DNA of 64,000 nucleotides from an uncultured Pseudomonadota bacterium. GTDB lineage: Bacteria; Myxococcota_A; UBA796; GCA-2862545. The translations under genes and the position numbers were made by a program. The notes beneath the pieces were generated by a model. That model made no database searches. It was not told the origin of the DNA and was given only the letters and a program-made list of their open reading frames with translations. This document shows, in pieces, positions 1 through 64,000 of this stretch. Every line of letters begins with the position of its first letter. Positions within the stretch are counted from its first letter, which is position 1. The DNA lies in the NCBI GenBank assembly GCA_913061235.1, contig CAJXTB010000004.1, forward strand, positions 310,001 to 374,000, given 5' to 3'.

Positions 1-2
1 TG

Positions 3-296
3 GATGACGCAGCGGTCAACATCCAAGAGGGCCACTCCATCGCAAAGCCGCTTCGTGCTTCGGGCCAGTTCCCTCCGATGGTCGTGCACATGGTGACCGT
101 TGGCGAGCGCACGGGTGAGCTGGAGACCATGCTGACTTCCATCGCAGATGCTTACGAAGACGAGGTCGAGTCGGCCATGACCGCACTCACGAGCATCTTC
201 GCGCCGGTCATGATCTTGATTCTCGCCGGGGCCGTGTTCTTCGTCGCCCTTGGACTGTTGCTACCACTCCGCAGCATGACCGAGATGATCCGATGA
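3..296 (+). CDS. gspF: GspF, type II secretion inner-membrane platform protein (3' part)
   Basis: This is the C-terminal end of GspF, the polytopic inner-membrane platform protein of the type II secretion system; the gene begins upstream of the window. The visible 97 residues carry the family signature EGHSIAKPL, then MVTVGERTGELE, then the final transmembrane helix (VMILILAGAVFFVALGLLLPL) and a short basic tail. All three are hallmarks of the second GspF/PilC repeat. The stop codon overlaps the ATG of a 59-codon reading frame, and gspG1 follows 164 bases later. Identification is firm because of the motif and the pseudopilin genes that follow. Confidence 0.95.
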   Translation, partial: DDAAVNIQEGHSIAKPLRASGQFPPMVVHMVTVGERTGELETMLTSIADAYEDEVESAMTALTSIFAPVMILILAGAVFFVALGLLLPLRSMTEMIR

Positions 297-472
297 ACAC
301 TTGGCTTTCACGAAGAGAGACGACGGATGTGACGCGGATTGCTGCGTCGCTGCGGCCCTCGCGTACGGGAGTGCGCATCGGGCCTGGCTCCTTGCACTCG
401 ACGCCGCCTTCGTCGCCTCTTGGGCCGTTTGACTCTGGTGGTCCATCCTTGGAGATGTCATGTCACGATTGA
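293..472 (+). CDS. Possible 59-aa peptide between gspF and gspG1
   Basis: A reading frame of 59 codons starts at an ATG overlapping the gspF stop (ATGA) and ends 13 bases inside gspG1. The start-stop overlap is the arrangement used by the other genes of this operon. The product is Ser/Arg/Pro-rich, has no transmembrane segment or prepilin motif, and resembles nothing I recognise. It may be a translational bridge keeping ribosomes moving to gspG1, or chance coding. Confidence that it makes a functional protein is low. Confidence 0.25.
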   Translation: MNTWLSRRETTDVTRIAASLRPSRTGVRIGPGSLHSTPPSSPLGPFDSGGPSLEMSCHD

Positions 473-867
473 AGTACCGAACCTCTGCTCATCCGTCCCG
501 AGCGGGCATGACTCTCGTCGAGATTGTGGTGGTTGTCGCCATTCTTCTGGTGCTGACCAGCGTGCTGTCATTCGGCATCTTCAACATCTACAAGACCAGC
601 TATACCCAGGTCGCATCGCTTGAAATCAGGCGTCTAGGCGACCAAGTCGTGATTCACGAGCTCGTCCATGACGCGGTTCCCACCCAGGCCGAAGGTCTTG
701 CTGCTCTGTCTGACGACGGCCAGACTCCGACGGACTCGTGGCGCAATGCCTACGAGTACGACGCAGATGCTCCCGTGCGGGCTGGCTTTGACATCACCTC
801 CCATGGTTCGGATGGCGAGCCGGGCGGCAGTGGAAACGACGCGGACATCCATCACTCCGACCTCTGA
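460..867 (+). CDS. gspG: GspG-like major pseudopilin, copy 1
   Basis: A 135-aa type II secretion pseudopilin. A short basic leader ends in Gly16, followed by the prepilin peptidase site and methylated N-terminus MTLVE, with the conserved Glu at +5 and a hydrophobic helix. The C-terminus has the GspG-type Gly/Asp-rich calcium loop (HGSDGEPGGSGNDADI). The usual DPWGNPY motif is altered to DSWRNAYEY, so this copy is the more divergent of the two tandem GspG-like genes. It would be processed by a GspO peptidase and assembled in the pseudopilus. Which of the two copies is the major subunit cannot be told from sequence. Confidence 0.88.
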   Translation: MSRLKYRTSAHPSRAGMTLVEIVVVVAILLVLTSVLSFGIFNIYKTSYTQVASLEIRRLGDQVVIHELVHDAVPTQAEGLAALSDDGQTPTDSWRNAYEYDADAPVRAGFDITSHGSDGEPGGSGNDADIHHSDL

Positions 868-937
868 AGCACACAGCTCTCAGCCAACTCACCGAATTCT
901 TAGACTCATCACTCTCTTTGCTCTGGAGGAGCCCCCA

Positions 938-1351
938 ATGCTTCGCAATCGCCTTCAATACCGCAACGCCGCAGATGCCGAGCGCGCCGGTATGACCCTC
1001 GTCGAAATCATCGTCGTTATCGCCATCATCCTGGTTCTGACCAGCATTTTGGCCTTCGGCATCTTCTCTGTCTTCGGACAGGCCAAGGCTGACGCAGCCA
1101 AGGTTCAGATGAGCCGCCTGGAGTCCCGCGTTCAGATCTATATGGCGCGCAACGGCTCGGTACCGAGCGGCAGTGACGGCCTTGCTGCCGCTGTTGCCCC
1201 GGACGAAGTGCCGAATGACCCTTGGGGCAACCCGTACCGCTACGTCACTCCCGGTGCGAATGGCAAGGCCTACGACATTGTGTCGCTCGGCTCTGACGGC
1301 GCCGAAGGCGGCACCGGTGAAGCCGCTGACATCCGCTTGTCGGACAACTAG
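938..1351 (+). CDS. gspG: GspG, major pseudopilin, copy 2
   Basis: A 137-aa pseudopilin with the canonical GspG layout: leader ending at Gly18, MTLVEIIVVIAI helix with Glu+5, then DPWGNPYRY and the C-terminal loop SLGSDGAEGGTGEAADI. The ATG at 938 is chosen over upstream in-frame codons because GGAGGA sits at 925-930 and because the mature pilin motif then lies at the normal distance. It is the better match to a classical major pseudopilin. It follows copy 1 after a 70-bp gap and precedes gspH; the two copies share the core motif but differ strongly in the C-terminal half, so the duplication is old. Confidence 0.95.
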   Translation: MLRNRLQYRNAADAERAGMTLVEIIVVIAIILVLTSILAFGIFSVFGQAKADAAKVQMSRLESRVQIYMARNGSVPSGSDGLAAAVAPDEVPNDPWGNPYRYVTPGANGKAYDIVSLGSDGAEGGTGEAADIRLSDN

Positions 1352-1362
1352 GAAACACACGG

Positions 1363-2169
1363 ATGAGCTTCGGACCTGCCCGGCATGAACTCGTAGAAGC
1401 GTCTTGGCGCAGTGGTCAGCTTGACCCACTGCCTGGGAACGTGGTTGCTGGGTCGTCCGGTCGGCGTTCGTTGGCTCGGTCGCGCTGGCGTTCCGGCATG
1501 ACCTTGCTCGAAGTCATCGTGGTTATCGCCATTGCTTTGGTGCTCACCGCGGTCATGGCCGCGGGCATTTCCTCGATGTTCTCGCTCAATCAGCGCAGTG
1601 CGGCCAGTCAGCTGGCCATCACCTACACGCTGCTGCGAGAGGAAGCGGTTCTGCGGAACCAGACCTTCCGCGTGGCTTACCACCTGGATGGTAACTACTA
1701 CCAAGTGGAGATGGGCGACCCGAACGTGCTCATCTTCAAAGACGAAGACCAGCGCAAGGACTACGAGAGCGAGCGTCACTCCAAGCTTACCCGGCAGACA
1801 GCCGAACAAGTGGAGGCCGATGACCCTCTCGGTGGATTTATGGCAGTAGCACCGTTCGAAGGCGAACGTGTGGACCTACCAGGCGGCACCGTCTTCGGCG
1901 GCATCAAGACTCCGCAGTACAACGACATGGTGCGTCCGAGCGGCGGTGAAGAAGACGAAGAAGACCCGTTGGTTGTGTACTCGTACGTCTTTCCTACCGG
2001 TTTCACCGAACCGACCGTTGTTCAGTTGGTCGACAAAGACAATGACCGCCGCGGCTTCACCATCATTGTGGACGCCATGACGGGTTCGGTTCGGATGGAG
2101 CCGGAAATCATTGACTCCCGTGACGCCTTTCGTGACCACCCTGATGAAGGACCGAGCTTCCCGCAATGA
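1363..2169 (+). CDS. gspH: GspH, minor pseudopilin
   Basis: A 268-aa minor pseudopilin with the cleavage motif SG/MTLLEVIVVIAIALVL at residues 44-60 and Glu+5. The leader of about 45 residues is unusually long for a prepilin, so translation might begin further downstream, but no better start with a ribosome site is seen. After the helix comes a GspH-type segment (ITYTLLREEAVLRNQTFRVAYHLDGNYYQVE). The mature part carries acidic insertions (GGEEDEEDP). The gene overlaps gspI by four bases, so translation is probably coupled. In the complex GspH joins the pseudopilus tip and stalk. Confidence 0.88.
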   Translation: MSFGPARHELVEASWRSGQLDPLPGNVVAGSSGRRSLARSRWRSGMTLLEVIVVIAIALVLTAVMAAGISSMFSLNQRSAASQLAITYTLLREEAVLRNQTFRVAYHLDGNYYQVEMGDPNVLIFKDEDQRKDYESERHSKLTRQTAEQVEADDPLGGFMAVAPFEGERVDLPGGTVFGGIKTPQYNDMVRPSGGEEDEEDPLVVYSYVFPTGFTEPTVVQLVDKDNDRRGFTIIVDAMTGSVRMEPEIIDSRDAFRDHPDEGPSFPQ

Positions 2170-2819
2170 ACCGTTCGACCCGCCAAGGCTACTCCCTTCT
2201 TGAGACCGTTGTTGCGATGGCTATCTTGGTCATGAGCCTCACTACGCTCATCCAGATTCAAGGAGACGCGGTCGAAATGACCCAGGTCGCGGAGCGCTTG
2301 GTCACGTCTACTCAGCTCGCGCAAGAGAAGATGACCGAGGTTCGCTTGCTCATTGAGCGCGAAGGAATCACGGAGAGCGAGATGGAGGAGCACGGGGACT
2401 TTGACGAGCTGGGAGATGACCAGCTTGACCTCGAGTTCGGTCGTCAGTTTGAAGACTACCACTGGGAATACACCGTCTCTGAGATTGACCTTGGACTCGC
2501 GGGTGACCTTGGTGGAATGGCGGATAGTCTGGGCGGTTCCGGTCTCATTCCTGGTGGCGGGGCTGCGGATACTCCCGACCAGCCAGACATCGAAGGTGGC
2601 CAGCCTGACCTGGCCTCGCTGGGTGTCAGCAACGACATGATTACCGACATGCTCGGCAAGTACATTCGCGAGATTCGCGTGCGGGTGTGGTGGGGAGAAG
2701 ACAGCCGCGAGGCTGCTGAACGCAAGAATGAAATCATTCTGACCGGTCACGCTGTGGACCCGGCTGGAAGCTTCATCAACCTGACCCAAGAGGGTGGTGC
2801 TGCGGAGATGCTCCAATGA
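2166..2819 (+). CDS. gspI: GspI, minor pseudopilin
   Basis: A 217-aa minor pseudopilin with a very short leader (RQG/YSLLETVVAMAILVMSL) and Glu+5, then the typical GspI sequence with MTQVAERLVTSTQLAQEKMTE. GspI, J and K form the tip complex of the pseudopilus. This copy is longer than usual (about 120-130 aa is typical) because of a Gly/Asp-rich insertion around residues 115-150 (GLAGDLGGMADSLGGSGLIPGGG). It overlaps the previous and next genes by four bases each (ATGA), fitting a coupled operon. Confidence 0.9.
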   Translation: MNRSTRQGYSLLETVVAMAILVMSLTTLIQIQGDAVEMTQVAERLVTSTQLAQEKMTEVRLLIEREGITESEMEEHGDFDELGDDQLDLEFGRQFEDYHWEYTVSEIDLGLAGDLGGMADSLGGSGLIPGGGAADTPDQPDIEGGQPDLASLGVSNDMITDMLGKYIREIRVRVWWGEDSREAAERKNEIILTGHAVDPAGSFINLTQEGGAAEMLQ

Positions 2820-3724
2820 GTACCAAAGCGCGCATTGAGCAGCTTGCGAATACTGATGGTGTAAGCGCATCATCCGCTGTCCGACCCACTGCCCGAGCAT
2901 TTCCTGCCCGTCGTAAGTCCCGCTCGGGACTGAGTTTGGTCGAGGTCATTGTCTCGATTGCCATTCTCTTGATGATGAGCGTGTCCGTCGGTGCGGTCTT
3001 TGGGTCTGGCATTGAACTTCGTACGATTCTTGAAGACCGCGACGTCGCTACCCGTGCGGCGCGAGCAGCGTTGTCGACCATTCGTCGCGAGCTGCAGCTG
3101 GCCTACTTGACCGACCAGACCCAGTCGCTCGAGTTCTACCAGACCGTGTTTGTTGGCTTGGATGGCAGCACGGATACCCTGTATTTTGCAACGCGGGGTC
3201 ATCAGCGCTTGTACCGGGACACCCGCGAGAGCGACCAGTCTGAAGTGACGCTTTGGACCGAGTCAGCGCGCGATGGCTCGCGTGGCTACACGCTGTACCA
3301 TCGGGAATCGGCACGGGTGGATGGCGAGCCCGGAGAGGGTGGAAGGGTCTACCCGCTGGCGATGAACGTTCGTAGCTTTGAACTGCGCTACCTCGACGGC
3401 ATCACCGACGAGTGGCAGACCGAGTGGGACAGCCGCAGCCCAGACTTCGCCAACCGGCTTCCACGTGCTGTTCAGATTGGCCTAGTGCTGATTGGCGTGG
3501 ACCCACAAGACGACACGCGTACAGTCGACATTCCGTTCTTCACAACGGTCATGCTCCAGTATGCGGACCCGCTTCCACGCCAAGGCATGTCTCTCGCGGC
3601 ACCTCCAGGCGGTGGTTCGCAGCCGACAGCGCCTACAGCTCCGCTTCGTGGCGGTCGTGGCCCCGGCGCACAGCCGAACATTCCACGTGGCAATCCCAGT
3701 GCTCTGGGTGGGGGGCGTCGATGA
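2816..3724 (+). CDS. gspJ: GspJ, minor pseudopilin
   Basis: A 302-aa minor pseudopilin. The 38-residue N-terminal leader ends in SG/LSLVEVIVSIAILLMMS with Glu+5. The segment RAALSTIRRELQLAYLTDQ and the following beta-rich region (TDTLYFATRGHQRLYRDTRESDQSEVTLW) match the GspJ fold. The C-terminus is a low-complexity Pro/Gly/Arg tail (APTAPLRGGRGPGAQPNIPRG), not part of the usual fold. The stop overlaps the ATG of gspK by four bases. It is expected at the tip of the pseudopilus with GspI and GspK. Confidence 0.9.
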   Translation: MSTKARIEQLANTDGVSASSAVRPTARAFPARRKSRSGLSLVEVIVSIAILLMMSVSVGAVFGSGIELRTILEDRDVATRAARAALSTIRRELQLAYLTDQTQSLEFYQTVFVGLDGSTDTLYFATRGHQRLYRDTRESDQSEVTLWTESARDGSRGYTLYHRESARVDGEPGEGGRVYPLAMNVRSFELRYLDGITDEWQTEWDSRSPDFANRLPRAVQIGLVLIGVDPQDDTRTVDIPFFTTVMLQYADPLPRQGMSLAAPPGGGSQPTAPTAPLRGGRGPGAQPNIPRGNPSALGGGRR

Positions 3725-4950
3725 ACCTCGCGCAACGCATCTGGCATGAGCTGACCCGCCCACGTGGGCAGAGCAAGCGTCGGTACTACCGCGGCGGTCG
3801 ACAGTCCCGTAGCGGTGTGGCTCTCTTGATGGTCATCACCAGCCTGATGTTCATCACCATCATTGGAACGGAGATGACCAAGGGTGGCATTGTTCGTCTG
3901 CGTCTCGCCGCCAACCAGCGTGATGAAGCCAAGGCTGAAGCACTGGCAGAGACTGGCTTTCAGATGTACCGGCTCATCTTGGTTGCAAGTAAGGGCATGG
4001 GGCAGCAGCTTGGACCCATGCTTCAGCAATTCGGAATGACGGGCGAGCTGTGGCAGATGATGCCGTTCATCAACACCGGCATGATGCGTATGTTGCTGTC
4101 GGCTGGCTCCAGTCCAGATGAAGACGACGTGGAACAGTTCGCCGTCGAAGGCCTCACAGACGAGCAAATTGCCGAGAGTCGTGAAGAGGGCCAGGGTACA
4201 ACCAAGCGCAACTTCCTCGACTTTGACGGCGACTTCTTTGCGGAAGTGACAGACGAGAACAGCCGTATCTATGTGGGCGCATTCCGGGCGACCACCTACG
4301 CCGACATGCTCGAAGACCCGGTCGCACTGCGTCTGTACGGCCTGATGAGCGGCGTTGACAACGACCAGTTCTTCTACGACCAGAACATTGACCGGTGGGA
4401 ACTCATCGGCAACTTGGCGGACTGGACAGATGTCGACGACATGCGTCTGTACCAAGGCGGCTCCGAAATCTCCGTCTACGACCGTCTAGACGAGCCTTAC
4501 CGACCTAAGAATGCCGGCTTCGAGAGCATGAGCGAAATTCGGTTGGTCGATGGCTGGCACCGCGACGACATCTGGGAGAAGTTCGGTGAGCAGCTGACCA
4601 TCTACGGAAACGGTCAGGTCAACATCAACTCGGCCACCCCAGAGGTCATCTCGGCCCTGTTGCGGGCCTACGTTACACCGAACAATCCCGACTACATCCG
4701 GACCTTGCTTGCCGAGATCTCGTTGTACCAGTCGATCAGTCCGTACACCAACGGCCAGGGTTTTGTCACTCATCTTGAGAGCCTAGGTGCCACGGTTAAT
4801 CCCGAGCTGCAGCGTGCTGTCGGTACCGAATCGAATGTCTTTCATCTCACGTCCACCGGGCAAGTTGGAGAGGCGGTCGTCACGATTGACGCCATCGTCG
4901 ACTTTTCCAACAGCCCCATTGGCGAGATTGTGTATTGGAGAATCCTATGA
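3721..4950 (+). CDS. gspK: GspK, large minor pseudopilin
   Basis: A 409-aa protein with a basic leader and the GspK-type hydrophobic start SG/VALLMVITSLMFITIIG. It lacks the Glu+5 found in the other pseudopilins, which is normal for GspK. The mature region has the large alpha domain and the sequence NINSATPEVISALLRAY, a helix-hairpin-helix-like motif typical of this family. Start chosen at ATG 3721, which overlaps the gspJ stop; the frame stays open further upstream but that part overlaps gspJ. It caps the pseudopilus. Confidence 0.93.
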   Translation: MNLAQRIWHELTRPRGQSKRRYYRGGRQSRSGVALLMVITSLMFITIIGTEMTKGGIVRLRLAANQRDEAKAEALAETGFQMYRLILVASKGMGQQLGPMLQQFGMTGELWQMMPFINTGMMRMLLSAGSSPDEDDVEQFAVEGLTDEQIAESREEGQGTTKRNFLDFDGDFFAEVTDENSRIYVGAFRATTYADMLEDPVALRLYGLMSGVDNDQFFYDQNIDRWELIGNLADWTDVDDMRLYQGGSEISVYDRLDEPYRPKNAGFESMSEIRLVDGWHRDDIWEKFGEQLTIYGNGQVNINSATPEVISALLRAYVTPNNPDYIRTLLAEISLYQSISPYTNGQGFVTHLESLGATVNPELQRAVGTESNVFHLTSTGQVGEAVVTIDAIVDFSNSPIGEIVYWRIL

Positions 4951-4978
4951 TTTCCCCTTGTGAGTCCTGGAGCATTCT

Positions 4979-6583
4979 ATGGCTCGCGTAGTCGCTATTG
5001 ACCTGGGTCGGCACGCAGCAAAGGCTGCTGTGTACGAAACGGCGGGTCGTTCTGTGGGCCTGGAAGGGTACTTCACCGAGCGTGTTGCGGATGATGGCGA
5101 AGGGCGTGGCCCGTCTCTCGGTGCGCGTCTCGCCGCACTCGACCGGCTTCTGTCTGAGCACCACACGTGGCAGTCTCCAGCGACCATCGTTGGGCTGGTC
5201 TGGCCGACAGATGACGTCAGTACACGCGTCATTCAGCTTCCATTCACCGACAAGACCCAGCTCGAACAGACGCTGCCGTTTACGGTTGAGGAAGTGGTTC
5301 CGTTCGACATGGACAAGATGCTTCTCGGCTGGCGTGCCATTCCAGGCGACCATGAAGGTACAAAGGCGCACGTCACCTTGGTCCGTACCGAGAGCTTGCG
5401 TACCGTACTCGAAGCCCTCCAGAGCCGAAGTGTCGACCCGCGAAAAGTTGTCGTAGACGGTGAGGCGCTCGGCGTCATGGTCTCACGCTCCGGCGGCGTG
5501 GCTGTCGTAGATGTCGGCCACAGCTCGACCGCAATTAGTGTGTTGTTGGACGGTGTGGTTGTCGGTGAACGGGCGATTGACGTTGGTGGACGCCGATTCA
5601 CCCAGGCAATTGCGGCGGCCATGGACCTGTCCTTCGCAGATGCCGAACGATTGAAGCACGGCGAATTCCACCCGGACGAAGAGCCGACTGAGGGGGGACT
5701 GCCGAGCGGTGTAGCGAGTCTCTCTCCACAAGCGCGCACGGCTCTGGACGGTGTCTTCGGCCTGTTGCTGGCCGAGATTCGTTCAACTCTCATCGCGGCA
5801 GAAGACCAACACGGCCTCGAGATCGACTCGGTCTTTTTGACAGGGGGCGGCGCACGTCTGGAGCCACTTCCTGAGTACTTACAACGCGACCTAGGGCTCA
5901 ATGTCGAGTGGTTGGCGGAAGAAGATGGCGAGGGGATTCCCCCAGAGCACGGTGTGGCTCGCGCGTTGGCACAGGTGTTGGCCAAGAACTCCAATGCGGT
6001 CAACCTGCGCACCGGCCCGCTCGCCTTTAAGGGCGGCGTAAATGTCCTGCGGGCGGTGGTTACCTACGGAACTGCCGGCGTGGCGTTCTTCTTGGTAGCG
6101 GCGACGGTCGTCTTCGCGGTTCAGTTCATGCGGCTTCGCAGTGAACTCAACGAAGTGGACGCACAGATTCGTTCCGTGGTCCTGTCTGACTTCACGGACA
6201 CCCCGGACGGTATTCTCGCTGTCGGTGACGACGCTGCCGCCGTGATGGAAGCGGGTGTTCTAAGCATGGAAGAGCGTGCGGATGTATTGGCCGGCGAAGG
6301 CCGCGTACCGCCGACCGTCGACCAGCTGTTGACGCTCACCAATGCCTTTCCAGACCCCGACACGGTCACCGTAAACGTGAGTGACCTGACCGTGGGTAGC
6401 CTAAGCCTGACATTCAATGCCGAGACCGACACCTACGAGTCTGCGGCCGCCATTGAGACCTCGATTCAGGCGGTTGAAGCCTTTGCCGATGCGGTGAAGT
6501 CCAACGAACGACGCGCTCGCGACAAGGTGACGTTTACCATGACCATTCCGCTCAACGGTTCCGCTACAGAAGGGGGTGAATAG
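4979..6583 (+). CDS. gspL: GspL, actin-like type II secretion assembly protein
   Basis: A 534-aa GspL with a PilM/actin-like cytoplasmic domain (residues 1-345; phosphate loops AIDLGRHAAK and VVDVGHSST, adenosine-type loop LTGGGARL near 287), one transmembrane helix at about 359-384, and a periplasmic ferredoxin-like domain at the C-terminus. GspL links the GspE ATPase to GspM and the pseudopilus. The cytoplasmic part looks closer to type IV pilus PilM than to enterobacterial GspL. A short Shine-Dalgarno-like CTGGAG lies upstream of the ATG. The stop overlaps the gspM GTG by one base. Confidence 0.92.
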   Translation: MARVVAIDLGRHAAKAAVYETAGRSVGLEGYFTERVADDGEGRGPSLGARLAALDRLLSEHHTWQSPATIVGLVWPTDDVSTRVIQLPFTDKTQLEQTLPFTVEEVVPFDMDKMLLGWRAIPGDHEGTKAHVTLVRTESLRTVLEALQSRSVDPRKVVVDGEALGVMVSRSGGVAVVDVGHSSTAISVLLDGVVVGERAIDVGGRRFTQAIAAAMDLSFADAERLKHGEFHPDEEPTEGGLPSGVASLSPQARTALDGVFGLLLAEIRSTLIAAEDQHGLEIDSVFLTGGGARLEPLPEYLQRDLGLNVEWLAEEDGEGIPPEHGVARALAQVLAKNSNAVNLRTGPLAFKGGVNVLRAVVTYGTAGVAFFLVAATVVFAVQFMRLRSELNEVDAQIRSVVLSDFTDTPDGILAVGDDAAAVMEAGVLSMEERADVLAGEGRVPPTVDQLLTLTNAFPDPDTVTVNVSDLTVGSLSLTFNAETDTYESAAAIETSIQAVEAFADAVKSNERRARDKVTFTMTIPLNGSATEGGE

Positions 6584-7131
6584 TGGGTGTTCTATCTGAC
6601 CAACTCGATGCACTCTCCCCGCGCGACCGCAAGCTCTTGGCGGGCCTGTTCCTATTCTTTGGCTTGGCCTTCGTCTTTGTGGTGTTCTTCGGAATGAACC
6701 GCACGCTAAGTTCCAATGCCGAGACCATCACCAATAAGAAGCTCGCACTGATGCGTATTCAGGGGTTTCATCAGAGATACTTGGTCGCGGAAGCGCGCAT
6801 TGATGCGGCAGAAGAGAAGCTGCGTGAGTACGGCAATCAGCCGGCCAGTGCCTTCCTTGAGCGCGCCGCGACGCAGGTCGAAGTTCGTGAGCAGTTCAGT
6901 GTCGAAAAGCAGGGCACCGAGATCGACGGGAACCTAGAGCGAACCCGGTACCGGGTAGAGCTGAACCGCGTCCCTGTCGATCTGTCGCTCAACTACGTCT
7001 ACGACATTGAAGTGAGCGACTACCCGCTTGAGATTGAGAGTGCGTCCTGGCGCATCCAGGAGCGTGGCGGCGAACGGTTGGCCAGTGTGACGCTTGAGAT
7101 TGTGACCTTTGCCCTTGAGGAGTCCGGATGA
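6583..7131 (+). CDS. gspM: GspM, type II secretion inner-membrane protein
   Basis: A 182-aa bitopic protein with a GTG start sharing one base with the gspL stop. A short cytoplasmic stretch (LSPRDRKLLAG) is typical of GspM, followed by a transmembrane helix at about residues 17-38, a coiled-coil segment and a small periplasmic domain. GspM partners GspL in the assembly platform. Sequence conservation in this family is low, so the call rests on the LSPRDRKLL motif, size, topology and position between gspL and gspN. Confidence 0.88.
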   Translation: MGVLSDQLDALSPRDRKLLAGLFLFFGLAFVFVVFFGMNRTLSSNAETITNKKLALMRIQGFHQRYLVAEARIDAAEEKLREYGNQPASAFLERAATQVEVREQFSVEKQGTEIDGNLERTRYRVELNRVPVDLSLNYVYDIEVSDYPLEIESASWRIQERGGERLASVTLEIVTFALEESG

Positions 7132-8318
7132 AACGTGTCCTGTTTGTCCTGCTGACACCGGTGTGGTTGGCGGTCGTCTTTCTTGTCGTGTTCCGGCTGA
7201 CCTTCCCGTCTGACGCCCTCGTCTCACGGGCCTCGTACGAGGTGGCGAACGCCACGGGTGGAACTATGGCTTTGCAGATGGCCTCGGCCACTCCAGCTTG
7301 GATGGGGCTGACCGGTCACGAGCTGCTGCTGTCGTCCGTCGAAGAGGGTGTCGCGACACCTGTACTTGCGGTTGAAAAGGTGAAAGTGGCCGGCGGTCTC
7401 ATGAGCCTGATTAGCGGGTCTCCCAGTGTCGGAGGCTACGCACGCTTCGGTGATGGGCGCTTGAACTTCGACACCACGATTGCTGGTGACGATGCCGGCG
7501 TGTACGACATGCGCGCTCTAGACGTTGATGCACAAGGCTTCCCTCTGAGCGCACTTCCGCCCATCCAGGGCACTAAAATTCTGGGCACGGGTGGCTTTGA
7601 CTTGGTTGTCGACCTTGATGTCCCCGATGGCTACGCAAAGTCCAATGGCCGTGCATCGCTCTCCGGCGCGAACATTGAGTTGTCGGGTGTCAGCGGCGAC
7701 ATGAACGCGATTGTCACCGGATTCGGCATCTTGCCAGCGACCCTACAGAACCTCGACCTTGAGTTTGAGATTCGTGAGGGCAAGGCCGAAGTTCGGCGCG
7801 GAACATTGGTCAGCTCACTCGCGGATGTGACGATTGAAGGGGACATCGTTCTCACCAACCGGTTGTCCAACAGCCGCTTGCGTCTCGATCTGGTGATTGA
7901 CGCCAAAGAACCGCTCCAAGGCATTGCCAGCATGATGGCTAGCGCCAAGTGGGACACGGACGAGAAATACCACTACGAGCTTCGTGGAAACTTCAACCGC
8001 CCGAGCTTCAGCCCGGCCCGCAACCGCACCGCGAGTCGTACGCGTCCCCGTCCAGCCTCCCGTCCCAGTGGACGCGGTCGCAACAACGCGGATGACGAGC
8101 CTGAAGTTGCGGCTCCGAGGGGTAGCCAGGCGACTCGTGACCGAGCACAAGCTGCCCGTGAGCAGCTCCGTCTCCGCGGTGGCCAAACGACCGGTATTGA
8201 ACGCGCAGGTGGCGTGCTGGATGGGCCGAACATCCTTGGAGACGGTCCAAGTGTTCCGGGTCAGAATGAAGGCGATACCGCAGAACCTGCGGCAGATCCT
8301 GAAGAAGCCGGCGAGTAG
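7128..8318 (+). CDS. gspN: GspN-type type II secretion protein
   Basis: A 396-aa protein with an N-terminal membrane anchor (VLFVLLTPVWLAVVFLVVFRLTF) and a long periplasmic beta-rich domain that resembles the GspN/AsmA-like family of deltaproteobacterial type II systems (ATGGTMALQMASATPAWMG, FGDGRLNFDTT, then ILGTGGFDLVVDLDVP). The final 100 residues are disordered and rich in Arg, Pro and Ala. It overlaps gspM by four bases and ends the operon. Its role in secretion is not established even in characterised systems; it may help insert or stabilise the secretin. Confidence 0.82.
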   Translation: MKRVLFVLLTPVWLAVVFLVVFRLTFPSDALVSRASYEVANATGGTMALQMASATPAWMGLTGHELLLSSVEEGVATPVLAVEKVKVAGGLMSLISGSPSVGGYARFGDGRLNFDTTIAGDDAGVYDMRALDVDAQGFPLSALPPIQGTKILGTGGFDLVVDLDVPDGYAKSNGRASLSGANIELSGVSGDMNAIVTGFGILPATLQNLDLEFEIREGKAEVRRGTLVSSLADVTIEGDIVLTNRLSNSRLRLDLVIDAKEPLQGIASMMASAKWDTDEKYHYELRGNFNRPSFSPARNRTASRTRPRPASRPSGRGRNNADDEPEVAAPRGSQATRDRAQAAREQLRLRGGQTTGIERAGGVLDGPNILGDGPSVPGQNEGDTAEPAADPEEAGE

Positions 8319-8402
8319 CGCGTATGGCCTAGGCGAGGTCCACCACTGTATGGTTCCTCATGCGCTCGACTGCGATAGTCGGGCGTGACTTGGAGGCTAG
8401 TG

Positions 8403-9848
8403 GTGAACGTTCGTACCGTCGTGTTGCTTGCATTGTTGATGACTGGTTGTGCGGCTAAGCGTTCGTTTAAAGCTGGCTACGAGTCGGAGACGTCAGGAGA
8501 TACCTGGCGAGCAGCGCAGTACTATCTGGAAGCGCTGGACAAGAAGTCGTCCCACGAAGATGCGAATGTTGGCCTAGACCGCATTGGTGAAGACGCGTTG
8601 GCTCAAGCCGTTGGATTCGCCCAGCGCGAAGAAGCGGATGAAGACTTCTTGGCCGCGATGCAGTGGTACCAAGAGATGCAGCGCTACACACGCCGGCTTG
8701 AGCGCTTCAATCATCTCGACTTCACGGTCTCCGTAGACTTCGAGGACAAGATTGGCGAGATGCGCTCCGCTGCGGCGTACGAGGCCTACTCGGACGGAGA
8801 TGAAGCCGTCATGGCACGTCGCTGGGAACAAGCGATTGGTTTCTTCAAGGCGGCGCAGCAGATTGTGCCGAACTTCAAAGACACCGGTGAGCGAATCGCT
8901 GCGGCTCACTACGGCTGGGCGGAAGATGACGTAGCCAGCGGACAGTTTCGCAGTGCGGCGGTGCGGTTTACCCAAGCCGTCAACGGAGCGGGCCCCCTTG
9001 AAGACAGCGCCATTCGCTCGCTGGAGTTGTACACCGCTCTCGGCCGACACCACCTCGCGTCGGGAACCTGCCGCCAGGCGGTACGCGACCTTCGTATTGC
9101 CCACGCCGAGTTCCCCACTGAGCTCGGTGCAGAGCTGCATGCCGCTGAGGAGTGTGCCCACCGAACCGTTCAGATTGCGCCGTTCACCGGCGGCCGTCGC
9201 GTTGCGGGGGTTGTCGTGGACGACTGGGTAGAAAGCTACGTGCTCCGGGAGTTCCCGGGGGCATCAAGCGAGTTCGTCGACCTCATCGCTAGTAGTGACA
9301 ACAAGTCCGTGGCTGCCGACTACGAAGTGCGAGGTTCCATCAACGAAGCGTGGCTGCGCAAGCCTGATGTGGCCACGTCCTCGCGGAGTGTGAGTGGAAA
9401 TCGTGTACGCGCCTGCCGTGAAGGGGAGCTGAACACTCCGTGCCTGGAGACGGTGCCCGTCACATACCTCGAGCACACATCCGTCGTGCAAGCGCGCGTC
9501 GAAGCGTCGATACAGGTTGTCGCTTCCGAGACTGGGCGCTTTGTCGGGCAAGCACAACCGGTTGGACAGAACCAGAGCACGCTCAACTGGGCCGACACGT
9601 TCGCCTACACAAACGGAAACGCAGCCCCCGTCGCGGCAACGCCAACCGATAGCCTCATTGGTATTGGGGAGTCCATCATCACCCTGCGTGATGCGCAACA
9701 AACCCATGCAGCCGATGCAGAGATCTTCCGGTACGCGTTGTCTGTTGTGGGTCGTGGGGCAGTGTCGGCTATCGTTGACGCCGTAGATGCCGAAGAGCCG
9801 GTTCGTGACCCGACCTCACTCACCGTACTCCCGATTGTCGACAAGTAG
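8403..9848 (+). CDS. TPR-like lipoprotein of unknown function
   Basis: A 481-aa predicted lipoprotein: signal peptide VRTVVLLALLMTGC with lipobox LMTG/C, so it should be anchored in the outer or inner membrane. The next 250 residues are helical with repeats resembling tetratricopeptides (DTWRAAQYYLEALDKKSSHEDAN; WEQAIGFFKAAQQIVPNFKDT; GQFRSAAVRFTQAVNGAGP). The C-terminal 200 residues are beta-rich and unrecognised. GTG 8403 is preferred over upstream GTGs because TGGAGG at 8391-8396 is well spaced from it. The gene follows gspN by 84 bases with the same strand, so a link with secretion or envelope assembly is possible but unproven. Confidence 0.8.
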   Translation: MNVRTVVLLALLMTGCAAKRSFKAGYESETSGDTWRAAQYYLEALDKKSSHEDANVGLDRIGEDALAQAVGFAQREEADEDFLAAMQWYQEMQRYTRRLERFNHLDFTVSVDFEDKIGEMRSAAAYEAYSDGDEAVMARRWEQAIGFFKAAQQIVPNFKDTGERIAAAHYGWAEDDVASGQFRSAAVRFTQAVNGAGPLEDSAIRSLELYTALGRHHLASGTCRQAVRDLRIAHAEFPTELGAELHAAEECAHRTVQIAPFTGGRRVAGVVVDDWVESYVLREFPGASSEFVDLIASSDNKSVAADYEVRGSINEAWLRKPDVATSSRSVSGNRVRACREGELNTPCLETVPVTYLEHTSVVQARVEASIQVVASETGRFVGQAQPVGQNQSTLNWADTFAYTNGNAAPVAATPTDSLIGIGESIITLRDAQQTHAADAEIFRYALSVVGRGAVSAIVDAVDAEEPVRDPTSLTVLPIVDK

Positions 9849-9856
9849 TCCGTTGG

Positions 9857-10684
9857 CTACGGAATGACGAAGTCGGCTCGGACTGCACGGTGGTCCGAGC
9901 GCTCGTCGTCGTCACGGCAGTAGCTGTGGTTGGTGTTTAGGATTTCCGTGCTGGCGGTCCATTCTTGGGCATCACCGGCAACAAAGACAAAGTCCAGCAC
10001 GCTGTTATAGTCGAAGTTGCACTGGGTCATGATGAGTTCTTCAGGACGCACCCAGGTCCAAACGCCGTCTGCCACCATGTTGTCGTAGCCTAGGTCGTGG
10101 TCGTCATCCCCGCCTTCAACCACCCAGTCGAAGTTGAAGTCGCCCATAGTGATGGCGGGAAGGGTCTGCTCGGTTGCCCACTGGTTCATCAGCGAGCCTT
10201 GCTCGTGCCGGTAACGGTCTTCTGAGCGCCAGAAGTGGTTGGTGACAATGAGGAACTCAGCACCATTTTCGACAGCGCGAAAGTGACCGACCAACGGTGA
10301 ACGGCCGCTACCACCCACGTTGATGGACTCTAGCTCGTACGACGTGATGAGCTCGAGCTGAGCGGGGTCCCACAACATGGCGAGCTTGATGAAGCTTCCG
10401 TTTCCAATCTCGTACTCGTACGGATTCTCCGGGTCACCGCTGGCGATAGCCGCGAGGTCTTCTATGAAGGCACGGTTCGGAACTTCAGAGAGGCCCCAAA
10501 ACGCTTCGCCAACGACGTCGTCCATGACCGTCAGAGCGAGTCCCTCGGTCGTAGATTCGTTGCCCTCTACGTTGAAGGCAACCATCGACATCTCTACCGG
10601 TGTGCGGGTGAGCTCGGTCCCAACGTCGTCCGAATCATCGGATGGGGCTGGGGTGCATGCGGCGAGAAGTACGGCGAGAAACAT
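9857..10684 (-). CDS. Endonuclease/exonuclease/phosphatase-family lipoprotein
   Basis: A 275-aa protein with a short lipoprotein signal (LAVLLAAC) and an EEP (DNase I-like) fold. Visible motifs are MSMVAFNVEG near the start, SEVPN (catalytic Glu position), TNHFWRSE, ITMGDFNFDW (metal-binding Asp/Asn) and the terminal SDHRAVRADF, which is the family His active site. It is probably a secreted or surface nuclease or phosphodiesterase; the substrate cannot be inferred. It reads away from polA with 60 bp between the two starts and ends just after the lipoprotein gene on the other strand. Confidence 0.82.
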   Translation of the reverse strand: MFLAVLLAACTPAPSDDSDDVGTELTRTPVEMSMVAFNVEGNESTTEGLALTVMDDVVGEAFWGLSEVPNRAFIEDLAAIASGDPENPYEYEIGNGSFIKLAMLWDPAQLELITSYELESINVGGSGRSPLVGHFRAVENGAEFLIVTNHFWRSEDRYRHEQGSLMNQWATEQTLPAITMGDFNFDWVVEGGDDDHDLGYDNMVADGVWTWVRPEELIMTQCNFDYNSVLDFVFVAGDAQEWTASTEILNTNHSYCRDDDERSDHRAVRADFVIP

Positions 10685-10744
10685 GGCATCGTCTTACCCG
10701 GAAAGAGGGCCGACTGTTGCAGCAGGCGGATGCGGGAGGAAAAT

Positions 10745-13363
10745 ATGGCAGGGCGTCGTGTGGTCCTGATCGACGGCAGCGCGTTGGTCTTTAGGGCCTT
10801 CTATGCACTTCCTCAGTCGCTTCGCTCCTCTTCGGGGCTACAGACGAACGCGATTTACGGCTTTGCGACGATGTTCCGAAAGGTGTTGTCGGGGCGCTCC
10901 ATTGCGTGGGGAGCGGTGGTGTTTGATGCACCCGGGCCCAACTTTCGCCATGCGATCGACAGCGCGTACAAGGCGCAGCGTCCGGCGGTGCCCAGCGAAC
11001 TCTCAGCGCAGTTTGAGCCCATTGAGCGATTGGTGGCTGGCTTTGGCTTTCCTGTGCTGCGTGTGCCCGGCGTCGAAGCCGATGACGTGATTGGAACGCT
11101 CGCTCGTCGCGCAGAGGCCAACGGGGACGACGTTGTCATCGTCAGTGGAGACAAGGACTTTTGCCAGCTCGTCTCACCGAGCATCACGCTTCTCGAGCCG
11201 CTGCGGGATGTGAGCATGGATATTGAGTGGGTGCGGAAGCGCTGGGGTGTACGCCCCGACCAGTTCGCCGACGTCTTGGCAATGATGGGCGACAGCGTCG
11301 ACAATATCCCTGGTGTTCCAGGCATTGGTGCCAAGGGAGCCGCCAAGCTCCTGGGTCAGTATGACAGCCTGGCAGGCATTCTCGACAACGTTGAGTCCCT
11401 CAAGGGCCGGCAGAAGTCGGCCTTGCTTGAGCATGCGGAACAGGCCCGGCGTTCGCTTGCATTGGCAACGATTCGAACGGATGTTGAGGGGCTCGAAGAG
11501 ACGGATGACCTGGCCATACGCGAGCTGCCCGACCGTGTACTGCGCGACTTGTTTACCGAGTTTGAGTTCTTCAGCCTTCTGACCGAGGCCCCAGAGCAAC
11601 CTGTCACAGCGGATGTTGTGGACCTGGGCGACCTGACGGCTGCAGAGGCATTCCTGGCCGACCTAGATGCGTCCGTTGTCGGGCTTGTGGTTGTGACCAC
11701 AGGCCCATCAGCTGTCCGCGGAAGTACCAAGGGTCTGGCGCTTGGACAACAACGCGTGGGATGGCTGGACCTAAGTTCCCCGAGTCCGGGACGAGACCGA
11801 GTCGCACAGTGGTTGGCGGACCCAGAGTCCGCTGTTGTTGTCTGTGGCCTTCGAGACGCCCTGTCGGCGCTGGCTCGGCTCGACATGCCGCTCGAAGGGG
11901 TCGAAGCGGACATTGGCCTGGCAAGCTTCCTGTTGGACCCCACCGCGGACATGCCTCACGGTCATGCGCAGGTGGTACGCCGAGCGTTGCAGCGGCCGGC
12001 GGCGGCCCTGGACCAAGAGGTGGCAAGAGGTCGCAGTCTGAACGATGTGGCGCCCGAGCGGATGGCTGCTGTTGCCGGTCAGATGGCATTGGAGGTGCGT
12101 GAGGCGTGGAGCCTCTTGGAGCTGCGGCTGCGCGAGGCGAACCAGTACGACCTGATGGCGGAGCACGAACTGCCGCTGTCGTACGTTCTTGCCGGCATGC
12201 AAGACCTTGGCATTGGTGTGGATGCAGCCGTGCTGACGTCTCTGCAGGATGAGTTCGTTACCCGGCGCGACGCCATTGCCGCGCAGATTCATGCCGCTGC
12301 CGGCCGAGTCTTCAATCCAGGGTCACTGGCACAGCTTGGCACTGTGCTGTTCGACGAGCTTGAGCTGCCGGTGCTCAAGCGCACCAAGACTGGCTATTCG
12401 ACCGATGCCTCGGTTCTTGAACGCTTGCGCCATGAACACCCTATTGCCGGATTGGTGCTGCGATGGCGGTCTCTGGCCAAGCTCGTCAACACCTACACCC
12501 GGGTATTGCGCGAGGCGATTGCCGAAGACGGCAGGATTCATCCGACGTACGGTCAGACCACCAGTGTCTCTGGGCGCCTGATCTGCACCGAGCCAGACCT
12601 TCAGCGAACGCCCATTCGAACGGAGGACGGCAGACGCATTCGGGATGCCTTCGTAGCAAAGCCCGGCTGCCAGCTGGTGAGCGCAGACTGGAGTCAGATC
12701 GAGCTGCGACTGCTTGCTCACATCACCGGTGATCCCGTGCTTGTGAGCGCATTTCAACAGGGTGCGGATGTACACGCACGGACCGCTGCAGGGGTGTTTC
12801 ATGTGGCTGAAGAGGACGTCACCCCCGAGCAGCGACGGGTTGGAAAGACGGTGAATTTCGCAACGCTGTATGGCCAGGGGGCAAGTGCGCTAGCGATTCA
12901 AATCGGCGTCCCTCGGGGTGAGGCTAAGGCGATGATTGCGGCGTACTTCGACTGCTACGCCGGTGTTCGACGATGGATGGACGAGACCAGCTCTCATGCC
13001 TGTGAGACGGGCTTTTGCGACACCTTGCTCGGCCGTCGCCGTCGTATACGCGAGCTGTCGAGCAAGAATCCGCAGACGCGAAGTTACGGCGAACGCATTG
13101 CTGCGAACACCCCCATTCAAGGCTCGGCGGCAGACCTGTGCAAGCGGGCCATGCTGCGTCTCGATGAAGCGTTGATTCGCGAAGGGTTGGCGGCTCGTAT
13201 GGTGCTTCAGATCCATGACGAGCTCCTGTTTGAGGCCCCGGATGCTGAGGTGGACCGCGTCTGCGCACTGGCACGCAAGCACATGGAAGGGGTGTACCCA
13301 CTGGATGTTCCACTCGTCGTGAACATTGGTGTGGGGCGGACGTGGCTCGAGGCCCACAGCTAG
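10745..13363 (+). CDS. polA: DNA polymerase I
   Basis: An 872-aa family A DNA polymerase. Residues 1-290 form the 5'-3' exonuclease (LIDGSALVFRAFYALP, DDVIGTLARRAEANG, GDKDFCQLV, DSVDNIPGVPGIGAKGA). The C-terminal half is the polymerase with motif A SADWSQIELR (Asp648), motif B VGKTVNFATLYGQG and motif C IHDELLFE (Asp825). The middle 3'-5' exonuclease domain (about 295-440) has lost the DxE of Exo I (VVGLVVVTTG) and the Tyr-Asp of Exo III (VAGQMALEV), so proofreading is predicted inactive. ATG 10745 is chosen over ATG 10730 because GGGAGGA lies between them at the right spacing. It serves replication (Okazaki fragment processing) and repair. Confidence 0.97.
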   Translation: MAGRRVVLIDGSALVFRAFYALPQSLRSSSGLQTNAIYGFATMFRKVLSGRSIAWGAVVFDAPGPNFRHAIDSAYKAQRPAVPSELSAQFEPIERLVAGFGFPVLRVPGVEADDVIGTLARRAEANGDDVVIVSGDKDFCQLVSPSITLLEPLRDVSMDIEWVRKRWGVRPDQFADVLAMMGDSVDNIPGVPGIGAKGAAKLLGQYDSLAGILDNVESLKGRQKSALLEHAEQARRSLALATIRTDVEGLEETDDLAIRELPDRVLRDLFTEFEFFSLLTEAPEQPVTADVVDLGDLTAAEAFLADLDASVVGLVVVTTGPSAVRGSTKGLALGQQRVGWLDLSSPSPGRDRVAQWLADPESAVVVCGLRDALSALARLDMPLEGVEADIGLASFLLDPTADMPHGHAQVVRRALQRPAAALDQEVARGRSLNDVAPERMAAVAGQMALEVREAWSLLELRLREANQYDLMAEHELPLSYVLAGMQDLGIGVDAAVLTSLQDEFVTRRDAIAAQIHAAAGRVFNPGSLAQLGTVLFDELELPVLKRTKTGYSTDASVLERLRHEHPIAGLVLRWRSLAKLVNTYTRVLREAIAEDGRIHPTYGQTTSVSGRLICTEPDLQRTPIRTEDGRRIRDAFVAKPGCQLVSADWSQIELRLLAHITGDPVLVSAFQQGADVHARTAAGVFHVAEEDVTPEQRRVGKTVNFATLYGQGASALAIQIGVPRGEAKAMIAAYFDCYAGVRRWMDETSSHACETGFCDTLLGRRRRIRELSSKNPQTRSYGERIAANTPIQGSAADLCKRAMLRLDEALIREGLAARMVLQIHDELLFEAPDAEVDRVCALARKHMEGVYPLDVPLVVNIGVGRTWLEAHS

Positions 13364-13374
13364 ACAGCGTACTC

Positions 13375-14286
13375 CTACGACGCCATCAAGAGCGACAGCT
13401 GCGCGCTCGGCGGTCTTGCTGGCCGTGCGTGAGCGACTCGTGGCCAGGTGAGCCACCCGCCGCGCGCCAAGGCGTCTGCACGAAGTGTGGGTGAGCAGCG
13501 AACGAGGCTGCCAGGGACAATGTGGGCTAGATCAGCCTGGCAGCGCACGTGAACCATTGGACGGCTGGGTACATCGACGAACCGCCAGGGACGGGGGTTG
13601 TCGGAGTCCCAGATGGCGAAGCCCTTGGTCTGGTGGGCTTCGCTCCAAGAGGTGCGTTCGGTGCTGCCCGGTGTCACGACGGTACTCGACCCGAGCTGTA
13701 CCGATTGCCGTGGGTGTAGGTGACCGCTGAGGATGTGCGACACGCCATCTGGGATGTGCTGGGCGCCCAGGGTGTCCGCAGGCTTGCCGACTCGGAAGGT
13801 CAGTCCTGGGACTGTCTGGCCGTCGAATCCTTGGTGGGCCACGAGCCAGTCGGCGCCAGCTCCGATGGCTTGCTGTGCTGCGTACATCCACGCGCTTGGA
13901 GTGCGACGGTAGGGGACGAAAGCGATGGCAACACCGCCGATGACGATGCGTGAAGGCCGGTCGCAGACCGTCAACCCTGGGGCTCCGACTGGAAGCGTGC
14001 GACACACTCCGTGTCTGTCGTGGTTTCCGGGGATTACAAAGGTAGGGACGCGTCGTGCGACCGCACGAAGTAGTCTGTCTGCGGTTGCAATGGCCGACTG
14101 CGGCGGACGGGAACGGTCAAAGACGTCTCCGCTGTGAATGACGGCGTCGACCTCCCCGCGAAGAGCTGGCTGGAGCGCGCGCTCCATGGCTTTGGCGTGG
14201 TCGTCGGCACGCGTCCAGCCGGTGTCGGCACCTTCATAGGACCGCCGGATACCGAGGTGGGTGTCTGTGAGGTGTAGGAGCTTCAT
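13375..14286 (-). CDS. SbcD/Mre11-like metallophosphoesterase
   Basis: A 303-aa calcineurin-like phosphoesterase of the DNA-repair exonuclease type: KLLHLTDTHLG (metal-binding Asp/His), IHSGDVFDRSRPP, VIPGNHDRHG, VAHQGFDG and SGHLHPRQ in the correct order. The start is ATG 14286, where the first motif begins at residue 2; upstream in-frame residues lie in the pabB end and show no family match. It is shorter than E. coli SbcD and no SbcC partner is adjacent. It starts 11 bases after the pabB stop, so they probably form an operon. Convergent with polA, with 11 bases between the stops. Confidence 0.85.
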   Translation of the reverse strand: MKLLHLTDTHLGIRRSYEGADTGWTRADDHAKAMERALQPALRGEVDAVIHSGDVFDRSRPPQSAIATADRLLRAVARRVPTFVIPGNHDRHGVCRTLPVGAPGLTVCDRPSRIVIGGVAIAFVPYRRTPSAWMYAAQQAIGAGADWLVAHQGFDGQTVPGLTFRVGKPADTLGAQHIPDGVSHILSGHLHPRQSVQLGSSTVVTPGSTERTSWSEAHQTKGFAIWDSDNPRPWRFVDVPSRPMVHVRCQADLAHIVPGSLVRCSPTLRADALARGGWLTWPRVAHARPARPPSAQLSLLMAS

Positions 14287-14296
14287 GCCCCTTGAT

Positions 14297-15598
14297 CTAA
14301 GAGCGCTCCGACCAGAAATTGTCCGGCTCGAAATGTTCACTGGCCAATGCCGGTTCTGGATGCAGCGCCTTGGCAAGGGCGAGTCCCTTTGCCTCCGTCT
14401 CTAGCCACTCAGCGCGCGGCTCTGACTCAGCGACAATGCCTCCGCCCACATGGTACCGGGCGTTGTTCCCATGAACCACGGCGGTACGGATAGCGACGGA
14501 CCAGCGCGCATCACCGCCGTCGGACACGAAGCCGATGGCTCCGCAGTACACGCCGCGAGGCTGACTCTCGAGCTCATGGATACGCTTGCAGGCACGGACC
14601 TTGGGCGCCCCTGTCACCGAGCCGTAGGGCAGCACGGCGGCAAGAACGTCCCAGGCGTCTGTTCCTGGCCGTAGTTCGGCTCGAACGCGCTGGGAGGCGT
14701 GGTGGACGTTGGCGTGGGCCTGAATGTGACGATGGCCTGTGACGACGGACCCTGGCCGGGCAATCTTGCCCAGGTCGTTGCGCAAGAGGTCAACAATCAT
14801 GGTCAGCTCTGCCCGTTCCTTTGGGCTGGCTTCCAGCTCGCGCGCCAAGCGAGCGTCGGTCTGCTCGTGCGAGGCCCGTGGTCGGGTCCCTTTGATGGGT
14901 TCCGCCAAGGCCATGCCGTCTTGAACTCGCACGAGCAACTCGGGGCTGTTTGAGAGCACCGCGAGGTCGCTCGCAACGCGTAGGTAGGCACCAAAGCGTG
15001 CGCTAGAGGCGTTCCGTAGCCGTCGGTATGCGTCTGCGGAAGACCCCACTCCGCGAACATGCACCACGCGCGACAGGTTGACCTGGTAGCAGTCACCCTC
15101 ACCGATAAACGCCAAGATCCGGCGTACCGAGGCCTCGTAGTCGTCGCTCGACTGTGTGGTGGCCGTTCCTGTCGGCTGGCTGGGGAAGCGCGGCTGTTGG
15201 GCTGCTTGCAGCATGTGGTTGGCCTGGCTGCGAAAGGCGTCCGTCCCAGCGACATGCCACTGCCGGGTGGGGTGATGCCAGCACAGTCCGCCGTCGTAGC
15301 GGCCGAGCCAGACGGGTGGCTCGGGAGTGTCGCCGTCGGCGGGAACCGACTCGACTGTGTGTCCGACGCCGTAGCCGAGGTACCCAAGAACTCCGCCTTG
15401 AAACGGGCAGCCCTGGGAAGAAGCCGGACGCACTTGGCTGCGCGCAAAGGACTGCCAGTCGGTCAGCGACGTGTGCACCTCGGTCGGTGACCAGGTGAGG
15501 ATAGACCAGCCATTAGGCGACGCCCCTCCATCAAGCCATACCGAACCACTAAGCTCGCAAATATGCGAAAACACATGTTCGGGAAGTGGCGGCGTCAT
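14297..15598 (-). CDS. pabB: Aminodeoxychorismate synthase component I
   Basis: A 433-aa chorismate-binding enzyme. The conserved catalytic half contains YEASVRRILAFIGEGDCYQVNLS, SNSPELLVRV, EPIKGTRPR (Lys of the PIKGT motif typical of PabB), ERAELTMIVDLLRNDLGKIA, PYGSVTGAPKVRA and GGGIVAESEPRAEW. PIKGTRPR favours 4-amino-4-deoxychorismate synthesis (folate) over anthranilate synthase, which has PIAGT. The glutamine amidotransferase partner PabA and the lyase PabC are not in the window. It probably shares a transcript with the downstream phosphoesterase gene. Confidence 0.9.
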   Translation of the reverse strand: MTPPLPEHVFSHICELSGSVWLDGGASPNGWSILTWSPTEVHTSLTDWQSFARSQVRPASSQGCPFQGGVLGYLGYGVGHTVESVPADGDTPEPPVWLGRYDGGLCWHHPTRQWHVAGTDAFRSQANHMLQAAQQPRFPSQPTGTATTQSSDDYEASVRRILAFIGEGDCYQVNLSRVVHVRGVGSSADAYRRLRNASSARFGAYLRVASDLAVLSNSPELLVRVQDGMALAEPIKGTRPRASHEQTDARLARELEASPKERAELTMIVDLLRNDLGKIARPGSVVTGHRHIQAHANVHHASQRVRAELRPGTDAWDVLAAVLPYGSVTGAPKVRACKRIHELESQPRGVYCGAIGFVSDGGDARWSVAIRTAVVHGNNARYHVGGGIVAESEPRAEWLETEAKGLALAKALHPEPALASEHFEPDNFWSERS

Positions 15599-15690
15599 CG
15601 GCTGTCATCGCTCCTAGGGGTACCGCCAGCTATGCTGAGAGTCCAACTGACACACGGTCCAATTGTGTTGCGGTCAGACAGGGAGATTCC

Positions 15691-16398
15691 ATGGTGCGAA
15701 TTACAGTAGTTACGGCTGGTTTTGTTGCGTTGTTGGGATGCTCGGCCATCGAGTCCGAAGACCTTCTCACCTCCGGCATGTACGCGGATGTCGTGGTCTC
15801 AGCGGATGGTGAGGGAACCTCAGATGTTCGAGCCACCCTGCGCGCAGGTGGCGCGCTTTCCACTACGTTCGTAGAGCTCACAGGCGACGACGTCCTGACG
15901 GCCACGCTGATGGAAGAGACCGTCGTCATGAACGAGATTTCCCTGGGAAACCTCAACAGTTTTGTCGCTGAGTTCCAGTCAGATGAGCCAGCTATTGACT
16001 ACGTCATTGCTCTCGAACGCTCCTTGGACGATGGCGCACCGAACACGGTCATTCAGCTCCCCGCAGCCTTCGACATCGACGTGCCTACGGTCACCGAGTT
16101 TGCGCGTTCGACCGAGGACCTGACCATCACATGGACGCCCGCGGACAGCGGCGACAACATGCGTGTGACTGTGGATGGCGACTGCTTCTTGCTGCGCATC
16201 GACGAGCTGTCCGGCGACCCCGGAACGTGGACTCTTGAAGGCGGCTCGCTTGAGGACACCGGAGAGGAGTCGACGAACTGCGAAGCCGACATCACGATTG
16301 AGCGCCGCAAGACAGGGACGTTGGACACCAACTACGGTGAAGGTGGAAGCGCTACCGGTGTGCAGGAGCGCACGGTGAGCCTGCAGTCCACGCCTTAG
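15691..16398 (+). CDS. Small secreted lipoprotein of unknown function
   Basis: A 235-aa product with signal peptide VRITVVTAGFVALLGC (lipobox LLG/C). The mature part is acidic and beta-rich with no recognised domain; segments such as FDIDVPTVTEFARSTEDLTITWTP suggest an immunoglobulin-like or fibronectin-like sandwich, which is an inference. ATG 15691 is preceded by GGGAG at 15681-15685. Its stop overlaps the thiE stop on the other strand by two bases. Similar orphan lipoproteins are common in this type of genome. Confidence 0.72.
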   Translation: MVRITVVTAGFVALLGCSAIESEDLLTSGMYADVVVSADGEGTSDVRATLRAGGALSTTFVELTGDDVLTATLMEETVVMNEISLGNLNSFVAEFQSDEPAIDYVIALERSLDDGAPNTVIQLPAAFDIDVPTVTEFARSTEDLTITWTPADSGDNMRVTVDGDCFLLRIDELSGDPGTWTLEGGSLEDTGEESTNCEADITIERRKTGTLDTNYGEGGSATGVQERTVSLQSTP

Positions 16399-17039
16399 GG
16401 GTGGAGCAGTGACCGCGTGGCTTTGACGCGGTCCTCGGCGTCGCGAATCGTACCAATTACGGCCCATGCATCTACGCCGTGGGTGAGTAGTGCCGGCAAC
16501 CGGTCTGCAGTGATGCCACCAATCGCCACGAGGGGTGTGTGGCTCGGGACTCGCTCACGGACAGCTGCCAGCTCGTCCAGACCGCGCGACCCCTTGTCGC
16601 GGTCTGTGTTTGTGGTGGCCCAGATGGGTCCGAACGCCAGGTAGTCGGCATCCTGCAGCGCGGCGTCAATATGGTCGAGGCTGTGGGTGGACCTGCCCAA
16701 TATGGAGCCAGCGGGCATGAGCGACCGTGCGGTCACCGTATCTACATCAAGCTGGCCGACGTGAACCCCTTGCGCTCCGACCGATCTCACCAGGTGCGCA
16801 TGGTCGTTCAAAATGAACATGGCACCAGCATCGCTACAACGCCGTCCAACACGTACTCCTACACGCACGATGTCATCTTCGGCCCAGCCCTTGCAGCGCA
16901 GTTGAATAAGCCGACATCCGCCTTCTAGCAAGGATATGGCGATTTCTTCGGGGTCATTTGCATGCCCGCCAGCATCTGCTATGCCGTACAGCCCACGGAT
17001 TTGCTGGTGTAGTCCGCGTGTTTCATCGGTTAAACCCAT
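16395..17039 (-). CDS. thiE: Thiamine phosphate synthase
   Basis: A 214-aa TIM-barrel enzyme joining hydroxymethylpyrimidine diphosphate and thiazole phosphate to make thiamine phosphate. Diagnostic stretches are LYGIADAGG, GCRLIQLRCKG (Gln/Arg/Lys of the QLR-K motif), FILNDHAHLVRSVGAQGVHVGQ, ILGRSTHSLDHI, YLAFGPIWATTNTDRDKG and VAIGGITADRLP. No TPP riboswitch-like element is apparent upstream. The start codon overlaps the -35 hexamer of the probable promoter for the divergent transglycosylase gene. Confidence 0.9.
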   Translation of the reverse strand: MGLTDETRGLHQQIRGLYGIADAGGHANDPEEIAISLLEGGCRLIQLRCKGWAEDDIVRVGVRVGRRCSDAGAMFILNDHAHLVRSVGAQGVHVGQLDVDTVTARSLMPAGSILGRSTHSLDHIDAALQDADYLAFGPIWATTNTDRDKGSRGLDELAAVRERVPSHTPLVAIGGITADRLPALLTHGVDAWAVIGTIRDAEDRVKATRSLLHP

Positions 17040-17066
17040 TGACGCCTCCCCAAGTTCCGGTAATAT
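17039..17066 (+). promoter_or_regulatory. Sigma70-type promoter for the lytic transglycosylase operon
   Basis: TTGACG at 17039-17044 and TAATAT at 17061-17066 are separated by 16 bases. The -35 matches the consensus at five of six positions and the -10 is close to TATAAT. It lies 40 bases before the ATG at 17106 and overlaps the first codon of thiE on the other strand. Confidence 0.6.
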
Positions 17067-17105
17067 CCGCAGCGGGAAGGGAGGGTCCTCGTCAGGAGAA
17101 TTAGA

Positions 17106-19016
17106 ATGCGTACCTCGCTGGTGGCGGCACTATCGCTTGCTGGCCTCGTCTGGACTAGCCTAGCAGCTGCCCAGACACCTCCAAATGACCTTCCCGAAGC
17201 CTCCCCGGCTGTGGACGCGCCAGCGTCATCGGAAGGTCCCGACACCCCGACCTCTGCGGAGGGGACATTGAGCGCCGACGACTTGCCGGATGCCGATGAA
17301 CCCGCTCGTGAAGCTCCTGGTGACGGCGTTTGGACCTGGGTTTCCAGGTTTGAACGCGGTGAAGCGGATCCGGAGATGGAACAGGCTGTCGAAGAATCGC
17401 TGGAAGAAGAACGACAAGAAGCAGTGTTGACGGATGAGTTCGCAGTCGCGGCAATTCCAGTCGACTACTACACAGATCCGTCTGCAGCTTTGCATACGGA
17501 CCCGCTGTTTCTAGACAGGGTTGACCCGTCTGAGTTCGACATTCCAGTTGTGGTCAACGAGTCGGTGGAGAAGTGGGTTCGCTACTTCACCGGACCCGGA
17601 CGTCGGCATTATGCCCGGTGGATGCGTCGGTCTGGCGCCTACCGTCCCATGATGTATGAGAAGCTCGATGCAGCCGGCCTGCCCCGGGATCTTGTGTACT
17701 TGTCCATGATTGAGAGTGGCTACAACGCCCACGCCTACAGTCATGCCGCTGCTGCTGGACTCTGGCAGTTCATCCCGAGTACCGGACGTATGTACGGACT
17801 GCGTGTCGACTCATGGGTTGACCAACGCCGTGACCCGCACATGTCTACAGACTCGTCCATCAAGTTCCTCGGTGAGCTGAACGACATGTTTGGCGACTGG
17901 TACTTGGCATGGGGCGCCTACAATGCCGGCCCGGGACGCATCCGCCGCGCGGTTCGCAACTCCGGCTCGGAGGACTTCTGGACGATTCAAGCGGGCGACC
18001 ACTTGCACCCAGAGACCGACAACTACGTGCCCAAGATTCTGGCCGCTGCCATCATTGGCAAGCACCCAGAGCGGTACGGATTCACCGACATCGAGTACGA
18101 AGCGCCTCTGTCGGTTGAGCAAGACATGGTCGAAGGCCAGGTCGAGATCAGTGTTCTCGCTCGCTGTGCAGGGTTGTCTGTTGACGACTTCAAGCACTTG
18201 AACCCATCGCTGCGCGCCTTCACGACCCCTACGGGCGAGACGCGCATCAACGTTCCTGCCGGAACTCAGCGTCAGTTTGCCGCAGCCCTTGAGGCTGTTC
18301 CTGCAAGCCGTCGTGTGACGACCACGTACCATACGGTCCGTCGCGGTGAGACCTTGTCGGTCATCGCCGGTCGCTACGGAAGCTCCGTCTCGAATATCTC
18401 CCGTGCAAACGGCCTTCGAAACGCCGACCACATCTACGTAGGGATGCGTCTTCGCATTCCGCGCAATGGGTCGAGTGCTGCGCTCGCGTCTACGAGTCCG
18501 GCACCGAGCACGCGCTCGACACGCTCGAGCACACCGTCCCGTCCGTCGTCGCACACTGTGCGACGTGGAGACACCCTCTCTGAGATTGCGACTCGCTACG
18601 GCGTGTCACAGAGCAACCTCAAGAGCTGGAACTCTATGCGGTCAGACACCGTGCGTTTGGGCCAAGTCCTGACGTTGTCGGGAAGTGGGGGCTCCACCGC
18701 ATCTTCAGGTGGCAGCAGCCGTACGCATGTTGTGGCCCGTGGCGAGAACCTGTCTACGATTGCGGCCCGCTACGGCGTGTCCCTGGCGAACGTGAAGAGC
18801 TGGAACAACATCAGCAATGCCTCGCACATTACTGTCGGACAGCGCTTGTCGATTCGCGGCGGTGGACCGGTGTGGAACAGCGTGACGGTACGCAATGGTG
18901 ACAGCTTGGGACGCATTGCAACGCGGGAAGGGGTATCGGTATCTCAACTGCGTGAATGGAATGACATCTCTGGCTCGGTCATCCATCCGGGTCAACGTTT
19001 GCGCGTCCGGCGATGA
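17106..19016 (+). CDS. MltD-like lytic murein transglycosylase with four LysM domains
   Basis: A 636-aa secreted peptidoglycan hydrolase. A signal peptide (to about residue 22, AAA-Q) precedes a Pro/Ala/Asp-rich linker. The Slt-type catalytic domain spans about 165-320: LVYLSMIESGYNAHAYS with catalytic Glu203, AAGLWQFIPSTGRMYGL and WGAYNAGPGRIRRAV. Four LysM peptidoglycan-binding repeats follow at about 407-452, 482-525, 540-584 and 592-635, separated by Ser/Thr-rich linkers. It cleaves glycan strands to anhydromuropeptides during wall remodelling. The lipobox of E. coli MltD is absent. The moeA start follows the stop after one base, and a GAGG-like GGAG is seen upstream of ATG 17106. Confidence 0.92.
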   Translation: MRTSLVAALSLAGLVWTSLAAAQTPPNDLPEASPAVDAPASSEGPDTPTSAEGTLSADDLPDADEPAREAPGDGVWTWVSRFERGEADPEMEQAVEESLEEERQEAVLTDEFAVAAIPVDYYTDPSAALHTDPLFLDRVDPSEFDIPVVVNESVEKWVRYFTGPGRRHYARWMRRSGAYRPMMYEKLDAAGLPRDLVYLSMIESGYNAHAYSHAAAAGLWQFIPSTGRMYGLRVDSWVDQRRDPHMSTDSSIKFLGELNDMFGDWYLAWGAYNAGPGRIRRAVRNSGSEDFWTIQAGDHLHPETDNYVPKILAAAIIGKHPERYGFTDIEYEAPLSVEQDMVEGQVEISVLARCAGLSVDDFKHLNPSLRAFTTPTGETRINVPAGTQRQFAAALEAVPASRRVTTTYHTVRRGETLSVIAGRYGSSVSNISRANGLRNADHIYVGMRLRIPRNGSSAALASTSPAPSTRSTRSSTPSRPSSHTVRRGDTLSEIATRYGVSQSNLKSWNSMRSDTVRLGQVLTLSGSGGSTASSGGSSRTHVVARGENLSTIAARYGVSLANVKSWNNISNASHITVGQRLSIRGGGPVWNSVTVRNGDSLGRIATREGVSVSQLREWNDISGSVIHPGQRLRVRR

Positions 19017-19017
19017 C

Positions 19018-20268
19018 ATGATTTTGGTCCAAGACGCGCTTCGGCGCATTCTGCAAGAAGTGCCTTCAGTACCCGTTGAGTCCATTGGGCTCGACGTCGC
19101 GCTCGGGCGTGTCTTGGCCGAAAATGTCACCGCGGACATGGCGCTGCCACGCTGGAACAACTCCGCCATGGACGGCTATGCCGTGCGTGCTGCGGACACG
19201 CAGGACGGCGAGGTCACCCTTCGCCTGACGGAAGTGATTGGGGCTGGCCACATGCCCAAGTCGCCTGTTCCACCAGGCTTTGCGTGCGGCCTGATGACGG
19301 GTGCGCCTCTTCCTGACGGCGCCGACGCCGTTGTGATTGTAGAGAACACCGATGCAAGCCGTCGAAATGCCGTTGTTGTGCGTGGCCGCGCGACTGTCGG
19401 CCAGAACATTCGCCGGAAGGGAGAGGACGTCCAGAAGGGCTCCATTCTCATTCAGTCTGGCACCGAGCTTCGTCCAGGGCACCTTGCCCTGTTGGCGTCT
19501 CAAGGACTCACCAGTGTCATGGTCAGTCGAAAGCCAGTCGTCGCTATTCTGACGACCGGAGATGAAGTTGTAGAGCCTGGTCGTCCGCTTGGTCGTGGGC
19601 AAATCTATAGCTCAAACGCCGTCTTGTTGAAGGCCATGGTCGACGAAGCAGGCGGCGACGGGGTCTACGCTGGCAATGCCATGGATGACCCGCACAGCGT
19701 CGCTACTCGTCTACAGTGGTGTGTTGCCGAAGCGGACATTGTGGTCACCAGCGGCGGTGTCGGGGCTGGCGCCTTTGACCCTGTAAAGCGGGCCTTTGAC
19801 CTCATTGGTGCGCGAGTCGACTTCTGGAAAGTGGCCATGCAGCCCGGTAAGCCCCTCGCGTTTGGCGTGGTGGAAATGACCGGTCGTCGTACACCACTGC
19901 TTGGACTTCCCGGCAACCCGACCAGTGCTGCGGTCTCCTGCCTTCAGTTCGTTCGACCTATGGTCCGCGCTGCAATGGGCATCCGCCGGCCTGTCATGCC
20001 CGTGCTGACGGCCATCTGTGCTGACGACATCTCGGTCCGCCCAGGTCGGTCGAAGTTCATCCGCGTAGTGGTTGAATCAACGGACTCGGGACTCGTGGCG
20101 CGTCTTGCTGGCAAGCAGAGCAGCGGTATGGTCTCAACCTTCGCACGTGCCAATGCGTTGCTTCATATTCCGAGTGACAGCGAAGGCGTCAAGTCGGGCG
20201 CTCGGGTGAAGATTCAGCTGTTCGACCCTTCCTGCCTCGATCGGTCTGACCTGGGGCTCATGGCCTGA
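19018..20268 (+). CDS. moeA: Molybdopterin molybdenumtransferase
   Basis: A 416-aa MoeA that inserts molybdate into adenylated molybdopterin. Family motifs in order: LPRWNNSAMDGYAVRAADT, MTGAPLPDGADAVV, TGDEVVEPGRPLGRGQIYSSN, VVTSGGVGAGAFDPVK, VAMQPGKPLAFG and GLPGNPTSAAV. The start is set at ATG 19018, right after the transglycosylase stop, because the MoeA homology begins there (MILVQDALRRIL) and upstream codons lie inside the previous gene. It overlaps mobA by one base, so the two cofactor genes are coupled. Other cofactor genes (moaA-E) are not in the window. Confidence 0.95.
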   Translation: MILVQDALRRILQEVPSVPVESIGLDVALGRVLAENVTADMALPRWNNSAMDGYAVRAADTQDGEVTLRLTEVIGAGHMPKSPVPPGFACGLMTGAPLPDGADAVVIVENTDASRRNAVVVRGRATVGQNIRRKGEDVQKGSILIQSGTELRPGHLALLASQGLTSVMVSRKPVVAILTTGDEVVEPGRPLGRGQIYSSNAVLLKAMVDEAGGDGVYAGNAMDDPHSVATRLQWCVAEADIVVTSGGVGAGAFDPVKRAFDLIGARVDFWKVAMQPGKPLAFGVVEMTGRRTPLLGLPGNPTSAAVSCLQFVRPMVRAAMGIRRPVMPVLTAICADDISVRPGRSKFIRVVVESTDSGLVARLAGKQSSGMVSTFARANALLHIPSDSEGVKSGARVKIQLFDPSCLDRSDLGLMA

Positions 20269-20951
20269 TGGATGGCGTCGTCCTCGCTGGAGGGCGGTCT
20301 GTTCGCATGGATGCCGACAAGGCGCGACTGCCAACCCCGGACGGTCTTGCGTGGGCGGTCCACATGGCTCGCATCCTGTCGGGCGTCTGCTCGCGCGTGG
20401 GTATTGTGCGCCGGGACGGGTCGTCTGCGAGTCCATGGTTTGAGCCCCCCGGCCTAGTCATCCACGACATCTGGGAGGGTGAGAACACGCCGAAGCATCC
20501 ACTGACCGGACTGGCCACGGCGTGTCAGTGGAGTCGCACTCCCATGGTCCTTGTGGTTCCCGTGGACCTTGTGCACCTCAGAGCCGTGGATGTACAAGGA
20601 TTACTCGCTGCTGCACGTCCCGGTGGAGTTATGGACGACTCCAGTATCTTGGACGACGCAAGTGGCGCTGTGATCAGCGAACAGCCTCTCTTTGGCTTGT
20701 TTCCGAGAGCCGTCGGACATCTGGCCGCCGCCGCTGCACTGCGCGGAGATGCCGTCCGCCGCTTCTTGAACGCTGCTACGACCGTCACGTTGCCCGGTGC
20801 GGACCTGCGCAACGCAAACCGGTGGTCCGATACGGGCTGGCCGCACCCACTGGCACGCCTGCGGGAGCGGGGCGTAGATGACGCGGCACTGCAGGCTGAA
20901 CGAGAGCGTCTGAGTGCGCGTGGCCTGACGCTTCCACCGGAACTAGGGTAG
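20268..20951 (+). CDS. mobA: Molybdenum cofactor guanylyltransferase-like protein
   Basis: A 227-aa nucleotidyltransferase-fold protein. The N-terminal nucleotide loop VVLAGGRSVRMDADKARL is close to the MobA signature LAGGxSxRMGxDKA, and the middle has HPLTGLATACQW and VVPVDLVHL, where the metal-binding Asp occurs. It would attach GMP to molybdopterin to form the bis-MGD cofactor. The Arg-rich C-terminus (LARLRERGVDDAALQAERERL) is unusual. Its ATG overlaps the moeA stop. Activity is probable; the glycine-rich loop has Asp where Gly is expected. Confidence 0.82.
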   Translation: MDGVVLAGGRSVRMDADKARLPTPDGLAWAVHMARILSGVCSRVGIVRRDGSSASPWFEPPGLVIHDIWEGENTPKHPLTGLATACQWSRTPMVLVVPVDLVHLRAVDVQGLLAAARPGGVMDDSSILDDASGAVISEQPLFGLFPRAVGHLAAAAALRGDAVRRFLNAATTVTLPGADLRNANRWSDTGWPHPLARLRERGVDDAALQAERERLSARGLTLPPELG

Positions 20952-20973
20952 GAACACTCCCCAGGAGGCGTCG

Positions 20974-21954
20974 GTGGCACTGCCCGAACCGGTCCGACTA
21001 CAACGCGAGCCGACTGTTGCAGCCTTTGAGGAGCGGCGCCTCGCTCTTCGTGAGCGTGGCCTAAGCTCGGTTCACCGCGTTCAGGACTTGTCTGAGGCGC
21101 AGCTAGAGCTCGGGTCCTCATTGCGTCGGGACCTCGCTGGCTTGACCGAGCGTGGCAGCGCTGTCGGTCAGCTCCAGCAAGACGCGAACGCGGGTGTCTT
21201 GGCTGGCTTGGTGCGCCGGTTGACCGCCCGTCGGGACGCCCTGGCTCGCCGTAGTGCCACTGCGGCGTTGATGGCGCAGTACGAGACTGTACAGACGGCG
21301 TTGCGTCGCGCCACGGCGCTGGCGGATGACCTGCGGGTGTGTGCGGTTGAGCTTCAGGGTGCGGTGGACGACCTGCATGGCGCGCAGAGCGAAGCCGAAG
21401 CGGATGCGGCAAAGGTGGCAACGCGTGTCTTGGTGTTGGAGGCTGGCCTGACGTCGCCAGAGTCGGCGCAAGCGCGTGACCGGCTGCACTTTGAGCTGGC
21501 CAATGAGAGCACGCGTCTCGAGCTTCTTGAGGGAATGGCCGAGCTGTCGAGAGATCAGCTAGGCCCCGCGCGTCGCCTGCGTGACACGGTTCAGCGCCTT
21601 CACGCACAGACGGCAAAGTACGTCTTGAATGCGGCGGGAACAGTGAACGAAGCCGGGCGCAGCATTCAAGCTCTCGGTGTTGCTGCGGACGCCCCGCTGG
21701 TGGTGTTGGAGCTACAGCAAGCGCTGGCGGCCCTGAATGAGTCGCTGGTCGGTGGTGATGATGCGATGGAGCTCGCGCAAGACCTTGTGGCGAACGTCCT
21801 ACCGGACCTGGACGCGCAGCTGTCCGCCGCAGACGAGACCCGTCGGTTGGTCGACAACGGCCCGGGGCGGTTGGACGTTGGACACACAAAACTTCAAGCG
21901 GAGAAGGCGCTCCGCCGTGCGGCGCAATCCGAAGTGGATGCGCTGGGCTCATGA
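20974..21954 (+). CDS. Coiled-coil protein of unknown function
   Basis: A 326-aa soluble protein starting at GTG 20974 with AGGAGG at 20963-20968. It is almost entirely helical, rich in Ala, Leu, Arg and Glu, with heptad-like runs (AFEERRLALRERGLSSV; RDALARRSATAALMAQYETVQTALRRA; LQAEKALRRAAQSEVDAL). No membrane segment, metal motif or ATP-binding motif is visible. Such helix-bundle proteins include PspA-like and SMC-like families, but nothing here is diagnostic. The stop overlaps the next gene by four bases, so the two are translated together, downstream of mobA. Confidence 0.7.
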   Translation: MALPEPVRLQREPTVAAFEERRLALRERGLSSVHRVQDLSEAQLELGSSLRRDLAGLTERGSAVGQLQQDANAGVLAGLVRRLTARRDALARRSATAALMAQYETVQTALRRATALADDLRVCAVELQGAVDDLHGAQSEAEADAAKVATRVLVLEAGLTSPESAQARDRLHFELANESTRLELLEGMAELSRDQLGPARRLRDTVQRLHAQTAKYVLNAAGTVNEAGRSIQALGVAADAPLVVLELQQALAALNESLVGGDDAMELAQDLVANVLPDLDAQLSAADETRRLVDNGPGRLDVGHTKLQAEKALRRAAQSEVDALGS

Positions 21955-22865
21955 CATCTGCGAGTGTGCTTCCCAGTGAGCGAGTCGTGCCGTGGCTGCG
22001 GGCTCTCTCGGCGGCTGTTCAGGCCATTGCACCGCACAACGACTTTGTCCCCATGGACGCAGCTGTCGCCCACATACAGTGCCTATCTCCATCATTATCG
22101 GCAGACGTGTTGGCCCCTGCACAGGTCGACCCAGACTCGGGAATGCCAAGCCTGGCGTGGATGACTCGGGCGACGGCTGAACAGGCGCTTGGGCGGCACG
22201 CAGAGCCGGTCTCGGACACTGTTCGCCGCTTGGACCCAGCGTTGGCGGCAAGAATGGATGCGCGGTGTCGTCTGGCGACGCACTTGGCGACCCATGAGCT
22301 GCTGCCGGTGCTGCGATTGGTCGGTCGTGTTCGGCGTGTCGACCGGCAAACCAGCGCATTCTTGGTGTTCGACCACATTGATCCAGCGGGGCGTTGGGTG
22401 CGAACGCGGGTTGAGCTGAGCGCACCCGCCGGCACGCGTGACCTGGGGCTTGTTCAGGTCGACGCGGCGGCACGAATCGTTGTGCAACCTGGACTTCATG
22501 ACGTCTTTGCGCGGCACATCCTAACCTCTCTCCCGTCGCTGCTCGTCGCGCTTCAGGGGCTGACCACAGCGCGGGTCTGCCGGGTGTCGCGGGCTAGCCT
22601 TGGACCGTTTTGGTACCCCGGTGGTCCGCAAGCCGTCGTGATGCCACCGGCGGTCGTAAAGACCTTGGTGTTGCACGCCCTACACGAAGCGATGGGCGAT
22701 GATGTCCCTCGTACGGTCACGAACGACCCCCTAGCGCCTGTGAGCATCACGCCGGCGGTCGGGCTTCACCGGACTCGTCTACGTCGTCTGGCGGTCTTCC
22801 GTCCGGGTGTTGACGCGGTTCGCGAATGGCTCGGCAATGACGTGCTTATCCACCCATTCGGCTGA
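21951..22865 (+). CDS. Conserved-looking protein of unknown function
   Basis: A 304-aa protein whose ATG overlaps the coiled-coil gene stop. No signal peptide and no known family is recognised. Visible features are an Ala/Arg/Leu-rich N-terminus with LSAAVQAIAPHNDFVPMDAAVAHI, a beta-rich central segment (LVFDHIDPAGRWVRTRVELSAPAG), and a C-terminal stretch LVLHALHEAMGDDVPRTVTNDPL. The ends of this gene and the GHKL-like gene on the opposite strand overlap by 20 bases. Proximity makes a functional tie with that ATPase pair worth testing, but this is only positional. Confidence 0.65.
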   Translation: MTSASVLPSERVVPWLRALSAAVQAIAPHNDFVPMDAAVAHIQCLSPSLSADVLAPAQVDPDSGMPSLAWMTRATAEQALGRHAEPVSDTVRRLDPALAARMDARCRLATHLATHELLPVLRLVGRVRRVDRQTSAFLVFDHIDPAGRWVRTRVELSAPAGTRDLGLVQVDAAARIVVQPGLHDVFARHILTSLPSLLVALQGLTTARVCRVSRASLGPFWYPGGPQAVVMPPAVVKTLVLHALHEAMGDDVPRTVTNDPLAPVSITPAVGLHRTRLRRLAVFRPGVDAVREWLGNDVLIHPFG

Positions 22866-25740
22866 GTAGAGACCGGCTCAGGACCTCGGAGGCAGAAACA
22901 AAGTCGGTGTTGGTGGAATGACACAGGCGCTGCGCCAGGGACCACAAGACCAACAGGTCGTCGCCGGGATATTTCAGGCGTTCCGCGTCAGACTTGCCGA
23001 GATGGATGACCACCGATGCCCCAGGAGAGACCTGGGAGTTCATGTAGTTGCTGGCCAACACCGAACAGGGCGCGATGCCTCGTAGGAGGTATTGTAGGTC
23101 TGTTTGATTCAGCTGTTTCGGCGCCAGTGCCCGGTCGCGCCACCGCTGTAGGTACTGGGTCGCGTCATCATCGTCGGGGTGTTCAGCAAGGTGGTCTTCG
23201 AGGTCTGCGTACAGGGCCCGAATCTCGATGCCGAGGTCGGCGGCCCGTTCGTCTGCCTGCTCGACAACAAGGTCGAGCCAACCACGGCAGGGCAGTGCCT
23301 CTTCCGTGCCACGAAGCGTGAATGTTTCCCCTTGCCAGACCCCCAGAATCCCAAGGGTAGCGTCGTAGGGACGTGGCAGGTCAATCCAGCCGTCGCCCCA
23401 GTCGCGGTGGACCGGTCGAGTCACCACACAATCGCCAGGGTCTTCACTCCACGTGTTGTGGTTGTCATCGAACCGCAGGGGAATGTCGCGTCCGATGAAC
23501 AAGTACTTCGCTTCATCCAGCGTCAGAGCGGCTGTCCAGTGGTCGGTGTGGGTCAGCCCGTAGGCAGTAGCAATGCGCAGTCGTTCATCGTGGATGACGT
23601 CCTGCGCGGGTCGTGTTCGTGTGCCAATGGTCAGCGGGAGCTTGTCCGCCTGCTCCTGGGACGCACACACGACGCGCCCAATGCTCCGGTGGAGGTCTAC
23701 GTCGGCTTCGGGCCACGTGTTGTGACGTTCGAGGTCGATCAGGCGACGGCAGAGCAGGGCGATTCCTGCGAAGGTCGGACGCGCCTGATGGCCGTCCCGG
23801 ACTAGGTGAGTGACGAATGGGCCTTGTGATTCCTGGACAATGTAGCCGTCGATGACCACATCCGGCACCACGCAAGCGGTCACAATGAGCAGGTTTGTGA
23901 CGGTATCTCGTGTCCAGTCGTCGTCGGGTTCCAGCCAGATCCAGTGGCCGTCGGTGGTCCCCACTGCAAACAGGCGGCGCTGATCTCGGGACGGGTGCTG
24001 AAGGTGGCCCCAGCCTAAGCGACGCTCCAGCGGTGCGAGTCTGTCCAGCTCTTCGGTACTCGCGACCGGAAGAGCCGTGGTCGTTCCTTGCACAGCGGCG
24101 AGTGCGCTGGCTGAGATTCCGGCAGCGAGTGGGAGTGCGTGAAGGTGCTCTGCATGCGGCTGAAGAGCGGGCGGTAGCCACAGGTCGAGCTGTGTCCCTC
24201 GGTCAGTGGCGACGAGCTGGGGCCGACTGCACTGAAGAACCGCGGCGCGTTTGAGGGCCGTCAGGTCGGCGTCGTGCTGATCGTCGAACAGCTTGCCCAG
24301 TGCCTGAATTGTGAGCGTTGTACAGAGCGATTCTGGGGGCTGTTCGTCTGCCTGTACAAAGGCCCACACGCCGGGCAGAGAGAGCGAGAGTCTTGTTAGC
24401 GAGCGGGACATGCCGTCGACAATGTGCAGCAGGGGCGTGCCGCTTCCCGGTGCGGGCTGTGGCGCTTGTCCGTCCACGTACACCCGAATCCACAGGGTTG
24501 CGGTGTCGTGGGTGATGCGTGCGCTGTAGAAGGCGGGATGAGTGTTGCGCTGCATTTCAGCGACGAACCGGGCATCTTCTGCACTCTGTAGGCGAGCGAT
24601 GACACGGTCGGGCAGCCTGTCAGAGAGCAACGCCCCGGTTTGTTCGTCGAGAAGCAATACAGGCCAGGGAAACCGCTGTGGGTCCAGTGCGCTGTGGGTC
24701 TCGATGACGTTGCCGGGGCTGACCAGGAACAACGGATGGCTCGGCTCCAGCATCTGTAGGTCAGCGACCGACACATCGGGGCGTACGCTGACCTGCCGCA
24801 TGGGCTCCACCAGAACGGCGCCGGTGCTGGAGGACGGGGCCTCGGGGGCCCGAAAGTCTGCGGTTGAGACGGAGGCGTGCTCACTTCGCAGCAGCGGAAC
24901 AATCTGGGGCTGTGCAATGCTGAGCATGTTGGCCCAGGCGTCGTCTTGGACAATGTCGACGCCGTCGGCCGACTTGCGTAGGCGGTCGTCGCACAAGATA
25001 CCGCCAGTGGACTCACCCAGCTCCGGGATGCGCAGGGTTGCAATCGTCACCCCGCCTACGACCACTTGCACCCGTGGCAAGACGCCAGGGCGGACGATGC
25101 CGAGGACACCGCGCACGCCTTGTTCGTCGAAGGAGACAGAACGCTCGAGGCCCGGTGCCCACAAGGCTGTGTTTGGGGAGGTGCCCAGGGTGGGACGACC
25201 GTCGACTAGAATGGGGACCGGTAGATGGGAGCAGTGCTGCCAGATCAGGGTGGCTTCGTCGGGGACGGCGGGAGTCTTCCAGGGGCGCCAGCCCGGCTTG
25301 GCGAACGTGGCTCGGATGTAGGTGCCGACGATGGGGGCGCATGGGGCAACTGCGATGTCGCCGTTTCGGCGAATCGTGGCCCGAACCGACGCCTCAACCG
25401 TCCCATCCCCGGACTCAATGACCAGACTGCGCGGCTTGCGAAAGAGGAGCGCGTTCACGCCCAAGGCGAGCTGTTGTAGCGAGCGCGTCTCGGCCCGAGT
25501 CTGTGCGACGAACAGGTAGTCGAACAGTTGTTCCAGCTCGGTGTGTGGGACGGGTGGCGCGCCTACCCAGGTCACGAGAGACTCTGTCGGTGTGGCGTCT
25601 ACACTGATCCACCGGGCACCACGAAAGACCGCCGCTTGAATCAACTCCAACACATATTGGTCGGGATGACGCATGGCGTACTCGCGCATCTTGGCGATGG
25701 CCTGGTCGCGAGCAATCGTGAAGCGTTGCCGTTCAGCCAC
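22846..25740 (-). CDS. Large GHKL/Hsp90-like protein, probably inactive ATPase
   Basis: A 964-aa protein following the active GHKL gene. Its first 130 residues resemble a Hsp90-type ATP-binding fold: FTIARDQAIAKMREYAMRHPDQ, YVLELIQAAVFRGARWI (N-box) and LQQLALGVNALLF (G2-box region). The N-box Asn is Ala and the DxGxG box is not visible (VTWVGAPPVP), so ATP hydrolysis is unlikely. The rest is unrecognised, with beta-rich repeats and a helical C-terminus. The start is taken as GTG 25740, which overlaps the previous gene by eight bases; upstream ATG 25863 would overlap it by 131 bases. It appears to be a paired paralogue or client-binding partner of the upstream ATPase. Confidence 0.75.
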   Translation of the reverse strand: MAERQRFTIARDQAIAKMREYAMRHPDQYVLELIQAAVFRGARWISVDATPTESLVTWVGAPPVPHTELEQLFDYLFVAQTRAETRSLQQLALGVNALLFRKPRSLVIESGDGTVEASVRATIRRNGDIAVAPCAPIVGTYIRATFAKPGWRPWKTPAVPDEATLIWQHCSHLPVPILVDGRPTLGTSPNTALWAPGLERSVSFDEQGVRGVLGIVRPGVLPRVQVVVGGVTIATLRIPELGESTGGILCDDRLRKSADGVDIVQDDAWANMLSIAQPQIVPLLRSEHASVSTADFRAPEAPSSSTGAVLVEPMRQVSVRPDVSVADLQMLEPSHPLFLVSPGNVIETHSALDPQRFPWPVLLLDEQTGALLSDRLPDRVIARLQSAEDARFVAEMQRNTHPAFYSARITHDTATLWIRVYVDGQAPQPAPGSGTPLLHIVDGMSRSLTRLSLSLPGVWAFVQADEQPPESLCTTLTIQALGKLFDDQHDADLTALKRAAVLQCSRPQLVATDRGTQLDLWLPPALQPHAEHLHALPLAAGISASALAAVQGTTTALPVASTEELDRLAPLERRLGWGHLQHPSRDQRRLFAVGTTDGHWIWLEPDDDWTRDTVTNLLIVTACVVPDVVIDGYIVQESQGPFVTHLVRDGHQARPTFAGIALLCRRLIDLERHNTWPEADVDLHRSIGRVVCASQEQADKLPLTIGTRTRPAQDVIHDERLRIATAYGLTHTDHWTAALTLDEAKYLFIGRDIPLRFDDNHNTWSEDPGDCVVTRPVHRDWGDGWIDLPRPYDATLGILGVWQGETFTLRGTEEALPCRGWLDLVVEQADERAADLGIEIRALYADLEDHLAEHPDDDDATQYLQRWRDRALAPKQLNQTDLQYLLRGIAPCSVLASNYMNSQVSPGASVVIHLGKSDAERLKYPGDDLLVLWSLAQRLCHSTNTDFVSASEVLSRSLLSRMGG

Positions 25741-27382
25741 CTGCGACCGCCTCGCACAGCCGGGCTTGCTCTTCTTGGCTAGCGCCGCGCGTTGTGAGAA
25801 CAAGCTGCAGAATGGCGAGCACTGCGGCAGTCGGAGCAACGCGGGCCAACAGTCGGTGCGCACGGATGGTGGGGTGTCCGTGGTTGATGAGAACCTGGTC
25901 GTCTATCGGCGTATCGAGGTTTCGCAGGACCACTCCCTGCTCGCTGGGCAGGGGAATGACCGCAGGTTCATGTCGCGCAGCCGCAATGCCACCGAAACGA
26001 CCAAAATGAAGGTGTCGAAAGCCGTGGTTCAGAGCAATGCGCTGAAGCTCGGTCACAAGCGTCCGGTCCGTCAGGCTTAGATCGGTGTCTGCAATGCGCT
26101 GTGGCAGGAAGAACCGCTCCGTGGCCGTGCGTAGTGTGCGAAGCCTCGGCAGAAATGCGAGTGCTCGCTTGCGCGGAAAAGCTGCAAATACCGAGCGAAT
26201 CGCTGGTGTGTCCGGCAATACGAAGCGCCCTTGTGCGGTCAGTGCATGGACCACCGGGTGTTCTGCCTGGCCAATGAGCAGGACTCCAAGGTCATCTTCC
26301 TGGGCTTCCACCTCGGCAAGTGTGCGTACTGTGCCGGTGGTGTCGCGGAACAGGGCCTGGTCGTCGGGAAGGCTACGCGAACCCTCTGGCGCGAGATCTG
26401 TGGCGAGCCACCGAAGCAATGAGTCGTCGTCTTTTCCCGAGAGGGCTGCTGCTTGCAAGGCGCTCAGAAGCTGTTGCCGCAGAACTTTCCGAGCGTCCAG
26501 GGTCAGCTGCATGGCGCGGTGCCAGACGTCGTCCTGAATGACGTTGTCTCGCGTGAGCGTGTGGTCGAGTCCCGGTCCAGCAACCTTGATATTGAGGTGA
26601 CTGACGCTGCCTGCGTACACTCCGAGAACCGCGACGTCTTCCGTCGAGACCAGGGTCAGGCCGTGGCTGTAGAACCCAAAGCGTGGTGAGTCGGTGGCAC
26701 CCACGAACACGGTGAGGCCGTCTCGCTTCAGTGTGGCGGTGACGGGATCAGTGAGGCCCAGCGGTTGGCTGACGGTCTTGAGCATCTGAATCGGCTCTTC
26801 GAACGCGGCGAAGGGGTCGTCATTCGTAGTGGCTATGGCGGGAGTTGAGCCATCCTCAATGAGTACAACCGGACGGTCACTGTGCTCGCACCAGTAGGTC
26901 AATACGTAGGCAGCTTGCCGCTGGGTCCGGCGGGCTGTGTCGATGTCCATGCGCTTGTGCAGGGTGACCACAGTGCCGAGAATTGGCGGGTGCAAGGGGG
27001 TGACCGCAAAAGTGCGCTCGGCATCAAAGTGAATGTCCCACGACTCCCCAATGCGTCCGGTCCGTACCCAGACGTCATCGGGTCTCAGGGAGAACACCGA
27101 CGCGAACCCAATCCCAAAGCGGCCAATCTGTGTCAGGTCACCTTGTTTTTCTGACGCGAACAGTCGGGTCAGTTGCTGATCGACAATCTCACGGGTCATG
27201 CCGTGGCCAAAGTCGGTCACCGACAGCACCAACACACCCTCCGCAGGGTCGTAGTCCGTGCGCACTTCAATGCGCGGAGACCCCGCATCAAGAGAGTTTT
27301 GGACCAGCTCGCGTAGGAAATCGAGCGGGCGTGCGAACTGGTCGACCAAGTTGTCGAGGGCTTGCTCGGCAAGAGTTCGCAC
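25733..27382 (-). CDS. Hsp90-like GHKL ATPase
   Basis: A 549-aa protein with a canonical Hsp90/HtpG-type ATP-binding domain: N-box LRELVQNSLDAG (Asn29), DFGHGM (Asp57), and the G2 box GRFGIGFASVFSL at about 87-99. After that domain the sequence diverges from HtpG; no M-domain or C-terminal dimerisation motif of classical Hsp90 is apparent, though VAGPGLDHTLTRDNVIQDD (about 277-295) resembles the catalytic-loop region of GHKL proteins. GTG 27382 starts two bases after the tyrA stop. ATP-driven conformational cycling is expected; the client is unknown. Confidence 0.85.
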   Translation of the reverse strand: MRTLAEQALDNLVDQFARPLDFLRELVQNSLDAGSPRIEVRTDYDPAEGVLVLSVTDFGHGMTREIVDQQLTRLFASEKQGDLTQIGRFGIGFASVFSLRPDDVWVRTGRIGESWDIHFDAERTFAVTPLHPPILGTVVTLHKRMDIDTARRTQRQAAYVLTYWCEHSDRPVVLIEDGSTPAIATTNDDPFAAFEEPIQMLKTVSQPLGLTDPVTATLKRDGLTVFVGATDSPRFGFYSHGLTLVSTEDVAVLGVYAGSVSHLNIKVAGPGLDHTLTRDNVIQDDVWHRAMQLTLDARKVLRQQLLSALQAAALSGKDDDSLLRWLATDLAPEGSRSLPDDQALFRDTTGTVRTLAEVEAQEDDLGVLLIGQAEHPVVHALTAQGRFVLPDTPAIRSVFAAFPRKRALAFLPRLRTLRTATERFFLPQRIADTDLSLTDRTLVTELQRIALNHGFRHLHFGRFGGIAAARHEPAVIPLPSEQGVVLRNLDTPIDDQVLINHGHPTIRAHRLLARVAPTAAVLAILQLVLTTRGASQEEQARLCEAVAGG

Positions 27383-27384
27383 GT

Positions 27385-28494
27385 CTACGGCTCGCGAATC
27401 AAGGTTTCAATGATTCGGTCGGACTCCTGCTGCGCCTGTTCGGCAAAGTCACTGAACCAGGTCGCGGTTTCTTTAAACAAGGCCAAGAACCCATCGCGGT
27501 CGCGTCCTGCAATGAGGGTATGCAGCTCCGCGGTCGCCTCGCTCAGCAGGTGCCGAACGCGGTCACCATCTGGATTGTCGAACAGAATGGACGCGTACAG
27601 TTCTGGGTCCTGCGCAAAGAGTCGGCCAATGACGGACATCTCCAAGCGGTAGATCGGACTGGTGTAGCGCAAGCTCTCGACTATCGAAACCCCAGTTCTC
27701 GCAAGGGTTATTCCGGTGGCGATAGTGCGAAAGTGGGTGATGACCTGAACCAGCGCCATCATGCTGTCGTGGTCTTCGGGTGTGGCCTCGACCAGCTCTG
27801 CGCCCATGGCGGCCAGCTGGTTGAGCATCCACCCTGTGCGCGGGCCGGAGTTCACACGGCACACCACGACTTTCTGGCGCCGCAGTGAGGAGGTTGTTGG
27901 ACCGAACATGGGGTGCAAGCCGAGTGTTTCGCAGCCTGCTCCTGCGTATCCGGCACACACGTTCGCTTTGAGTGAGTTGATGTCGCACAGCAGCGCGTCT
28001 GGTCGCATGTGGGGGATGACGTCATGAAGTACGGGCTCCATCGCGCGCATAGACACCGATAGGAGCACAATATCGGACGCTGCCACAAGGGCGGCACGGT
28101 CGCGAGGGTCGTCCGTGTCCGTGATGTCTACCGTGGCGCCTCTAGAGGTGAGACAGCGTGCAAACCACTGGCCCATGGCGCCCTTTCCACCTACGATGAG
28201 CACGGATGGGCCGTCATCGGGTCTGTGCTGAACGGTCTCTTGAGCGGTGTGGCCGGCCTCCATGACCGCCTGAATGACTGCGGCGCCTGTAGCAGCAGGC
28301 AAGCCAAGGTCTACGCTTCGCTTTCGCGCCCGGTCCAAGACCACCTCTTCGCGACTGCGGTCGAAGGTGCCTGTGCGCGTGGCGGCCTTAAATGCACCGA
28401 TACGGCGAGTGATTGCGAGTCGCTCAGCGGCTGCGACGAGCAGGGCTTCGTCGGCGGCATCGAGCTCTGCGCGTAGCTCTTGCAGCGAGGTCAT
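27385..28494 (-). CDS. tyrA: Chorismate mutase/prephenate dehydrogenase (T-protein)
   Basis: A 369-aa bifunctional enzyme of tyrosine biosynthesis, similar in length to E. coli TyrA (373 aa). Residues 1-85 form the AroQ chorismate mutase (ELRAELDAADEALLVAAAERLAITRRIG). The Rossmann domain starts at VLIVGGKGAMGQWFARCL, followed by LLSVSMRAMEPVL, DINSLKA and the catalytic-region motif LGLHPMFGP. It converts chorismate to prephenate and then to 4-hydroxyphenylpyruvate. Overlaps the ferritin-like gene upstream by four bases and is followed within two bases by the GHKL gene, so all belong to one operon. Confidence 0.95.
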   Translation of the reverse strand: MTSLQELRAELDAADEALLVAAAERLAITRRIGAFKAATRTGTFDRSREEVVLDRARKRSVDLGLPAATGAAVIQAVMEAGHTAQETVQHRPDDGPSVLIVGGKGAMGQWFARCLTSRGATVDITDTDDPRDRAALVAASDIVLLSVSMRAMEPVLHDVIPHMRPDALLCDINSLKANVCAGYAGAGCETLGLHPMFGPTTSSLRRQKVVVCRVNSGPRTGWMLNQLAAMGAELVEATPEDHDSMMALVQVITHFRTIATGITLARTGVSIVESLRYTSPIYRLEMSVIGRLFAQDPELYASILFDNPDGDRVRHLLSEATAELHTLIAGRDRDGFLALFKETATWFSDFAEQAQQESDRIIETLIREP

Positions 28495-29174
28495 GCGGTC
28501 CCTTGGAGGTTGATGCCTCGTTCTGCGAAGCGTACGCGAATGTCTTGGGCGACCGTCTGGTCATGCACTTCGGCATAGGTCGACAGTGGAATGAGACCCA
28601 TTGCCAGCTCATCAGCAGTCAGGGTGTTGATGTCCGGCATTGTTGCGTAGGCCTTCCGAAATCCTTCGAGCCAGCCCGGTAGTTGATGGATGATGCGCTC
28701 ACGAACGCCGGCTTCATCGACCTGTAGCAAGGCGTCTAGGGCCGACCAACCGAAGGCTCGGTGAACGGCTTCGTCTCGTAGAATACGCGTCAGCGCCGGC
28801 TGTACAGCGGGATGGGTTGCTGTACGTCGCATGGCGTCGAACAACGGGACCGCGAAGGTCTCACCCAGACAGAAATTGCGCACCACGTTGTCCACGAGTG
28901 CCGCTAACGGGCCTTCAGGACTCGGAAGGGCCAGCGCATTCAGCTCCAGGGGAATCGGCTCATCGGCTCCGCCCAAAGCGGTCAGGCAATCGTGGGAAAG
29001 GCGTGCGTGGTCCAGCTCATCGCCGACGATTCGTAGCGCTGTACGGTGCAGCTCATCCGGCAGACCGACCTGAATCGCACGGTGTAGTGCTTGTGCCGCA
29101 TACGTCGCAGAGGTGTACTCGGCGGCGACTCGGTTGCTCCACTCCGCCAGCACGCGGCGGCTCGCACTACTCAC
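28491..29174 (-). CDS. Ferritin-like diiron protein
   Basis: A 227-aa helical-bundle protein. Two ExxH pairs are visible, DELDHARLSH and RDEAVHRAFGW, with a further Glu in GETFAVPLF and in RVAAEYTSA near the start, giving the ligand pattern of a ferritin-like diiron site. The start is taken as GTG 29174, which overlaps the upstream gene's stop by eight bases; a TTG at 29192 is possible. Similar proteins act as oxidases, ferroxidases or oxygenases; the substrate cannot be named here. Position between a lipoprotein and tyrA does not clarify it. Confidence 0.78.
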   Translation of the reverse strand: MSSASRRVLAEWSNRVAAEYTSATYAAQALHRAIQVGLPDELHRTALRIVGDELDHARLSHDCLTALGGADEPIPLELNALALPSPEGPLAALVDNVVRNFCLGETFAVPLFDAMRRTATHPAVQPALTRILRDEAVHRAFGWSALDALLQVDEAGVRERIIHQLPGWLEGFRKAYATMPDINTLTADELAMGLIPLSTYAEVHDQTVAQDIRVRFAERGINLQGTA

Positions 29175-29625
29175 CGGTGGTGCCGTCCTCAACGTCTGGC
29201 GCCGGAGCCGATTTGTAGGCGTCTAACAAAGGTTGTGCACGGTCGGGGCATGCGACTTGGGTTCCGCAGGGCTCGGTCGCACAGTCTTCGCGGACGCGGT
29301 CACCAATGCCATCGGGGCCGCCGGCGCGGAACGGCGAGACGAAGTCCTTGTAGCAGTCACCCTCGGGCGTCACGTACAAGAAGGGAATGGGTGGATTGGT
29401 CGCACCTTCGGGGTGGCTACTCGACACATCATCCCATGCCGGCAGGGTGGCTTGCTCTGGCGCTGGGGGGTTCTCCGTTGGCTCGAGAATCGGCGGTGGC
29501 GGATTGCCGGCAGGCTCAATGATGGGTGGCGGAGGATTTGTCGTAGGCTCAACTTTGCCCTTGCATGCTGAAAGGGTCAGGGCTGAGCCCGCGGCGAGGA
29601 CGGCGATGATTGGAGTGGTCTTCAT
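29167..29625 (-). CDS. Proline-rich lipoprotein
   Basis: A 152-aa product with a lipoprotein signal (TPIIAVLAAGSALTLSAC; lipobox LSA/C). The mature protein starts with a triplicated Pro-rich repeat of about 11 residues (NPPPPIIEPAG, NPPPPILEPTE, NPPAPEQ), followed by a small region with five Cys residues (DCYKDF, EDCATEPCGTQVACPD). ATG 29625 is chosen because the signal peptide starts there. The repeat probably spans the wall as a flexible linker. Function unknown. Confidence 0.75.
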   Translation of the reverse strand: MKTTPIIAVLAAGSALTLSACKGKVEPTTNPPPPIIEPAGNPPPPILEPTENPPAPEQATLPAWDDVSSSHPEGATNPPIPFLYVTPEGDCYKDFVSPFRAGGPDGIGDRVREDCATEPCGTQVACPDRAQPLLDAYKSAPAPDVEDGTTGE

Positions 29626-29657
29626 GTTGCAGAGTATAGTCCACGCCGGAGGAAGAC

Positions 29658-30791
29658 ATGTCCGACACGTTCCACGCCGTTGTGGTTGCAATTGGTGAGC
29701 ACGCCGAACCCGCCGCAGTCCAGGCGGCAAAAACTATCGAATCGGCTGGCCACACCGTCACCGACCGCCACACCGGTTCCGTTGAAGACGCCATGCGTCA
29801 CGTCTCGGCACTTGGTGCTGCGGGTGCGGTGGATGTTGTGTTTGTTGTTGGGGCTGACCTAGAGCAGGTCGCCAGCATTAGCGGCGTGTTGTCCGCGCCG
29901 ATGCCTGTGCTCTCGGCGGTCTACGCCGTGCGTCGTTTCCGCCAGGCGGGCGGCAATGCACTGGGAGAAGGCTTCACGATGGGACGCTCGCATGATGCCG
30001 TCGTCATCGCCGTTCCAGCAGATGACGACGCGACAAGCTTGGTCCTGGGTCTCGTGCTTCCAGCCCTGCCTTCACTGTGTGGTGGCCAAGCGGTTGCCGT
30101 AGACGCCGCTGTGGAAGAGGACGATGAGGAGTTGATTGCCGAAGTCGTCGAAGAAGACGAGCAGGCTCCTGTCGAGCCTGATCACACGACCGTTGCTCAA
30201 GGATTTAGCCTTGGGTCGTCCGAGATGCGCAGCGTTGGACAGTCGATAGACGGTGCCGTTCCCGGCATGAACTTCGGTCCAGGCTGGCAAAAGTGGGTCC
30301 AGGCGCACGGCGCCGAGATTCTGCGTGACCGCCGTGAGGAACTGCCGAACAACATTGATGAGCTGGCTCCGGTCCTGCAGATCTTGCACACCGCCGGTGA
30401 GCAAGCTGTGTTGAAGATCGGACGGAACAAGATGAGTCTGTGGGGCTGGCCGGACCTACAACGTCAGACCAGCAAGGTCATTGCTGTGGGCTGGGGACTG
30501 CCGTTCGTCGAGGTTGTGGCTCTTCACCGCCACCCCACCAAGACCGGTCTGGCAATCGAAGAAGAACGTGCACTAGCAGGGCGTCGTGGTGCAGATCTCG
30601 ACGAACTGACCAAGGCCATGACCGGGCGTCGCAACAAGAACTCAGAAGGGGAGCTGTTCGCCGTCGAACAAGGCCGTGTCTGGACTCAGCGCGATTCGCT
30701 CGTCTATGAATGGGACGGGAAGAAGGAGCGCAACGTGGGCAGCATCCAGCAAGCACTGGCGTCGTTGTTGCTCAGCTGGAGCCAACGCTAG
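29658..30791 (+). CDS. MogA/MoaB-like domain fused to an unknown domain
   Basis: A 377-aa cytoplasmic protein. Residues 1-140 look like a degenerate MogA/MoaB molybdopterin-binding fold: ESAGHTVTDRHTGSVEDAMRHV, VDVVFVVGADLEQV, MPVLSAVYAVRRFRQAGGN and VVIAVPADDDATSLVLGLVLPALPSL align with the order of elements in that family, but the TGGTG loop and the catalytic Asp are missing. An acidic linker (VEEDDEELIAEVVEEDEQAP) leads to a 200-residue C-terminal domain I do not recognise (NFGPGWQKWVQAHGAEILRD, MSLWGWPDLQRQ). ATG 29658 is preceded by GGAGGA. The similarity is from memory and needs structural confirmation. Confidence 0.6.
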   Translation: MSDTFHAVVVAIGEHAEPAAVQAAKTIESAGHTVTDRHTGSVEDAMRHVSALGAAGAVDVVFVVGADLEQVASISGVLSAPMPVLSAVYAVRRFRQAGGNALGEGFTMGRSHDAVVIAVPADDDATSLVLGLVLPALPSLCGGQAVAVDAAVEEDDEELIAEVVEEDEQAPVEPDHTTVAQGFSLGSSEMRSVGQSIDGAVPGMNFGPGWQKWVQAHGAEILRDRREELPNNIDELAPVLQILHTAGEQAVLKIGRNKMSLWGWPDLQRQTSKVIAVGWGLPFVEVVALHRHPTKTGLAIEEERALAGRRGADLDELTKAMTGRRNKNSEGELFAVEQGRVWTQRDSLVYEWDGKKERNVGSIQQALASLLLSWSQR

Positions 30792-30851
30792 GCTCTCGGT
30801 TCTCCCGAGTGCGCGCACGGGTTAGGGCGCGCGGACTCTGGGGAGGGCCAC

Positions 30852-32213
30852 ATGGCCAAGTCGTCCGCTGGTCGCCGTTGGGCGATGAACCTACTCAAGC
30901 TGCTCATCACGATTGGCGGCTTTTATCTTTTGCTTACCCACGAGGTCTCGACCTGGGTGCGCACGAGCAGTGGTGCGTACTCCGTGCCGATTACCGTGCA
31001 GGTGGACTCGGTCTCGGTCGATGGCGAAGAGCTTGCAGAGCTGGGCTCCGAGATGCTCACCGACTCCAATGCAGTCGGTTGGTTTAGCAGCGACGACTTG
31101 GTGACCATTCGTTTGGAGGATGGCGCCAATCCGGCCAAGCAAGACCTGGAACTGTCCAGTGGGGAAGAGGTCGGCTCGCTGCCGATTGCCTCTGCCATTG
31201 CCGACTATGTGACCAAGGTAGATGCGCGCGTCTTTGTGTTCTGGTCGCTCATCGCCATGGCCATCAAGTTCGTTGGTGTGCTGTCCAGCGCCATGGCGTG
31301 GAACTTGCTGCTGCGCGGACAGGGGCTACGTTTTCCGTTCTGGCAGCAAATCGTCACAGCCTTCCTCATCGGTCGCTTCATCGGTACCTTCTTGCCGTCC
31401 ACGATTGGCCTAGATGGCTACACGCTGTTCGAAGCCGGGCGCTACAGCAATGAATGGGCCCGAGCGACTACGGCCAAAGCGCTTGAAAAGTTCATCGGTA
31501 TCGCCGGCCTGTTCGCGGGAATGCTGCTCACTCTTCCCGCTGGGTACGTTGTCCTAGCAGACGTGGTGGGGGACCGGGCCCTGTTGCTGACGGGACTCAT
31601 TGGCGTGTTCTGCATCACCATCACGGCCGGAGTCACCATTGGTTTGGTGTTTCCGCAGCTGTACCTGTGGGCTCTCAACTTCATCGAGAACCGACTGCCC
31701 GCGCCACTCCGTCGGCTTGGCTTTGTCCGTCGCTTCATTGACGCCGCCACCGCCTACCGCGGCAAGCTTGGCATTGTTCTTGGCGCCCTCCTGCTCAAGT
31801 TCGTGACTCACTTCACCACCGCGATGGTCTACTTCTTCACCGCGCTGGCGATTGGTGTTGTGGGGGTCAGCTTCCTCCCGATTGTCTTCGGCAGCCTCAT
31901 TCAGATTCTAGGAACGCTGTTTTCCCCCACCATTGCGGGCGAAGGGGCACGCGAGGCCATCCAAGCCCTGCTGCTGTCCAACTACTTGGGCGGCGCCGCA
32001 CAAGCAGTGCTCTCAGCGGCCCTGGGCTTTGTTGCTGCCGAGGCCGCCACCCTCTGGGGTGGGGCCTTTTTGTGGACGCGCACCGCCGCTTGGCGACCAT
32101 CATTCATGTTGGTAGATGGGAAGCAGGTTGCCTACGAGTGGCTGGCTGACGACGATGATGGCCGCTTTGACGCCGATGTCATGGAGCGTGTGAGGAACTC
32201 GTCTGCGGAGTGA
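30852..32213 (+). CDS. Lysylphosphatidylglycerol synthase-type flippase membrane protein
   Basis: A 453-aa integral membrane protein. After an N-terminal helix and a periplasmic-looking segment with Asp/Glu runs, eight or so transmembrane helices match the UPF0104/LPG-synthase TM family, including the signature GRFIGTFLPSTIGLDGYTLFEAGRYS and ILGTLFSPTIAGEGAREA. Members flip aminoacylated lipids or act in glycolipid transport. The aminoacyl-transferase domain of MprF is absent, so only translocation or an unrelated lipid role is likely. It starts after GGGGAGGG 60 bases downstream of the previous gene. Confidence 0.82.
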   Translation: MAKSSAGRRWAMNLLKLLITIGGFYLLLTHEVSTWVRTSSGAYSVPITVQVDSVSVDGEELAELGSEMLTDSNAVGWFSSDDLVTIRLEDGANPAKQDLELSSGEEVGSLPIASAIADYVTKVDARVFVFWSLIAMAIKFVGVLSSAMAWNLLLRGQGLRFPFWQQIVTAFLIGRFIGTFLPSTIGLDGYTLFEAGRYSNEWARATTAKALEKFIGIAGLFAGMLLTLPAGYVVLADVVGDRALLLTGLIGVFCITITAGVTIGLVFPQLYLWALNFIENRLPAPLRRLGFVRRFIDAATAYRGKLGIVLGALLLKFVTHFTTAMVYFFTALAIGVVGVSFLPIVFGSLIQILGTLFSPTIAGEGAREAIQALLLSNYLGGAAQAVLSAALGFVAAEAATLWGGAFLWTRTAAWRPSFMLVDGKQVAYEWLADDDDGRFDADVMERVRNSSAE

Positions 32214-32239
32214 CAGAGATTTTCCTCCCAATTGAAGTG

Positions 32240-32254
32240 ACTCACCCTGTGAGT
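32240..32254 (+). repeat. Perfect 6-bp inverted repeat upstream of pirin
   Basis: ACTCAC-CCT-GTGAGT is a perfect dyad. It lies between a weak -35-like TTGAAG (32232-32237) and a poor -10-like TATGCG (32254-32259), so it could be an operator for the pirin gene; the promoter match itself is weak. Confidence 0.3.
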
Positions 32255-32290
32255 ATGCGACCATGACGTCGGTGCTTGACTGGGGGGTTC

Positions 32291-33163
32291 ATGAGCGAGA
32301 CGCGCACAATCTCTCGGATACTTCCGGGTCGGCCTGTGACGGACGGCGGCGGAGTGCCGATTCGCCGGACGATTGGCGGCAAGAGACTCGAGCACATTGA
32401 CCCGGTGCTGCTCTTCGATGAGCTGAAGTCCGCCTCTCCCGGTGAGCATGACGCCGGTCTTCCAAAGCATCCGCACCGCGGTCTGCAGACCGTCACGTAC
32501 ATCATCGATGGCGAGATGAACGTGCAAGATACCCACGGCAACTCGGCGTGTCTGACACCCGGAATGGTCCAGTGGGCTCATGCTGGAGCCGGGCTGATTC
32601 ATGAAGAGCTGCCCAAGCACGGCACTCCCATTCGTGCGGTTCAGTTCTGGCTGAATGTGCCGGGTCGGGAGAAGATGTCCGCCCCCGAGGTGCAGACCCT
32701 TGCAGCAACCGACATTCCGTTGCTCAAGCTGCCAATGGGCGGGACGGTACGAGTCATTGCGGGCACTCAGAAGAACGTCTCAGGACCGATTGTCGCCGAC
32801 CGCACCAAGGCCATGCTGCTGGATGTCGACCTGCCACGAGGGAGCGGTGCGTCCTTGGATGTCGCAGCCAACAAGATCGCGATGATCTACGTACTTCAGG
32901 GACAGGCCATGTTCGGCATCACCGGGACATCGACCGGGGAAATGGTGGGACGTGGACACCTCATCCTGCTCAGTTCGGGCGACGTCGTGAAGGTCATGTC
33001 CGGCCACAAGGGTGCGCGCTTCCTTGTCATTGGTGCCGTTCCGATCGGTGAGCCGATCTGTCGCTACGGCCCGATTGTGATGAACACGGCAACCGAGGTT
33101 GAGCAGGCTGTCGAGGACTTCCATGCCGGTGTCTTTGACCGGACCGCACCCGCTCAGCTGTAG
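32291..33163 (+). CDS. Pirin-family cupin protein
   Basis: A 290-aa double-cupin pirin. The metal-binding site region is KHPHRGLQTVTYIIDGEM, followed by HAGAGLIHEE, both hallmark pirin sequences. ATG 32291 is preceded by a GGGGGG run and chosen over an upstream TTG. Bacterial pirins include quercetin 2,3-dioxygenases and redox-responsive regulators; which applies here is unknown. It stands alone between membrane protein genes. Confidence 0.92.
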   Translation: MSETRTISRILPGRPVTDGGGVPIRRTIGGKRLEHIDPVLLFDELKSASPGEHDAGLPKHPHRGLQTVTYIIDGEMNVQDTHGNSACLTPGMVQWAHAGAGLIHEELPKHGTPIRAVQFWLNVPGREKMSAPEVQTLAATDIPLLKLPMGGTVRVIAGTQKNVSGPIVADRTKAMLLDVDLPRGSGASLDVAANKIAMIYVLQGQAMFGITGTSTGEMVGRGHLILLSSGDVVKVMSGHKGARFLVIGAVPIGEPICRYGPIVMNTATEVEQAVEDFHAGVFDRTAPAQL

Positions 33164-33252
33164 ACGGCTCGGCTCTAGACTGTCCCGCTCTGGTTACAGG
33201 CCCCGGCGACGCGGTCTGGCAGGGGCCCTGGGTTGCACATTGGGAGGGATAG

Positions 33253-34176
33253 ATGCTCGTTCGAACACGCGACAATGCCTTTGGAATCGCGGTGTTTCAC
33301 TGGCGCGGCTCGGCACTGCGCCAGATCTGGCCGTTGGTATTGTTGGTCGGCGTCACGTCCCTGGGTGTCGATTTCGCCTACACCACGTTCGAGCTTGACG
33401 AGAAGTTTAGCCTGGGTCTCGCCCCATTTTCGTTGATTGGATTGGCGCTGTCCATCTTCTTGGGCTTCCGAAACAACGCCTGCTACGACCGCTTTTGGGA
33501 AGCGCGAAAGCACTGGGGAAGCTTGGTGAACAACAGCAGAACCTTTGCGCGTTCTGTGTCGTTGTATGTGGCCGACCACGAGGGACTTCGCCGCGAGCTG
33601 GTCTTGCGTCAGCTGGCGTTTGTCCACGCGCTTCGTATGCACCTGCGCGGCGAGACCGACTGGCAAGTGCAGCTCGCAGGCTTACTTCCACAGGCGGAGA
33701 TGGACGCATTCAGCGACGAGCCGAATGTACCCAATGCCATCACCAGACGGCTCGGTGAACGGCTGCGGGATGCCTGGAAGGACGGTCATGTCGACCTGTT
33801 CCACCTGCCTGCGGTCGAAGGCTGTGTGGCAACAGACACCGATGTTCAGGGGGCCTGCGAGCGCATCAAGAACACGCCACTGCCTGCGTCCTACACCATG
33901 CTCACCCACCGAATCGTTGGGCTGTACTGCCTGCTGCTACCCTTCGGCTTGCACACCGTCGTCGGCTACCTGACGCCGGTTGTGACCATGTTTGTCAGCT
34001 ACGCATTCTTTGGGTTGGACGCCGTGGGCTCGGAGATTGAGGACCCGTTTGAGACCGACGTCAACGACCTTCCACTGTCTCAGCTGTGCAACGTCATTGA
34101 GCGTGACCTGCGTCGGTCACTTGGCCAGGTCGACCTGCCGCCGGCGAGCATGCCCGTGCGCGGTGTGCTTCAGTAG
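33253..34176 (+). CDS. Bestrophin-family ion channel
   Basis: A 307-aa membrane protein of the bestrophin/UPF0187 family. It has two N-terminal helices (WPLVLLVGVTSLGVDFAY; PFSLIGLALSIFLGFRNN), then the conserved YDRFWEARKHWGSLVNNSR, two more helices near 220-265 (GLYCLLLPFGLHTVVGYLTPVVTMFVSYAFFG) and the terminal signature GSEIEDPFETDVNDLPL. Family members form pentameric anion or cation channels. ATG 33253 follows GGGAGGGA. The intergenic region before it has an imperfect GC stem at 33199-33227 that might terminate pirin. Confidence 0.88.
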   Translation: MLVRTRDNAFGIAVFHWRGSALRQIWPLVLLVGVTSLGVDFAYTTFELDEKFSLGLAPFSLIGLALSIFLGFRNNACYDRFWEARKHWGSLVNNSRTFARSVSLYVADHEGLRRELVLRQLAFVHALRMHLRGETDWQVQLAGLLPQAEMDAFSDEPNVPNAITRRLGERLRDAWKDGHVDLFHLPAVEGCVATDTDVQGACERIKNTPLPASYTMLTHRIVGLYCLLLPFGLHTVVGYLTPVVTMFVSYAFFGLDAVGSEIEDPFETDVNDLPLSQLCNVIERDLRRSLGQVDLPPASMPVRGVLQ

Positions 34177-34973
34177 CGCTCGATGAGGTGCAGGCCGTAG
34201 GGCGACTCTACGATGTCGCTGCGTTGGCCAGGCTGTAGCGCAAAGGCCGCGTCTTCGAAGCTTGGGACCATCTGTCCAGGAGTCACAGTTCCTAGGTCAC
34301 CTGCGAAGGAGGCCAGGTTGTCTTCGCTGACGTCTGACACCACATCGGTCCAGGTGTCTCCATCGGCTAAGCGTGCCTGTGCCGCCACTAATAGGGCACG
34401 TGCTGCCTCTTTGTCGCGTCCCATGCCGGATGTGGTTGTTCCGTCGCGCTTGCGAGCACCGTCGAAACCTACGACCATGTGGCGGAAGTTGCCTTGAACG
34501 ACGGCGTCGCGTCGGATGATGTGAAAGCCGTAGGCAGTCTGGGTCAATGCGGCGATTTCACCGGGCTGGACGACGGCAGCCGCGGCCTCGAACTCGGGCA
34601 TCATGGTGCCAGCGAGAAAGACGCCAATTCTGCCACCACGGCCCGCGTTGGGGTCGGCTGAGTGGTCTGCGGCGAGACGGTCAAAGTCGGCGCCGCCCAC
34701 CGCTTGCGCATGAACGGACTCCGCAAGGGTTCGTGCTTGTGCCACGGAGCGTGTTGAGAGGCTGGCGTGGGCGCCGGCGTAGTCAATGAGGATGTGCGAT
34801 GCAGCGTAGCTTCCGGATGGAACGAGCCGTTCGGGGACGGGCACCGAGACGGAAGGCGCGGGACCGACCGGTATAGGTGCCACAGGACTCGGCATCGCGA
34901 CCGGTTCGGGGGCTGGGGCAGGTGGCGTTGTCGACCCACAGGCAACCAGCAGTGCGGTAGCGAGCGCCCGCAT
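34170..34973 (-). CDS. Double-parvulin lipoprotein peptidyl-prolyl isomerase
   Basis: A 267-aa predicted lipoprotein (TALLVAC, lipobox LVA/C) with a Pro-rich linker and two consecutive PpiC/parvulin domains. The first has SHILIDYAGAH, DFDRLAADHSADPNAGRGG and LTQTAYGFHIIRRD; the second ends in FALQPGQRSDIVESPYGLHLIERY. Parvulins catalyse prolyl isomerisation and assist outer-membrane protein folding. Its ATG directly abuts the stop of the porin gene upstream, so it probably helps fold that porin or others. The stop overlaps the bestrophin stop region on the other strand. Confidence 0.86.
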   Translation of the reverse strand: MRALATALLVACGSTTPPAPAPEPVAMPSPVAPIPVGPAPSVSVPVPERLVPSGSYAASHILIDYAGAHASLSTRSVAQARTLAESVHAQAVGGADFDRLAADHSADPNAGRGGRIGVFLAGTMMPEFEAAAAVVQPGEIAALTQTAYGFHIIRRDAVVQGNFRHMVVGFDGARKRDGTTTSGMGRDKEAARALLVAAQARLADGDTWTDVVSDVSEDNLASFAGDLGTVTPGQMVPSFEDAAFALQPGQRSDIVESPYGLHLIERY

Positions 34974-36107
34974 CTACAGAAGTTCGCCGGAGCGGTCGTT
35001 TAGCGGGAACCGGAACTGGGTCCAGATTCGCACCGTGTCGTTGTTCACCGAGCGGCCCTGACGTTCGAGACGCAGGATGTAGCCGGCGCCCAGATCGATT
35101 CCCGGCGCGATGTCGTGGAAGTTTGCGCCAACATGAACAATCGACACATCGCCGTTGTCTTTTAGTTGGGTAGCGTCATCCAAGCTGGAGTACCGCGCTG
35201 CGACTTCCAAGCCGCCTTCGAGCAACGGGAAGGCAGCGGAGAGTTGGCTGGTGAAGCCAATGGCGGTGGTGTCGGAGATGACATCGGGCGCCGCAATCAG
35301 GTCATCCTTTGGAGACGTGGCGTTGCGGGTAATGCCGACGGTCGCCGTGATGGGGCCAACACGGCCAAGGGCATCTGCGTTGAGTCCCAGGGTGGTGGTC
35401 GAGATGTCGTCGTTGTACAGCGCGGAGACTGCGACGCCGTAGGCGGCTTCACCGTCTGGCGAGTAGGTTCGGTAGGTGTCACCGCTGGCGAGTTCGAGAC
35501 GAGCCGCACCCATCACGCCGTTGTTGTTGTCACCCAGAATATCTCCGTTGCCGTTGTACACGCCGGCACGACCGCGAAAGATGCCTTGGGTGGTGTCGAA
35601 CAGCACGCCCACGTCACGAATCGGGGACGTCCAGATCGTTCCCACGCCCCGTTCTTGGAATGTCAGGTCCAGAGACGACATCAGTGTTTCACGGGCGAAC
35701 GGCACCGGAACGATACCGGCCGACAGCGTTGTATTGCGAGCCTCACCGAAGCCGTAGCCGCCGTAGGCGTCGACAATCTGAATGAGGTCTTCTGACGACG
35801 ACAGTCCGTCGTACGGCGCCCCCGTTCCCATGGAGACGCGCCAGAAGGTACCGCCCATGTTGCCGGTGAGACCAATGCGCGCGCGCCGAATGGAGAAGCC
35901 AATGTCCGCTTCGGGGTCGCCGTAGCCAGCGGGGTCGGCCTGGGGGTCTTCGTCCATATCGAATGCCGTTGCCCAGACCTGGACGCGAGCGGTGGGCTGC
36001 AAGACCAGGTTGTTCTCGAGCACGTTCAGGACGATTTGACCATTGGGGCGGTCTTGGGCTTGGGCTGGGGCCACAAGCAATGTCAGGAGTGTGACGAGTG
36101 CAGTCAT
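34974..36107 (-). CDS. Outer-membrane porin-like protein
   Basis: A 377-aa product with a cleavable signal (ALVTLLTLLVAPAQAQ) and a beta-barrel-like sequence of alternating hydrophobic strands ending in RIWTQFRFPL. The segment DPEADIGFSIRRARIGLTGNMGGTFWRVSMGTG is characteristic of OprO/OprP phosphate-selective porins and related families. Substrate specificity cannot be read. The gene is followed directly by the parvulin lipoprotein, and the divergent PHP lipoprotein begins 39 bases upstream. Confidence 0.78.
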   Translation of the reverse strand: MTALVTLLTLLVAPAQAQDRPNGQIVLNVLENNLVLQPTARVQVWATAFDMDEDPQADPAGYGDPEADIGFSIRRARIGLTGNMGGTFWRVSMGTGAPYDGLSSSEDLIQIVDAYGGYGFGEARNTTLSAGIVPVPFARETLMSSLDLTFQERGVGTIWTSPIRDVGVLFDTTQGIFRGRAGVYNGNGDILGDNNNGVMGAARLELASGDTYRTYSPDGEAAYGVAVSALYNDDISTTTLGLNADALGRVGPITATVGITRNATSPKDDLIAAPDVISDTTAIGFTSQLSAAFPLLEGGLEVAARYSSLDDATQLKDNGDVSIVHVGANFHDIAPGIDLGAGYILRLERQGRSVNNDTVRIWTQFRFPLNDRSGELL

Positions 36108-36146
36108 GATGCAGATCCTTCGCGTGTTGGACGCTATGATAGCCTC

Positions 36147-39100
36147 ATGCAGACCCTACGTCCGACACGCCGTCCATTCCCGACCTTTTTCGGTCTCTTC
36201 GCCATCAGCCTTGTGTTGATCCCAAGCTGTGCTGAGCAAGAACCCTACGCTCGCGCCTATGAGATCACACGGCTGGACCAGACCATTGGGGGGCCAAAGT
36301 CTTTGGCGCGTCCCGCGGACCCGTCCACCGATCGTCCCGGTGACTTGATGTTGGAGAACGACCGGATTCGCGTGTCCATCTTGGGCGCCCATCCAAGTAT
36401 GGGGCCATCGGTGTTCGGTGGATCTCTGGCAGATGCCGATATCCAGTGGAACGACCCACGGTTCAGCGGTGGAAAGGGCAAAGATCAGCTGGCTGAAGTC
36501 TTTGCCAACGCCAACATGAACGTGCTGGCCCCGCTGGAAGACGAAGACGTCAGCATCCTCTCCGATGGGTCGGATGGGGGACCGGCGGTCATCCGTGTTG
36601 TGTCGCTAGCCGAGCCCTTCCTCACCCTGTTGAACCCACTGTGGGGCCTGGTCAATCAGCCAGAGTTTCACCTGATTACCGACTATTCGCTGTCGCCGGG
36701 TGAGTCTTGGGTGCGCATGGACAGCACCGTGGTCCTTGGATGGGATGGAGAGAGTGAGCTTCCTGCAGCCGAGCCCATGCTGCCGATTGCCCCTGGCTTC
36801 AACCTCATCGAGGCGGCGGTTGAGGACGGCATCGTTGGTGGAGACTTCTACCTTCAGGGCGGCTCGGTCAATGTGTTCGGCCCGGGCATCGGCTTTGACG
36901 AGAGCGGATTCGTTGCCGAACAACGCGAACAGGAACGCAATCTGTTCTTGGACCCCGCAGGCTTTGAGTTTCTGGCTGGTGTGGGAGATGGCGTCAGCTA
37001 CGGCATTGCCGGCGCAGTTGGAGACGTCTACGTTCCGCTGTTTACGGCCTCTCAGACCGCTACCTTCTACGAGTTTTCGCCAACGCGCTCGGGACAGAAG
37101 AGCCTCAGCTACAGTCGCTTCTTCTTTGTGGGAACCGGTGATGTCGGCAGCATTCTCGACGGTATCATTCAGGCCAAGGCCATTCCCCATGGCAGCGTTC
37201 ACGGCGTGGTTTTGGAAGAGGGAACCAGCTCACCGCGTAGCGGGTACGACGTCTTCGCCTACCACGCTGGAGACGACGCTCCGTACAGCCAGTGGCGGAC
37301 GGATGTGGACCCCCGCGACGACGTCGCAGACGGTTCATTCGGCGGTAGCTTGCCGGTTGGCGACTGGGAGCTGATGGTCCATCAACAGGGCCGTCCAGAC
37401 AGCGAGCGAATGGCCGTCACCGTGACGGAAGGCAGTGAGCAAGACGTCGTGCTCGTCTCACCACGCCCGGGCCTGTTTTCGTTCACGATTCGCGATGAGC
37501 GAGGGCTGCCAGTACCCGCCAAGGTCACCCTGTTCTCTGTCGACGATGACGTCAGCCGCGACCCGACCCTTGGCGACGCCTTTGTTGGCGGAAACCCGGA
37601 AGCGGTGCTGTTCCCCATGTACGGCAGTGGCGAAGCTGAGCTGCCAGACGGCGAGTACTACGCAATCGCCAGTCGGGGCTTGGAGTACGAGATCGACATC
37701 AGCGAGCCGTTCATCATTGATGCAACCCGTCGTACCCACCTCGACTTCAACGTCATTCGGTCTGTACAAACCGACGGATGGGTGAGCGCTGACCTCCACG
37801 TTCACGCAGTGCGCTCTCACGACAGCGGAGTGGCCCTCGCAGACCGTGTACGGACCATGGTGTGTGAAGGCGTGGAGTTCTTCGCGGCCACGGACCATGA
37901 CTGGATCACTGACTACGCGCCTACAATCGAGATGTTGGAGATGGGCGAGTGGGTACAGAGTGCTCCAGGAAATGAAGTGACGACCATTGAGACTGGTCAC
38001 TTCCTGGGCTTCCCGTTGGCAGAGGACTTCTTAGGCGACGCCGGCGGTGCTGTGGACTGGACCGGACTGACCCCTGAAGAGATGATTGAACAGCTTCGCG
38101 AGATTGGCGAGGAAGCGGGCCTTGACCCCGTGGTGTTCATCGGACATCCGCGGGCCGGTATCTTAGGGTACTTCGACCAATATGGCCTGGATCCATACAG
38201 CGGAACCGTTGAGAATATTGTCGCGCGCCCGGGCATCTTGACCGCGTCCAATCCGCTCATCAGCTCCGATGAACTGTCCCTTGAGTTCGACGCTATCGAG
38301 CTGATGGGCACCAAAGACCTCATCTTCCTGCGCACACCGACCCAGCCCGAGCTGGACCAACACCGGACCGGTGGTGACCTTGAGATTATCAATGTGATGA
38401 CGCGGACGCTCGAGGAGCAGCAGGGCCTTCGAGACGGCGAGTTCCGGCTTGGCTACGGTATTGAAGGCCAGATTGATGATTGGTTTACGCTGCTCAACCT
38501 TGGGTACCGCTTCACTGCACTCGGCAACTCGGACACTCATGGCGTGACGAGCACCGAGGCAGGCTGTCCACGCAACTTCATCCTGTCCGAGTCCGATGAC
38601 CCGGCGTTCATTGACGACCAGGCCATGGCGGACGCTGTGAAGGACCACAGGGTCATTGCGTCGTACGGTCCGTACTTACAGATGTGGATCAACGGCGACA
38701 TGGTCGGCTCTGAAGTCGTCGATGAAGACGGCATGATCGACATCACTATCGAGGTTCAAGCTCCGACATGGATGGACGTTGATCGCGTCGAGCTGTACCA
38801 GAACGGAACGCTGATCGAGGTGCTACCCGCGGACATTCCAGACGAAGTCATTCGCCTGTCTACGACGTTGGAGCGGCCTATTGACCGCGACTCCTGGTAT
38901 GTCGCCATCGCCACCGGAGACGACTCCATGAGTCCGGTGTTCACACCCGTTGAGATCCCGTACATCCCGCTCGACGAGATTGTCATTGAGGCCTTGGGCG
39001 GTGTTGGCAGCGTGGCCACGTTCTTGTCCCCATCGATTCCCATGCCATTGACCTACCCAATTCATCCGTACGCTCTGACCAATCCCATCTGGGTAGATGT

Positions 39101-39188
39101 AGACGGGGACGGCTTTGACGCGCCGGGACTGCCCGAGTGGCTTTTGGCCCCGGAAGAGCCAGTTGTAGAAGAGCCCGAGGGCGAGTAG
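36147..39188 (+). CDS. Large PHP-domain metallohydrolase lipoprotein (CehA/McbA-like)
   Basis: A 1013-aa secreted lipoprotein: signal with FFGLFAISLVLIPSC (lipobox IPS/C). Residues 1-550 form beta-rich domains and include a carboxypeptidase-regulatory-like segment (VHGVVLEEGTSSPRSGYDVFAYHAGDD). A PHP/CehA-McbA type metallohydrolase domain begins at VSADLHVHAVRSHDSG, with FFAATDHDW, VFIGHPRAGILGYF and LGNSDTHGVTS; these His/Asp residues form the metal site. It may hydrolyse ester, carbamate or phosphoester bonds outside the cell; the substrate is unknown. ATG 36147 is preceded by a TATGAT -10-like sequence with no clear -35. Confidence 0.8.
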   Translation: MQTLRPTRRPFPTFFGLFAISLVLIPSCAEQEPYARAYEITRLDQTIGGPKSLARPADPSTDRPGDLMLENDRIRVSILGAHPSMGPSVFGGSLADADIQWNDPRFSGGKGKDQLAEVFANANMNVLAPLEDEDVSILSDGSDGGPAVIRVVSLAEPFLTLLNPLWGLVNQPEFHLITDYSLSPGESWVRMDSTVVLGWDGESELPAAEPMLPIAPGFNLIEAAVEDGIVGGDFYLQGGSVNVFGPGIGFDESGFVAEQREQERNLFLDPAGFEFLAGVGDGVSYGIAGAVGDVYVPLFTASQTATFYEFSPTRSGQKSLSYSRFFFVGTGDVGSILDGIIQAKAIPHGSVHGVVLEEGTSSPRSGYDVFAYHAGDDAPYSQWRTDVDPRDDVADGSFGGSLPVGDWELMVHQQGRPDSERMAVTVTEGSEQDVVLVSPRPGLFSFTIRDERGLPVPAKVTLFSVDDDVSRDPTLGDAFVGGNPEAVLFPMYGSGEAELPDGEYYAIASRGLEYEIDISEPFIIDATRRTHLDFNVIRSVQTDGWVSADLHVHAVRSHDSGVALADRVRTMVCEGVEFFAATDHDWITDYAPTIEMLEMGEWVQSAPGNEVTTIETGHFLGFPLAEDFLGDAGGAVDWTGLTPEEMIEQLREIGEEAGLDPVVFIGHPRAGILGYFDQYGLDPYSGTVENIVARPGILTASNPLISSDELSLEFDAIELMGTKDLIFLRTPTQPELDQHRTGGDLEIINVMTRTLEEQQGLRDGEFRLGYGIEGQIDDWFTLLNLGYRFTALGNSDTHGVTSTEAGCPRNFILSESDDPAFIDDQAMADAVKDHRVIASYGPYLQMWINGDMVGSEVVDEDGMIDITIEVQAPTWMDVDRVELYQNGTLIEVLPADIPDEVIRLSTTLERPIDRDSWYVAIATGDDSMSPVFTPVEIPYIPLDEIVIEALGGVGSVATFLSPSIPMPLTYPIHPYALTNPIWVDVDGDGFDAPGLPEWLLAPEEPVVEEPEGE

Positions 39189-39215
39189 GGCGGCGCCATC
39201 TGACGGAGTGTTGAG

Positions 39216-40085
39216 ATGGCCGGTCGAGGACTGACAGGAAAGGGACCCAGTACAGCCGTGATGGTTGGTGTGTACGGGGTGGCACTTGCTGTGGGAGCAG
39301 CGGTCGCGTTGGCCATGCCGGATGCCGCATTGTGGTGGCGTCTGTTGGCAGCCGACCTTGCGGCGACAGCTGTGGTCTGGCTAGCCGGTGTTGCCGTCGA
39401 CAACACCAGCATCTACGACTCGTATTGGTCCGTAGCGCCCTTGCCCTTGGCCCTGGCCACGTGGGTGGACGGCGGCGGAACACGGGCGCTGTTGGCCAGC
39501 GTCTGCCTGGCGCTTTGGGGAGCCCGGCTCACATGGAATTTCTGGAGAGGGTGGAGCGGGCTGGGGCACGAAGACTGGCGCTATGACGCGTACCGCCGGT
39601 TCGGTGTTGCCCCGTACTGGGCGTTGTCTCTGGTCGGCCTTATGACCATGCCTACGCTGATGGTGTTTGGAGCCATGCTACCGGTCATTCAAGGCTCGGG
39701 CAGCACGGCCCCGGTCGGACTCATCGATGCCCTCGCAGTCGTTGTCGCTCTGGGCTTCCTCGGCGTTGAGACGTTGGCGGACGAACAGCTTCGCGCCTAC
39801 CGAAAGACGAAGCCCGAGCCTGGGCACTTCCTCAAGACTGGCTTGTGGGCCTGGTCCCGCCACCCAAACTACTTGGGTGAAATTGGATTTTGGTGGGGCA
39901 TCGGTCTGTTTGGCGTCGCTGCTGGCGTACCGTGGACGCTCGTTGGGGCGGCTGGCATCACCCTGTTGTTTGTGACCATCAGCGTGCCCCTCATTGATGC
40001 ACGTATGAACCGGCGGCGTGCCACGTATGCTGACCATTGTCGGCGCATTCCAGCGATTTTTCCACTGTGGTACGGCCGAGGCTAG
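39216..40085 (+). CDS. DUF1295 membrane protein (steroid-5-alpha-reductase-like fold)
   Basis: A 289-aa integral membrane protein with about six helices. The signature of the DUF1295 family is clear: YDSYWSVAPLPLA, RLTWNFWRGWSGLGHEDWRYD, GLWAWSRHPNYLGEIGFWWGI, and a C-terminal basic segment DARMNRRRATYADHCRRIPA. The RHPNYLGE motif is shared with 5-alpha-reductases and isoprenylcysteine methyltransferases and is expected to bind a dinucleotide cofactor. The natural substrate is unknown. It follows the PHP gene by 27 bases with an intervening GGAGTG. Confidence 0.84.
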   Translation: MAGRGLTGKGPSTAVMVGVYGVALAVGAAVALAMPDAALWWRLLAADLAATAVVWLAGVAVDNTSIYDSYWSVAPLPLALATWVDGGGTRALLASVCLALWGARLTWNFWRGWSGLGHEDWRYDAYRRFGVAPYWALSLVGLMTMPTLMVFGAMLPVIQGSGSTAPVGLIDALAVVVALGFLGVETLADEQLRAYRKTKPEPGHFLKTGLWAWSRHPNYLGEIGFWWGIGLFGVAAGVPWTLVGAAGITLLFVTISVPLIDARMNRRRATYADHCRRIPAIFPLWYGRG

Positions 40086-40145
40086 GCCTGCGGCTCTGCA
40101 AAGAGCGCTGACCCGGTTATGCGCGCGCTGCCGAAAGGAGGCACT

Positions 40146-41465
40146 GTGCCGCGCGTGTCCGCCCAGCCGTTCTCGAATGCCCTGATTGTGGAAGGGCCTC
40201 ATCTAAATCTCGACGACCATCTGCGGGCGGTGGGCATTGCCCCGCACCGCATCGACAAGGTCCCGGACGAAGCAGCGCTCATTGATGCGATTCGGCGTAC
40301 GAATGCCGAAGTGTTGTTCAAGCGCAGTCGCGTGCCGGTGACCGCAGAGGTCCTCGCTGCCTGTGCGTCCCTGCATGCTGTTCAGCTGTGTTGTATCGGC
40401 GACGACAGCGTCGACAAGCAGGCTGCTGCTGCCAATGGCGTCATGGTGTTCAACGACCCTGTCAGCAACGGTCGGAGCGTGGTGGAGCTCGCTGTGGCTC
40501 ACCTCATCGCCTTGGCGCGTCGTCTGTACGAGACAGACGTTGCTGCCCACGACAATCGCTGGGAAAAGAACGCGACCGGTCGCTACGAAGTCGCCGGCAA
40601 GCGCCTCGGCATCATTGGTCTGGGCAATATCGGTCGCCAAGTGGCGCGCGTCTGTGCCGCCCTAGGCATGGAGATTACGTTCTTCGACTCCCGCCCTGTC
40701 GCGGTTGAAGTGGGCATTGAGATGGGCTGGACCTCGTGTCCGGACCTGGAGACTCTGTTCCGTACCTGCGACATGGCCTCGGTCCACACAAGCGCCAAGG
40801 ACTTCTGGGGCAAGGACAATGACGGCTTCCTGGACCCCTACCTGTGCCAGCTTGGCGCCGACCGTGCCGACAACGGACCTCGACTGTTCTTGAACCTTGC
40901 GCGTGGCAATGTTCATTCCGTCGAGGCCCTCAAGGACGCCATCGAGAGCGGAAAGGTACGCCGTGCAGCCGTGGATGTGTACCCTACGGAGCCGCGTCCG
41001 GGTGCGTCGTGGTCCAACCCCTACGCAGACGAGCCCCGTGTCATCTGCACTCCGCACATTGGAGCGGCGACGCAAGAAGCACAGCCTCGCATTGCCCGTC
41101 GCGTCGCCACAACGATTGGCGAATTCAGCCGCTATGGGTCGGTTCGCGACTGTGTGTTTGCTCCGCGGGCGACACTGTCGCTCAAGGACAACGCCCGTGG
41201 AAAGACATTGCTCGCCGTTACGCATAGCACCGCTCGCGGTACCAAGAAGGCTGTCGATGATGCCATCTACGCAGCCGAGGCGAACAACCTCAGTTCTACG
41301 CACCGTGACTTCGACATCGGCGTTGCCTACGACTTGAGTCTGCTGGACCGACCACTCACGAGCGCCGAGCTCGACAACTTGGTTGCTAATGCCGATTCCT
41401 TGTCTCAGGACACCAAGGCCGTGCGCAGCGTGCGCCAGATTCAGGTACCGGAAGGTGGCTGGTAA
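40146..41465 (+). CDS. serA: D-3-phosphoglycerate dehydrogenase
   Basis: A 439-aa NAD-dependent 2-hydroxyacid dehydrogenase, the first enzyme of serine synthesis. Substrate domain: VLFKRSRVPVTAEVLAAC, QLCCIGDDSVD, NDPVSNGRSVVELAVAHLI. Rossmann motif LGIIGLGNIGRQVARVCAALGM. Catalytic Arg in LFLNLARGNV and His in ICTPHIGAATQEAQPRIA. The C-terminal 110 residues resemble a compact ACT-like tail, so feedback control by serine is possible. GTG 40146 is chosen because AAAGGAG (40134-40140) is spaced five bases before it; an upstream ATG 40119 is less likely. Confidence 0.93.
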   Translation: MPRVSAQPFSNALIVEGPHLNLDDHLRAVGIAPHRIDKVPDEAALIDAIRRTNAEVLFKRSRVPVTAEVLAACASLHAVQLCCIGDDSVDKQAAAANGVMVFNDPVSNGRSVVELAVAHLIALARRLYETDVAAHDNRWEKNATGRYEVAGKRLGIIGLGNIGRQVARVCAALGMEITFFDSRPVAVEVGIEMGWTSCPDLETLFRTCDMASVHTSAKDFWGKDNDGFLDPYLCQLGADRADNGPRLFLNLARGNVHSVEALKDAIESGKVRRAAVDVYPTEPRPGASWSNPYADEPRVICTPHIGAATQEAQPRIARRVATTIGEFSRYGSVRDCVFAPRATLSLKDNARGKTLLAVTHSTARGTKKAVDDAIYAAEANNLSSTHRDFDIGVAYDLSLLDRPLTSAELDNLVANADSLSQDTKAVRSVRQIQVPEGGW

Positions 41466-41467
41466 GC

Positions 41468-41489
41468 GTGTTGTTCGTCAGAACAACAC
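41468..41489 (+). terminator. Stem-loop after serA
   Basis: A perfect 9-bp stem (GTGTTGTTC/GAACAACAC) with a four-base loop GTCA begins three bases after the serA stop. No U-tract follows, so it may be a weak terminator or an mRNA stabiliser. Confidence 0.4.
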
Positions 41490-41706
41490 CGTCCCAGTAG
41501 GAAGAGCGGTGGTCCGCAGAGACCGTCGCTCTTTCAGCTTTTAGAGCCAGCAAGCCGGCAGAGGATGAGGTGGCCAGAAGTTGTAGGTCGAGACCTATGG
41601 AGGCATGACAACCTGCTTGCCGTGCGGCCTCGGACGGACTTTCGGTCCTGGCTGACCTGCACACTGCCCCGATTTGCACCTAGTGAATCATGCGCCGAAA
41701 CGACAA

Positions 41707-41738
41707 ACGCCGCGTTGCCATGACTGGCAACGCGGCGT
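41707..41738 (-). terminator. Strong hairpin terminator of the NYN gene
   Basis: A perfect 13-bp GC-rich stem (ACGCCGCGTTGCC/GGCAACGCGGCGT) with a six-base loop ATGACT. Read on the - strand it is followed by TTGTCGTTT, so it fits a rho-independent terminator for the gene ending at 41758. It would also block transcription from serA on +. Confidence 0.75.
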
Positions 41739-41757
41739 CTCGCTTTAGGCGGTGAGC

Positions 41758-43752
41758 CTATTCTGCGGTCTTCTTCTTGGCCGGCGCGCGACGGCGGCGG
41801 GGCTTAGCCTTCGGCTTCTCTTCCACATCGTCAGCAACAAGTAGGTCGTCGGTGGCGTCGTCGGTCTTTGCGGCAGCCTTCTTGGCTGGTGCTTTCTTGG
41901 CTGGGGCCTTCTTTGCCGCAGCCTTCTTGGCCGGGGCCTTCTTCTTGGCTGGCTTGCGCTTACGAGCCGGCTTTGCCTTGGCCTTGGCGGGGGGCTTTGC
42001 TTCCGGTTCGTCAGCAACGAGGAGGTCATCAGCAACGAGGAGGTCGTCAGCAACGAGGAGGTCGTCAGCAACGAGGAGGTCGTCAGCGACCAGCAAGTCG
42101 TCGTCTGCAGTAACGGTCTTGGCCGCGGCCTTCTTGGCGGGTGCCTTACGCTTGCGAGCTGGCTTCTTCTTTGGCTTTTCTTCGACCTTCGGTTCGTCTT
42201 CGGAGACGAGCAGGTCGTCTTCAATCACGAACAAATCATCCATGTCGACCGTGTCTGCCTTCTTGGCAGGTGCGGTGCGCTTGCGGGCAGGCTTCTTCGT
42301 ACGGCCTTCTTCGGCCCATGGGTCGATTGCCGTCTCTGCCTTCTTGGCGGGTGCCTTGGCTGGAGCTTTGGCGGGTGCCTTGGCTGGGGCCGACGCAGCA
42401 GCGGTATCGCCGTCGACTTCGAGCAGATCATCGATGGCCGATAGGTCGGCGTCGCTCGGCTGGTCGAGCCAGGCCAAGGTCTCTTGGATAGTGCGGTCGC
42501 GACCGGAGTTGCCCAGGAAGATGTCGGCAAGACCCTTGGTATTGGTCAGGTCAGCGCCCATCGACTTGAGAGTCTCAAGGTACAGATTCGTGAGCAGAAT
42601 GTTCATCTGCTCTGGGTTCTTCTGCAAGTTGAACGGAGCGGATGCAGTGCGAACGGGCGTGCCGTCACGGTGCATGAACACGTGTGTGTTCATCAGCGCA
42701 TCAAAGACGCTGCGCAGTGCGCTTGCAGGAAGTTCGCTGTGGGTCTTGGAGATGCGGCGACGAACATCTTCGCGGACGAACTGGATGTTGTTGCGACGCT
42801 TGCGACGCTCACGGTCCGTGACCACCGCTTCGAGGGCTTCCAGGATGGACATGCGCGTGGGAGCGGCGAGGGGGTTGTAGCCTTCCTTGGCCAATGCCTC
42901 GATGACCCATTCCATGCCATTCGGACAGTAGGGGTCGACGTACGGGCCTTCTTGGGCCGGAGCAATGTCGACATCTGGCTCGCTCTCGCCGCCGTTGTCG
43001 GCAAGGTCAACCAAGTAGCCACCCTGCTTGGTGTTTTGGCTCAGGCGAATCGCGCCGGCCTTCTTGGCGGCTTCAAGGAAGCGCGTCCAAGTGCTGAAGC
43101 CGTAGTCGCCTTCGGAGAAGTCTGGAACCCGGCGGAGCAGGGCGCCCTTGACCACGGAAGCGGACGGGGTGTTGGAGCTCTCGCGAAGCAGTCCTTCGAG
43201 TGCTTCAACCAAGATGGCGTAGGCAGCCTGCTTGGAGCTTGGAGCCTCGGTGCGGACGCGTGAACGGCTGCGGGACTTCTTCTTGTGGGCAACGATGCTG
43301 TCGTAGAAGATGAACTCGTCACAGGCCTGGATGAGCAGGCGTGAGGTGCTCGAGCGCGTACCTACACCGATGATGCGCTTGTTCATCTCGCGCATCTTGA
43401 GTACGAGAGGGGTGAAGTCACTGTCTCCGCTGACAATCACGTAGGTGTCGATGTAGTCGCGGGTGAAGGCGAGCTCCAACGCGTCTACGACCATAGCGAT
43501 GTCGGCGCGGTTCTTGTCGTGCATGCCGTGGCTGGTCAGCTCGTACATGGTGACGTTGGCTTTGAGCAAGCCCTGCTTGAAGCGCGCGAAGCGGCCCCAG
43601 TCAGCGTAGGAGCGGGCAACGAGTACGCGGCCTTTGTCCTTGATTCGTTCGAGAACAGCGTCGATGTCGAATCGGCCTAGGTTTTCTTTCTCACAACCCG
43701 CGGCTACGTTTTCAAAATCGATCAGAACTGCTAAATTGGCTTCCATTTTCAT
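41758..43752 (-). CDS. NYN/PIN-like ribonuclease with LOTUS domains and histone-like tail
   Basis: A 664-aa protein. Residues 1-150 are a NYN (PIN-like) nuclease domain: AVLIDFENVA, DIAMVVDALELAF, VIVSGDSDFTPLVLKM, giving the conserved Asp residues. After a basic linker come one or two OST-HTH/LOTUS-like winged helices (about 168-250 and 275-370: AAYAILVEALEGLLRESS, SVVKGALLRRVPDFSEGDYGFSTWTRFLEAA). The final 230 residues are low complexity: histone H1-like KKAPAKKA runs alternating with acidic DDLLVA repeats. The tail may bind nucleic acid. The likely role is RNA cleavage or RNA binding. ATG 43752 overlaps the stop of a possible small ORF upstream. Confidence 0.88.
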   Translation of the reverse strand: MKMEANLAVLIDFENVAAGCEKENLGRFDIDAVLERIKDKGRVLVARSYADWGRFARFKQGLLKANVTMYELTSHGMHDKNRADIAMVVDALELAFTRDYIDTYVIVSGDSDFTPLVLKMREMNKRIIGVGTRSSTSRLLIQACDEFIFYDSIVAHKKKSRSRSRVRTEAPSSKQAAYAILVEALEGLLRESSNTPSASVVKGALLRRVPDFSEGDYGFSTWTRFLEAAKKAGAIRLSQNTKQGGYLVDLADNGGESEPDVDIAPAQEGPYVDPYCPNGMEWVIEALAKEGYNPLAAPTRMSILEALEAVVTDRERRKRRNNIQFVREDVRRRISKTHSELPASALRSVFDALMNTHVFMHRDGTPVRTASAPFNLQKNPEQMNILLTNLYLETLKSMGADLTNTKGLADIFLGNSGRDRTIQETLAWLDQPSDADLSAIDDLLEVDGDTAAASAPAKAPAKAPAKAPAKKAETAIDPWAEEGRTKKPARKRTAPAKKADTVDMDDLFVIEDDLLVSEDEPKVEEKPKKKPARKRKAPAKKAAAKTVTADDDLLVADDLLVADDLLVADDLLVADDLLVADEPEAKPPAKAKAKPARKRKPAKKKAPAKKAAAKKAPAKKAPAKKAAAKTDDATDDLLVADDVEEKPKAKPRRRRAPAKKKTAE
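42011..42100 (+). repeat. 18-bp minisatellite coding DDLLVA repeats
   Basis: Five tandem 18-bp units of TCAGCAACGAGGAGGTCG, the first four nearly identical and the fifth diverged, starting at 42011, 42029, 42047, 42065 and 42083. They lie within the NYN gene and encode a six-residue repeat. Near-identity suggests recent slippage. Confidence 0.9.
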
Positions 43753-43943
43753 GGCTCCGCACGACGGTGCGTATGTTGAATTTCCCCAAGGCCACTGCCC
43801 GTAGCGCGAACCCCAATGTCGAGGTCAGGTACGAGTGGCACAACCGTACGCGGTGCCTTGGGGGGTGTGTTGAGCCCGTCTAGTGTCAACACGCGCGGGA
43901 CATAATCCGGTGCGATCGGTTGCACCACAATCCGTGCGGACAC
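43749..43943 (-). CDS. Possible 64-aa protein upstream of the NYN gene
   Basis: A reading frame of 64 codons starting at GTG 43943 and stopping at TGA overlapping the NYN ATG. The product is basic and Pro/Val-rich (YVPRVLTLDGLNTPPKAPRTVV) with no recognised domain. The start-stop overlap suggests translational coupling, but there is no clear ribosome site. May be real or chance. Confidence 0.3.
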   Translation of the reverse strand: MSARIVVQPIAPDYVPRVLTLDGLNTPPKAPRTVVPLVPDLDIGVRATGSGLGEIQHTHRRAEP

Positions 43944-44001
43944 ACTGCGACCGGCGGATGTCTCTGTCCAGCATTACTCGGAGTTCACTCTTGGAGGTCC
44001 T

Positions 44002-44829
44002 GTGTCCTTTGATGCCTTTGCTGGAACCGACGACTACATCGCAGATGACGGCCTTTTAGCGTCTGTCAATGCGGCCATTGCGTTGCGTCGTCCGCTACTC
44101 GTGAAGGGGGAACCGGGCACCGGCAAGACCATGTTGGCGCGTGCGGTCGCGGCCTCACTCAACATGTCTCTGCTGTCCTGGCATGTGAAGTCGACGACCA
44201 AGGCAGTCGACGGGCAGTACACCTATGACGTTGTCCAGCGACTCAACGACAGCCGGTTCGGTGATGCCGACGTCTCAGACATTCGCAACTACATCCGACT
44301 CGGCGTCATGGGGCAGGCGTTTGCAAGTGACGAGCGGGTGGTCCTGCTCATCGACGAGATTGACAAGGCCGACCTGGAGTTCCCGAATGACCTACTTCGG
44401 GAGCTCGACGAGATGGCGTTTCACATCCCAGAGCTGGACGAGACCGTAGCGGCCAAGCACCGGCCTGTGGTCATCATCACATCGAACGCAGAGAAGGAAC
44501 TACCGGATGCCTTCTTGCGGCGCTGCGTGTTCCACTTCATCTCATTCCCAGAGCGAGTGCAGATGGAGCAGATTGTCCGAGTTCACCATCCGAGACTCGA
44601 CCAGGCCTTGATGGACCGCGCTCTGGACCGGTTCTTCGCGTTCCGCAAGACAACAGGACTGCGCAAGCCGCCGTCGACCTCGGAGCTCGTCGATTGGCTG
44701 ACGGTGTTGTCCCATGCAGGAGTAGACGTGGAGTCTGTTCAGACGGGCGACCCTTTCTTGGGCGTGTTGTTCAAGCAGGAACAAGACCTGGTCGCGGCGA
44801 CGGCTCCAAAGCGTCGGACCCTGTACTAG
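44002..44829 (+). CDS. MoxR-like AAA+ ATPase
   Basis: A 275-aa AAA+ ATPase: Walker A GEPGTGKT, Walker B VVLLIDEIDKAD, sensor 1 VIITSNAEKELPDAFLRRCVF. It belongs to the MoxR type that works with a VWA protein. GTG 44002 follows TTGGAGG. The VWA gene begins directly after its stop, so they form a two-gene module. Such pairs insert metals or activate target proteins (CoxD/CoxE and NorQ/NorD types); the target here is unknown. Confidence 0.92.
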   Translation: MSFDAFAGTDDYIADDGLLASVNAAIALRRPLLVKGEPGTGKTMLARAVAASLNMSLLSWHVKSTTKAVDGQYTYDVVQRLNDSRFGDADVSDIRNYIRLGVMGQAFASDERVVLLIDEIDKADLEFPNDLLRELDEMAFHIPELDETVAAKHRPVVIITSNAEKELPDAFLRRCVFHFISFPERVQMEQIVRVHHPRLDQALMDRALDRFFAFRKTTGLRKPPSTSELVDWLTVLSHAGVDVESVQTGDPFLGVLFKQEQDLVAATAPKRRTLY

Positions 44830-45978
44830 ATGTTCGTAGAGCTGCTCATCAGTGCACGCGCTCGCGGGCTCTCCGTGGGGATTGGCGAGCACCTCACATT
44901 GCTGGAAGCCCTCTCTAAGGGAGTGGCTACGGATATCGACGGCCTGTACCATCTCGGGCGTGCCATCTATTGCCGTTCGGAGACGGAGTACGATGCCTGG
45001 GATCTTGCCTTTGCCGAGACCTTTCAGGATGCCAAGCTGCCGCCGGACCTGCGCGAGAACCTGGTTCAATGGTTGGAACAAGCCGCGGAGCGCGAAGCGA
45101 AGGCCGAGGGCGACTGGACTCACCTGGACCGCGAGGAGTTGCTCAAGAAGTTCCTAGAGCGTCTAGCTGAGCAGAAAGAGCGGCATGATGGTGGTAATCA
45201 CTGGATTGGTACCAAGGGCACCAGTCCGTTTGGCCACAGCGGACACGCAAAGGGTGGCATGCGGGTTGGTGGAGCAGGGGGCGGCCGGCAAGCCATGAAC
45301 ATGGCCTTGGAGCGCCGCTGGGAAGGGTATCGAACCGATCGTGTGCTGGATATTCGCGACCTGCAAGTCGTGTTGCGAACGCTGCGAGACCTAGGCCGGG
45401 TGGGACGTGTCGAGCTGGACCTAGACGAGACCATCGATCAGACCGCAAAGAACGCTGGCGACATCGAGATCGTGGAGCGTCGCGAACGGAAAAACCGCCT
45501 AGATGTTGTGTTGTTGATGGATGCTGGTGGGTCTATGGCACCTCACGCACGACGTGTGGAGCAACTGTTCACTGCAGCGAGCAAGCTGGATACGTTCAAG
45601 TCTTTTGCGTCGTACACGTTCCACAACTGCATTTATCGCTGGTTGTACACGGACGATGCGCAGCGGGACCGCATGCCGACACACGAAGTGTTGGCCAATC
45701 TCAAGCCGCACACGCGCTTGGTTTTTGTAGGAGACGCGTCCATGGCGCCCTACGAATTGTTCAGCGGGATGAGCTGGCCAGGCGAAGATGCACTTTCTGG
45801 GATCGAGTGGCTTCGCAGGTTTAAAGCGCGTTGTTCCGCATCTGTCTGGCTCAACCCCGATCCGCCCCGACTGTGGCGTCATCCGACCGTGTCGGCAATA
45901 GGGGGGATCTTCCCTATGTATGAGCTGACGGTTTCTGGAATGCGCGACGCGGTAAAAACGCTTCGTGTCCCTGTGTGA
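44830..45978 (+). CDS. VWA-domain (CoxE-like) partner of MoxR
   Basis: A 382-aa protein with a helical N-terminal region, a His/Gly-rich central linker (KGTSPFGHSGHAKGGMRVGGAGGGRQAMN) and a C-terminal von Willebrand A domain. The MIDAS site is VVLLMDAGGSM, where the canonical DxSxS reads DAGGS, so metal binding may be altered. LVFVGDASMAPYELF is a further VWA segment. The ATG directly follows the MoxR stop, as in CoxD-CoxE modules. A substrate enzyme (such as a dehydrogenase) is not adjacent. Confidence 0.88.
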   Translation: MFVELLISARARGLSVGIGEHLTLLEALSKGVATDIDGLYHLGRAIYCRSETEYDAWDLAFAETFQDAKLPPDLRENLVQWLEQAAEREAKAEGDWTHLDREELLKKFLERLAEQKERHDGGNHWIGTKGTSPFGHSGHAKGGMRVGGAGGGRQAMNMALERRWEGYRTDRVLDIRDLQVVLRTLRDLGRVGRVELDLDETIDQTAKNAGDIEIVERRERKNRLDVVLLMDAGGSMAPHARRVEQLFTAASKLDTFKSFASYTFHNCIYRWLYTDDAQRDRMPTHEVLANLKPHTRLVFVGDASMAPYELFSGMSWPGEDALSGIEWLRRFKARCSASVWLNPDPPRLWRHPTVSAIGGIFPMYELTVSGMRDAVKTLRVPV

Positions 45979-46002
45979 CGACTGAGGCGAAACCGTTTAT
46001 AC
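45975..46002 (+). promoter_or_regulatory. Candidate promoter for tRNA-Gln
   Basis: GTGACG (45975-45980, four of six to TTGACA) and TTATAC (45997-46002) are spaced by 16 bases and lie 12 bases before the tRNA 5' end. It overlaps the stop of the VWA gene. Confidence 0.4.
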
Positions 46003-46013
46003 GGCTCGTGTTC

Positions 46014-46089
46014 TGGGGCGTCGTCAAGTGGTAAAGACACCAGGTTTTGATCCTGGTATGCGTAGGTTCGAATCCTACCGCCCCAGCCA
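46014..46089 (+). tRNA. tRNA-Gln(UUG)
   Basis: A 76-base cloverleaf. The acceptor stem pairs TGGGGCG with CGCCCCA, followed by discriminator G and an encoded CCA. The anticodon arm is CCAGG-TTTTGAT-CCTGG with anticodon TTG at 46047-46049. The T arm is GTAGG-TTCGAAT-CCTAC. A single gene with no other tRNA nearby and no visible att duplication. Confidence 0.96.
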
Positions 46090-46153
46090 CTTCCCGCGAT
46101 GAAGCGTCCGTACCGTTCGGGGTACGGGCGCGTCGCTTGCCCCGGGATACGCT

Positions 46154-47107
46154 ATGCACGGTGAAATGGTCTTGGTCACCGGCACAGCCAACCCGAAGCT
46201 CGCAGCGAGCATCGCCGGTTGTCTTGGTCACCCGTTGGCAGCCGCAAACGTCGGTCGCTTTTCCGATGGGGAAACCCGGGTGGAGTTGGGCCAGAACGTT
46301 CGCGGTAGGGATGTGTTCATCATCCAGCCGAGCTCGGCGCCGGCGAACGACAATCTAATGGAACTGTTGATCATGGCCGAGGCGTGCAAGCGCTCGTCGG
46401 CGGGTCGCATCACCGCAGTCATGCCGTACTTTGGCTACGCACGTCAGGACCGGAAGGTGGCACCGCGGGCTCCCATCACCGCACGACTGGTGGCCGATCT
46501 GATTCAGGCGTCGGGCGTTGAGCGTGTGCTGACCATGGACCTACACGCTGGGCAGATTCAGGGGTTCTTCAACATCCCTGTCGACAACTTGTACGCCCAG
46601 CCCGTGCTGCTCAAGTACATCCGTGAGAATCTCCTGACTGACGACACCATCATCGTCTCGCCAGATGCTGGCGGCACGGAGCGCGCTCGGAGCTACGCCA
46701 AGTACCTCGGTCGCGAGATTGCGATTGTCGACAAGCGGCGCCAGCGTGCCAACGAGTCGGAAGTCATGAACGTTGTTGGCGACGTCAAGGGGCGCCGCTG
46801 CATCCTCATAGATGACATGATCGACACTGCCGGAACACTGACGAAAGCCGGTGTGGCACTCAAAGAGCAGGGCGCCAAGTCTGTGTTTGCTGTGGCCACC
46901 CATCCGGTCCTGTCAGGGAAGGCGCATTCGCGACTCGAGCAGTCGGTCTTCGAGGAACTCTGCGTCACAGACTGCATTCCTCTGCGCCCGGAGCTGGCCG
47001 CATTGCCAATGCTCAAGGTGCTCTCTGTGGCTGACCTGTTCGCCCAGGCCATCCGCAGCATTCACTTCAACGACTCCATTAGCCGACTGTTCGTAGAAGG
47101 CGGCTGA
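46154..47107 (+). CDS. prs: Ribose-phosphate pyrophosphokinase
   Basis: A 317-aa PRPP synthetase, typical length. Motifs: GRFSDGETRVEL, AVMPYFGYARQDRK (ATP-binding flexible loop), MDLHAGQIQGFFNIPVDNL, VSPDAGGTERARSYAKYL and the PRPP loop CILIDDMIDTAGT. It makes PRPP for nucleotides, histidine and tryptophan. ATG 46154 has no strong Shine-Dalgarno; an internal ATG at 46166 is a possible alternative. It begins the gene order prs-rplY-pth common in Gram-negatives. Confidence 0.95.
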   Translation: MHGEMVLVTGTANPKLAASIAGCLGHPLAAANVGRFSDGETRVELGQNVRGRDVFIIQPSSAPANDNLMELLIMAEACKRSSAGRITAVMPYFGYARQDRKVAPRAPITARLVADLIQASGVERVLTMDLHAGQIQGFFNIPVDNLYAQPVLLKYIRENLLTDDTIIVSPDAGGTERARSYAKYLGREIAIVDKRRQRANESEVMNVVGDVKGRRCILIDDMIDTAGTLTKAGVALKEQGAKSVFAVATHPVLSGKAHSRLEQSVFEELCVTDCIPLRPELAALPMLKVLSVADLFAQAIRSIHFNDSISRLFVEGG

Positions 47108-47561
47108 TGTAGACGGCAGCGTGGTCGGAGAATCTGGTGATGCTGGAGGTCGGGCGTCAGAGAGTTCTCCTCGCGGCGCTATGATACCGCTGGTGGCACC
47201 TGGCTTTTCGTAGGTGAAGGGCTGCGGTGTGGAAATGGAAGGCTTGTCGACTTCTGGTATCAGAGCCGGCCTTTCGGCGATGCCTGGGAGATGATGGCCG
47301 AGAGCGGGCAGTCAGGCTCACCATGGTTCTGGATACACGAGAGACGGGCGATTGACACAGCCGCATGGCGCGTTAAGCCGGCGCCGCTGCCGAGGCGTGG
47401 GTCTCGGCTTTACAGGTCTGTAGCTGTCCCGGTACGCCCAGAGCGCACCCGCGAGTCCATGGGACGGAAGTAGCCTTCGGAGTTTTCTCCAGGGCAACTT
47501 GCGTCTTGGTTTGGTGTCGTGGTTTGCCGATGGGAGTCGGGAGCAGCCCCAAGGAGACTCC
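47108..47561. other. Intergenic region between prs and rplY
   Basis: About 450 bases with no convincing CDS. A TTGACA at 47352-47357 is present, but no good -10 follows (TTAAGC or TAAGCC with 15-16 bases spacing), so a promoter for rplY is possible but weak. TATGAT at 47180-47185 lacks a matching -35. No tRNA-like or riboswitch-like fold is apparent. Confidence 0.5.
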
Positions 47562-48167
47562 ATGGACACCAACATGAACGCCACTGTTCGCCAGGACGAT
47601 GTAGGCAAGGGCGCAGCCCGTAAGCTGCGTGCCGCTGGCCGCCTTCCCGCTGTTGTGTACGCACAAGGTGCGGAAGCAACGCCGATTCACATCGACCCCT
47701 TGACGCTCACTACGATTTTCCGCAAAACGGAAAACCGCAACACCATCATCCACCTCGAGATCGACGGTGAATCGGTTCCGTGCCTAGTGCGTGACGCTCA
47801 GCGTCATCCACTGACACGTGAAATCCTTCACGTTGACTTTTACCGGTTGGCAGAAGGCCAGTCTGTTCTGGTTGACGTGCCGCTCGAGCCTACCGGCCGT
47901 CCAGCTGGTGCTTCACTCGGTGGTCGCTTGCGCGTCATCCGTCGCACCGTTTCGGTCCGTTCGGACTGGTCTGCCATTCCGGCGACCCTGCCGGTTGACG
48001 TCACGCCAATGGTCATTGGAGACTTCATCACTGTCTCAGCGATCACGGTTCCAGCCGGTGTTGAGATTGTCTACGAGTCTGATTTCAACGTCCTGTCGGT
48101 CTACGGCAAGAAGGGCGGAGACAAGAAGGTCGAAGCAGAAGCAGAACCTGCGGCCGCTAAGGCTTAG
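47562..48167 (+). CDS. rplY: Ribosomal protein bL25 (CTC type)
   Basis: A 201-aa protein of the general stress/CTC type of bL25, with the 5S rRNA-binding domain at residues 1-90 (KGAARKLRAAGRLPAVVYAQGAE, LVRDAQRHPLTREILHVDFYRL) and the C-terminal beta domain. It ends in an acidic/Ala tail. ATG 47562 is preceded by AAGGAG at 47551-47556; an upstream in-frame start lacks a site. It is followed directly by pth. Confidence 0.92.
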   Translation: MDTNMNATVRQDDVGKGAARKLRAAGRLPAVVYAQGAEATPIHIDPLTLTTIFRKTENRNTIIHLEIDGESVPCLVRDAQRHPLTREILHVDFYRLAEGQSVLVDVPLEPTGRPAGASLGGRLRVIRRTVSVRSDWSAIPATLPVDVTPMVIGDFITVSAITVPAGVEIVYESDFNVLSVYGKKGGDKKVEAEAEPAAAKA

Positions 48168-48169
48168 TC

Positions 48170-48763
48170 GTGTTTCTGGTGCTCGGCCTTGGCAATCCAG
48201 GTCGCAAGTACGCCTCGACGCGTCACAACGTCGGGTTTCTTGCGATTGAACGCCTTGCTGAGCGCTGGTCCGCACCCGCTGACAAGAAGCATCTCGGTGC
48301 TCTCGTCGGCAAGGCGCTCATCGCGTCCCAACCGGCCACACTGGCCATGCCACAGTCGTTTATGAATCTCTCCGGTCAACCCGCTGCCTCCTTGAAAGGT
48401 TATTTCAAGGTTCAGAATGAGAAGGTCGTCGTTATCCACGATGATCTCGACATTCCTTTTGGCGACGTGCGGGTGAAGGTCGGCGGAGGACATGGCGGAC
48501 ACAATGGCTTGCGGGACCTGAATAAGTGCATTGGTGCTGACTACACCCGGATTCGCGTAGGTGTCTCTCGCCCTCCAGAGGGTTGGGACACCGCCGACTA
48601 CGTGCTTGGCAAGTGGACAACGGATGAGGCAAGTCGCCTTTCCGATGTCGTCGATGACGCAGCAGATGCTGCGGAAGCGGTCCTTAGGGACGGCGCCATG
48701 GCGGCAATGAACCACTTCAATACTCGTGGCCGGGCTCAGCAAAGCGCTGGCGGCTCCATATGA
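48170..48763 (+). CDS. pth: Peptidyl-tRNA hydrolase
   Basis: A 197-aa Pth releasing tRNA from stalled peptidyl-tRNA. Motifs: LVLGLGNPGRKYASTRHNVGF (catalytic His20 type), KPQSFMNLSG-like MPQSFMNLSG, VVVIHDDLDIPFGDVRVKVGGGHGGHNGLRDL. A GTG start two bases after the rplY stop. C-terminal residues are slightly longer and Ala-rich. The gene order rplY-pth is conserved in many bacteria. Confidence 0.95.
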   Translation: MFLVLGLGNPGRKYASTRHNVGFLAIERLAERWSAPADKKHLGALVGKALIASQPATLAMPQSFMNLSGQPAASLKGYFKVQNEKVVVIHDDLDIPFGDVRVKVGGGHGGHNGLRDLNKCIGADYTRIRVGVSRPPEGWDTADYVLGKWTTDEASRLSDVVDDAADAAEAVLRDGAMAAMNHFNTRGRAQQSAGGSI

Positions 48764-48918
48764 TTCATGACTGCACAACGTTTTTAGGGTCGTCCGCTCG
48801 TAGTGGACTACCGATCACTGATTTGGCGTGTGGGTTGCATTGCAGCTCAAACGACCTCTGAATCCTCCTCGGGAGCGCCGAACGGCGTTCCCCGAATTTT
48901 GACCACGTGGAGGGTCTT

Positions 48919-49452
48919 TTGACCATCAACGAATACGAACTCGTCCTCATCCTTCGCCCCGACCTCGATGAGGCGACGACGACGGACATTCTCGAAAAGA
49001 TCGAGAGCAACATCACCGACAACGAGGGCACTCTCCTCGTCCGCGACGACTGGGGCCAACGTAAGATGGCTTACGAGATCCAGAACCACCAAAAAGGTCG
49101 TTACGTTCTCGAGAAGTTCCTTTCGAGCCCCGACCTCATCGTCGAGATCGAACGTCGCCTTCGCATTGAAGAGCGCGTGATTCGCTTCCTCACCGTCCGC
49201 AAGCCAGGTGCTGTTGACGTTGAAACCCGCCTTGCTGAAGCGACTGAAGAGCGCACCAAGCTGGCCGAAGAAGCTGCAAAGCGCGAAGCTGAAGCTGCCG
49301 CGCAGGCTCAGTACGAAGTGGAAGCCAAGGCTGCCCGCGAAGCTGCTGCCAAGTTCGAAGCCACTCAGGCTGCCGCCGCCGCCGCCGCCAGTGATGACGA
49401 CGACGCTACCAACACCACCGACGACGCATCTGGCGAAACCGCCAGCGCCTAG
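48919..49452 (+). CDS. rpsF: Ribosomal protein bS6
   Basis: A 177-aa bS6 with the core INEYELVLILRPDLDE at the start and WGQRKMAYEIQNHQKGRYVLEKF in the middle. The start is set at TTG 48919, which has GGAGGG (48909-48914) at normal spacing; GTG 48907 is an alternative that lies before that site. The C-terminal 75 residues form a long Ala/Glu helix and an acidic tail (SDDDDATNTTDD), unlike the approximately 100-aa core. rplI follows directly; rpsR, usually between the two, is missing here. Confidence 0.93.
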   Translation: MTINEYELVLILRPDLDEATTTDILEKIESNITDNEGTLLVRDDWGQRKMAYEIQNHQKGRYVLEKFLSSPDLIVEIERRLRIEERVIRFLTVRKPGAVDVETRLAEATEERTKLAEEAAKREAEAAAQAQYEVEAKAAREAAAKFEATQAAAAAAASDDDDATNTTDDASGETASA

Positions 49453-49479
49453 TTCAACCCCGAATACGAGGACATACTC

Positions 49480-49923
49480 ATGCGAGTCATCCTGAATCAG
49501 GAAGTAAAGAACCTCGGTGACGCTGGCGATATCGTCAAAGTCGCCGCGGGGTACGGACGCAACTTTCTCTTGCCGCGCGGCCTTGCCGTTCTGGCGAATG
49601 AAGGAACCGTTGCTCAAGCCGCACATGCGGCCAAGGTTGCTGACGCCATTCGTCGTAAGCAGCTTTCGGGCTCCAAGGCTATCGCCGAGAAGCTTGCCGA
49701 AACTGCCGTCACCATCCGCCGCGAAGCCGGCGATGATGACAAGCTGTTCGGCTCGGTCACCAACCGCGACATTGCTGAAGCGCTTGCCGCTGAAGGCGTC
49801 GAGTTGGACCGTCGCTTGATCGAAGTTGCAGATCCAATCCGCAACATCGGCTTGTTCACGGTTCCCGTGCGCTTGCACCGCGATGTGGAAGCCAGCGTTC
49901 GCGTTTACGTCATCCGGGCGTGA
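49480..49923 (+). CDS. rplI: Ribosomal protein bL9
   Basis: A 147-aa bL9. The 23S-binding N-terminal domain is MRVILNQEVKNLGDAGDIVKVAAGYGRNFLLPRGLA; the central helix and the C-terminal domain (KLFGSVTNRDIAEAL) follow. Its gene follows rpsF after 27 bases. A hairpin terminator lies 54 bases downstream. Confidence 0.96.
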   Translation: MRVILNQEVKNLGDAGDIVKVAAGYGRNFLLPRGLAVLANEGTVAQAAHAAKVADAIRRKQLSGSKAIAEKLAETAVTIRREAGDDDKLFGSVTNRDIAEALAAEGVELDRRLIEVADPIRNIGLFTVPVRLHRDVEASVRVYVIRA

Positions 49924-49976
49924 TGCATCTGTAGAGATGAGGTTGGGCATTGCTCGGCCACGTCGATACGTCTTGG

Positions 49977-50002
49977 GCCCGCTGCACATCTGTGCAGCGG
50001 GC
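49977..50002 (+). terminator. Hairpin terminator after rplI
   Basis: An 11-bp GC-rich stem (GCCCGCTGCAC/GTGCAGCGGGC) with a four-base loop ATCT, followed by TCATGCTGTTTGTG. It fits a rho-independent terminator for the rpsF-rplI transcript, or an attenuator before dnaB. Confidence 0.65.
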
Positions 50003-50023
50003 TCATGCTGTTTGTGAGGGTAC

Positions 50024-51385
50024 ATGGGTCCTGATGACAACCGCCATTCGTTGCACCCCAATGCCGTTGAGGCGGAGCGCGCACTGTTGGGCGGGCTCAT
50101 TCAACGTCCTGATGTGCTCGAAGAGATTCGTCGCGACTTGGATGCGTCGGATTTTTGGCGAGATGACCACCGACTGCTGTTCACCCTCCTCATGGAGATG
50201 AAGCTCAACGGTGAAGCCATTGACCTCATCACCATCCCCGAGCGCGTACTGCGCACGGGTGAACCCGGAAAGTACGGCGGTATCGCCTACGTCATCGAGC
50301 TTCCGGAACACGCGCCGTCTACAGTCAACCTAGAGCACTACGCGGGCCTGATTCGTAGCAAGTCGATGCTGCGGCAGTTGATGACCCTCGGCAACGAGCT
50401 GACCACCCACGCATCGCGTCATCCTGACGACGTGAACGGACTGTTGGACAAGACCACCAGCGAGCTCGTCCGGTTGTCTACACAGGGGAGCGCCGGCAAG
50501 CAGTGGCACCCGATCAGCCTGATCGTCGACGACGAGATCATGAAGTTCGAGGAGCTGGCCTCGCAGGGCGGCGGTGAGAATGTTGGCCTGTCGTCCGGAT
50601 TTCAGCGCTTGGACAAGATGACCGCTGGATTTCAGAAAGGGGACCTGCTGATTCTCGCGGCGCGTCCGTCGATGGGCAAGACTGCTCTCGCGCTTAACCT
50701 TGCGCTGAATGCGGCCATTCTGGATGGCGCTGGCGTCGGAATCTACTCGCTAGAAATGGGTCGGCACTCTCTCGTAGATCGCTTCTTTTGTAGCCTGGGC
50801 ATGGTCGACGGCACGAAGCTGCGTACGGGTGACCTAGATGCCGACGACTGGGAGCGTTTGCACAAGGCGTCCGAGCAGCTCCGTCGTCTGAAGATCCACA
50901 TCAACGACAAGCCCGGCCTGAATGTGGCTGAGATTCGCGCTTCGGCGCTGCAACTCAAGGCTCAGGATCCGACTCTCGGCCTCATCTTGCTCGACTATCT
51001 TCAGCTGATGGGCGCGATGGATCCAAAGCTGCCCCGTGTGCAGCAGGTGTCCAACATGAGTCGCGGCTTGAAGGCATTGGCGAAAGATTTGGAAGTTCCT
51101 GTCATTGCACTGTCCCAGCTCTCTCGTGGTGTCGAGCAGCGGCAAGACAAGCGCCCCATGATGTCGGACCTTCGTGAGTCGGGTGCCATTGAGCAGGATG
51201 CTGACGTGATCATGTTCATCTACCGAGATGAGTACTACAACCCGGACAGTGCGGATCAGGGACTGGCCGAGATTATCATTGCAAAGCAGCGAAACGGGCC
51301 AACAGGCACGGTAAAACTCGCTTTTCAGAAACAGTACACCCTTTTCAATGACGTTGCAGAAGGGGACTGGCTCGCCGGAATGTGA
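50024..51385 (+). CDS. dnaB: Replicative DNA helicase DnaB
   Basis: A 453-aa hexameric replicative helicase. N-terminal domain: SLHPNAVEAERALLGGLIQRPDVLEEI. RecA-like domain: Walker A LILAARPSMGKTALAL, Walker B LGLILLDYLQLMGA, sensor segment VPVIALSQLSRGVEQRQDKRPMMSDLRESGAIEQDADVIMFIYRDEYY and the terminal AKQRNGPTGTVKLAFQ. It unwinds DNA at the replication fork. The usual neighbour of rplI, consistent with a conserved locus. Confidence 0.98.
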   Translation: MGPDDNRHSLHPNAVEAERALLGGLIQRPDVLEEIRRDLDASDFWRDDHRLLFTLLMEMKLNGEAIDLITIPERVLRTGEPGKYGGIAYVIELPEHAPSTVNLEHYAGLIRSKSMLRQLMTLGNELTTHASRHPDDVNGLLDKTTSELVRLSTQGSAGKQWHPISLIVDDEIMKFEELASQGGGENVGLSSGFQRLDKMTAGFQKGDLLILAARPSMGKTALALNLALNAAILDGAGVGIYSLEMGRHSLVDRFFCSLGMVDGTKLRTGDLDADDWERLHKASEQLRRLKIHINDKPGLNVAEIRASALQLKAQDPTLGLILLDYLQLMGAMDPKLPRVQQVSNMSRGLKALAKDLEVPVIALSQLSRGVEQRQDKRPMMSDLRESGAIEQDADVIMFIYRDEYYNPDSADQGLAEIIIAKQRNGPTGTVKLAFQKQYTLFNDVAEGDWLAGM

Positions 51386-51476
51386 GCCCTGTGCGCCACT
51401 TCGCTGTGGAATGCATGCGGCACGCACGTGTTGCGGGCGGTTGTTAGCGGCGCGAAGCAACGGTTTAAGCCCCGTC

Positions 51477-51498
51477 GGGTCCCGAAATTGACGGACCC
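51477..51498 (+). terminator. Weak hairpin after dnaB
   Basis: GGGTCC (51477-51482) and GGACCC (51493-51498) form a 6-bp stem with a 10-base loop, followed by TTCCTC. A weak terminator at best; the surrounding 220 bases have no coding sequence. Confidence 0.3.
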
Positions 51499-51604
51499 TT
51501 CCTCACAGCCTTGACCGCACGCCTTTGCTCCGGTAGCAATGGTGGCCGTCGCGGGGGGGACCCGCAGACACGCACACTAGCTTCTGTAGATGAAGGCGGG
51601 AACC

Positions 51605-52768
51605 ATGGACCAGTCCGAGTTGTTGGCGGACTTCCAAAGCAAAGTCGATGATGTAGTTAAGTTCCAGAACTTCATCGACAAGGCTACGGCAAAGGCAAGC
51701 AGCTTCACCGCGAAAGTGGTGGAGAAAGTCGTTTCTGATAACACCGCTAAACGCGATGTAGTTGTCGAAGCACTCCTCCCTCTTATCGAGCAGGTACAGT
51801 CTTCTGTCGCCGCGCTCGAGACAGACAAGAACGGCATTGTGTCCGGTCAAGAGGCATCGCGAGGGGAGTTGGAGGAGCTTGAGCTCCGCCTGGCTATTGA
51901 AGAGCTCACACAAGATGAGTTCGACGCCAAAGCCGCTGACCTGCAAGAGGAAGTCGCCGAGGGAAATAAGGAAATCGGCTCGATCGATGACCGACTGCAA
52001 ACCATCCAGACGGAACTAGACCGCTGGATTGAGGTTGCAGCAAACGCAGGCGTTGCGGATGGTCTGGGCAGTGCTCCAGAACCTGAACCAGAGCCGGAAC
52101 CCGAGCCCGAGCCCGAGCCGGAACCTGAAGACGAGGCCTTCCAGACTCAGCTTGCTGGTCAAGACGACTCTGAAGAAGAACTCTTCGGTGACTTTGACAT
52201 GGGCGAGTCGGACGAAGACATCCTTGCTGATGAGACGCCCGAGCCCGACATGAGCGGCTTCGAAGGCTCTGACGGCACGGAAGGTATCTTTGCCGAGTCC
52301 GTCAGCATCACCGAAGACGTCTCTGTCGTCTTCGGAGACGATGACAGCGACGACGGTCTAGACCTTGAAGTCGGCGACATGGACACCCTCGTAGACGACG
52401 ACCTCGTCGAGATGGGTGACGGCAGCGAAGACGATGACGACGCTGACCCAGACGACTCTGAGGGCGGCGAACGGCATGCCGTTATGCTGTACCAAGAGGG
52501 AACTGCCGAAGAGCAGATCTACCCGTTCAGCAACGATGTGCTGACTCTCGGTCGCGGCCGGGACAACGACATTCAGGTCAAGAATGACTCGAAGGTCTCT
52601 CGCTACCACTGCAAACTGTACCGCCGCAGTGGCAACTTCTACATTGAAGACAACAAGTCCGCGAACGGAACGTTGGTCAACGGTGAACTCATCACGGAAC
52701 GTCGTTTGTTCGGTGGTGAGGAGATTATCATTGGCGAGACATTCTTCCGCTTCCGGATCATGGATTGA
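51605..52768 (+). CDS. FHA-domain protein with coiled coil and PE repeats
   Basis: A 387-aa cytoplasmic protein. Residues 1-150 are a long helical coiled-coil (DDVVKFQNFIDKATAK, ELEELELRLAIEELTQDEF, IDDRLQTIQTELDRW). A (Pro-Glu)n spacer (about 158-175) and very acidic segments lead to a C-terminal FHA domain (LTLGRGRDNDIQVKNDSKVSRYHCKLY, DNKSANGTLVNGE) that should bind phosphothreonine peptides. ATG 51605 is favoured because AAGGCGGGA precedes it; ATG 51590 is possible. It suggests Ser/Thr kinase signalling, though no kinase is in the window. Confidence 0.86.
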   Translation: MDQSELLADFQSKVDDVVKFQNFIDKATAKASSFTAKVVEKVVSDNTAKRDVVVEALLPLIEQVQSSVAALETDKNGIVSGQEASRGELEELELRLAIEELTQDEFDAKAADLQEEVAEGNKEIGSIDDRLQTIQTELDRWIEVAANAGVADGLGSAPEPEPEPEPEPEPEPEPEDEAFQTQLAGQDDSEEELFGDFDMGESDEDILADETPEPDMSGFEGSDGTEGIFAESVSITEDVSVVFGDDDSDDGLDLEVGDMDTLVDDDLVEMGDGSEDDDDADPDDSEGGERHAVMLYQEGTAEEQIYPFSNDVLTLGRGRDNDIQVKNDSKVSRYHCKLYRRSGNFYIEDNKSANGTLVNGELITERRLFGGEEIIIGETFFRFRIMD

Positions 52769-52819
52769 TCATTGGACGGCCCTGTAAGGGGCTGTAAGAA
52801 ATCACTGCGATGATTTGAG

Positions 52820-52860
52820 TCCCCCTGCGGTATGGTTCTTCCATCGGCGGGGGGATTTTT
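52820..52860 (+). terminator. Hairpin terminator between FHA gene and HTH-receiver gene
   Basis: TCCCCC (52820-52825) pairs with GGGGGA (52850-52855), with an inner ATGG/CCAT stem, and is followed by five T. It fits a rho-independent terminator of the FHA gene but its 3' arm is also the G-rich ribosome site of the next gene. Confidence 0.6.
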
Positions 52861-53481
52861 CTGTCTAAGACCACACCAGAGCAGTCTCTGTACTACACGA
52901 CCCATCAGGTCGCTGGAATGTTCGGAGTGTCGCTTGGCACGGTAGCGAACTGGGTAGACAGCGGCCGCGTGCCTGCGCACCGCACGCCAGGGGGGCATCG
53001 CCGGATTGGCTCACTAGATCTCCGTACGTTTGCGGAAAGCCTGGACTACGACCTGCCTGGCGCCCTGTTTCCAGCAGCGGGTAAGCCTTTACGCGTTTTG
53101 GTGGTCGATGATGAGCCAGACTTCTTGTTTCTCGTGCGTGAGACGCTGGCCGACTCGAAAGGGTTGGAGGTCGCCACAGCGAACTCCGGTTTCCTTGCCG
53201 GCTTGGAGATTGGACGTCTACTGCCCGATCTGGTCTTGCTCGACCTGATGATGCCGGACATTGATGGCTTTGAGGTCTTCCGTATGCTCAAGGAGCGCGA
53301 AGAACTCAGTGACATTCCTGTTGTTGCCTGCACTGCCTTCGCGGACGCCAACATCCAACGGCGAGTGAACGAGGCGGGCTTCACGGGATTCCTGCCAAAG
53401 CCTCTCGTGTTCGTTGATCTAGAGAACACGCTGTTGGGCTTCCTAGAAGCCAACAAGGCGGCGACTCTCGCAAAGGGCTAG
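52861..53481 (+). CDS. HTH-receiver (response regulator) protein, CTG start
   Basis: A 206-aa two-domain protein with an N-terminal MerR/excisionase-type HTH (YYTTHQVAGMFGVSLGTVANWVDSGRVPAHRTPGGHRRI) and a C-terminal receiver: acidic pocket VVDDEPD, phosphoacceptor in LLDLMMPDIDGFEVF, conserved Thr in ACTAFAD and Lys in FLPKPLV. The HTH requires codons before ATG 52918, since that Met lies inside the helix. Between the upstream stop (52816-52818) and 52918 there is no ATG, GTG or TTG in frame; CTG 52861, six bases after GGGGGG, is the best start. HTH before receiver is the reverse of the usual order. It probably regulates transcription in response to an unlinked kinase. Confidence 0.78.
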   Translation: MSKTTPEQSLYYTTHQVAGMFGVSLGTVANWVDSGRVPAHRTPGGHRRIGSLDLRTFAESLDYDLPGALFPAAGKPLRVLVVDDEPDFLFLVRETLADSKGLEVATANSGFLAGLEIGRLLPDLVLLDLMMPDIDGFEVFRMLKEREELSDIPVVACTAFADANIQRRVNEAGFTGFLPKPLVFVDLENTLLGFLEANKAATLAKG

Positions 53482-53508
53482 TGACGCGGCCCGTTTGTTG
53501 GGGGATTC

Positions 53509-54858
53509 GTGTCCGAGCCGATTGCTTCGCCCATTGTCGCTCCTGGTGGCAACGCCGACGAGGTGCGAACACTGTGGCGCCTTGGTTGGCCTGTGGCCCT
53601 TGGCGGCGTGGGTATGCTCGGTATGGGTGCGGTAGATACGGCGATGGTCGGCCCCCTCGGGGAGCAGGCCCTCGCAGCATTGTCCGCGTCGAACATGTGG
53701 GTGCATGGCCTTGGGGTGTTTGGCCGAGGCATCATGATGGGCGTGGACCCCATCGTCTCCCAAGCCTACGGCCGGGGAGATTCGGAGCGTATTGCAGGGG
53801 CAACACGGGCTGTTCTGCTGTTGGCAGTGTTCATCGCCGTCCCACTATGGGCAGGCTACCAGCTGGCCGCTCCGGGGCTACAGGCGCTCGGTCAGCCAGC
53901 AGAAATCCTGCCGGATGTCGCGTTGTATTGTCGTGCGGTGGCGCTCGGCGTGCCCGGTTTCATGGTGTTCTGGGCCGTGCGTCAGCTGATGCAGGGCGTT
54001 GAGGTCATGCGACCTGCGACCGTCGCCATCATCGTCGCCAACCTGCTCAACGTGCTGCTGAATGCATGCTTTGTTCACGGATGGTTAGGCGCGCCGGCAC
54101 TTGGCGTGGTCGGGGCTGGGTATGCAACGGCCGGCTCATCGTGGTGTATGGCCTTGGTATTGGTGTGGTTGTGTCGGGCCGAGCTGTCGCGGCTCATCAG
54201 ACAACCTTCACGCCGCGGAATTGTGCATCACGCCCGAGACATTGTGTCCATGGGAGCGCCCGTCGCGGTGCAGCTCGGCGTCGAGATCTGGGGCTTTGTC
54301 GCCGCTGGAGTCATGGTCGGCTGGATGGGCACCACGGCCCTTGCAGGGCACGCCATCGCACTGCTGGTTGCCAGCATTTCGTTCATGATTCCGCTTGGAA
54401 TTGGGAGTGGGGCGACCACCCGCGTAGGAAACCTCGTCGGAGCTGGATTCCCTTGGCAACGCAGCGGATGGCTCGCGATTGCATTGGGGGGGAGCATCTC
54501 CGTCGTGGCGGCGGTGGTGTTTACAACGCTGCCAGGCCCCATTGCTCGGTTGTTCACATCAGACGCAGGTGTCATTGCTGTTGTCGTGATTCTTCTTCCG
54601 ATTGCAGCCACCTTTCAGGTGGTCGACGGCCTGCAGGTGACCGCCCATGGCGTGCTGCGTGGGGTCGGGGATGTTCGTGTACCTATGGTGTTCAATGTAC
54701 TGGCCCACTGGTGCATCGGGCTCCCCACAGCGGCCCTGCTGGCCTTCGGTTTGGATTGGGGTGTGGCCGGGGTGTGGTGGGGCTTGGTAGCCGGCCTTTC
54801 GACCGTCGGGGGGCTGCTGTTGTTTCGTCTTCGTCAGCTGGCTGGTCGGGCCCTTTGA
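53509..54858 (+). CDS. MATE-family efflux transporter
   Basis: A 449-aa membrane protein with twelve hydrophobic helices. MATE motifs: RLGWPVALGGVGMLGMGAVDTAMVGPLGEQALAALSASN at the start, and TALAGHAIALLVASISFMIPLGIGSGATTRVGNLVGAG in the second half. It exports drugs or metabolites using a H+ or Na+ gradient. GTG 53509 follows GGGGGATT. It follows the regulator by 27 bases and precedes argR; co-transcription with the regulator is possible. Confidence 0.93.
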   Translation: MSEPIASPIVAPGGNADEVRTLWRLGWPVALGGVGMLGMGAVDTAMVGPLGEQALAALSASNMWVHGLGVFGRGIMMGVDPIVSQAYGRGDSERIAGATRAVLLLAVFIAVPLWAGYQLAAPGLQALGQPAEILPDVALYCRAVALGVPGFMVFWAVRQLMQGVEVMRPATVAIIVANLLNVLLNACFVHGWLGAPALGVVGAGYATAGSSWCMALVLVWLCRAELSRLIRQPSRRGIVHHARDIVSMGAPVAVQLGVEIWGFVAAGVMVGWMGTTALAGHAIALLVASISFMIPLGIGSGATTRVGNLVGAGFPWQRSGWLAIALGGSISVVAAVVFTTLPGPIARLFTSDAGVIAVVVILLPIAATFQVVDGLQVTAHGVLRGVGDVRVPMVFNVLAHWCIGLPTAALLAFGLDWGVAGVWWGLVAGLSTVGGLLLFRLRQLAGRAL

Positions 54859-54862
54859 ACGA

Positions 54863-54889
54863 TTGCTTGAATTCGCTGGCGCATAATAT
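54863..54889 (+). promoter_or_regulatory. Candidate promoter of argR
   Basis: TTGCTT (54863-54868) and TAATAT (54884-54889) with 15 bases between. The start of transcription would fall about 5 bases before ATG 54901, so the argR transcript may be nearly leaderless. A half ARG-box-like TGAATTC at 54869-54875 lies within. Confidence 0.35.
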
Positions 54890-54900
54890 GTGTCCGCTAT

Positions 54901-55320
54901 ATGCGCGCGGCCATGACATGGCGCGCAACATTGCCGGACCTGCTGACAGCGGGAACCTTCCGCACCCAAGCAGAGATTGTCGAGGCGCTCGTGCATCGCG
55001 GTGCGGCCATTGACCAGTCGGCCGTCTCGCGTGAACTGCGGCGTCTGGGTGTGAAGAAGGTGGCGGGCTGCTACCGCATGCCGGGTCAGCCGTCGCTCGG
55101 AGCACCGATACACTCGTTGCGCGTGGCATACGGGGGAGGACTCGCAGTGGTCACCACCGAACCCGCTTTTGCAGCCGTAGTTGCTCACGCCATTGATCAA
55201 TCGAACCTCCCAGGCGTGCTAGGCACGATTGCTGGGGATGACACCGTCATGGTCGCTCTAGGTACCTCCACCGCTGTTCGCGCCTTGCGTCAGCTGGTTG
55301 GACTGCCGGAAGCCAACTGA
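54901..55320 (+). CDS. argR: Arginine repressor
   Basis: A 139-aa ArgR. The winged HTH region GTFRTQAEIVEALVHRGAAIDQSAVSRELRRLGVKKV and the arginine-binding trimerisation domain with NLPGVLGTIAGDDTVMVA are visible. It represses arginine genes when arginine is abundant. It lies at the head of the arginine operon, 21 bases before argG, so it may regulate itself and the operon. Confidence 0.9.
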   Translation: MRAAMTWRATLPDLLTAGTFRTQAEIVEALVHRGAAIDQSAVSRELRRLGVKKVAGCYRMPGQPSLGAPIHSLRVAYGGGLAVVTTEPAFAAVVAHAIDQSNLPGVLGTIAGDDTVMVALGTSTAVRALRQLVGLPEAN

Positions 55321-55341
55321 ACCCTTCGTTTTGGAGCCGTC

Positions 55342-56553
55342 TTGAAACAACCCGTCGCCGTGGCCTTTTCTGGAGGTCTCGATACTAGCTGGCTCGTCGC
55401 ACGCATGGCCGAAGCCGGGCATGCCGTCACCGCTATCAGCATCAACACTGGTGCTTGGGAAGACGATGGCATTGGAGCCCTCGCGGCCCATGCCAAGGCT
55501 CTCGGAGCGACCGAACACGTCGCCATTGATGGGCGCGATTCTCTGTATGACGACCACATCGCGTGGCTCATCCGCGGCAACGTGTTGCGCGGCCAAGTCT
55601 ATCCTCTGTGCGTCGGCGTTGAGCGCGTGGTGCAAGCCCGCTTGTTTGCACACGCAGCTGCCGAGCGAGACATCGAGCTGCTGGTTCACGGCTCCACGGG
55701 CGCCGGCAACGACCAGGTCCGATTCGACGTGACGCTTCGCGCGGTGGCCCCCAAAGCGACCGTGCTTGCGCCCATTCGTGACGAAGCCATCTCGCGTGAA
55801 CACAGCGCATCGTGGCTGTCTGAGCGTGGTCTTGGGCCTATGCAGGATGACGTTGAGGTCTCCATCAATGACGGTCTGTGGGGAACGACAGCCGGTGGAC
55901 GGGAGACCCATGATCCATGGATGGCCCCGGAAGAGACTTCGTACATCCGCACCACCAAGCCCACTGAGGCTCCGGTGGAAGGCGTCGACATCATCTTGGA
56001 TTTTGAAGATGGTCTACCTGTAGCCATTGACGGTGAAGCCATTCGTGGCTGGCGCGCCGTCGCAGCACTCAATGCGCTGGGGTCTGCACACGGAGTCGGA
56101 CGCGGTATTCATTTGGGTGACACCATCTTGGGCATCAAGGGACGCATTGCGTTCGAGGCTCCGGGGGCCTTCATCCTGCTTCCTGCTCACCGTGAGCTCG
56201 AGAAGCTGGTTCTGACGCCGCAGCAGCGCTTTTGGAAGGACCATCTCGGTGAGCTGTACGGTCAGCTTGTACATGAGGCCAAGCTGCTCGACCCACTGGC
56301 ACGTGACATCGAGGCCTTCCTGGCGAGCTCACAAGAGCGTGTTGCTGGGCAGGTTCGTGTCAACCTGCGCCAAGGAAACGTCCAAGTCACAGGCGTGCGC
56401 AGCAAGTGGTCCATGCACGCTGTGCAGCAGACCGCCTATGGCGAACACACGGCACTGTGGACGGGTGCGGACGCCAAGGGCTTCTCCCTCATCCATGGCA
56501 CTTCCCAGTGGCTCGCCGCACAGGCAAAACGCGAAGCAGAGGCTACATCATGA
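55342..56553 (+). CDS. argG: Argininosuccinate synthase
   Basis: A 403-aa enzyme joining citrulline and aspartate with ATP. The ATP loop AVAFSGGLDTSW is at the N-terminus; HGSTGAGNDQVRFDVTLRA and APIRDEAISREHSASWL are family segments; GIHLGDTILGIKGRIAFEAPGAF is the citrulline/aspartate site. TTG 55342 follows GGAGCC. Its stop overlaps the next gene by four bases. The operon lacks argH in the window. Confidence 0.95.
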   Translation: MKQPVAVAFSGGLDTSWLVARMAEAGHAVTAISINTGAWEDDGIGALAAHAKALGATEHVAIDGRDSLYDDHIAWLIRGNVLRGQVYPLCVGVERVVQARLFAHAAAERDIELLVHGSTGAGNDQVRFDVTLRAVAPKATVLAPIRDEAISREHSASWLSERGLGPMQDDVEVSINDGLWGTTAGGRETHDPWMAPEETSYIRTTKPTEAPVEGVDIILDFEDGLPVAIDGEAIRGWRAVAALNALGSAHGVGRGIHLGDTILGIKGRIAFEAPGAFILLPAHRELEKLVLTPQQRFWKDHLGELYGQLVHEAKLLDPLARDIEAFLASSQERVAGQVRVNLRQGNVQVTGVRSKWSMHAVQQTAYGEHTALWTGADAKGFSLIHGTSQWLAAQAKREAEATS

Positions 56554-57614
56554 GGGTCAAACTGGACAAAGTGGCGTCCTCTACACGAAACGTCCCGCTT
56601 CACGACATGGTTGTGCTCGGAGAAGACATTCCGGCCAAGCCTGGCGTCATCATTGCGGTGCGCGTGTTGGATGAAAAAGCGGTCTACAACAAGGTCGAGG
56701 ACGTGCACGGTCGCATGATGACCGTACACAAGGGCGACGTTGTGGCTGGTGTGCTCGGTGAGCGCCGCGCACTGCGTGGCTACAGCGGCGTGGTTCCAAA
56801 GACCATCAAGAAGGGCGACATCCTGCACCTTCTGAACCTGGGCGGCATCATTGGCGAGTGTACCTCGGCCAACCCAGAAGTGGGACCACCAGCCCGTGCG
56901 GAAGTCTTGGGTGTGGTCTTGACCTTTCCGAGCGGTGAGCGACGCGACGGTCAGCCGGCGAACATCTTCCCGGGCCCGGTTGCCCTGCGTGACGTGGTTC
57001 CAGAGCTTCCGGCATTGGTGTTCGTCGCAGGTACGTGCATGCATGCTGGCAAGACTGCAGCCGCCTCCATCCTCATTCGTCAACTGACGGCTCGTGGCTT
57101 GCGTGTGGGGGCCACCAAGGTCACCGGCGTGGCACTTCGTCGGGACTCTCTCGAGATGCAGGACCACGGCGCGGTGTGTGCCATCACGTTCAACGATGCC
57201 GGCTTGGCGTCGACGACCGGGCAAGATGCTGTCTGCCCTGCGCGTGGCTGCTTAGCGGCGGTTGCGGACCACCGAGTGGACGTCATTGTGGCAGAACTCG
57301 GCGACGGTCTGCTCGGAGAGTACGGAGTGGCCGACATTCTCGCAGCGGATGACATCCGGGAGCAGACCCAAGCCATCATCCTGGCAGCGACGGACCCTGT
57401 CGCTGGCTGGGGCGGCGTCAAGCTGCTCGAAGAGCTGGGCTATGAGACCACCGTGGTGACGGGGCCTGCGACGGACAACAGCGCCGGTACGAACGCCATA
57501 AAGAGCCGGACCGGAACCCCGGCCATCAACGCGTTCAAGGAGCCCGAGAACTTTGCCGACTGCGTGGTACGTAGCCTCGGAGTTCGCATTCCAGCACAGC
57601 TGGGAACGTCATGA
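56550..57614 (+). CDS. P-loop protein of the arginine operon, unknown function
   Basis: A 354-aa cytoplasmic protein coupled to argG (ATGA) and argC (ATGA). Residues 1-145 form a beta-rich domain (VPLHDMVVLGEDIP, LRGYSGVVPKTIKKGDIL). The C-terminal 200 residues are a P-loop NTPase-like domain: Walker A-like FVAGTCMHAGKTAAAS, then RQLTARGLRVGATKVTGVAL and DVIVAELGDGLLGEYGV. The layout recalls DUF1611 proteins such as DgcN (an N-acetyltransferase of D-glutamate, which has GTDCSVGKM and IEGQGSLFHPSYAGV) and also BioD/CobB-like enzymes. Its position in an arginine operon suggests a role in arginine synthesis or control, but the activity is unknown. Confidence 0.6.
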   Translation: MRVKLDKVASSTRNVPLHDMVVLGEDIPAKPGVIIAVRVLDEKAVYNKVEDVHGRMMTVHKGDVVAGVLGERRALRGYSGVVPKTIKKGDILHLLNLGGIIGECTSANPEVGPPARAEVLGVVLTFPSGERRDGQPANIFPGPVALRDVVPELPALVFVAGTCMHAGKTAAASILIRQLTARGLRVGATKVTGVALRRDSLEMQDHGAVCAITFNDAGLASTTGQDAVCPARGCLAAVADHRVDVIVAELGDGLLGEYGVADILAADDIREQTQAIILAATDPVAGWGGVKLLEELGYETTVVTGPATDNSAGTNAIKSRTGTPAINAFKEPENFADCVVRSLGVRIPAQLGTS

Positions 57615-58564
57615 GCATTCGCGTTGGTGTTGTGGGGGCTGCCGGGTACGTCGGCAGTGAAATGTGCCGGTGGATCCTGGCCCACCCGGACATGACGCTG
57701 AGCATGGCCGTGTCACGCTCGCGCGTTGGCAAGCCGCTTTCCTCTGCTGTTCCAGCGCTGCTTGGTGCCACCGACGTCTGCTTCTCCGGATTCGACGCTG
57801 CTGCCTTGTGCGCTCTCGATGTCGTTGTTCTCGCGACACCCCATGGGGCGGCAGCAGGTCTGGCCGCACAGCTGGGAGACGCGCCGGTCCTGTTGGATTG
57901 CAGTCGCGACCACCGTCATGCGGAAGGCTGGGTCTTTGGCCAGCCCGAGTGGCACGCGGACAAGCTCGTGGGAGCAACGCGCATTGCCGCTCCAGGGTGT
58001 TTCGCCACGGCGCTGATGCTCTCGGCGGCTCCGTTTGTTGACGCAGGCGTGGTTGCTGGCGACATCCAAGTGGTTGCGGCAACGGGCTCTACCGGATCGG
58101 GAGCCAGCGCGTCTGCAGCGACGCATCACCCCGAACGCTTTGTCAATCTCAAGGCGTACAAGGTGCTGAATCATCAGCACGTGCCCGAGGTCTTGGCCTT
58201 CTTGGCCGGCTTGGGAACGCAGCCTACGCTCAACTTTGTGCCATGGTCTGCTCCTGTGGACCGCGGCATTTTCGCCACCAGCTTCATTCCCATGACGCCA
58301 GGCTGTGACGCCGACGCCATTGTACGGACGGCCTATGGCAATCGTCGGTTCATTCGGCTGCGCGATGGCACCCCTGAGCTTCGTCATGTTCGCGGAACTG
58401 CCTTCTGCGACATTAGTGTGCACCAAGACGGTGACACCGCTGTAGTCCTAGCGGCTATGGACAACTTGGGAAGGGGGGCTGCTGCGCAAGCTATGCAGGC
58501 CCTCAATCTTGCTCTCGGCTTGCGTGAAGACGCAGCTATCGGCGTGTTCGCCGCAACTCCCTGA
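57611..58564 (+). CDS. argC: N-acetyl-gamma-glutamyl-phosphate reductase
   Basis: A 317-aa NADPH-dependent reductase. N-terminal dinucleotide fold VGVVGAAGYVGSEMCRWI; catalytic Cys in IAAPGCFATALMLS; catalytic-region GSTGSGASASAATHHPERF; LNHQHVPEV. It makes N-acetylglutamate semialdehyde. It overlaps the P-loop gene by four bases and is followed by argD after 11 bases. Confidence 0.94.
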   Translation: MSIRVGVVGAAGYVGSEMCRWILAHPDMTLSMAVSRSRVGKPLSSAVPALLGATDVCFSGFDAAALCALDVVVLATPHGAAAGLAAQLGDAPVLLDCSRDHRHAEGWVFGQPEWHADKLVGATRIAAPGCFATALMLSAAPFVDAGVVAGDIQVVAATGSTGSGASASAATHHPERFVNLKAYKVLNHQHVPEVLAFLAGLGTQPTLNFVPWSAPVDRGIFATSFIPMTPGCDADAIVRTAYGNRRFIRLRDGTPELRHVRGTAFCDISVHQDGDTAVVLAAMDNLGRGAAAQAMQALNLALGLREDAAIGVFAATP

Positions 58565-58575
58565 AGGACGCGCCC

Positions 58576-59706
58576 ATGCCGCACCTCGACACTATTGGTC
58601 CAAATAAACTCCCCATCACCCTGCACTCCGGTGAAGGCGCCCTGCTGTGGGACACGGGGGGGCGTACGTATTGGGACTTCTACGGTGGCCACGCCGTCAC
58701 GATTCTTGGCCAAGGCCACCCAACGTGGGTCGCGGCGATTGAGCAGCAGGCACGCCAGCTTAGCTTCTTCACGCAACTCGCAGACGTCGCCATTCGCACC
58801 AAAGCGGCAGACAGTGTCTGTGCGTTCACCAAGATGCACACCTGCTGGTTTGTGAACTCGGGTGCCGAAGCCAATGAGGCTGCGCTGAAGATGGCGCGCA
58901 AGGCAACTGGGCGTAGCGTGATTGTTGCAATGGAAAAGGGCTTTCACGGCAGGACAATGGGCGCGCTTGGCGTGACCTGGAAGTACCGGGACCAACATGC
59001 GCCTGCCCACGGCACGACACGCTTTGTTCCGTATGGAGACATCGACGCTCTCAAGGAAGCCCTGACGGACGACGTCGCTGCAATCATCTGTGAGCCCATG
59101 CTTGGCATCAGTGGAATTGTGGAGCCGCCGGCTGGCTTTCTCAAGCAGGCCGTCGACTTGGCGCATGCCAATGGCTCTGTGTTCATTGCGGATGAAATCC
59201 AGAGCGGAATGGGGCGTACCGGCCTGCCGCTAGAGACGCACCGCGAGAACTTGGCTGTGGACATTGTCAGCGTAGGCAAGAGCATTGGCGCCGGCTTCCC
59301 GGTAGCCGCCGTGTTGATGACCGAAGCCATCGCACAGACCGTGTCTCCGGGCGAACATGGCACGACCTACGGTGGCGGTCCGCTCGCCTGTGCCGCGGTT
59401 CAGGCAACGCTTGACGTACTCGAAAAAGAGGGCCTCATGGCCAAGGCAACGACCCTCGGAACGGTGATGCGAAACACGCTGATCGAGCTGGATGGTGTGG
59501 TTGCCGTTCGCGGAGCCGGTGCGTGGATTGGCTGTGTGTTGGACCGCCCCGCGCGTCCTGTTGTTGATGCCTTACGCGACCAGGGATTCTTGGTCGGAAC
59601 AGCGGGGGATCCTCACGTCCTTCGCTTGGCCCCACCGGCCGTCATGCCGGAGTATGCGGTCCACCTTCTCGCAGATGCGATGCGTGGCGTCTTGTCTGCG
59701 TCCTAG
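58576..59706 (+). CDS. argD: Acetylornithine aminotransferase
   Basis: A 376-aa class III aminotransferase. Signature segments: TYWDFYGGHAVTILGQGHP, CWFVNSGAEANEAALKMARK, FIADEIQSGMGRTG and PLP Lys in SVGKSIGAGFPVAAVLM. It makes N-acetylornithine. Position between argC and argF' supports ArgD rather than another omega-aminotransferase. Confidence 0.93.
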   Translation: MPHLDTIGPNKLPITLHSGEGALLWDTGGRTYWDFYGGHAVTILGQGHPTWVAAIEQQARQLSFFTQLADVAIRTKAADSVCAFTKMHTCWFVNSGAEANEAALKMARKATGRSVIVAMEKGFHGRTMGALGVTWKYRDQHAPAHGTTRFVPYGDIDALKEALTDDVAAIICEPMLGISGIVEPPAGFLKQAVDLAHANGSVFIADEIQSGMGRTGLPLETHRENLAVDIVSVGKSIGAGFPVAAVLMTEAIAQTVSPGEHGTTYGGGPLACAAVQATLDVLEKEGLMAKATTLGTVMRNTLIELDGVVAVRGAGAWIGCVLDRPARPVVDALRDQGFLVGTAGDPHVLRLAPPAVMPEYAVHLLADAMRGVLSAS

Positions 59707-59728
59707 TCTGCCTCGCCTTGGAGCCTCC

Positions 59729-60751
59729 ATGCCTTCCCACTTCATCGACGGTACCGAGCCAGGTCCCTTCGGCGTCAGCGATATTGCCCTGCGCGCCCTA
59801 GAGCTGCGTGCCGGTGCTGCTCCCGTTCGCCGTCCAGGTGCTCGTCTCGCAGCCATGTTCCTCAATCCGTCGCTGCGCACGCGAACCTCGCTAGAAGCTG
59901 CGTGTAGCGTGCTTGGGATTCATCCCATTGTTCTGGAGCCAGGACGTACGTCATGGGCCCTGGAGCTGCGCGAAGGCGCCGTCATGAACGGAGATGCCGC
60001 CGAGCACGTCTGTGACGCGGTCCGCGTGTTGTCGTCGTACGTGGACATTCTCGCCGTGCGCGCGTTTGCTGGCCTCGTCGACCGCGATGTCGACCAAGCC
60101 GACCCAGTCATCAAGGCGTTCACCGACTACAGCCCGGTTCCTGTCGTCAACCTAGAGTCGGCGCGCTTCCACCCGCTCCAGGGTCTCGCTGACACCGCCA
60201 CGTGGATGAGCCGTCTCGGACCGGACCTGCAAGGCCAGCCGATCACGCTGACCTGGGCCCCACACCCCAAGGCACTGCCGCTGGCGGTACCGCATCAAGT
60301 CCTGATGTCGTCTGCCCTTCAAGGCATGCATGTGACTGTGGCGCATCCAGAAGGCATGGACCTCGATCCCGCCATTGTGTCTCGCGCCGAGAACCTCGCA
60401 GATGGCGCGGGTGGGTCGGTTCGCATCACCCACAACCAAGAAGAAGGCCTTCGCGGTGCCCGTGTGGTCGTTGCGAAGAGCTGGAGCGGCTTCAGCGGCT
60501 ACGGACGGCGTGCCGAAGAGGCGGAACGTCGTGCGAGCCTCGCAGATTGGCGCATCACCAATCGCAAGCTGGACCTGACGGATGACGGCGGCTTTATGCA
60601 CTGTTTGCCCGTTCGCCGGAACATTGTTGTCGACGATGCTGTGATGGACAGCCATCGGTCTTGGGTCTACGAAGAAGCCGGTCTGCGCTTGTGGACGACC
60701 ACGGCACTTCTGGAAGGCATGCTGTCGGAGGTCCCATGGAACGGCCGCTAA
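59729..60751 (+). CDS. argF': N-acetylornithine (or N-succinylornithine) carbamoyltransferase-like
   Basis: A 340-aa transcarbamoylase. The carbamoyl phosphate motif FLNPSLRTRTSLEAAC is present (STRT replaced by SLRTRT). The segments GAVMNGDAAEHVCDAVRVL and SSYVDILAVRAFAG, PVVNLESARFHPLQGLADTATW, HPKALPLAVPHQVLMS and FMHCLPVRRNIVVDDAV match my memory of Xanthomonas/Bacteroides AOTCase/SOTCase more than classical ArgF (which has HPTQ and DxxxSMG). If so, carbamoylation occurs on the N-acylated substrate. ATG 59729 follows TTGGAG. It overlaps argB by 16 bases. Confidence 0.82.
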   Translation: MPSHFIDGTEPGPFGVSDIALRALELRAGAAPVRRPGARLAAMFLNPSLRTRTSLEAACSVLGIHPIVLEPGRTSWALELREGAVMNGDAAEHVCDAVRVLSSYVDILAVRAFAGLVDRDVDQADPVIKAFTDYSPVPVVNLESARFHPLQGLADTATWMSRLGPDLQGQPITLTWAPHPKALPLAVPHQVLMSSALQGMHVTVAHPEGMDLDPAIVSRAENLADGAGGSVRITHNQEEGLRGARVVVAKSWSGFSGYGRRAEEAERRASLADWRITNRKLDLTDDGGFMHCLPVRRNIVVDDAVMDSHRSWVYEEAGLRLWTTTALLEGMLSEVPWNGR

Positions 60752-61671
60752 GTCTACTTGAAGCCGTCCCGTTTCTGCGGGCCTACTCGTCAGGTGCTGT
60801 GTTTGTGGTCAAGGCTGGGGGCGAGCTGTTGGAGCGTCCGGTGTGGCGTGACGGCATTGCGCGCGACCTCGGGGTTCTGCACCGTCTGGGCGTCAACGTG
60901 GTGCTCGTCCACGGTGGCGGACCACAGCTCGATGCTGTCAGCGAACGCATGGACCTGCCTGTTGAGCGGGTCGGTGGTCGCCGCATCACGTCTCCCATGC
61001 TCATTGAAGCCGCTGTTCGCGAGTGGCGCGGTGCGTGCAATCTCGCGTGGGTGACCGCCCTACAAGAACAGGGCGAGCGGGCCATGGGTGTCAGCGGAGT
61101 GGATGGGGGACTCGTGCAAGCGCGTCGTCGTCCGCCGGTTGTTGTGGAGGACGATGACGGCGCCCGCCAGACGGTCGACTACGGTCAGGTCGGAGACATC
61201 ACGAGTGTTGACGGTGAACTGATTCGCGGCATGCTCGATCTGGGCGTAATCCCTGTGATTACGCCGCTCGCCAAGGGCACCGCTGGTGAAGTGCTCAACG
61301 TCAATGCGGACACGGTAGCAGCCGAGATCGCCATTGCTCTGGGTGCCGAGAAGCTGGTTCTGCTCACTCGCGCTCCAGGTATTCAGTCGAACGTAGACGA
61401 CGTCACGAGCGTGCTTCACTGGGCGGATCTGGCCACTCTCGACCGCTTGGATGCGGCCGGTGCACTGAAGGGCGGAATGCGTCCCAAGGTCGCTGCGGTT
61501 CGTAAGGCGCTCAACGGCGGTGTTCCCAAGGTCCATGTGGTCGACGGTCGCCGCGCGGGAAGCCTGCTCGAAGAGGTCTTCACGACCGAAGGCTCCGGCA
61601 CGCTCATCGTCAACGAAGGCGGCCCGGATGCCTGGGCTGGTGCTGGTGTGTTCCGGTCGCAGGACGGGTGA
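60736..61671 (+). CDS. argB: N-acetylglutamate kinase
   Basis: A 311-aa amino acid kinase that phosphorylates N-acetylglutamate. Motifs: FVVKAGGELLER, VVLVHGGGPQLDAV, GVSGVDGGLVQARRR, VINPL-like VIPVITPLAKGTAGEVLNVNADTVAAEIAIALGAEKLVLLTRAPGI, and GGMRPKVAAVRKAL. ATG 60736 follows CGGAGG; the start of the frame further upstream lacks a site. It overlaps argF' by 16 bases and the next gene by four. Confidence 0.94.
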   Translation: MERPLSLLEAVPFLRAYSSGAVFVVKAGGELLERPVWRDGIARDLGVLHRLGVNVVLVHGGGPQLDAVSERMDLPVERVGGRRITSPMLIEAAVREWRGACNLAWVTALQEQGERAMGVSGVDGGLVQARRRPPVVVEDDDGARQTVDYGQVGDITSVDGELIRGMLDLGVIPVITPLAKGTAGEVLNVNADTVAAEIAIALGAEKLVLLTRAPGIQSNVDDVTSVLHWADLATLDRLDAAGALKGGMRPKVAAVRKALNGGVPKVHVVDGRRAGSLLEEVFTTEGSGTLIVNEGGPDAWAGAGVFRSQDG

Positions 61672-62993
61672 GGCAGGACGCGGCTACTCGTGTTGCAACA
61701 GCAGCGGAGAGGCCCCAGACGGACCTTCTTCGCGCTGGCGCGCTTGGGCTAGTGGCATGGGGGCTGCTGACGGCTAGCTTTTCGAGCAATGCGCTTGGCG
61801 TTGTGAGTGAACGGGCATTCTGGGAGTTTCAGCGGGACTCCGAGAGCCTGGTCATGGGCCGCATTGTTCAGACCCGGGTTGAAGGGATGTTTAGCCAAGG
61901 GGGGCTGGCAGGCCGCCGAGGCCAGCCTTCTAGGAGAACCCCAGCGTTCCAGTACAAGCTGTACCGCGACGGACACCCCGCGTCGGGCTTCACACCGTAT
62001 CGAAGCCATCCCGGCGCCAACGGCTGGCTGGCGGCTGCGGCGGATGGGCTGATGCCACGTCGTGTGGGCGGGCACCTTGGTGTCCTGCAGACAGGCACAG
62101 CTGCGCTTTCCGCGTTGGTCTTTGCCGGGGCAACTGCGCTGACATGGCGCCGCTTTGGCCTCGTTGCCGCACTGGTCTTGTTGGCAGGCACGCTGGCCTC
62201 GCCGTGGGTGACGCTGTTCTCGCGCAATCTGTGGTGGTCGCTGTGGGCGATGTACCTGCCCATGCTCGGAGCTGCGTGGTGTGTCGCGCGCCGTCCGTCG
62301 CTGCGCACTGTGGCCGCTCTGGCGGCGGTCGCCATGGCCATCAAAGTGGCGATGACCGGCTACGAGTACGTCACTGCCGTGCTCATCTCGGGCATGGTTC
62401 CCTTTGTCTACGCCTGGGCAGCCTCACGGTTTGCTCATGCGTCAGTGCGTTCGGCGACCGCCTACTTGGGCGGCCTAATCGCGGCAGGGACTGTGGGACT
62501 CGGGGTGCTCATTGGCCAGAACGCACTCCAGAGTGGTTCATGGGCAACCGGTGCTCAGCATGTGCTGACGGTGCTTGGAAACCGGACCCACGGAGACCCC
62601 AGCGCACATGAGGCGGTGTACCAAGCTGCGCTGTCCGCTTCGGTGTGGGAGTCGACGCGACCGTATGTCTTCAGGCTCGGACCCTTTTCGCACGGTGCGG
62701 AGGCGTGGTGGTCCTACGGGACCTGGTGCATCGTGACCGCAGTGGTGTGTGGCCTGGCGCTGTGGCTGGCCCGCTCGAACAAGGAGTCTGCCGCTTCCTT
62801 GCGTGGCCTTGTGGCGGCGACGGTGTGCTCCGTGTTGGCACCGCTGTCGTGGTTCATTCTGTTCAAGGGCCACAGCTTCATCCACGTCCACATGAACGCA
62901 ATCGTCTGGCATCTACCGTTTGTGCCGGTGTCCCTGGTGCTCATGGGACGGGTTGCCCAAGCCGGCTGGGCGCGCTTGCGGGGTCGGCGGTGA
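61668..62993 (+). CDS. Multipass membrane protein of unknown function
   Basis: A 441-aa membrane protein with about nine helices, starting at GTG 61668 that overlaps the argB stop (GTGA). A long extracytoplasmic segment after helix 1 (residues 44-125) has FQRDSESLVMGRIVQTR, and the rest has Trp/Ala-rich helices (LGAAWCVARRPSLRTVAAL). The form, with a large loop after the first helix, resembles glycosyltransferase family C enzymes, and a family 2 glycosyltransferase follows by overlap. No catalytic motif is certain, so the role in glycan or lipid sugar transfer is an inference. Confidence 0.72.
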   Translation: MRQDAATRVATAAERPQTDLLRAGALGLVAWGLLTASFSSNALGVVSERAFWEFQRDSESLVMGRIVQTRVEGMFSQGGLAGRRGQPSRRTPAFQYKLYRDGHPASGFTPYRSHPGANGWLAAAADGLMPRRVGGHLGVLQTGTAALSALVFAGATALTWRRFGLVAALVLLAGTLASPWVTLFSRNLWWSLWAMYLPMLGAAWCVARRPSLRTVAALAAVAMAIKVAMTGYEYVTAVLISGMVPFVYAWAASRFAHASVRSATAYLGGLIAAGTVGLGVLIGQNALQSGSWATGAQHVLTVLGNRTHGDPSAHEAVYQAALSASVWESTRPYVFRLGPFSHGAEAWWSYGTWCIVTAVVCGLALWLARSNKESAASLRGLVAATVCSVLAPLSWFILFKGHSFIHVHMNAIVWHLPFVPVSLVLMGRVAQAGWARLRGRR

Positions 62994-63655
62994 GTAGCAC
63001 AGCCGTCATCATTCCGTGTCTCAATGAGGCGGCCACTATCGGACAGGTGGTGTCCGACATTCGTCGCGCCCTGCCAAGTGCGGATGTGGTCGTGGTGGAC
63101 AACGGCTCGACCGATGGAACAGCGCGAGTGGCGAGTGGGGCTGGGGCTCGGGTCCTGGTCGAGACCCGTCGCGGCAAGGGCGCTGCGCTACGCTGTGCCT
63201 TTCGTGAGCAGCGGGCCGACGTCTGGGTCTTGCTCGACGGCGACGGAACCTACGCTGCGTCCGACGCGGGCGGACTCATTGAGATGCTGCACTCGGAGGA
63301 CCTCGACGTTGTCAACGGAGCGCGCACACCGGTCAAGGGTGCGCTGGGACGTAGGCATACGCTGGGCAATCGAGGGATTGCGGCTGGCTTACGGCTGCTG
63401 TTCGGCTCACCCTTTCGAGACCCCCTCAGCGGCTACAAGGTCCTGTCAGGTCGCTTTGTAGAGTCGTTTCCGAGCTCGTATGACGGCTTTGAGGTCGAGA
63501 CCGAGCTCGTCGTTCATGCGGTTCGCTCTGGCGCCCGCTGCGCCGAGCGCGGTGTTGTGTACCTGTGCCGCCCAGAGGGGTCGCAGAGCAAGCTTTCTGC
63601 GGTGCGAGACGGCCTTCGAATCGCGCGGGCGATGGCGGCGCTGCGTCGCGGGTAG
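62990..63655 (+). CDS. Family 2 glycosyltransferase
   Basis: A 221-aa GT2 enzyme: AVIIPCLNEAATIGQVVSDI, VVVDNGSTDGTARVA, RRGKGAALRCAF, VLLDGDGTYAASD (DxD-like) and DPLSGYKVLSGRFV. It resembles dolichyl/undecaprenyl-phosphate sugar transferases. GTG 62990 overlaps the stop of the membrane protein (GTGA), so they probably work together. No transmembrane segment is seen in it. Confidence 0.88.
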   Translation: MSSTAVIIPCLNEAATIGQVVSDIRRALPSADVVVVDNGSTDGTARVASGAGARVLVETRRGKGAALRCAFREQRADVWVLLDGDGTYAASDAGGLIEMLHSEDLDVVNGARTPVKGALGRRHTLGNRGIAAGLRLLFGSPFRDPLSGYKVLSGRFVESFPSSYDGFEVETELVVHAVRSGARCAERGVVYLCRPEGSQSKLSAVRDGLRIARAMAALRRG

Positions 63656-63691
63656 GGCGCGGCATTGTCAACAGCTCTCCAGACGGGTTGG

Positions 63692-64000
63692 CTATAAGTC
63701 GTCGATGAACACCAGCTCATCGAAGTGTTCCGCAGAGAAGGGCAGGTCCAGTCGGGCCGTTCGTTCGACTGTCGTGGAGTACGGATTGCGCAGCGCCGGA
63801 AAGCGGGTCGGGTAGTAGTTCTGCTCGGCAATGAACTCGGCTGCGCGTCGCCACACCTCGGGCATGGCTTGCATGCGCGCACGAGAGGAGGCGGTCTTGC
63901 AGTCAGAAATCGCCTGATTCAGCGCGTCTTCGTCGACATCGCTCTCGTCGGCTGACTCGCTGGTGACGCTTCGCTGGGGAGTTGGATGGTCGCCAGAGCG
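63692..64000 (-). CDS. 3' part of an unrecognised gene
   Basis: An open frame of 103 codons runs from the window edge to a stop at 63692-63694. The visible C-terminus begins with an Asp/Ser/Glu-rich stretch, then PEVWRRAAEFIAEQNYYPTRFPALRN and ends DELVFIDDL. No domain is recognised. The true start lies beyond 64000. Confidence 0.55.
   Translation of the reverse strand, partial: RSGDHPTPQRSVTSESADESDVDEDALNQAISDCKTASSRARMQAMPEVWRRAAEFIAEQNYYPTRFPALRNPYSTTVERTARLDLPFSAEHFDELVFIDDL

Follow-up and report, generated by a model that had tools for sequence, protein, structure and literature searches.

A recurrent gene pair of Myxococcota encodes an Hsp90-like ATPase and a large partner in which the ATP site is lost

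Analysis of a 64,000-nucleotide stretch of DNA (the window) revealed two overlapping genes encoding an Hsp90-like ATPase, P1, whose ATP site is intact, and a longer relative, P2, in which this site has been erased family-wide. The two genes are inherited together, and two further genes, X and Y, are associated with them. On the strength of sequence comparisons we propose, with moderate confidence, that P1 and P2 are the subunits of a heteromeric machine of the Hsp90 type, in which P1 would serve as the motor and P2 as a nucleotide-blind partner and client scaffold. The features on which this proposal is built are listed in Table 1.

Table 1. Positions in the window of the genes of the module and of the residues discussed in the text
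Feature	Position	Strand	Remark
X, coiled-coil-like protein, 326 aa	20974..21954	+	no known family; recurrent neighbour of the pair
Y, 304 aa	21951..22865	+	no known family; recurrent neighbour of the pair
P2, catalytically dead Hsp90-like partner, 964 aa, GTG start	22846..25740	-	residues 5-297 with the Hsp90 N-terminal and middle fold
P2 Gly260	24961..24963	-	replaces middle-domain Arg
P2 Ala36	25633..25635	-	replaces Mg-binding Asn
P1 stop/P2 start overlap, 8 bases	25733..25740	-	GTGGCTGA
P1, active Hsp90-like GHKL ATPase, 549 aa, GTG start	25733..27382	-	complete ATP site
P1 Arg278 in LDHTLTRDNV	26549..26551	-	candidate counterpart of the gamma-phosphate Arg in the Hsp90 middle domain
P1 glycine lid motif GRFGIGF, residues 87-93	27104..27124	-	
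P1 N-box, codons E25 to N29	27296..27310	-	within FLRELVQNSLDAG

An intact and an erased ATP site

P1 has the features that define the GHKL family, namely the Bergerat fold, an N-box of the form E..N..D (E25, N29 and D32, in FLRELVQNSLDAG), a DxGxG motif (D57-F-G-H-G-M) and a GxxGxG lid (G87-R-F-G-I-G-F). An earlier note on this DNA had ascribed a complete GHKL site to the 549-residue protein; the motifs are as it described them, and the Pfam model HATPase_c_3 matches with 45.2 bits (cut-off 25). Across the Myxococcota, the E, Q, N and D of the N-box are invariant in 54 of 54 copies of P1, as are the D, G, G and M of DxGxGM across 54-55 copies, and the lid glycines and the final F are unchanged in 54 of 54. 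The position of Arg278, in the motif LxHTLTRDNV, is occupied by arginine in all 55 copies aligned there. On the basis of the structural match, together with an alignment that is weak and suboptimal, this residue is a candidate counterpart of the arginine in the NVSREILQ motif of HtpG. We infer from these sequences that P1 hydrolyses ATP.

The AlphaFold2 model of P1 (mean pLDDT 82) can be aligned over residues 13-549 with full-length Hsp90 (5fwk_B; Z 18.3, 432 residues aligned, rmsd 11.7). The rmsd is about 5 Å for the N-terminal and middle domains and about 11-12 Å for the whole chain, presumably because the domains are placed differently. The model suggests an Hsp90-like N-M-C architecture, which might include C-terminal dimerisation. 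Compared by profile alone, the middle and C-terminal part of P1 gave no significant match to Escherichia coli HtpG, and the resemblance in that part is a structural one. A regular htpG gene is present elsewhere in the source genome, so that P1 represents an additional system.

The picture for P2 is the reverse. Its N-box reads ELIQAAVF and, despite its fold, it has neither the Mg-binding Asn nor the DxGxG motif of active GHKL proteins. Both losses, which the earlier note had pointed out, are seen in the sequence and extend to the family: the position of the N-box Asn is Ala in 57 of 67 copies and Asn in none, DxGxG is found in 0 of 67, the lid glycines are mostly replaced (QLALGVN) and the middle-domain Arg is retained in only 16 of 64. 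It is established GHKL biochemistry that the Mg-binding Asn and the adenine-binding Asp are needed for normal ATP use; with both lost, such use by P2 is very unlikely. At the position of the catalytic base, Glu32 of P2 (25645-25647), glutamate is kept in 61 of 66 of these dead copies.

Searches with P2 against Pfam, NCBIfam and PADLOC gave no match up to E = 1, and a single match to PHROG was at chance level. The N-terminal fold that the earlier note had assigned to P2, in common with P1, draws no support from Pfam or NCBIfam but is supported by profile-profile alignment and by an AlphaFold model. P1 and P2 align with E values of 5e-4 in the window's subfamily, 1.5e-6 in a second, longer subfamily and 6.7e-5 when the N-terminal parts alone are compared. 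The family profiles are colinear from the N-box through the middle domain, and in a genome search a profile of P2 N-termini also picked up the neighbouring P1 genes, with E values down to 3e-11. The N-terminal and middle regions of P1 and P2 are shown by these comparisons to be of common ancestry. In the P2 model (mean pLDDT 80), residues 5-297 superimpose on TRAP1/Hsp90 with a Z of 17.9 (274 residues aligned, 4.2 Å), the match being restricted to the N-terminal domain and the beginning of the middle domain. Comparing the profile of P2 directly with HtpG gave no significant match, and the assignment of the fold therefore relies on the homology with P1 together with the model. Sequence comparison of P2, X and Y with solved structures gave nothing credible.

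P2 varies in length in the phylum from about 750 to more than 2,000 residues, and its best-conserved part across the length classes is the Hsp90-like region. We considered whether the C-terminal half might consist of further Hsp90 repeats or of a copy of the P1 C-terminus, and rejected both, hhalign giving no signal. In the second subfamily (loci L040, L050, L051, L053 and L054), P2 is very long, 1730-1860 residues where complete, and a LNASRS-like middle-domain motif with its Arg is kept while the ATP site is lost. A single in-frame stop interrupts P2 at two loci (at about 9233 in L037 and about 3392 in L042), reflecting either decay or an assembly error.

Distribution, co-inheritance and associated genes

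The eight-base overlap of the two genes recorded in the earlier note (GTGGCTGA) is present and suggests translational coupling. Among relatives, with gene starts as called in this analysis, the P1 stop and the P2 start overlap by 4 bases in 15 of 18 loci. In the class to which the window belongs, relatives of P2 with about 30-44% identity occur in 25 of 71 genomes, and a P1 relative lies directly upstream in nearly all of those with a readable flank. A profile search over the phylum found P2 in 88 of 379 Myxococcota genomes, with up to 7 copies each. Because few candidates were scored per genome, these counts are minimum values; the contigs of metagenome-assembled genomes are fragmentary. The gene order is P1-P2 at 48 of the 59 loci with matches, the other orders being P1-P2-P2, P1-P2-P2-P2 and P2-P2-P2-P1. 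The search for both genes side by side that the earlier note had advised thus finds them adjacent in dozens of Myxococcota genomes; the pair thereby passes the test that the note had set, of being conserved outside the source genome, and a pair of active and dead genes that recurs in this way is not a product of chance. Some loci carry a tandem array in which dead, diverged copies of P2, two or three in number, accompany one active P1 (L126, 2593-11535; L125, 7297-15533; L136, 6050-15314; and L124); in L126 P1 is the last gene of the operon instead of the first.

The trees of P1 and P2 are correlated with r = 0.89, the best of 1000 permutations reaching 0.15. Moreover, where one genome carries two pairs, these are about equally distant in P1 and in P2 (3.95 and 3.89, respectively, in genome G060; 1.80 and 1.71 in G020). 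Such joint divergence of paralogous pairs within a single genome is more than the species tree alone explains. We conclude from the tree correlation and the matched paralogue distances that the two genes have been duplicated and passed on together.

An all-against-all comparison of the genes neighbouring the pair identified the X and Y families, which were overlooked in the earlier note and which belong to the same module as P1 and P2. In the window, X and Y overlap by 4 bases, and the 3' end of Y overlaps that of P2, convergently, by 20 bases. X-Y is likewise convergent against P2 at L037 and L042, while at L129 the four genes X-Y-P1-P2 follow one another on one strand, nearly touching, an arrangement that L128 resembles with a short gap. 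Of the 379 genomes, 48 have X and 53 have Y; P2 is present in 45 and 49 of these, respectively, and X and Y occur together in 45. The association with P2 is strong by Fisher's test over the 379 genomes (5e-30 for X and 2e-32 for Y) and within the class (2e-13 and 4e-12), the genomes in both cases not being independent. Among the 71 genomes of the class, 22 have P2 and Y, 3 have P2 alone, 3 have Y alone and 43 have neither. Roughly half of the genomes with P2 lack X and Y, which are therefore not obligate. Judged from its sequence and from weak matches of tropomyosin and GCN4 type, X appears to be coiled-coil-like. Members of the two families gave only scattered, chance-level matches to Pfam, no relatives in the PDB and no match to PADLOC up to E = 1.

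The window neighbourhood consists of ordinary metabolic and envelope genes. tyrA (27385-28494) ends 2 bases before P1, and the location of the pair behind tyrA given in the earlier note holds for the window; no tyrA-like gene recurs at the other loci examined, so that this adjacency is incidental and a functional link was rejected. The other neighbours encode MoeA, a MobA-like protein, a LysM transglycosylase, pirin, bestrophin and an anthranilate-synthase-like enzyme. A 233-residue protein (28491-29192, - strand) whose gene overlaps the start of tyrA has weak ferritin-like matches only and is possibly ferritin-like, and a 1050-residue open reading frame (36036-39188, + strand) with no Pfam match at E 1e-5 adjoins a porin O/P-like gene. 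No island of defence or mobile genes was found in the window, and no mobile, defence, nucleic-acid or restriction-modification neighbours recur at the other loci examined. The idea of a mobile or plasmid-borne system was set aside, two P2 subfamilies having no plasmid match, and a pattern-based scan of viral contigs gave no match for the canonical P2 subfamily.

Relation to Hsp90 and sacsin

P1 shares with Hsp90, HtpG and TRAP1 a complete Bergerat ATP site, an invariant middle-domain Arg motif and, as its model suggests, the N-terminal, middle and C-terminal fold, and P2 shares with them the fold of the N-terminal and middle domains. P1 is nevertheless not an orthologue of HtpG, the canonical bacterial Hsp90: it scores 33 bits against a cut-off of 371 for the HtpG model, and it has no match to Pfam HSP90 (PF00183). 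The pair differs from these chaperones further in being encoded by two genes, one of which, P2, specifies a protein with no ATP site and with a long additional C-terminal part.

By profile, the ATPase domain of P1 seems to lie at the border of the sacsin-like family, the closest to it. The NCBIfam model NF047352 for the sacsin N-terminal ATP-binding-like domain matches with 46.5 bits for the protein and 50.4 bits in the genome search (cut-off 50), and Pfam SACS with 32.5 bits (cut-off 32.8). Sacsin, with several Hsp90-like modules and a giant scaffold, is also the nearest conceptual parallel to the pair. In sacsin, however, a single chain carries the repeats along with ubiquitin-like, DnaJ and HEPN domains (PMC3710099), and the middle-domain arginines are conserved (PMC9880540). 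The active and dead modules of the pair are instead encoded as two proteins, and P2 showed none of these accessory domains. The pair is not described in Pfam, NCBIfam or PADLOC, in keeping with the earlier note's view that this is not a known housekeeping system, and in the open-access literature that we searched we found no description of an active and a dead Hsp90-like protein encoded by separate, paired genes.

Proposed mechanism and alternatives

In the mechanism that we propose, P1 would bind and hydrolyse ATP and clamp in the manner of an Hsp90 protomer. P2 may have arisen by an ancient duplication of the N-terminal and middle domains, with nucleotide binding subsequently lost and a long C-terminal extension gained. 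It would most likely dock on P1 through the retained Hsp90-like face, whether to complete an asymmetric clamp as its silent half or to serve as a dedicated co-factor, while its C-terminal extension might present or bind the client. The putative coiled-coil protein X and Y would be accessory subunits in many lineages. Physical contact between P1 and P2, a function in chaperoning or remodelling and the identity of the client are matters that we infer. More tentative is the wider claim that the whole phylum Myxococcota possesses an obligate asymmetric heteromer of this type, in which an active Hsp90-type subunit would be joined by one or more nucleotide-blind giants of Hsp90 fold and by X and Y as further subunits.

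The classical Hsp90 cycle is not simply transferable to such a pair, because in yeast Hsp82 a partner that does not bind ATP (D79N) fails to support viability although a non-hydrolysing one (E33A) does so (PMC5018835), and because efficient cycling of TRAP1 needs hydrolysis in both protomers (PMC5550277). P2 would then have to work otherwise than in a plain Hsp90 dimer, or may be a co-factor or dedicated client of P1 homodimers. The models also argue against a heteromer in one respect, in that the usual C-terminal dimer contact would lie outside the part of P2 matched to Hsp90.

In an alternative that we hold to be unlikely, P1 would homodimerise as a specialised Hsp90 and only fold or assemble the giant P2, itself the working scaffold together with X and Y, with the Hsp90-like region of P2 a relic kept for docking. 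P1 could homodimerise, since its model matches a complete N-M-C Hsp90, C-terminal region included, and the strict order of P1 before P2, the overlapping genes and the frequent occurrence of one P1 with 2-3 copies of P2 (L124, L125, L126 and L136) are in line with a chaperone and its client. A relic, however, would not be expected to form the best-conserved region of P2, nor to keep the N-box Glu in 61 of 66 copies.

We regard as improbable a role in genetic conflict or anti-phage defence, with P1 as a GHKL switch comparable to TmtA of Tiamat, T4 RIIA or the paraMORCs and P2 as a large variable sensor or effector platform. Residues 1-101 of P1 do match the PADLOC profile of TmtA, which we take to be a protein of the Tiamat anti-phage system and which also has an N-terminal GHKL domain (E 1e-10, profile positions 57-152 of 1486), as well as PHROG 612 for RIIA (E 5e-5); the fold of P2 matches RIIA models, and the variable copy number, up to 7, and the patchy distribution would suit such a system. 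But what is common to these proteins is the generic GHKL/Hsp90 fold. The TmtA profiles extend over 1302-1655 positions, compared with 549 residues for P1, which matches in the ATPase part only; a match to the whole profile is absent, and P1 is not a member of Tiamat. The RIIA match is similarly limited to the generic ATPase part. None of the PADLOC 2.0 system models matches P2, X or Y up to E = 1, and these proteins are thus not members of the known anti-phage systems that it covers. We know of no dead partner of the P2 kind for T4 RIIA, the paraMORCs or the MutL-like GHKL proteins, which resemble the pair in joining a GHKL to an S5-like middle domain, through structural similarity to P2 and weak profile matches to P1. 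ParaMORCs, compared here by neighbourhood, are typically found in restriction-modification neighbourhoods (PMC8011034); at the loci examined, no neighbours of that kind recur beside the pair, nor is there a phage context. With ordinary genes around it in the window, no recurrent mobile or defence neighbour, and no match on plasmids or, for the canonical subfamily, on viral contigs, the part in defence or envelope stress that the earlier note had considered is not supported by any positive evidence.

Least probable is a nucleic-acid remodeller of the MORC or MutL type, in which GHKL-S5 subunits would close round DNA or RNA and P2 would supply the inactive half; although this architecture is common to MORC, MutL and GyrB, P2 matches MORC2 (Z 15.5), P1 matches GyrB (Z 16.1) and MutL-type dimers can be asymmetric, the Hsp90s rank first and cover more of P1, no nuclease or DNA-related Pfam domain was found in any P2 tested, and no nucleic-acid genes recur nearby.

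Overall, a chaperone with a specialised scaffold, the other possibility raised in the earlier note, appears to us the best reading of the pair, which looks like an undescribed ATP-driven protein machine and which brings with it, in P2, X and Y, protein families that have no Pfam entry. Whether both protomers of Hsp90 need ATP has long been asked, and engineered hemi-dead dimers have been used to address it. If the proposed heteromer is correct, the pair would be a natural hemi-active Hsp90, with a partner wholly unable to bind ATP. The active/dead arrangement itself appears to have been fixed by nature across an entire bacterial phylum, its paralogous pairs evolving in step, and is therefore directly testable.
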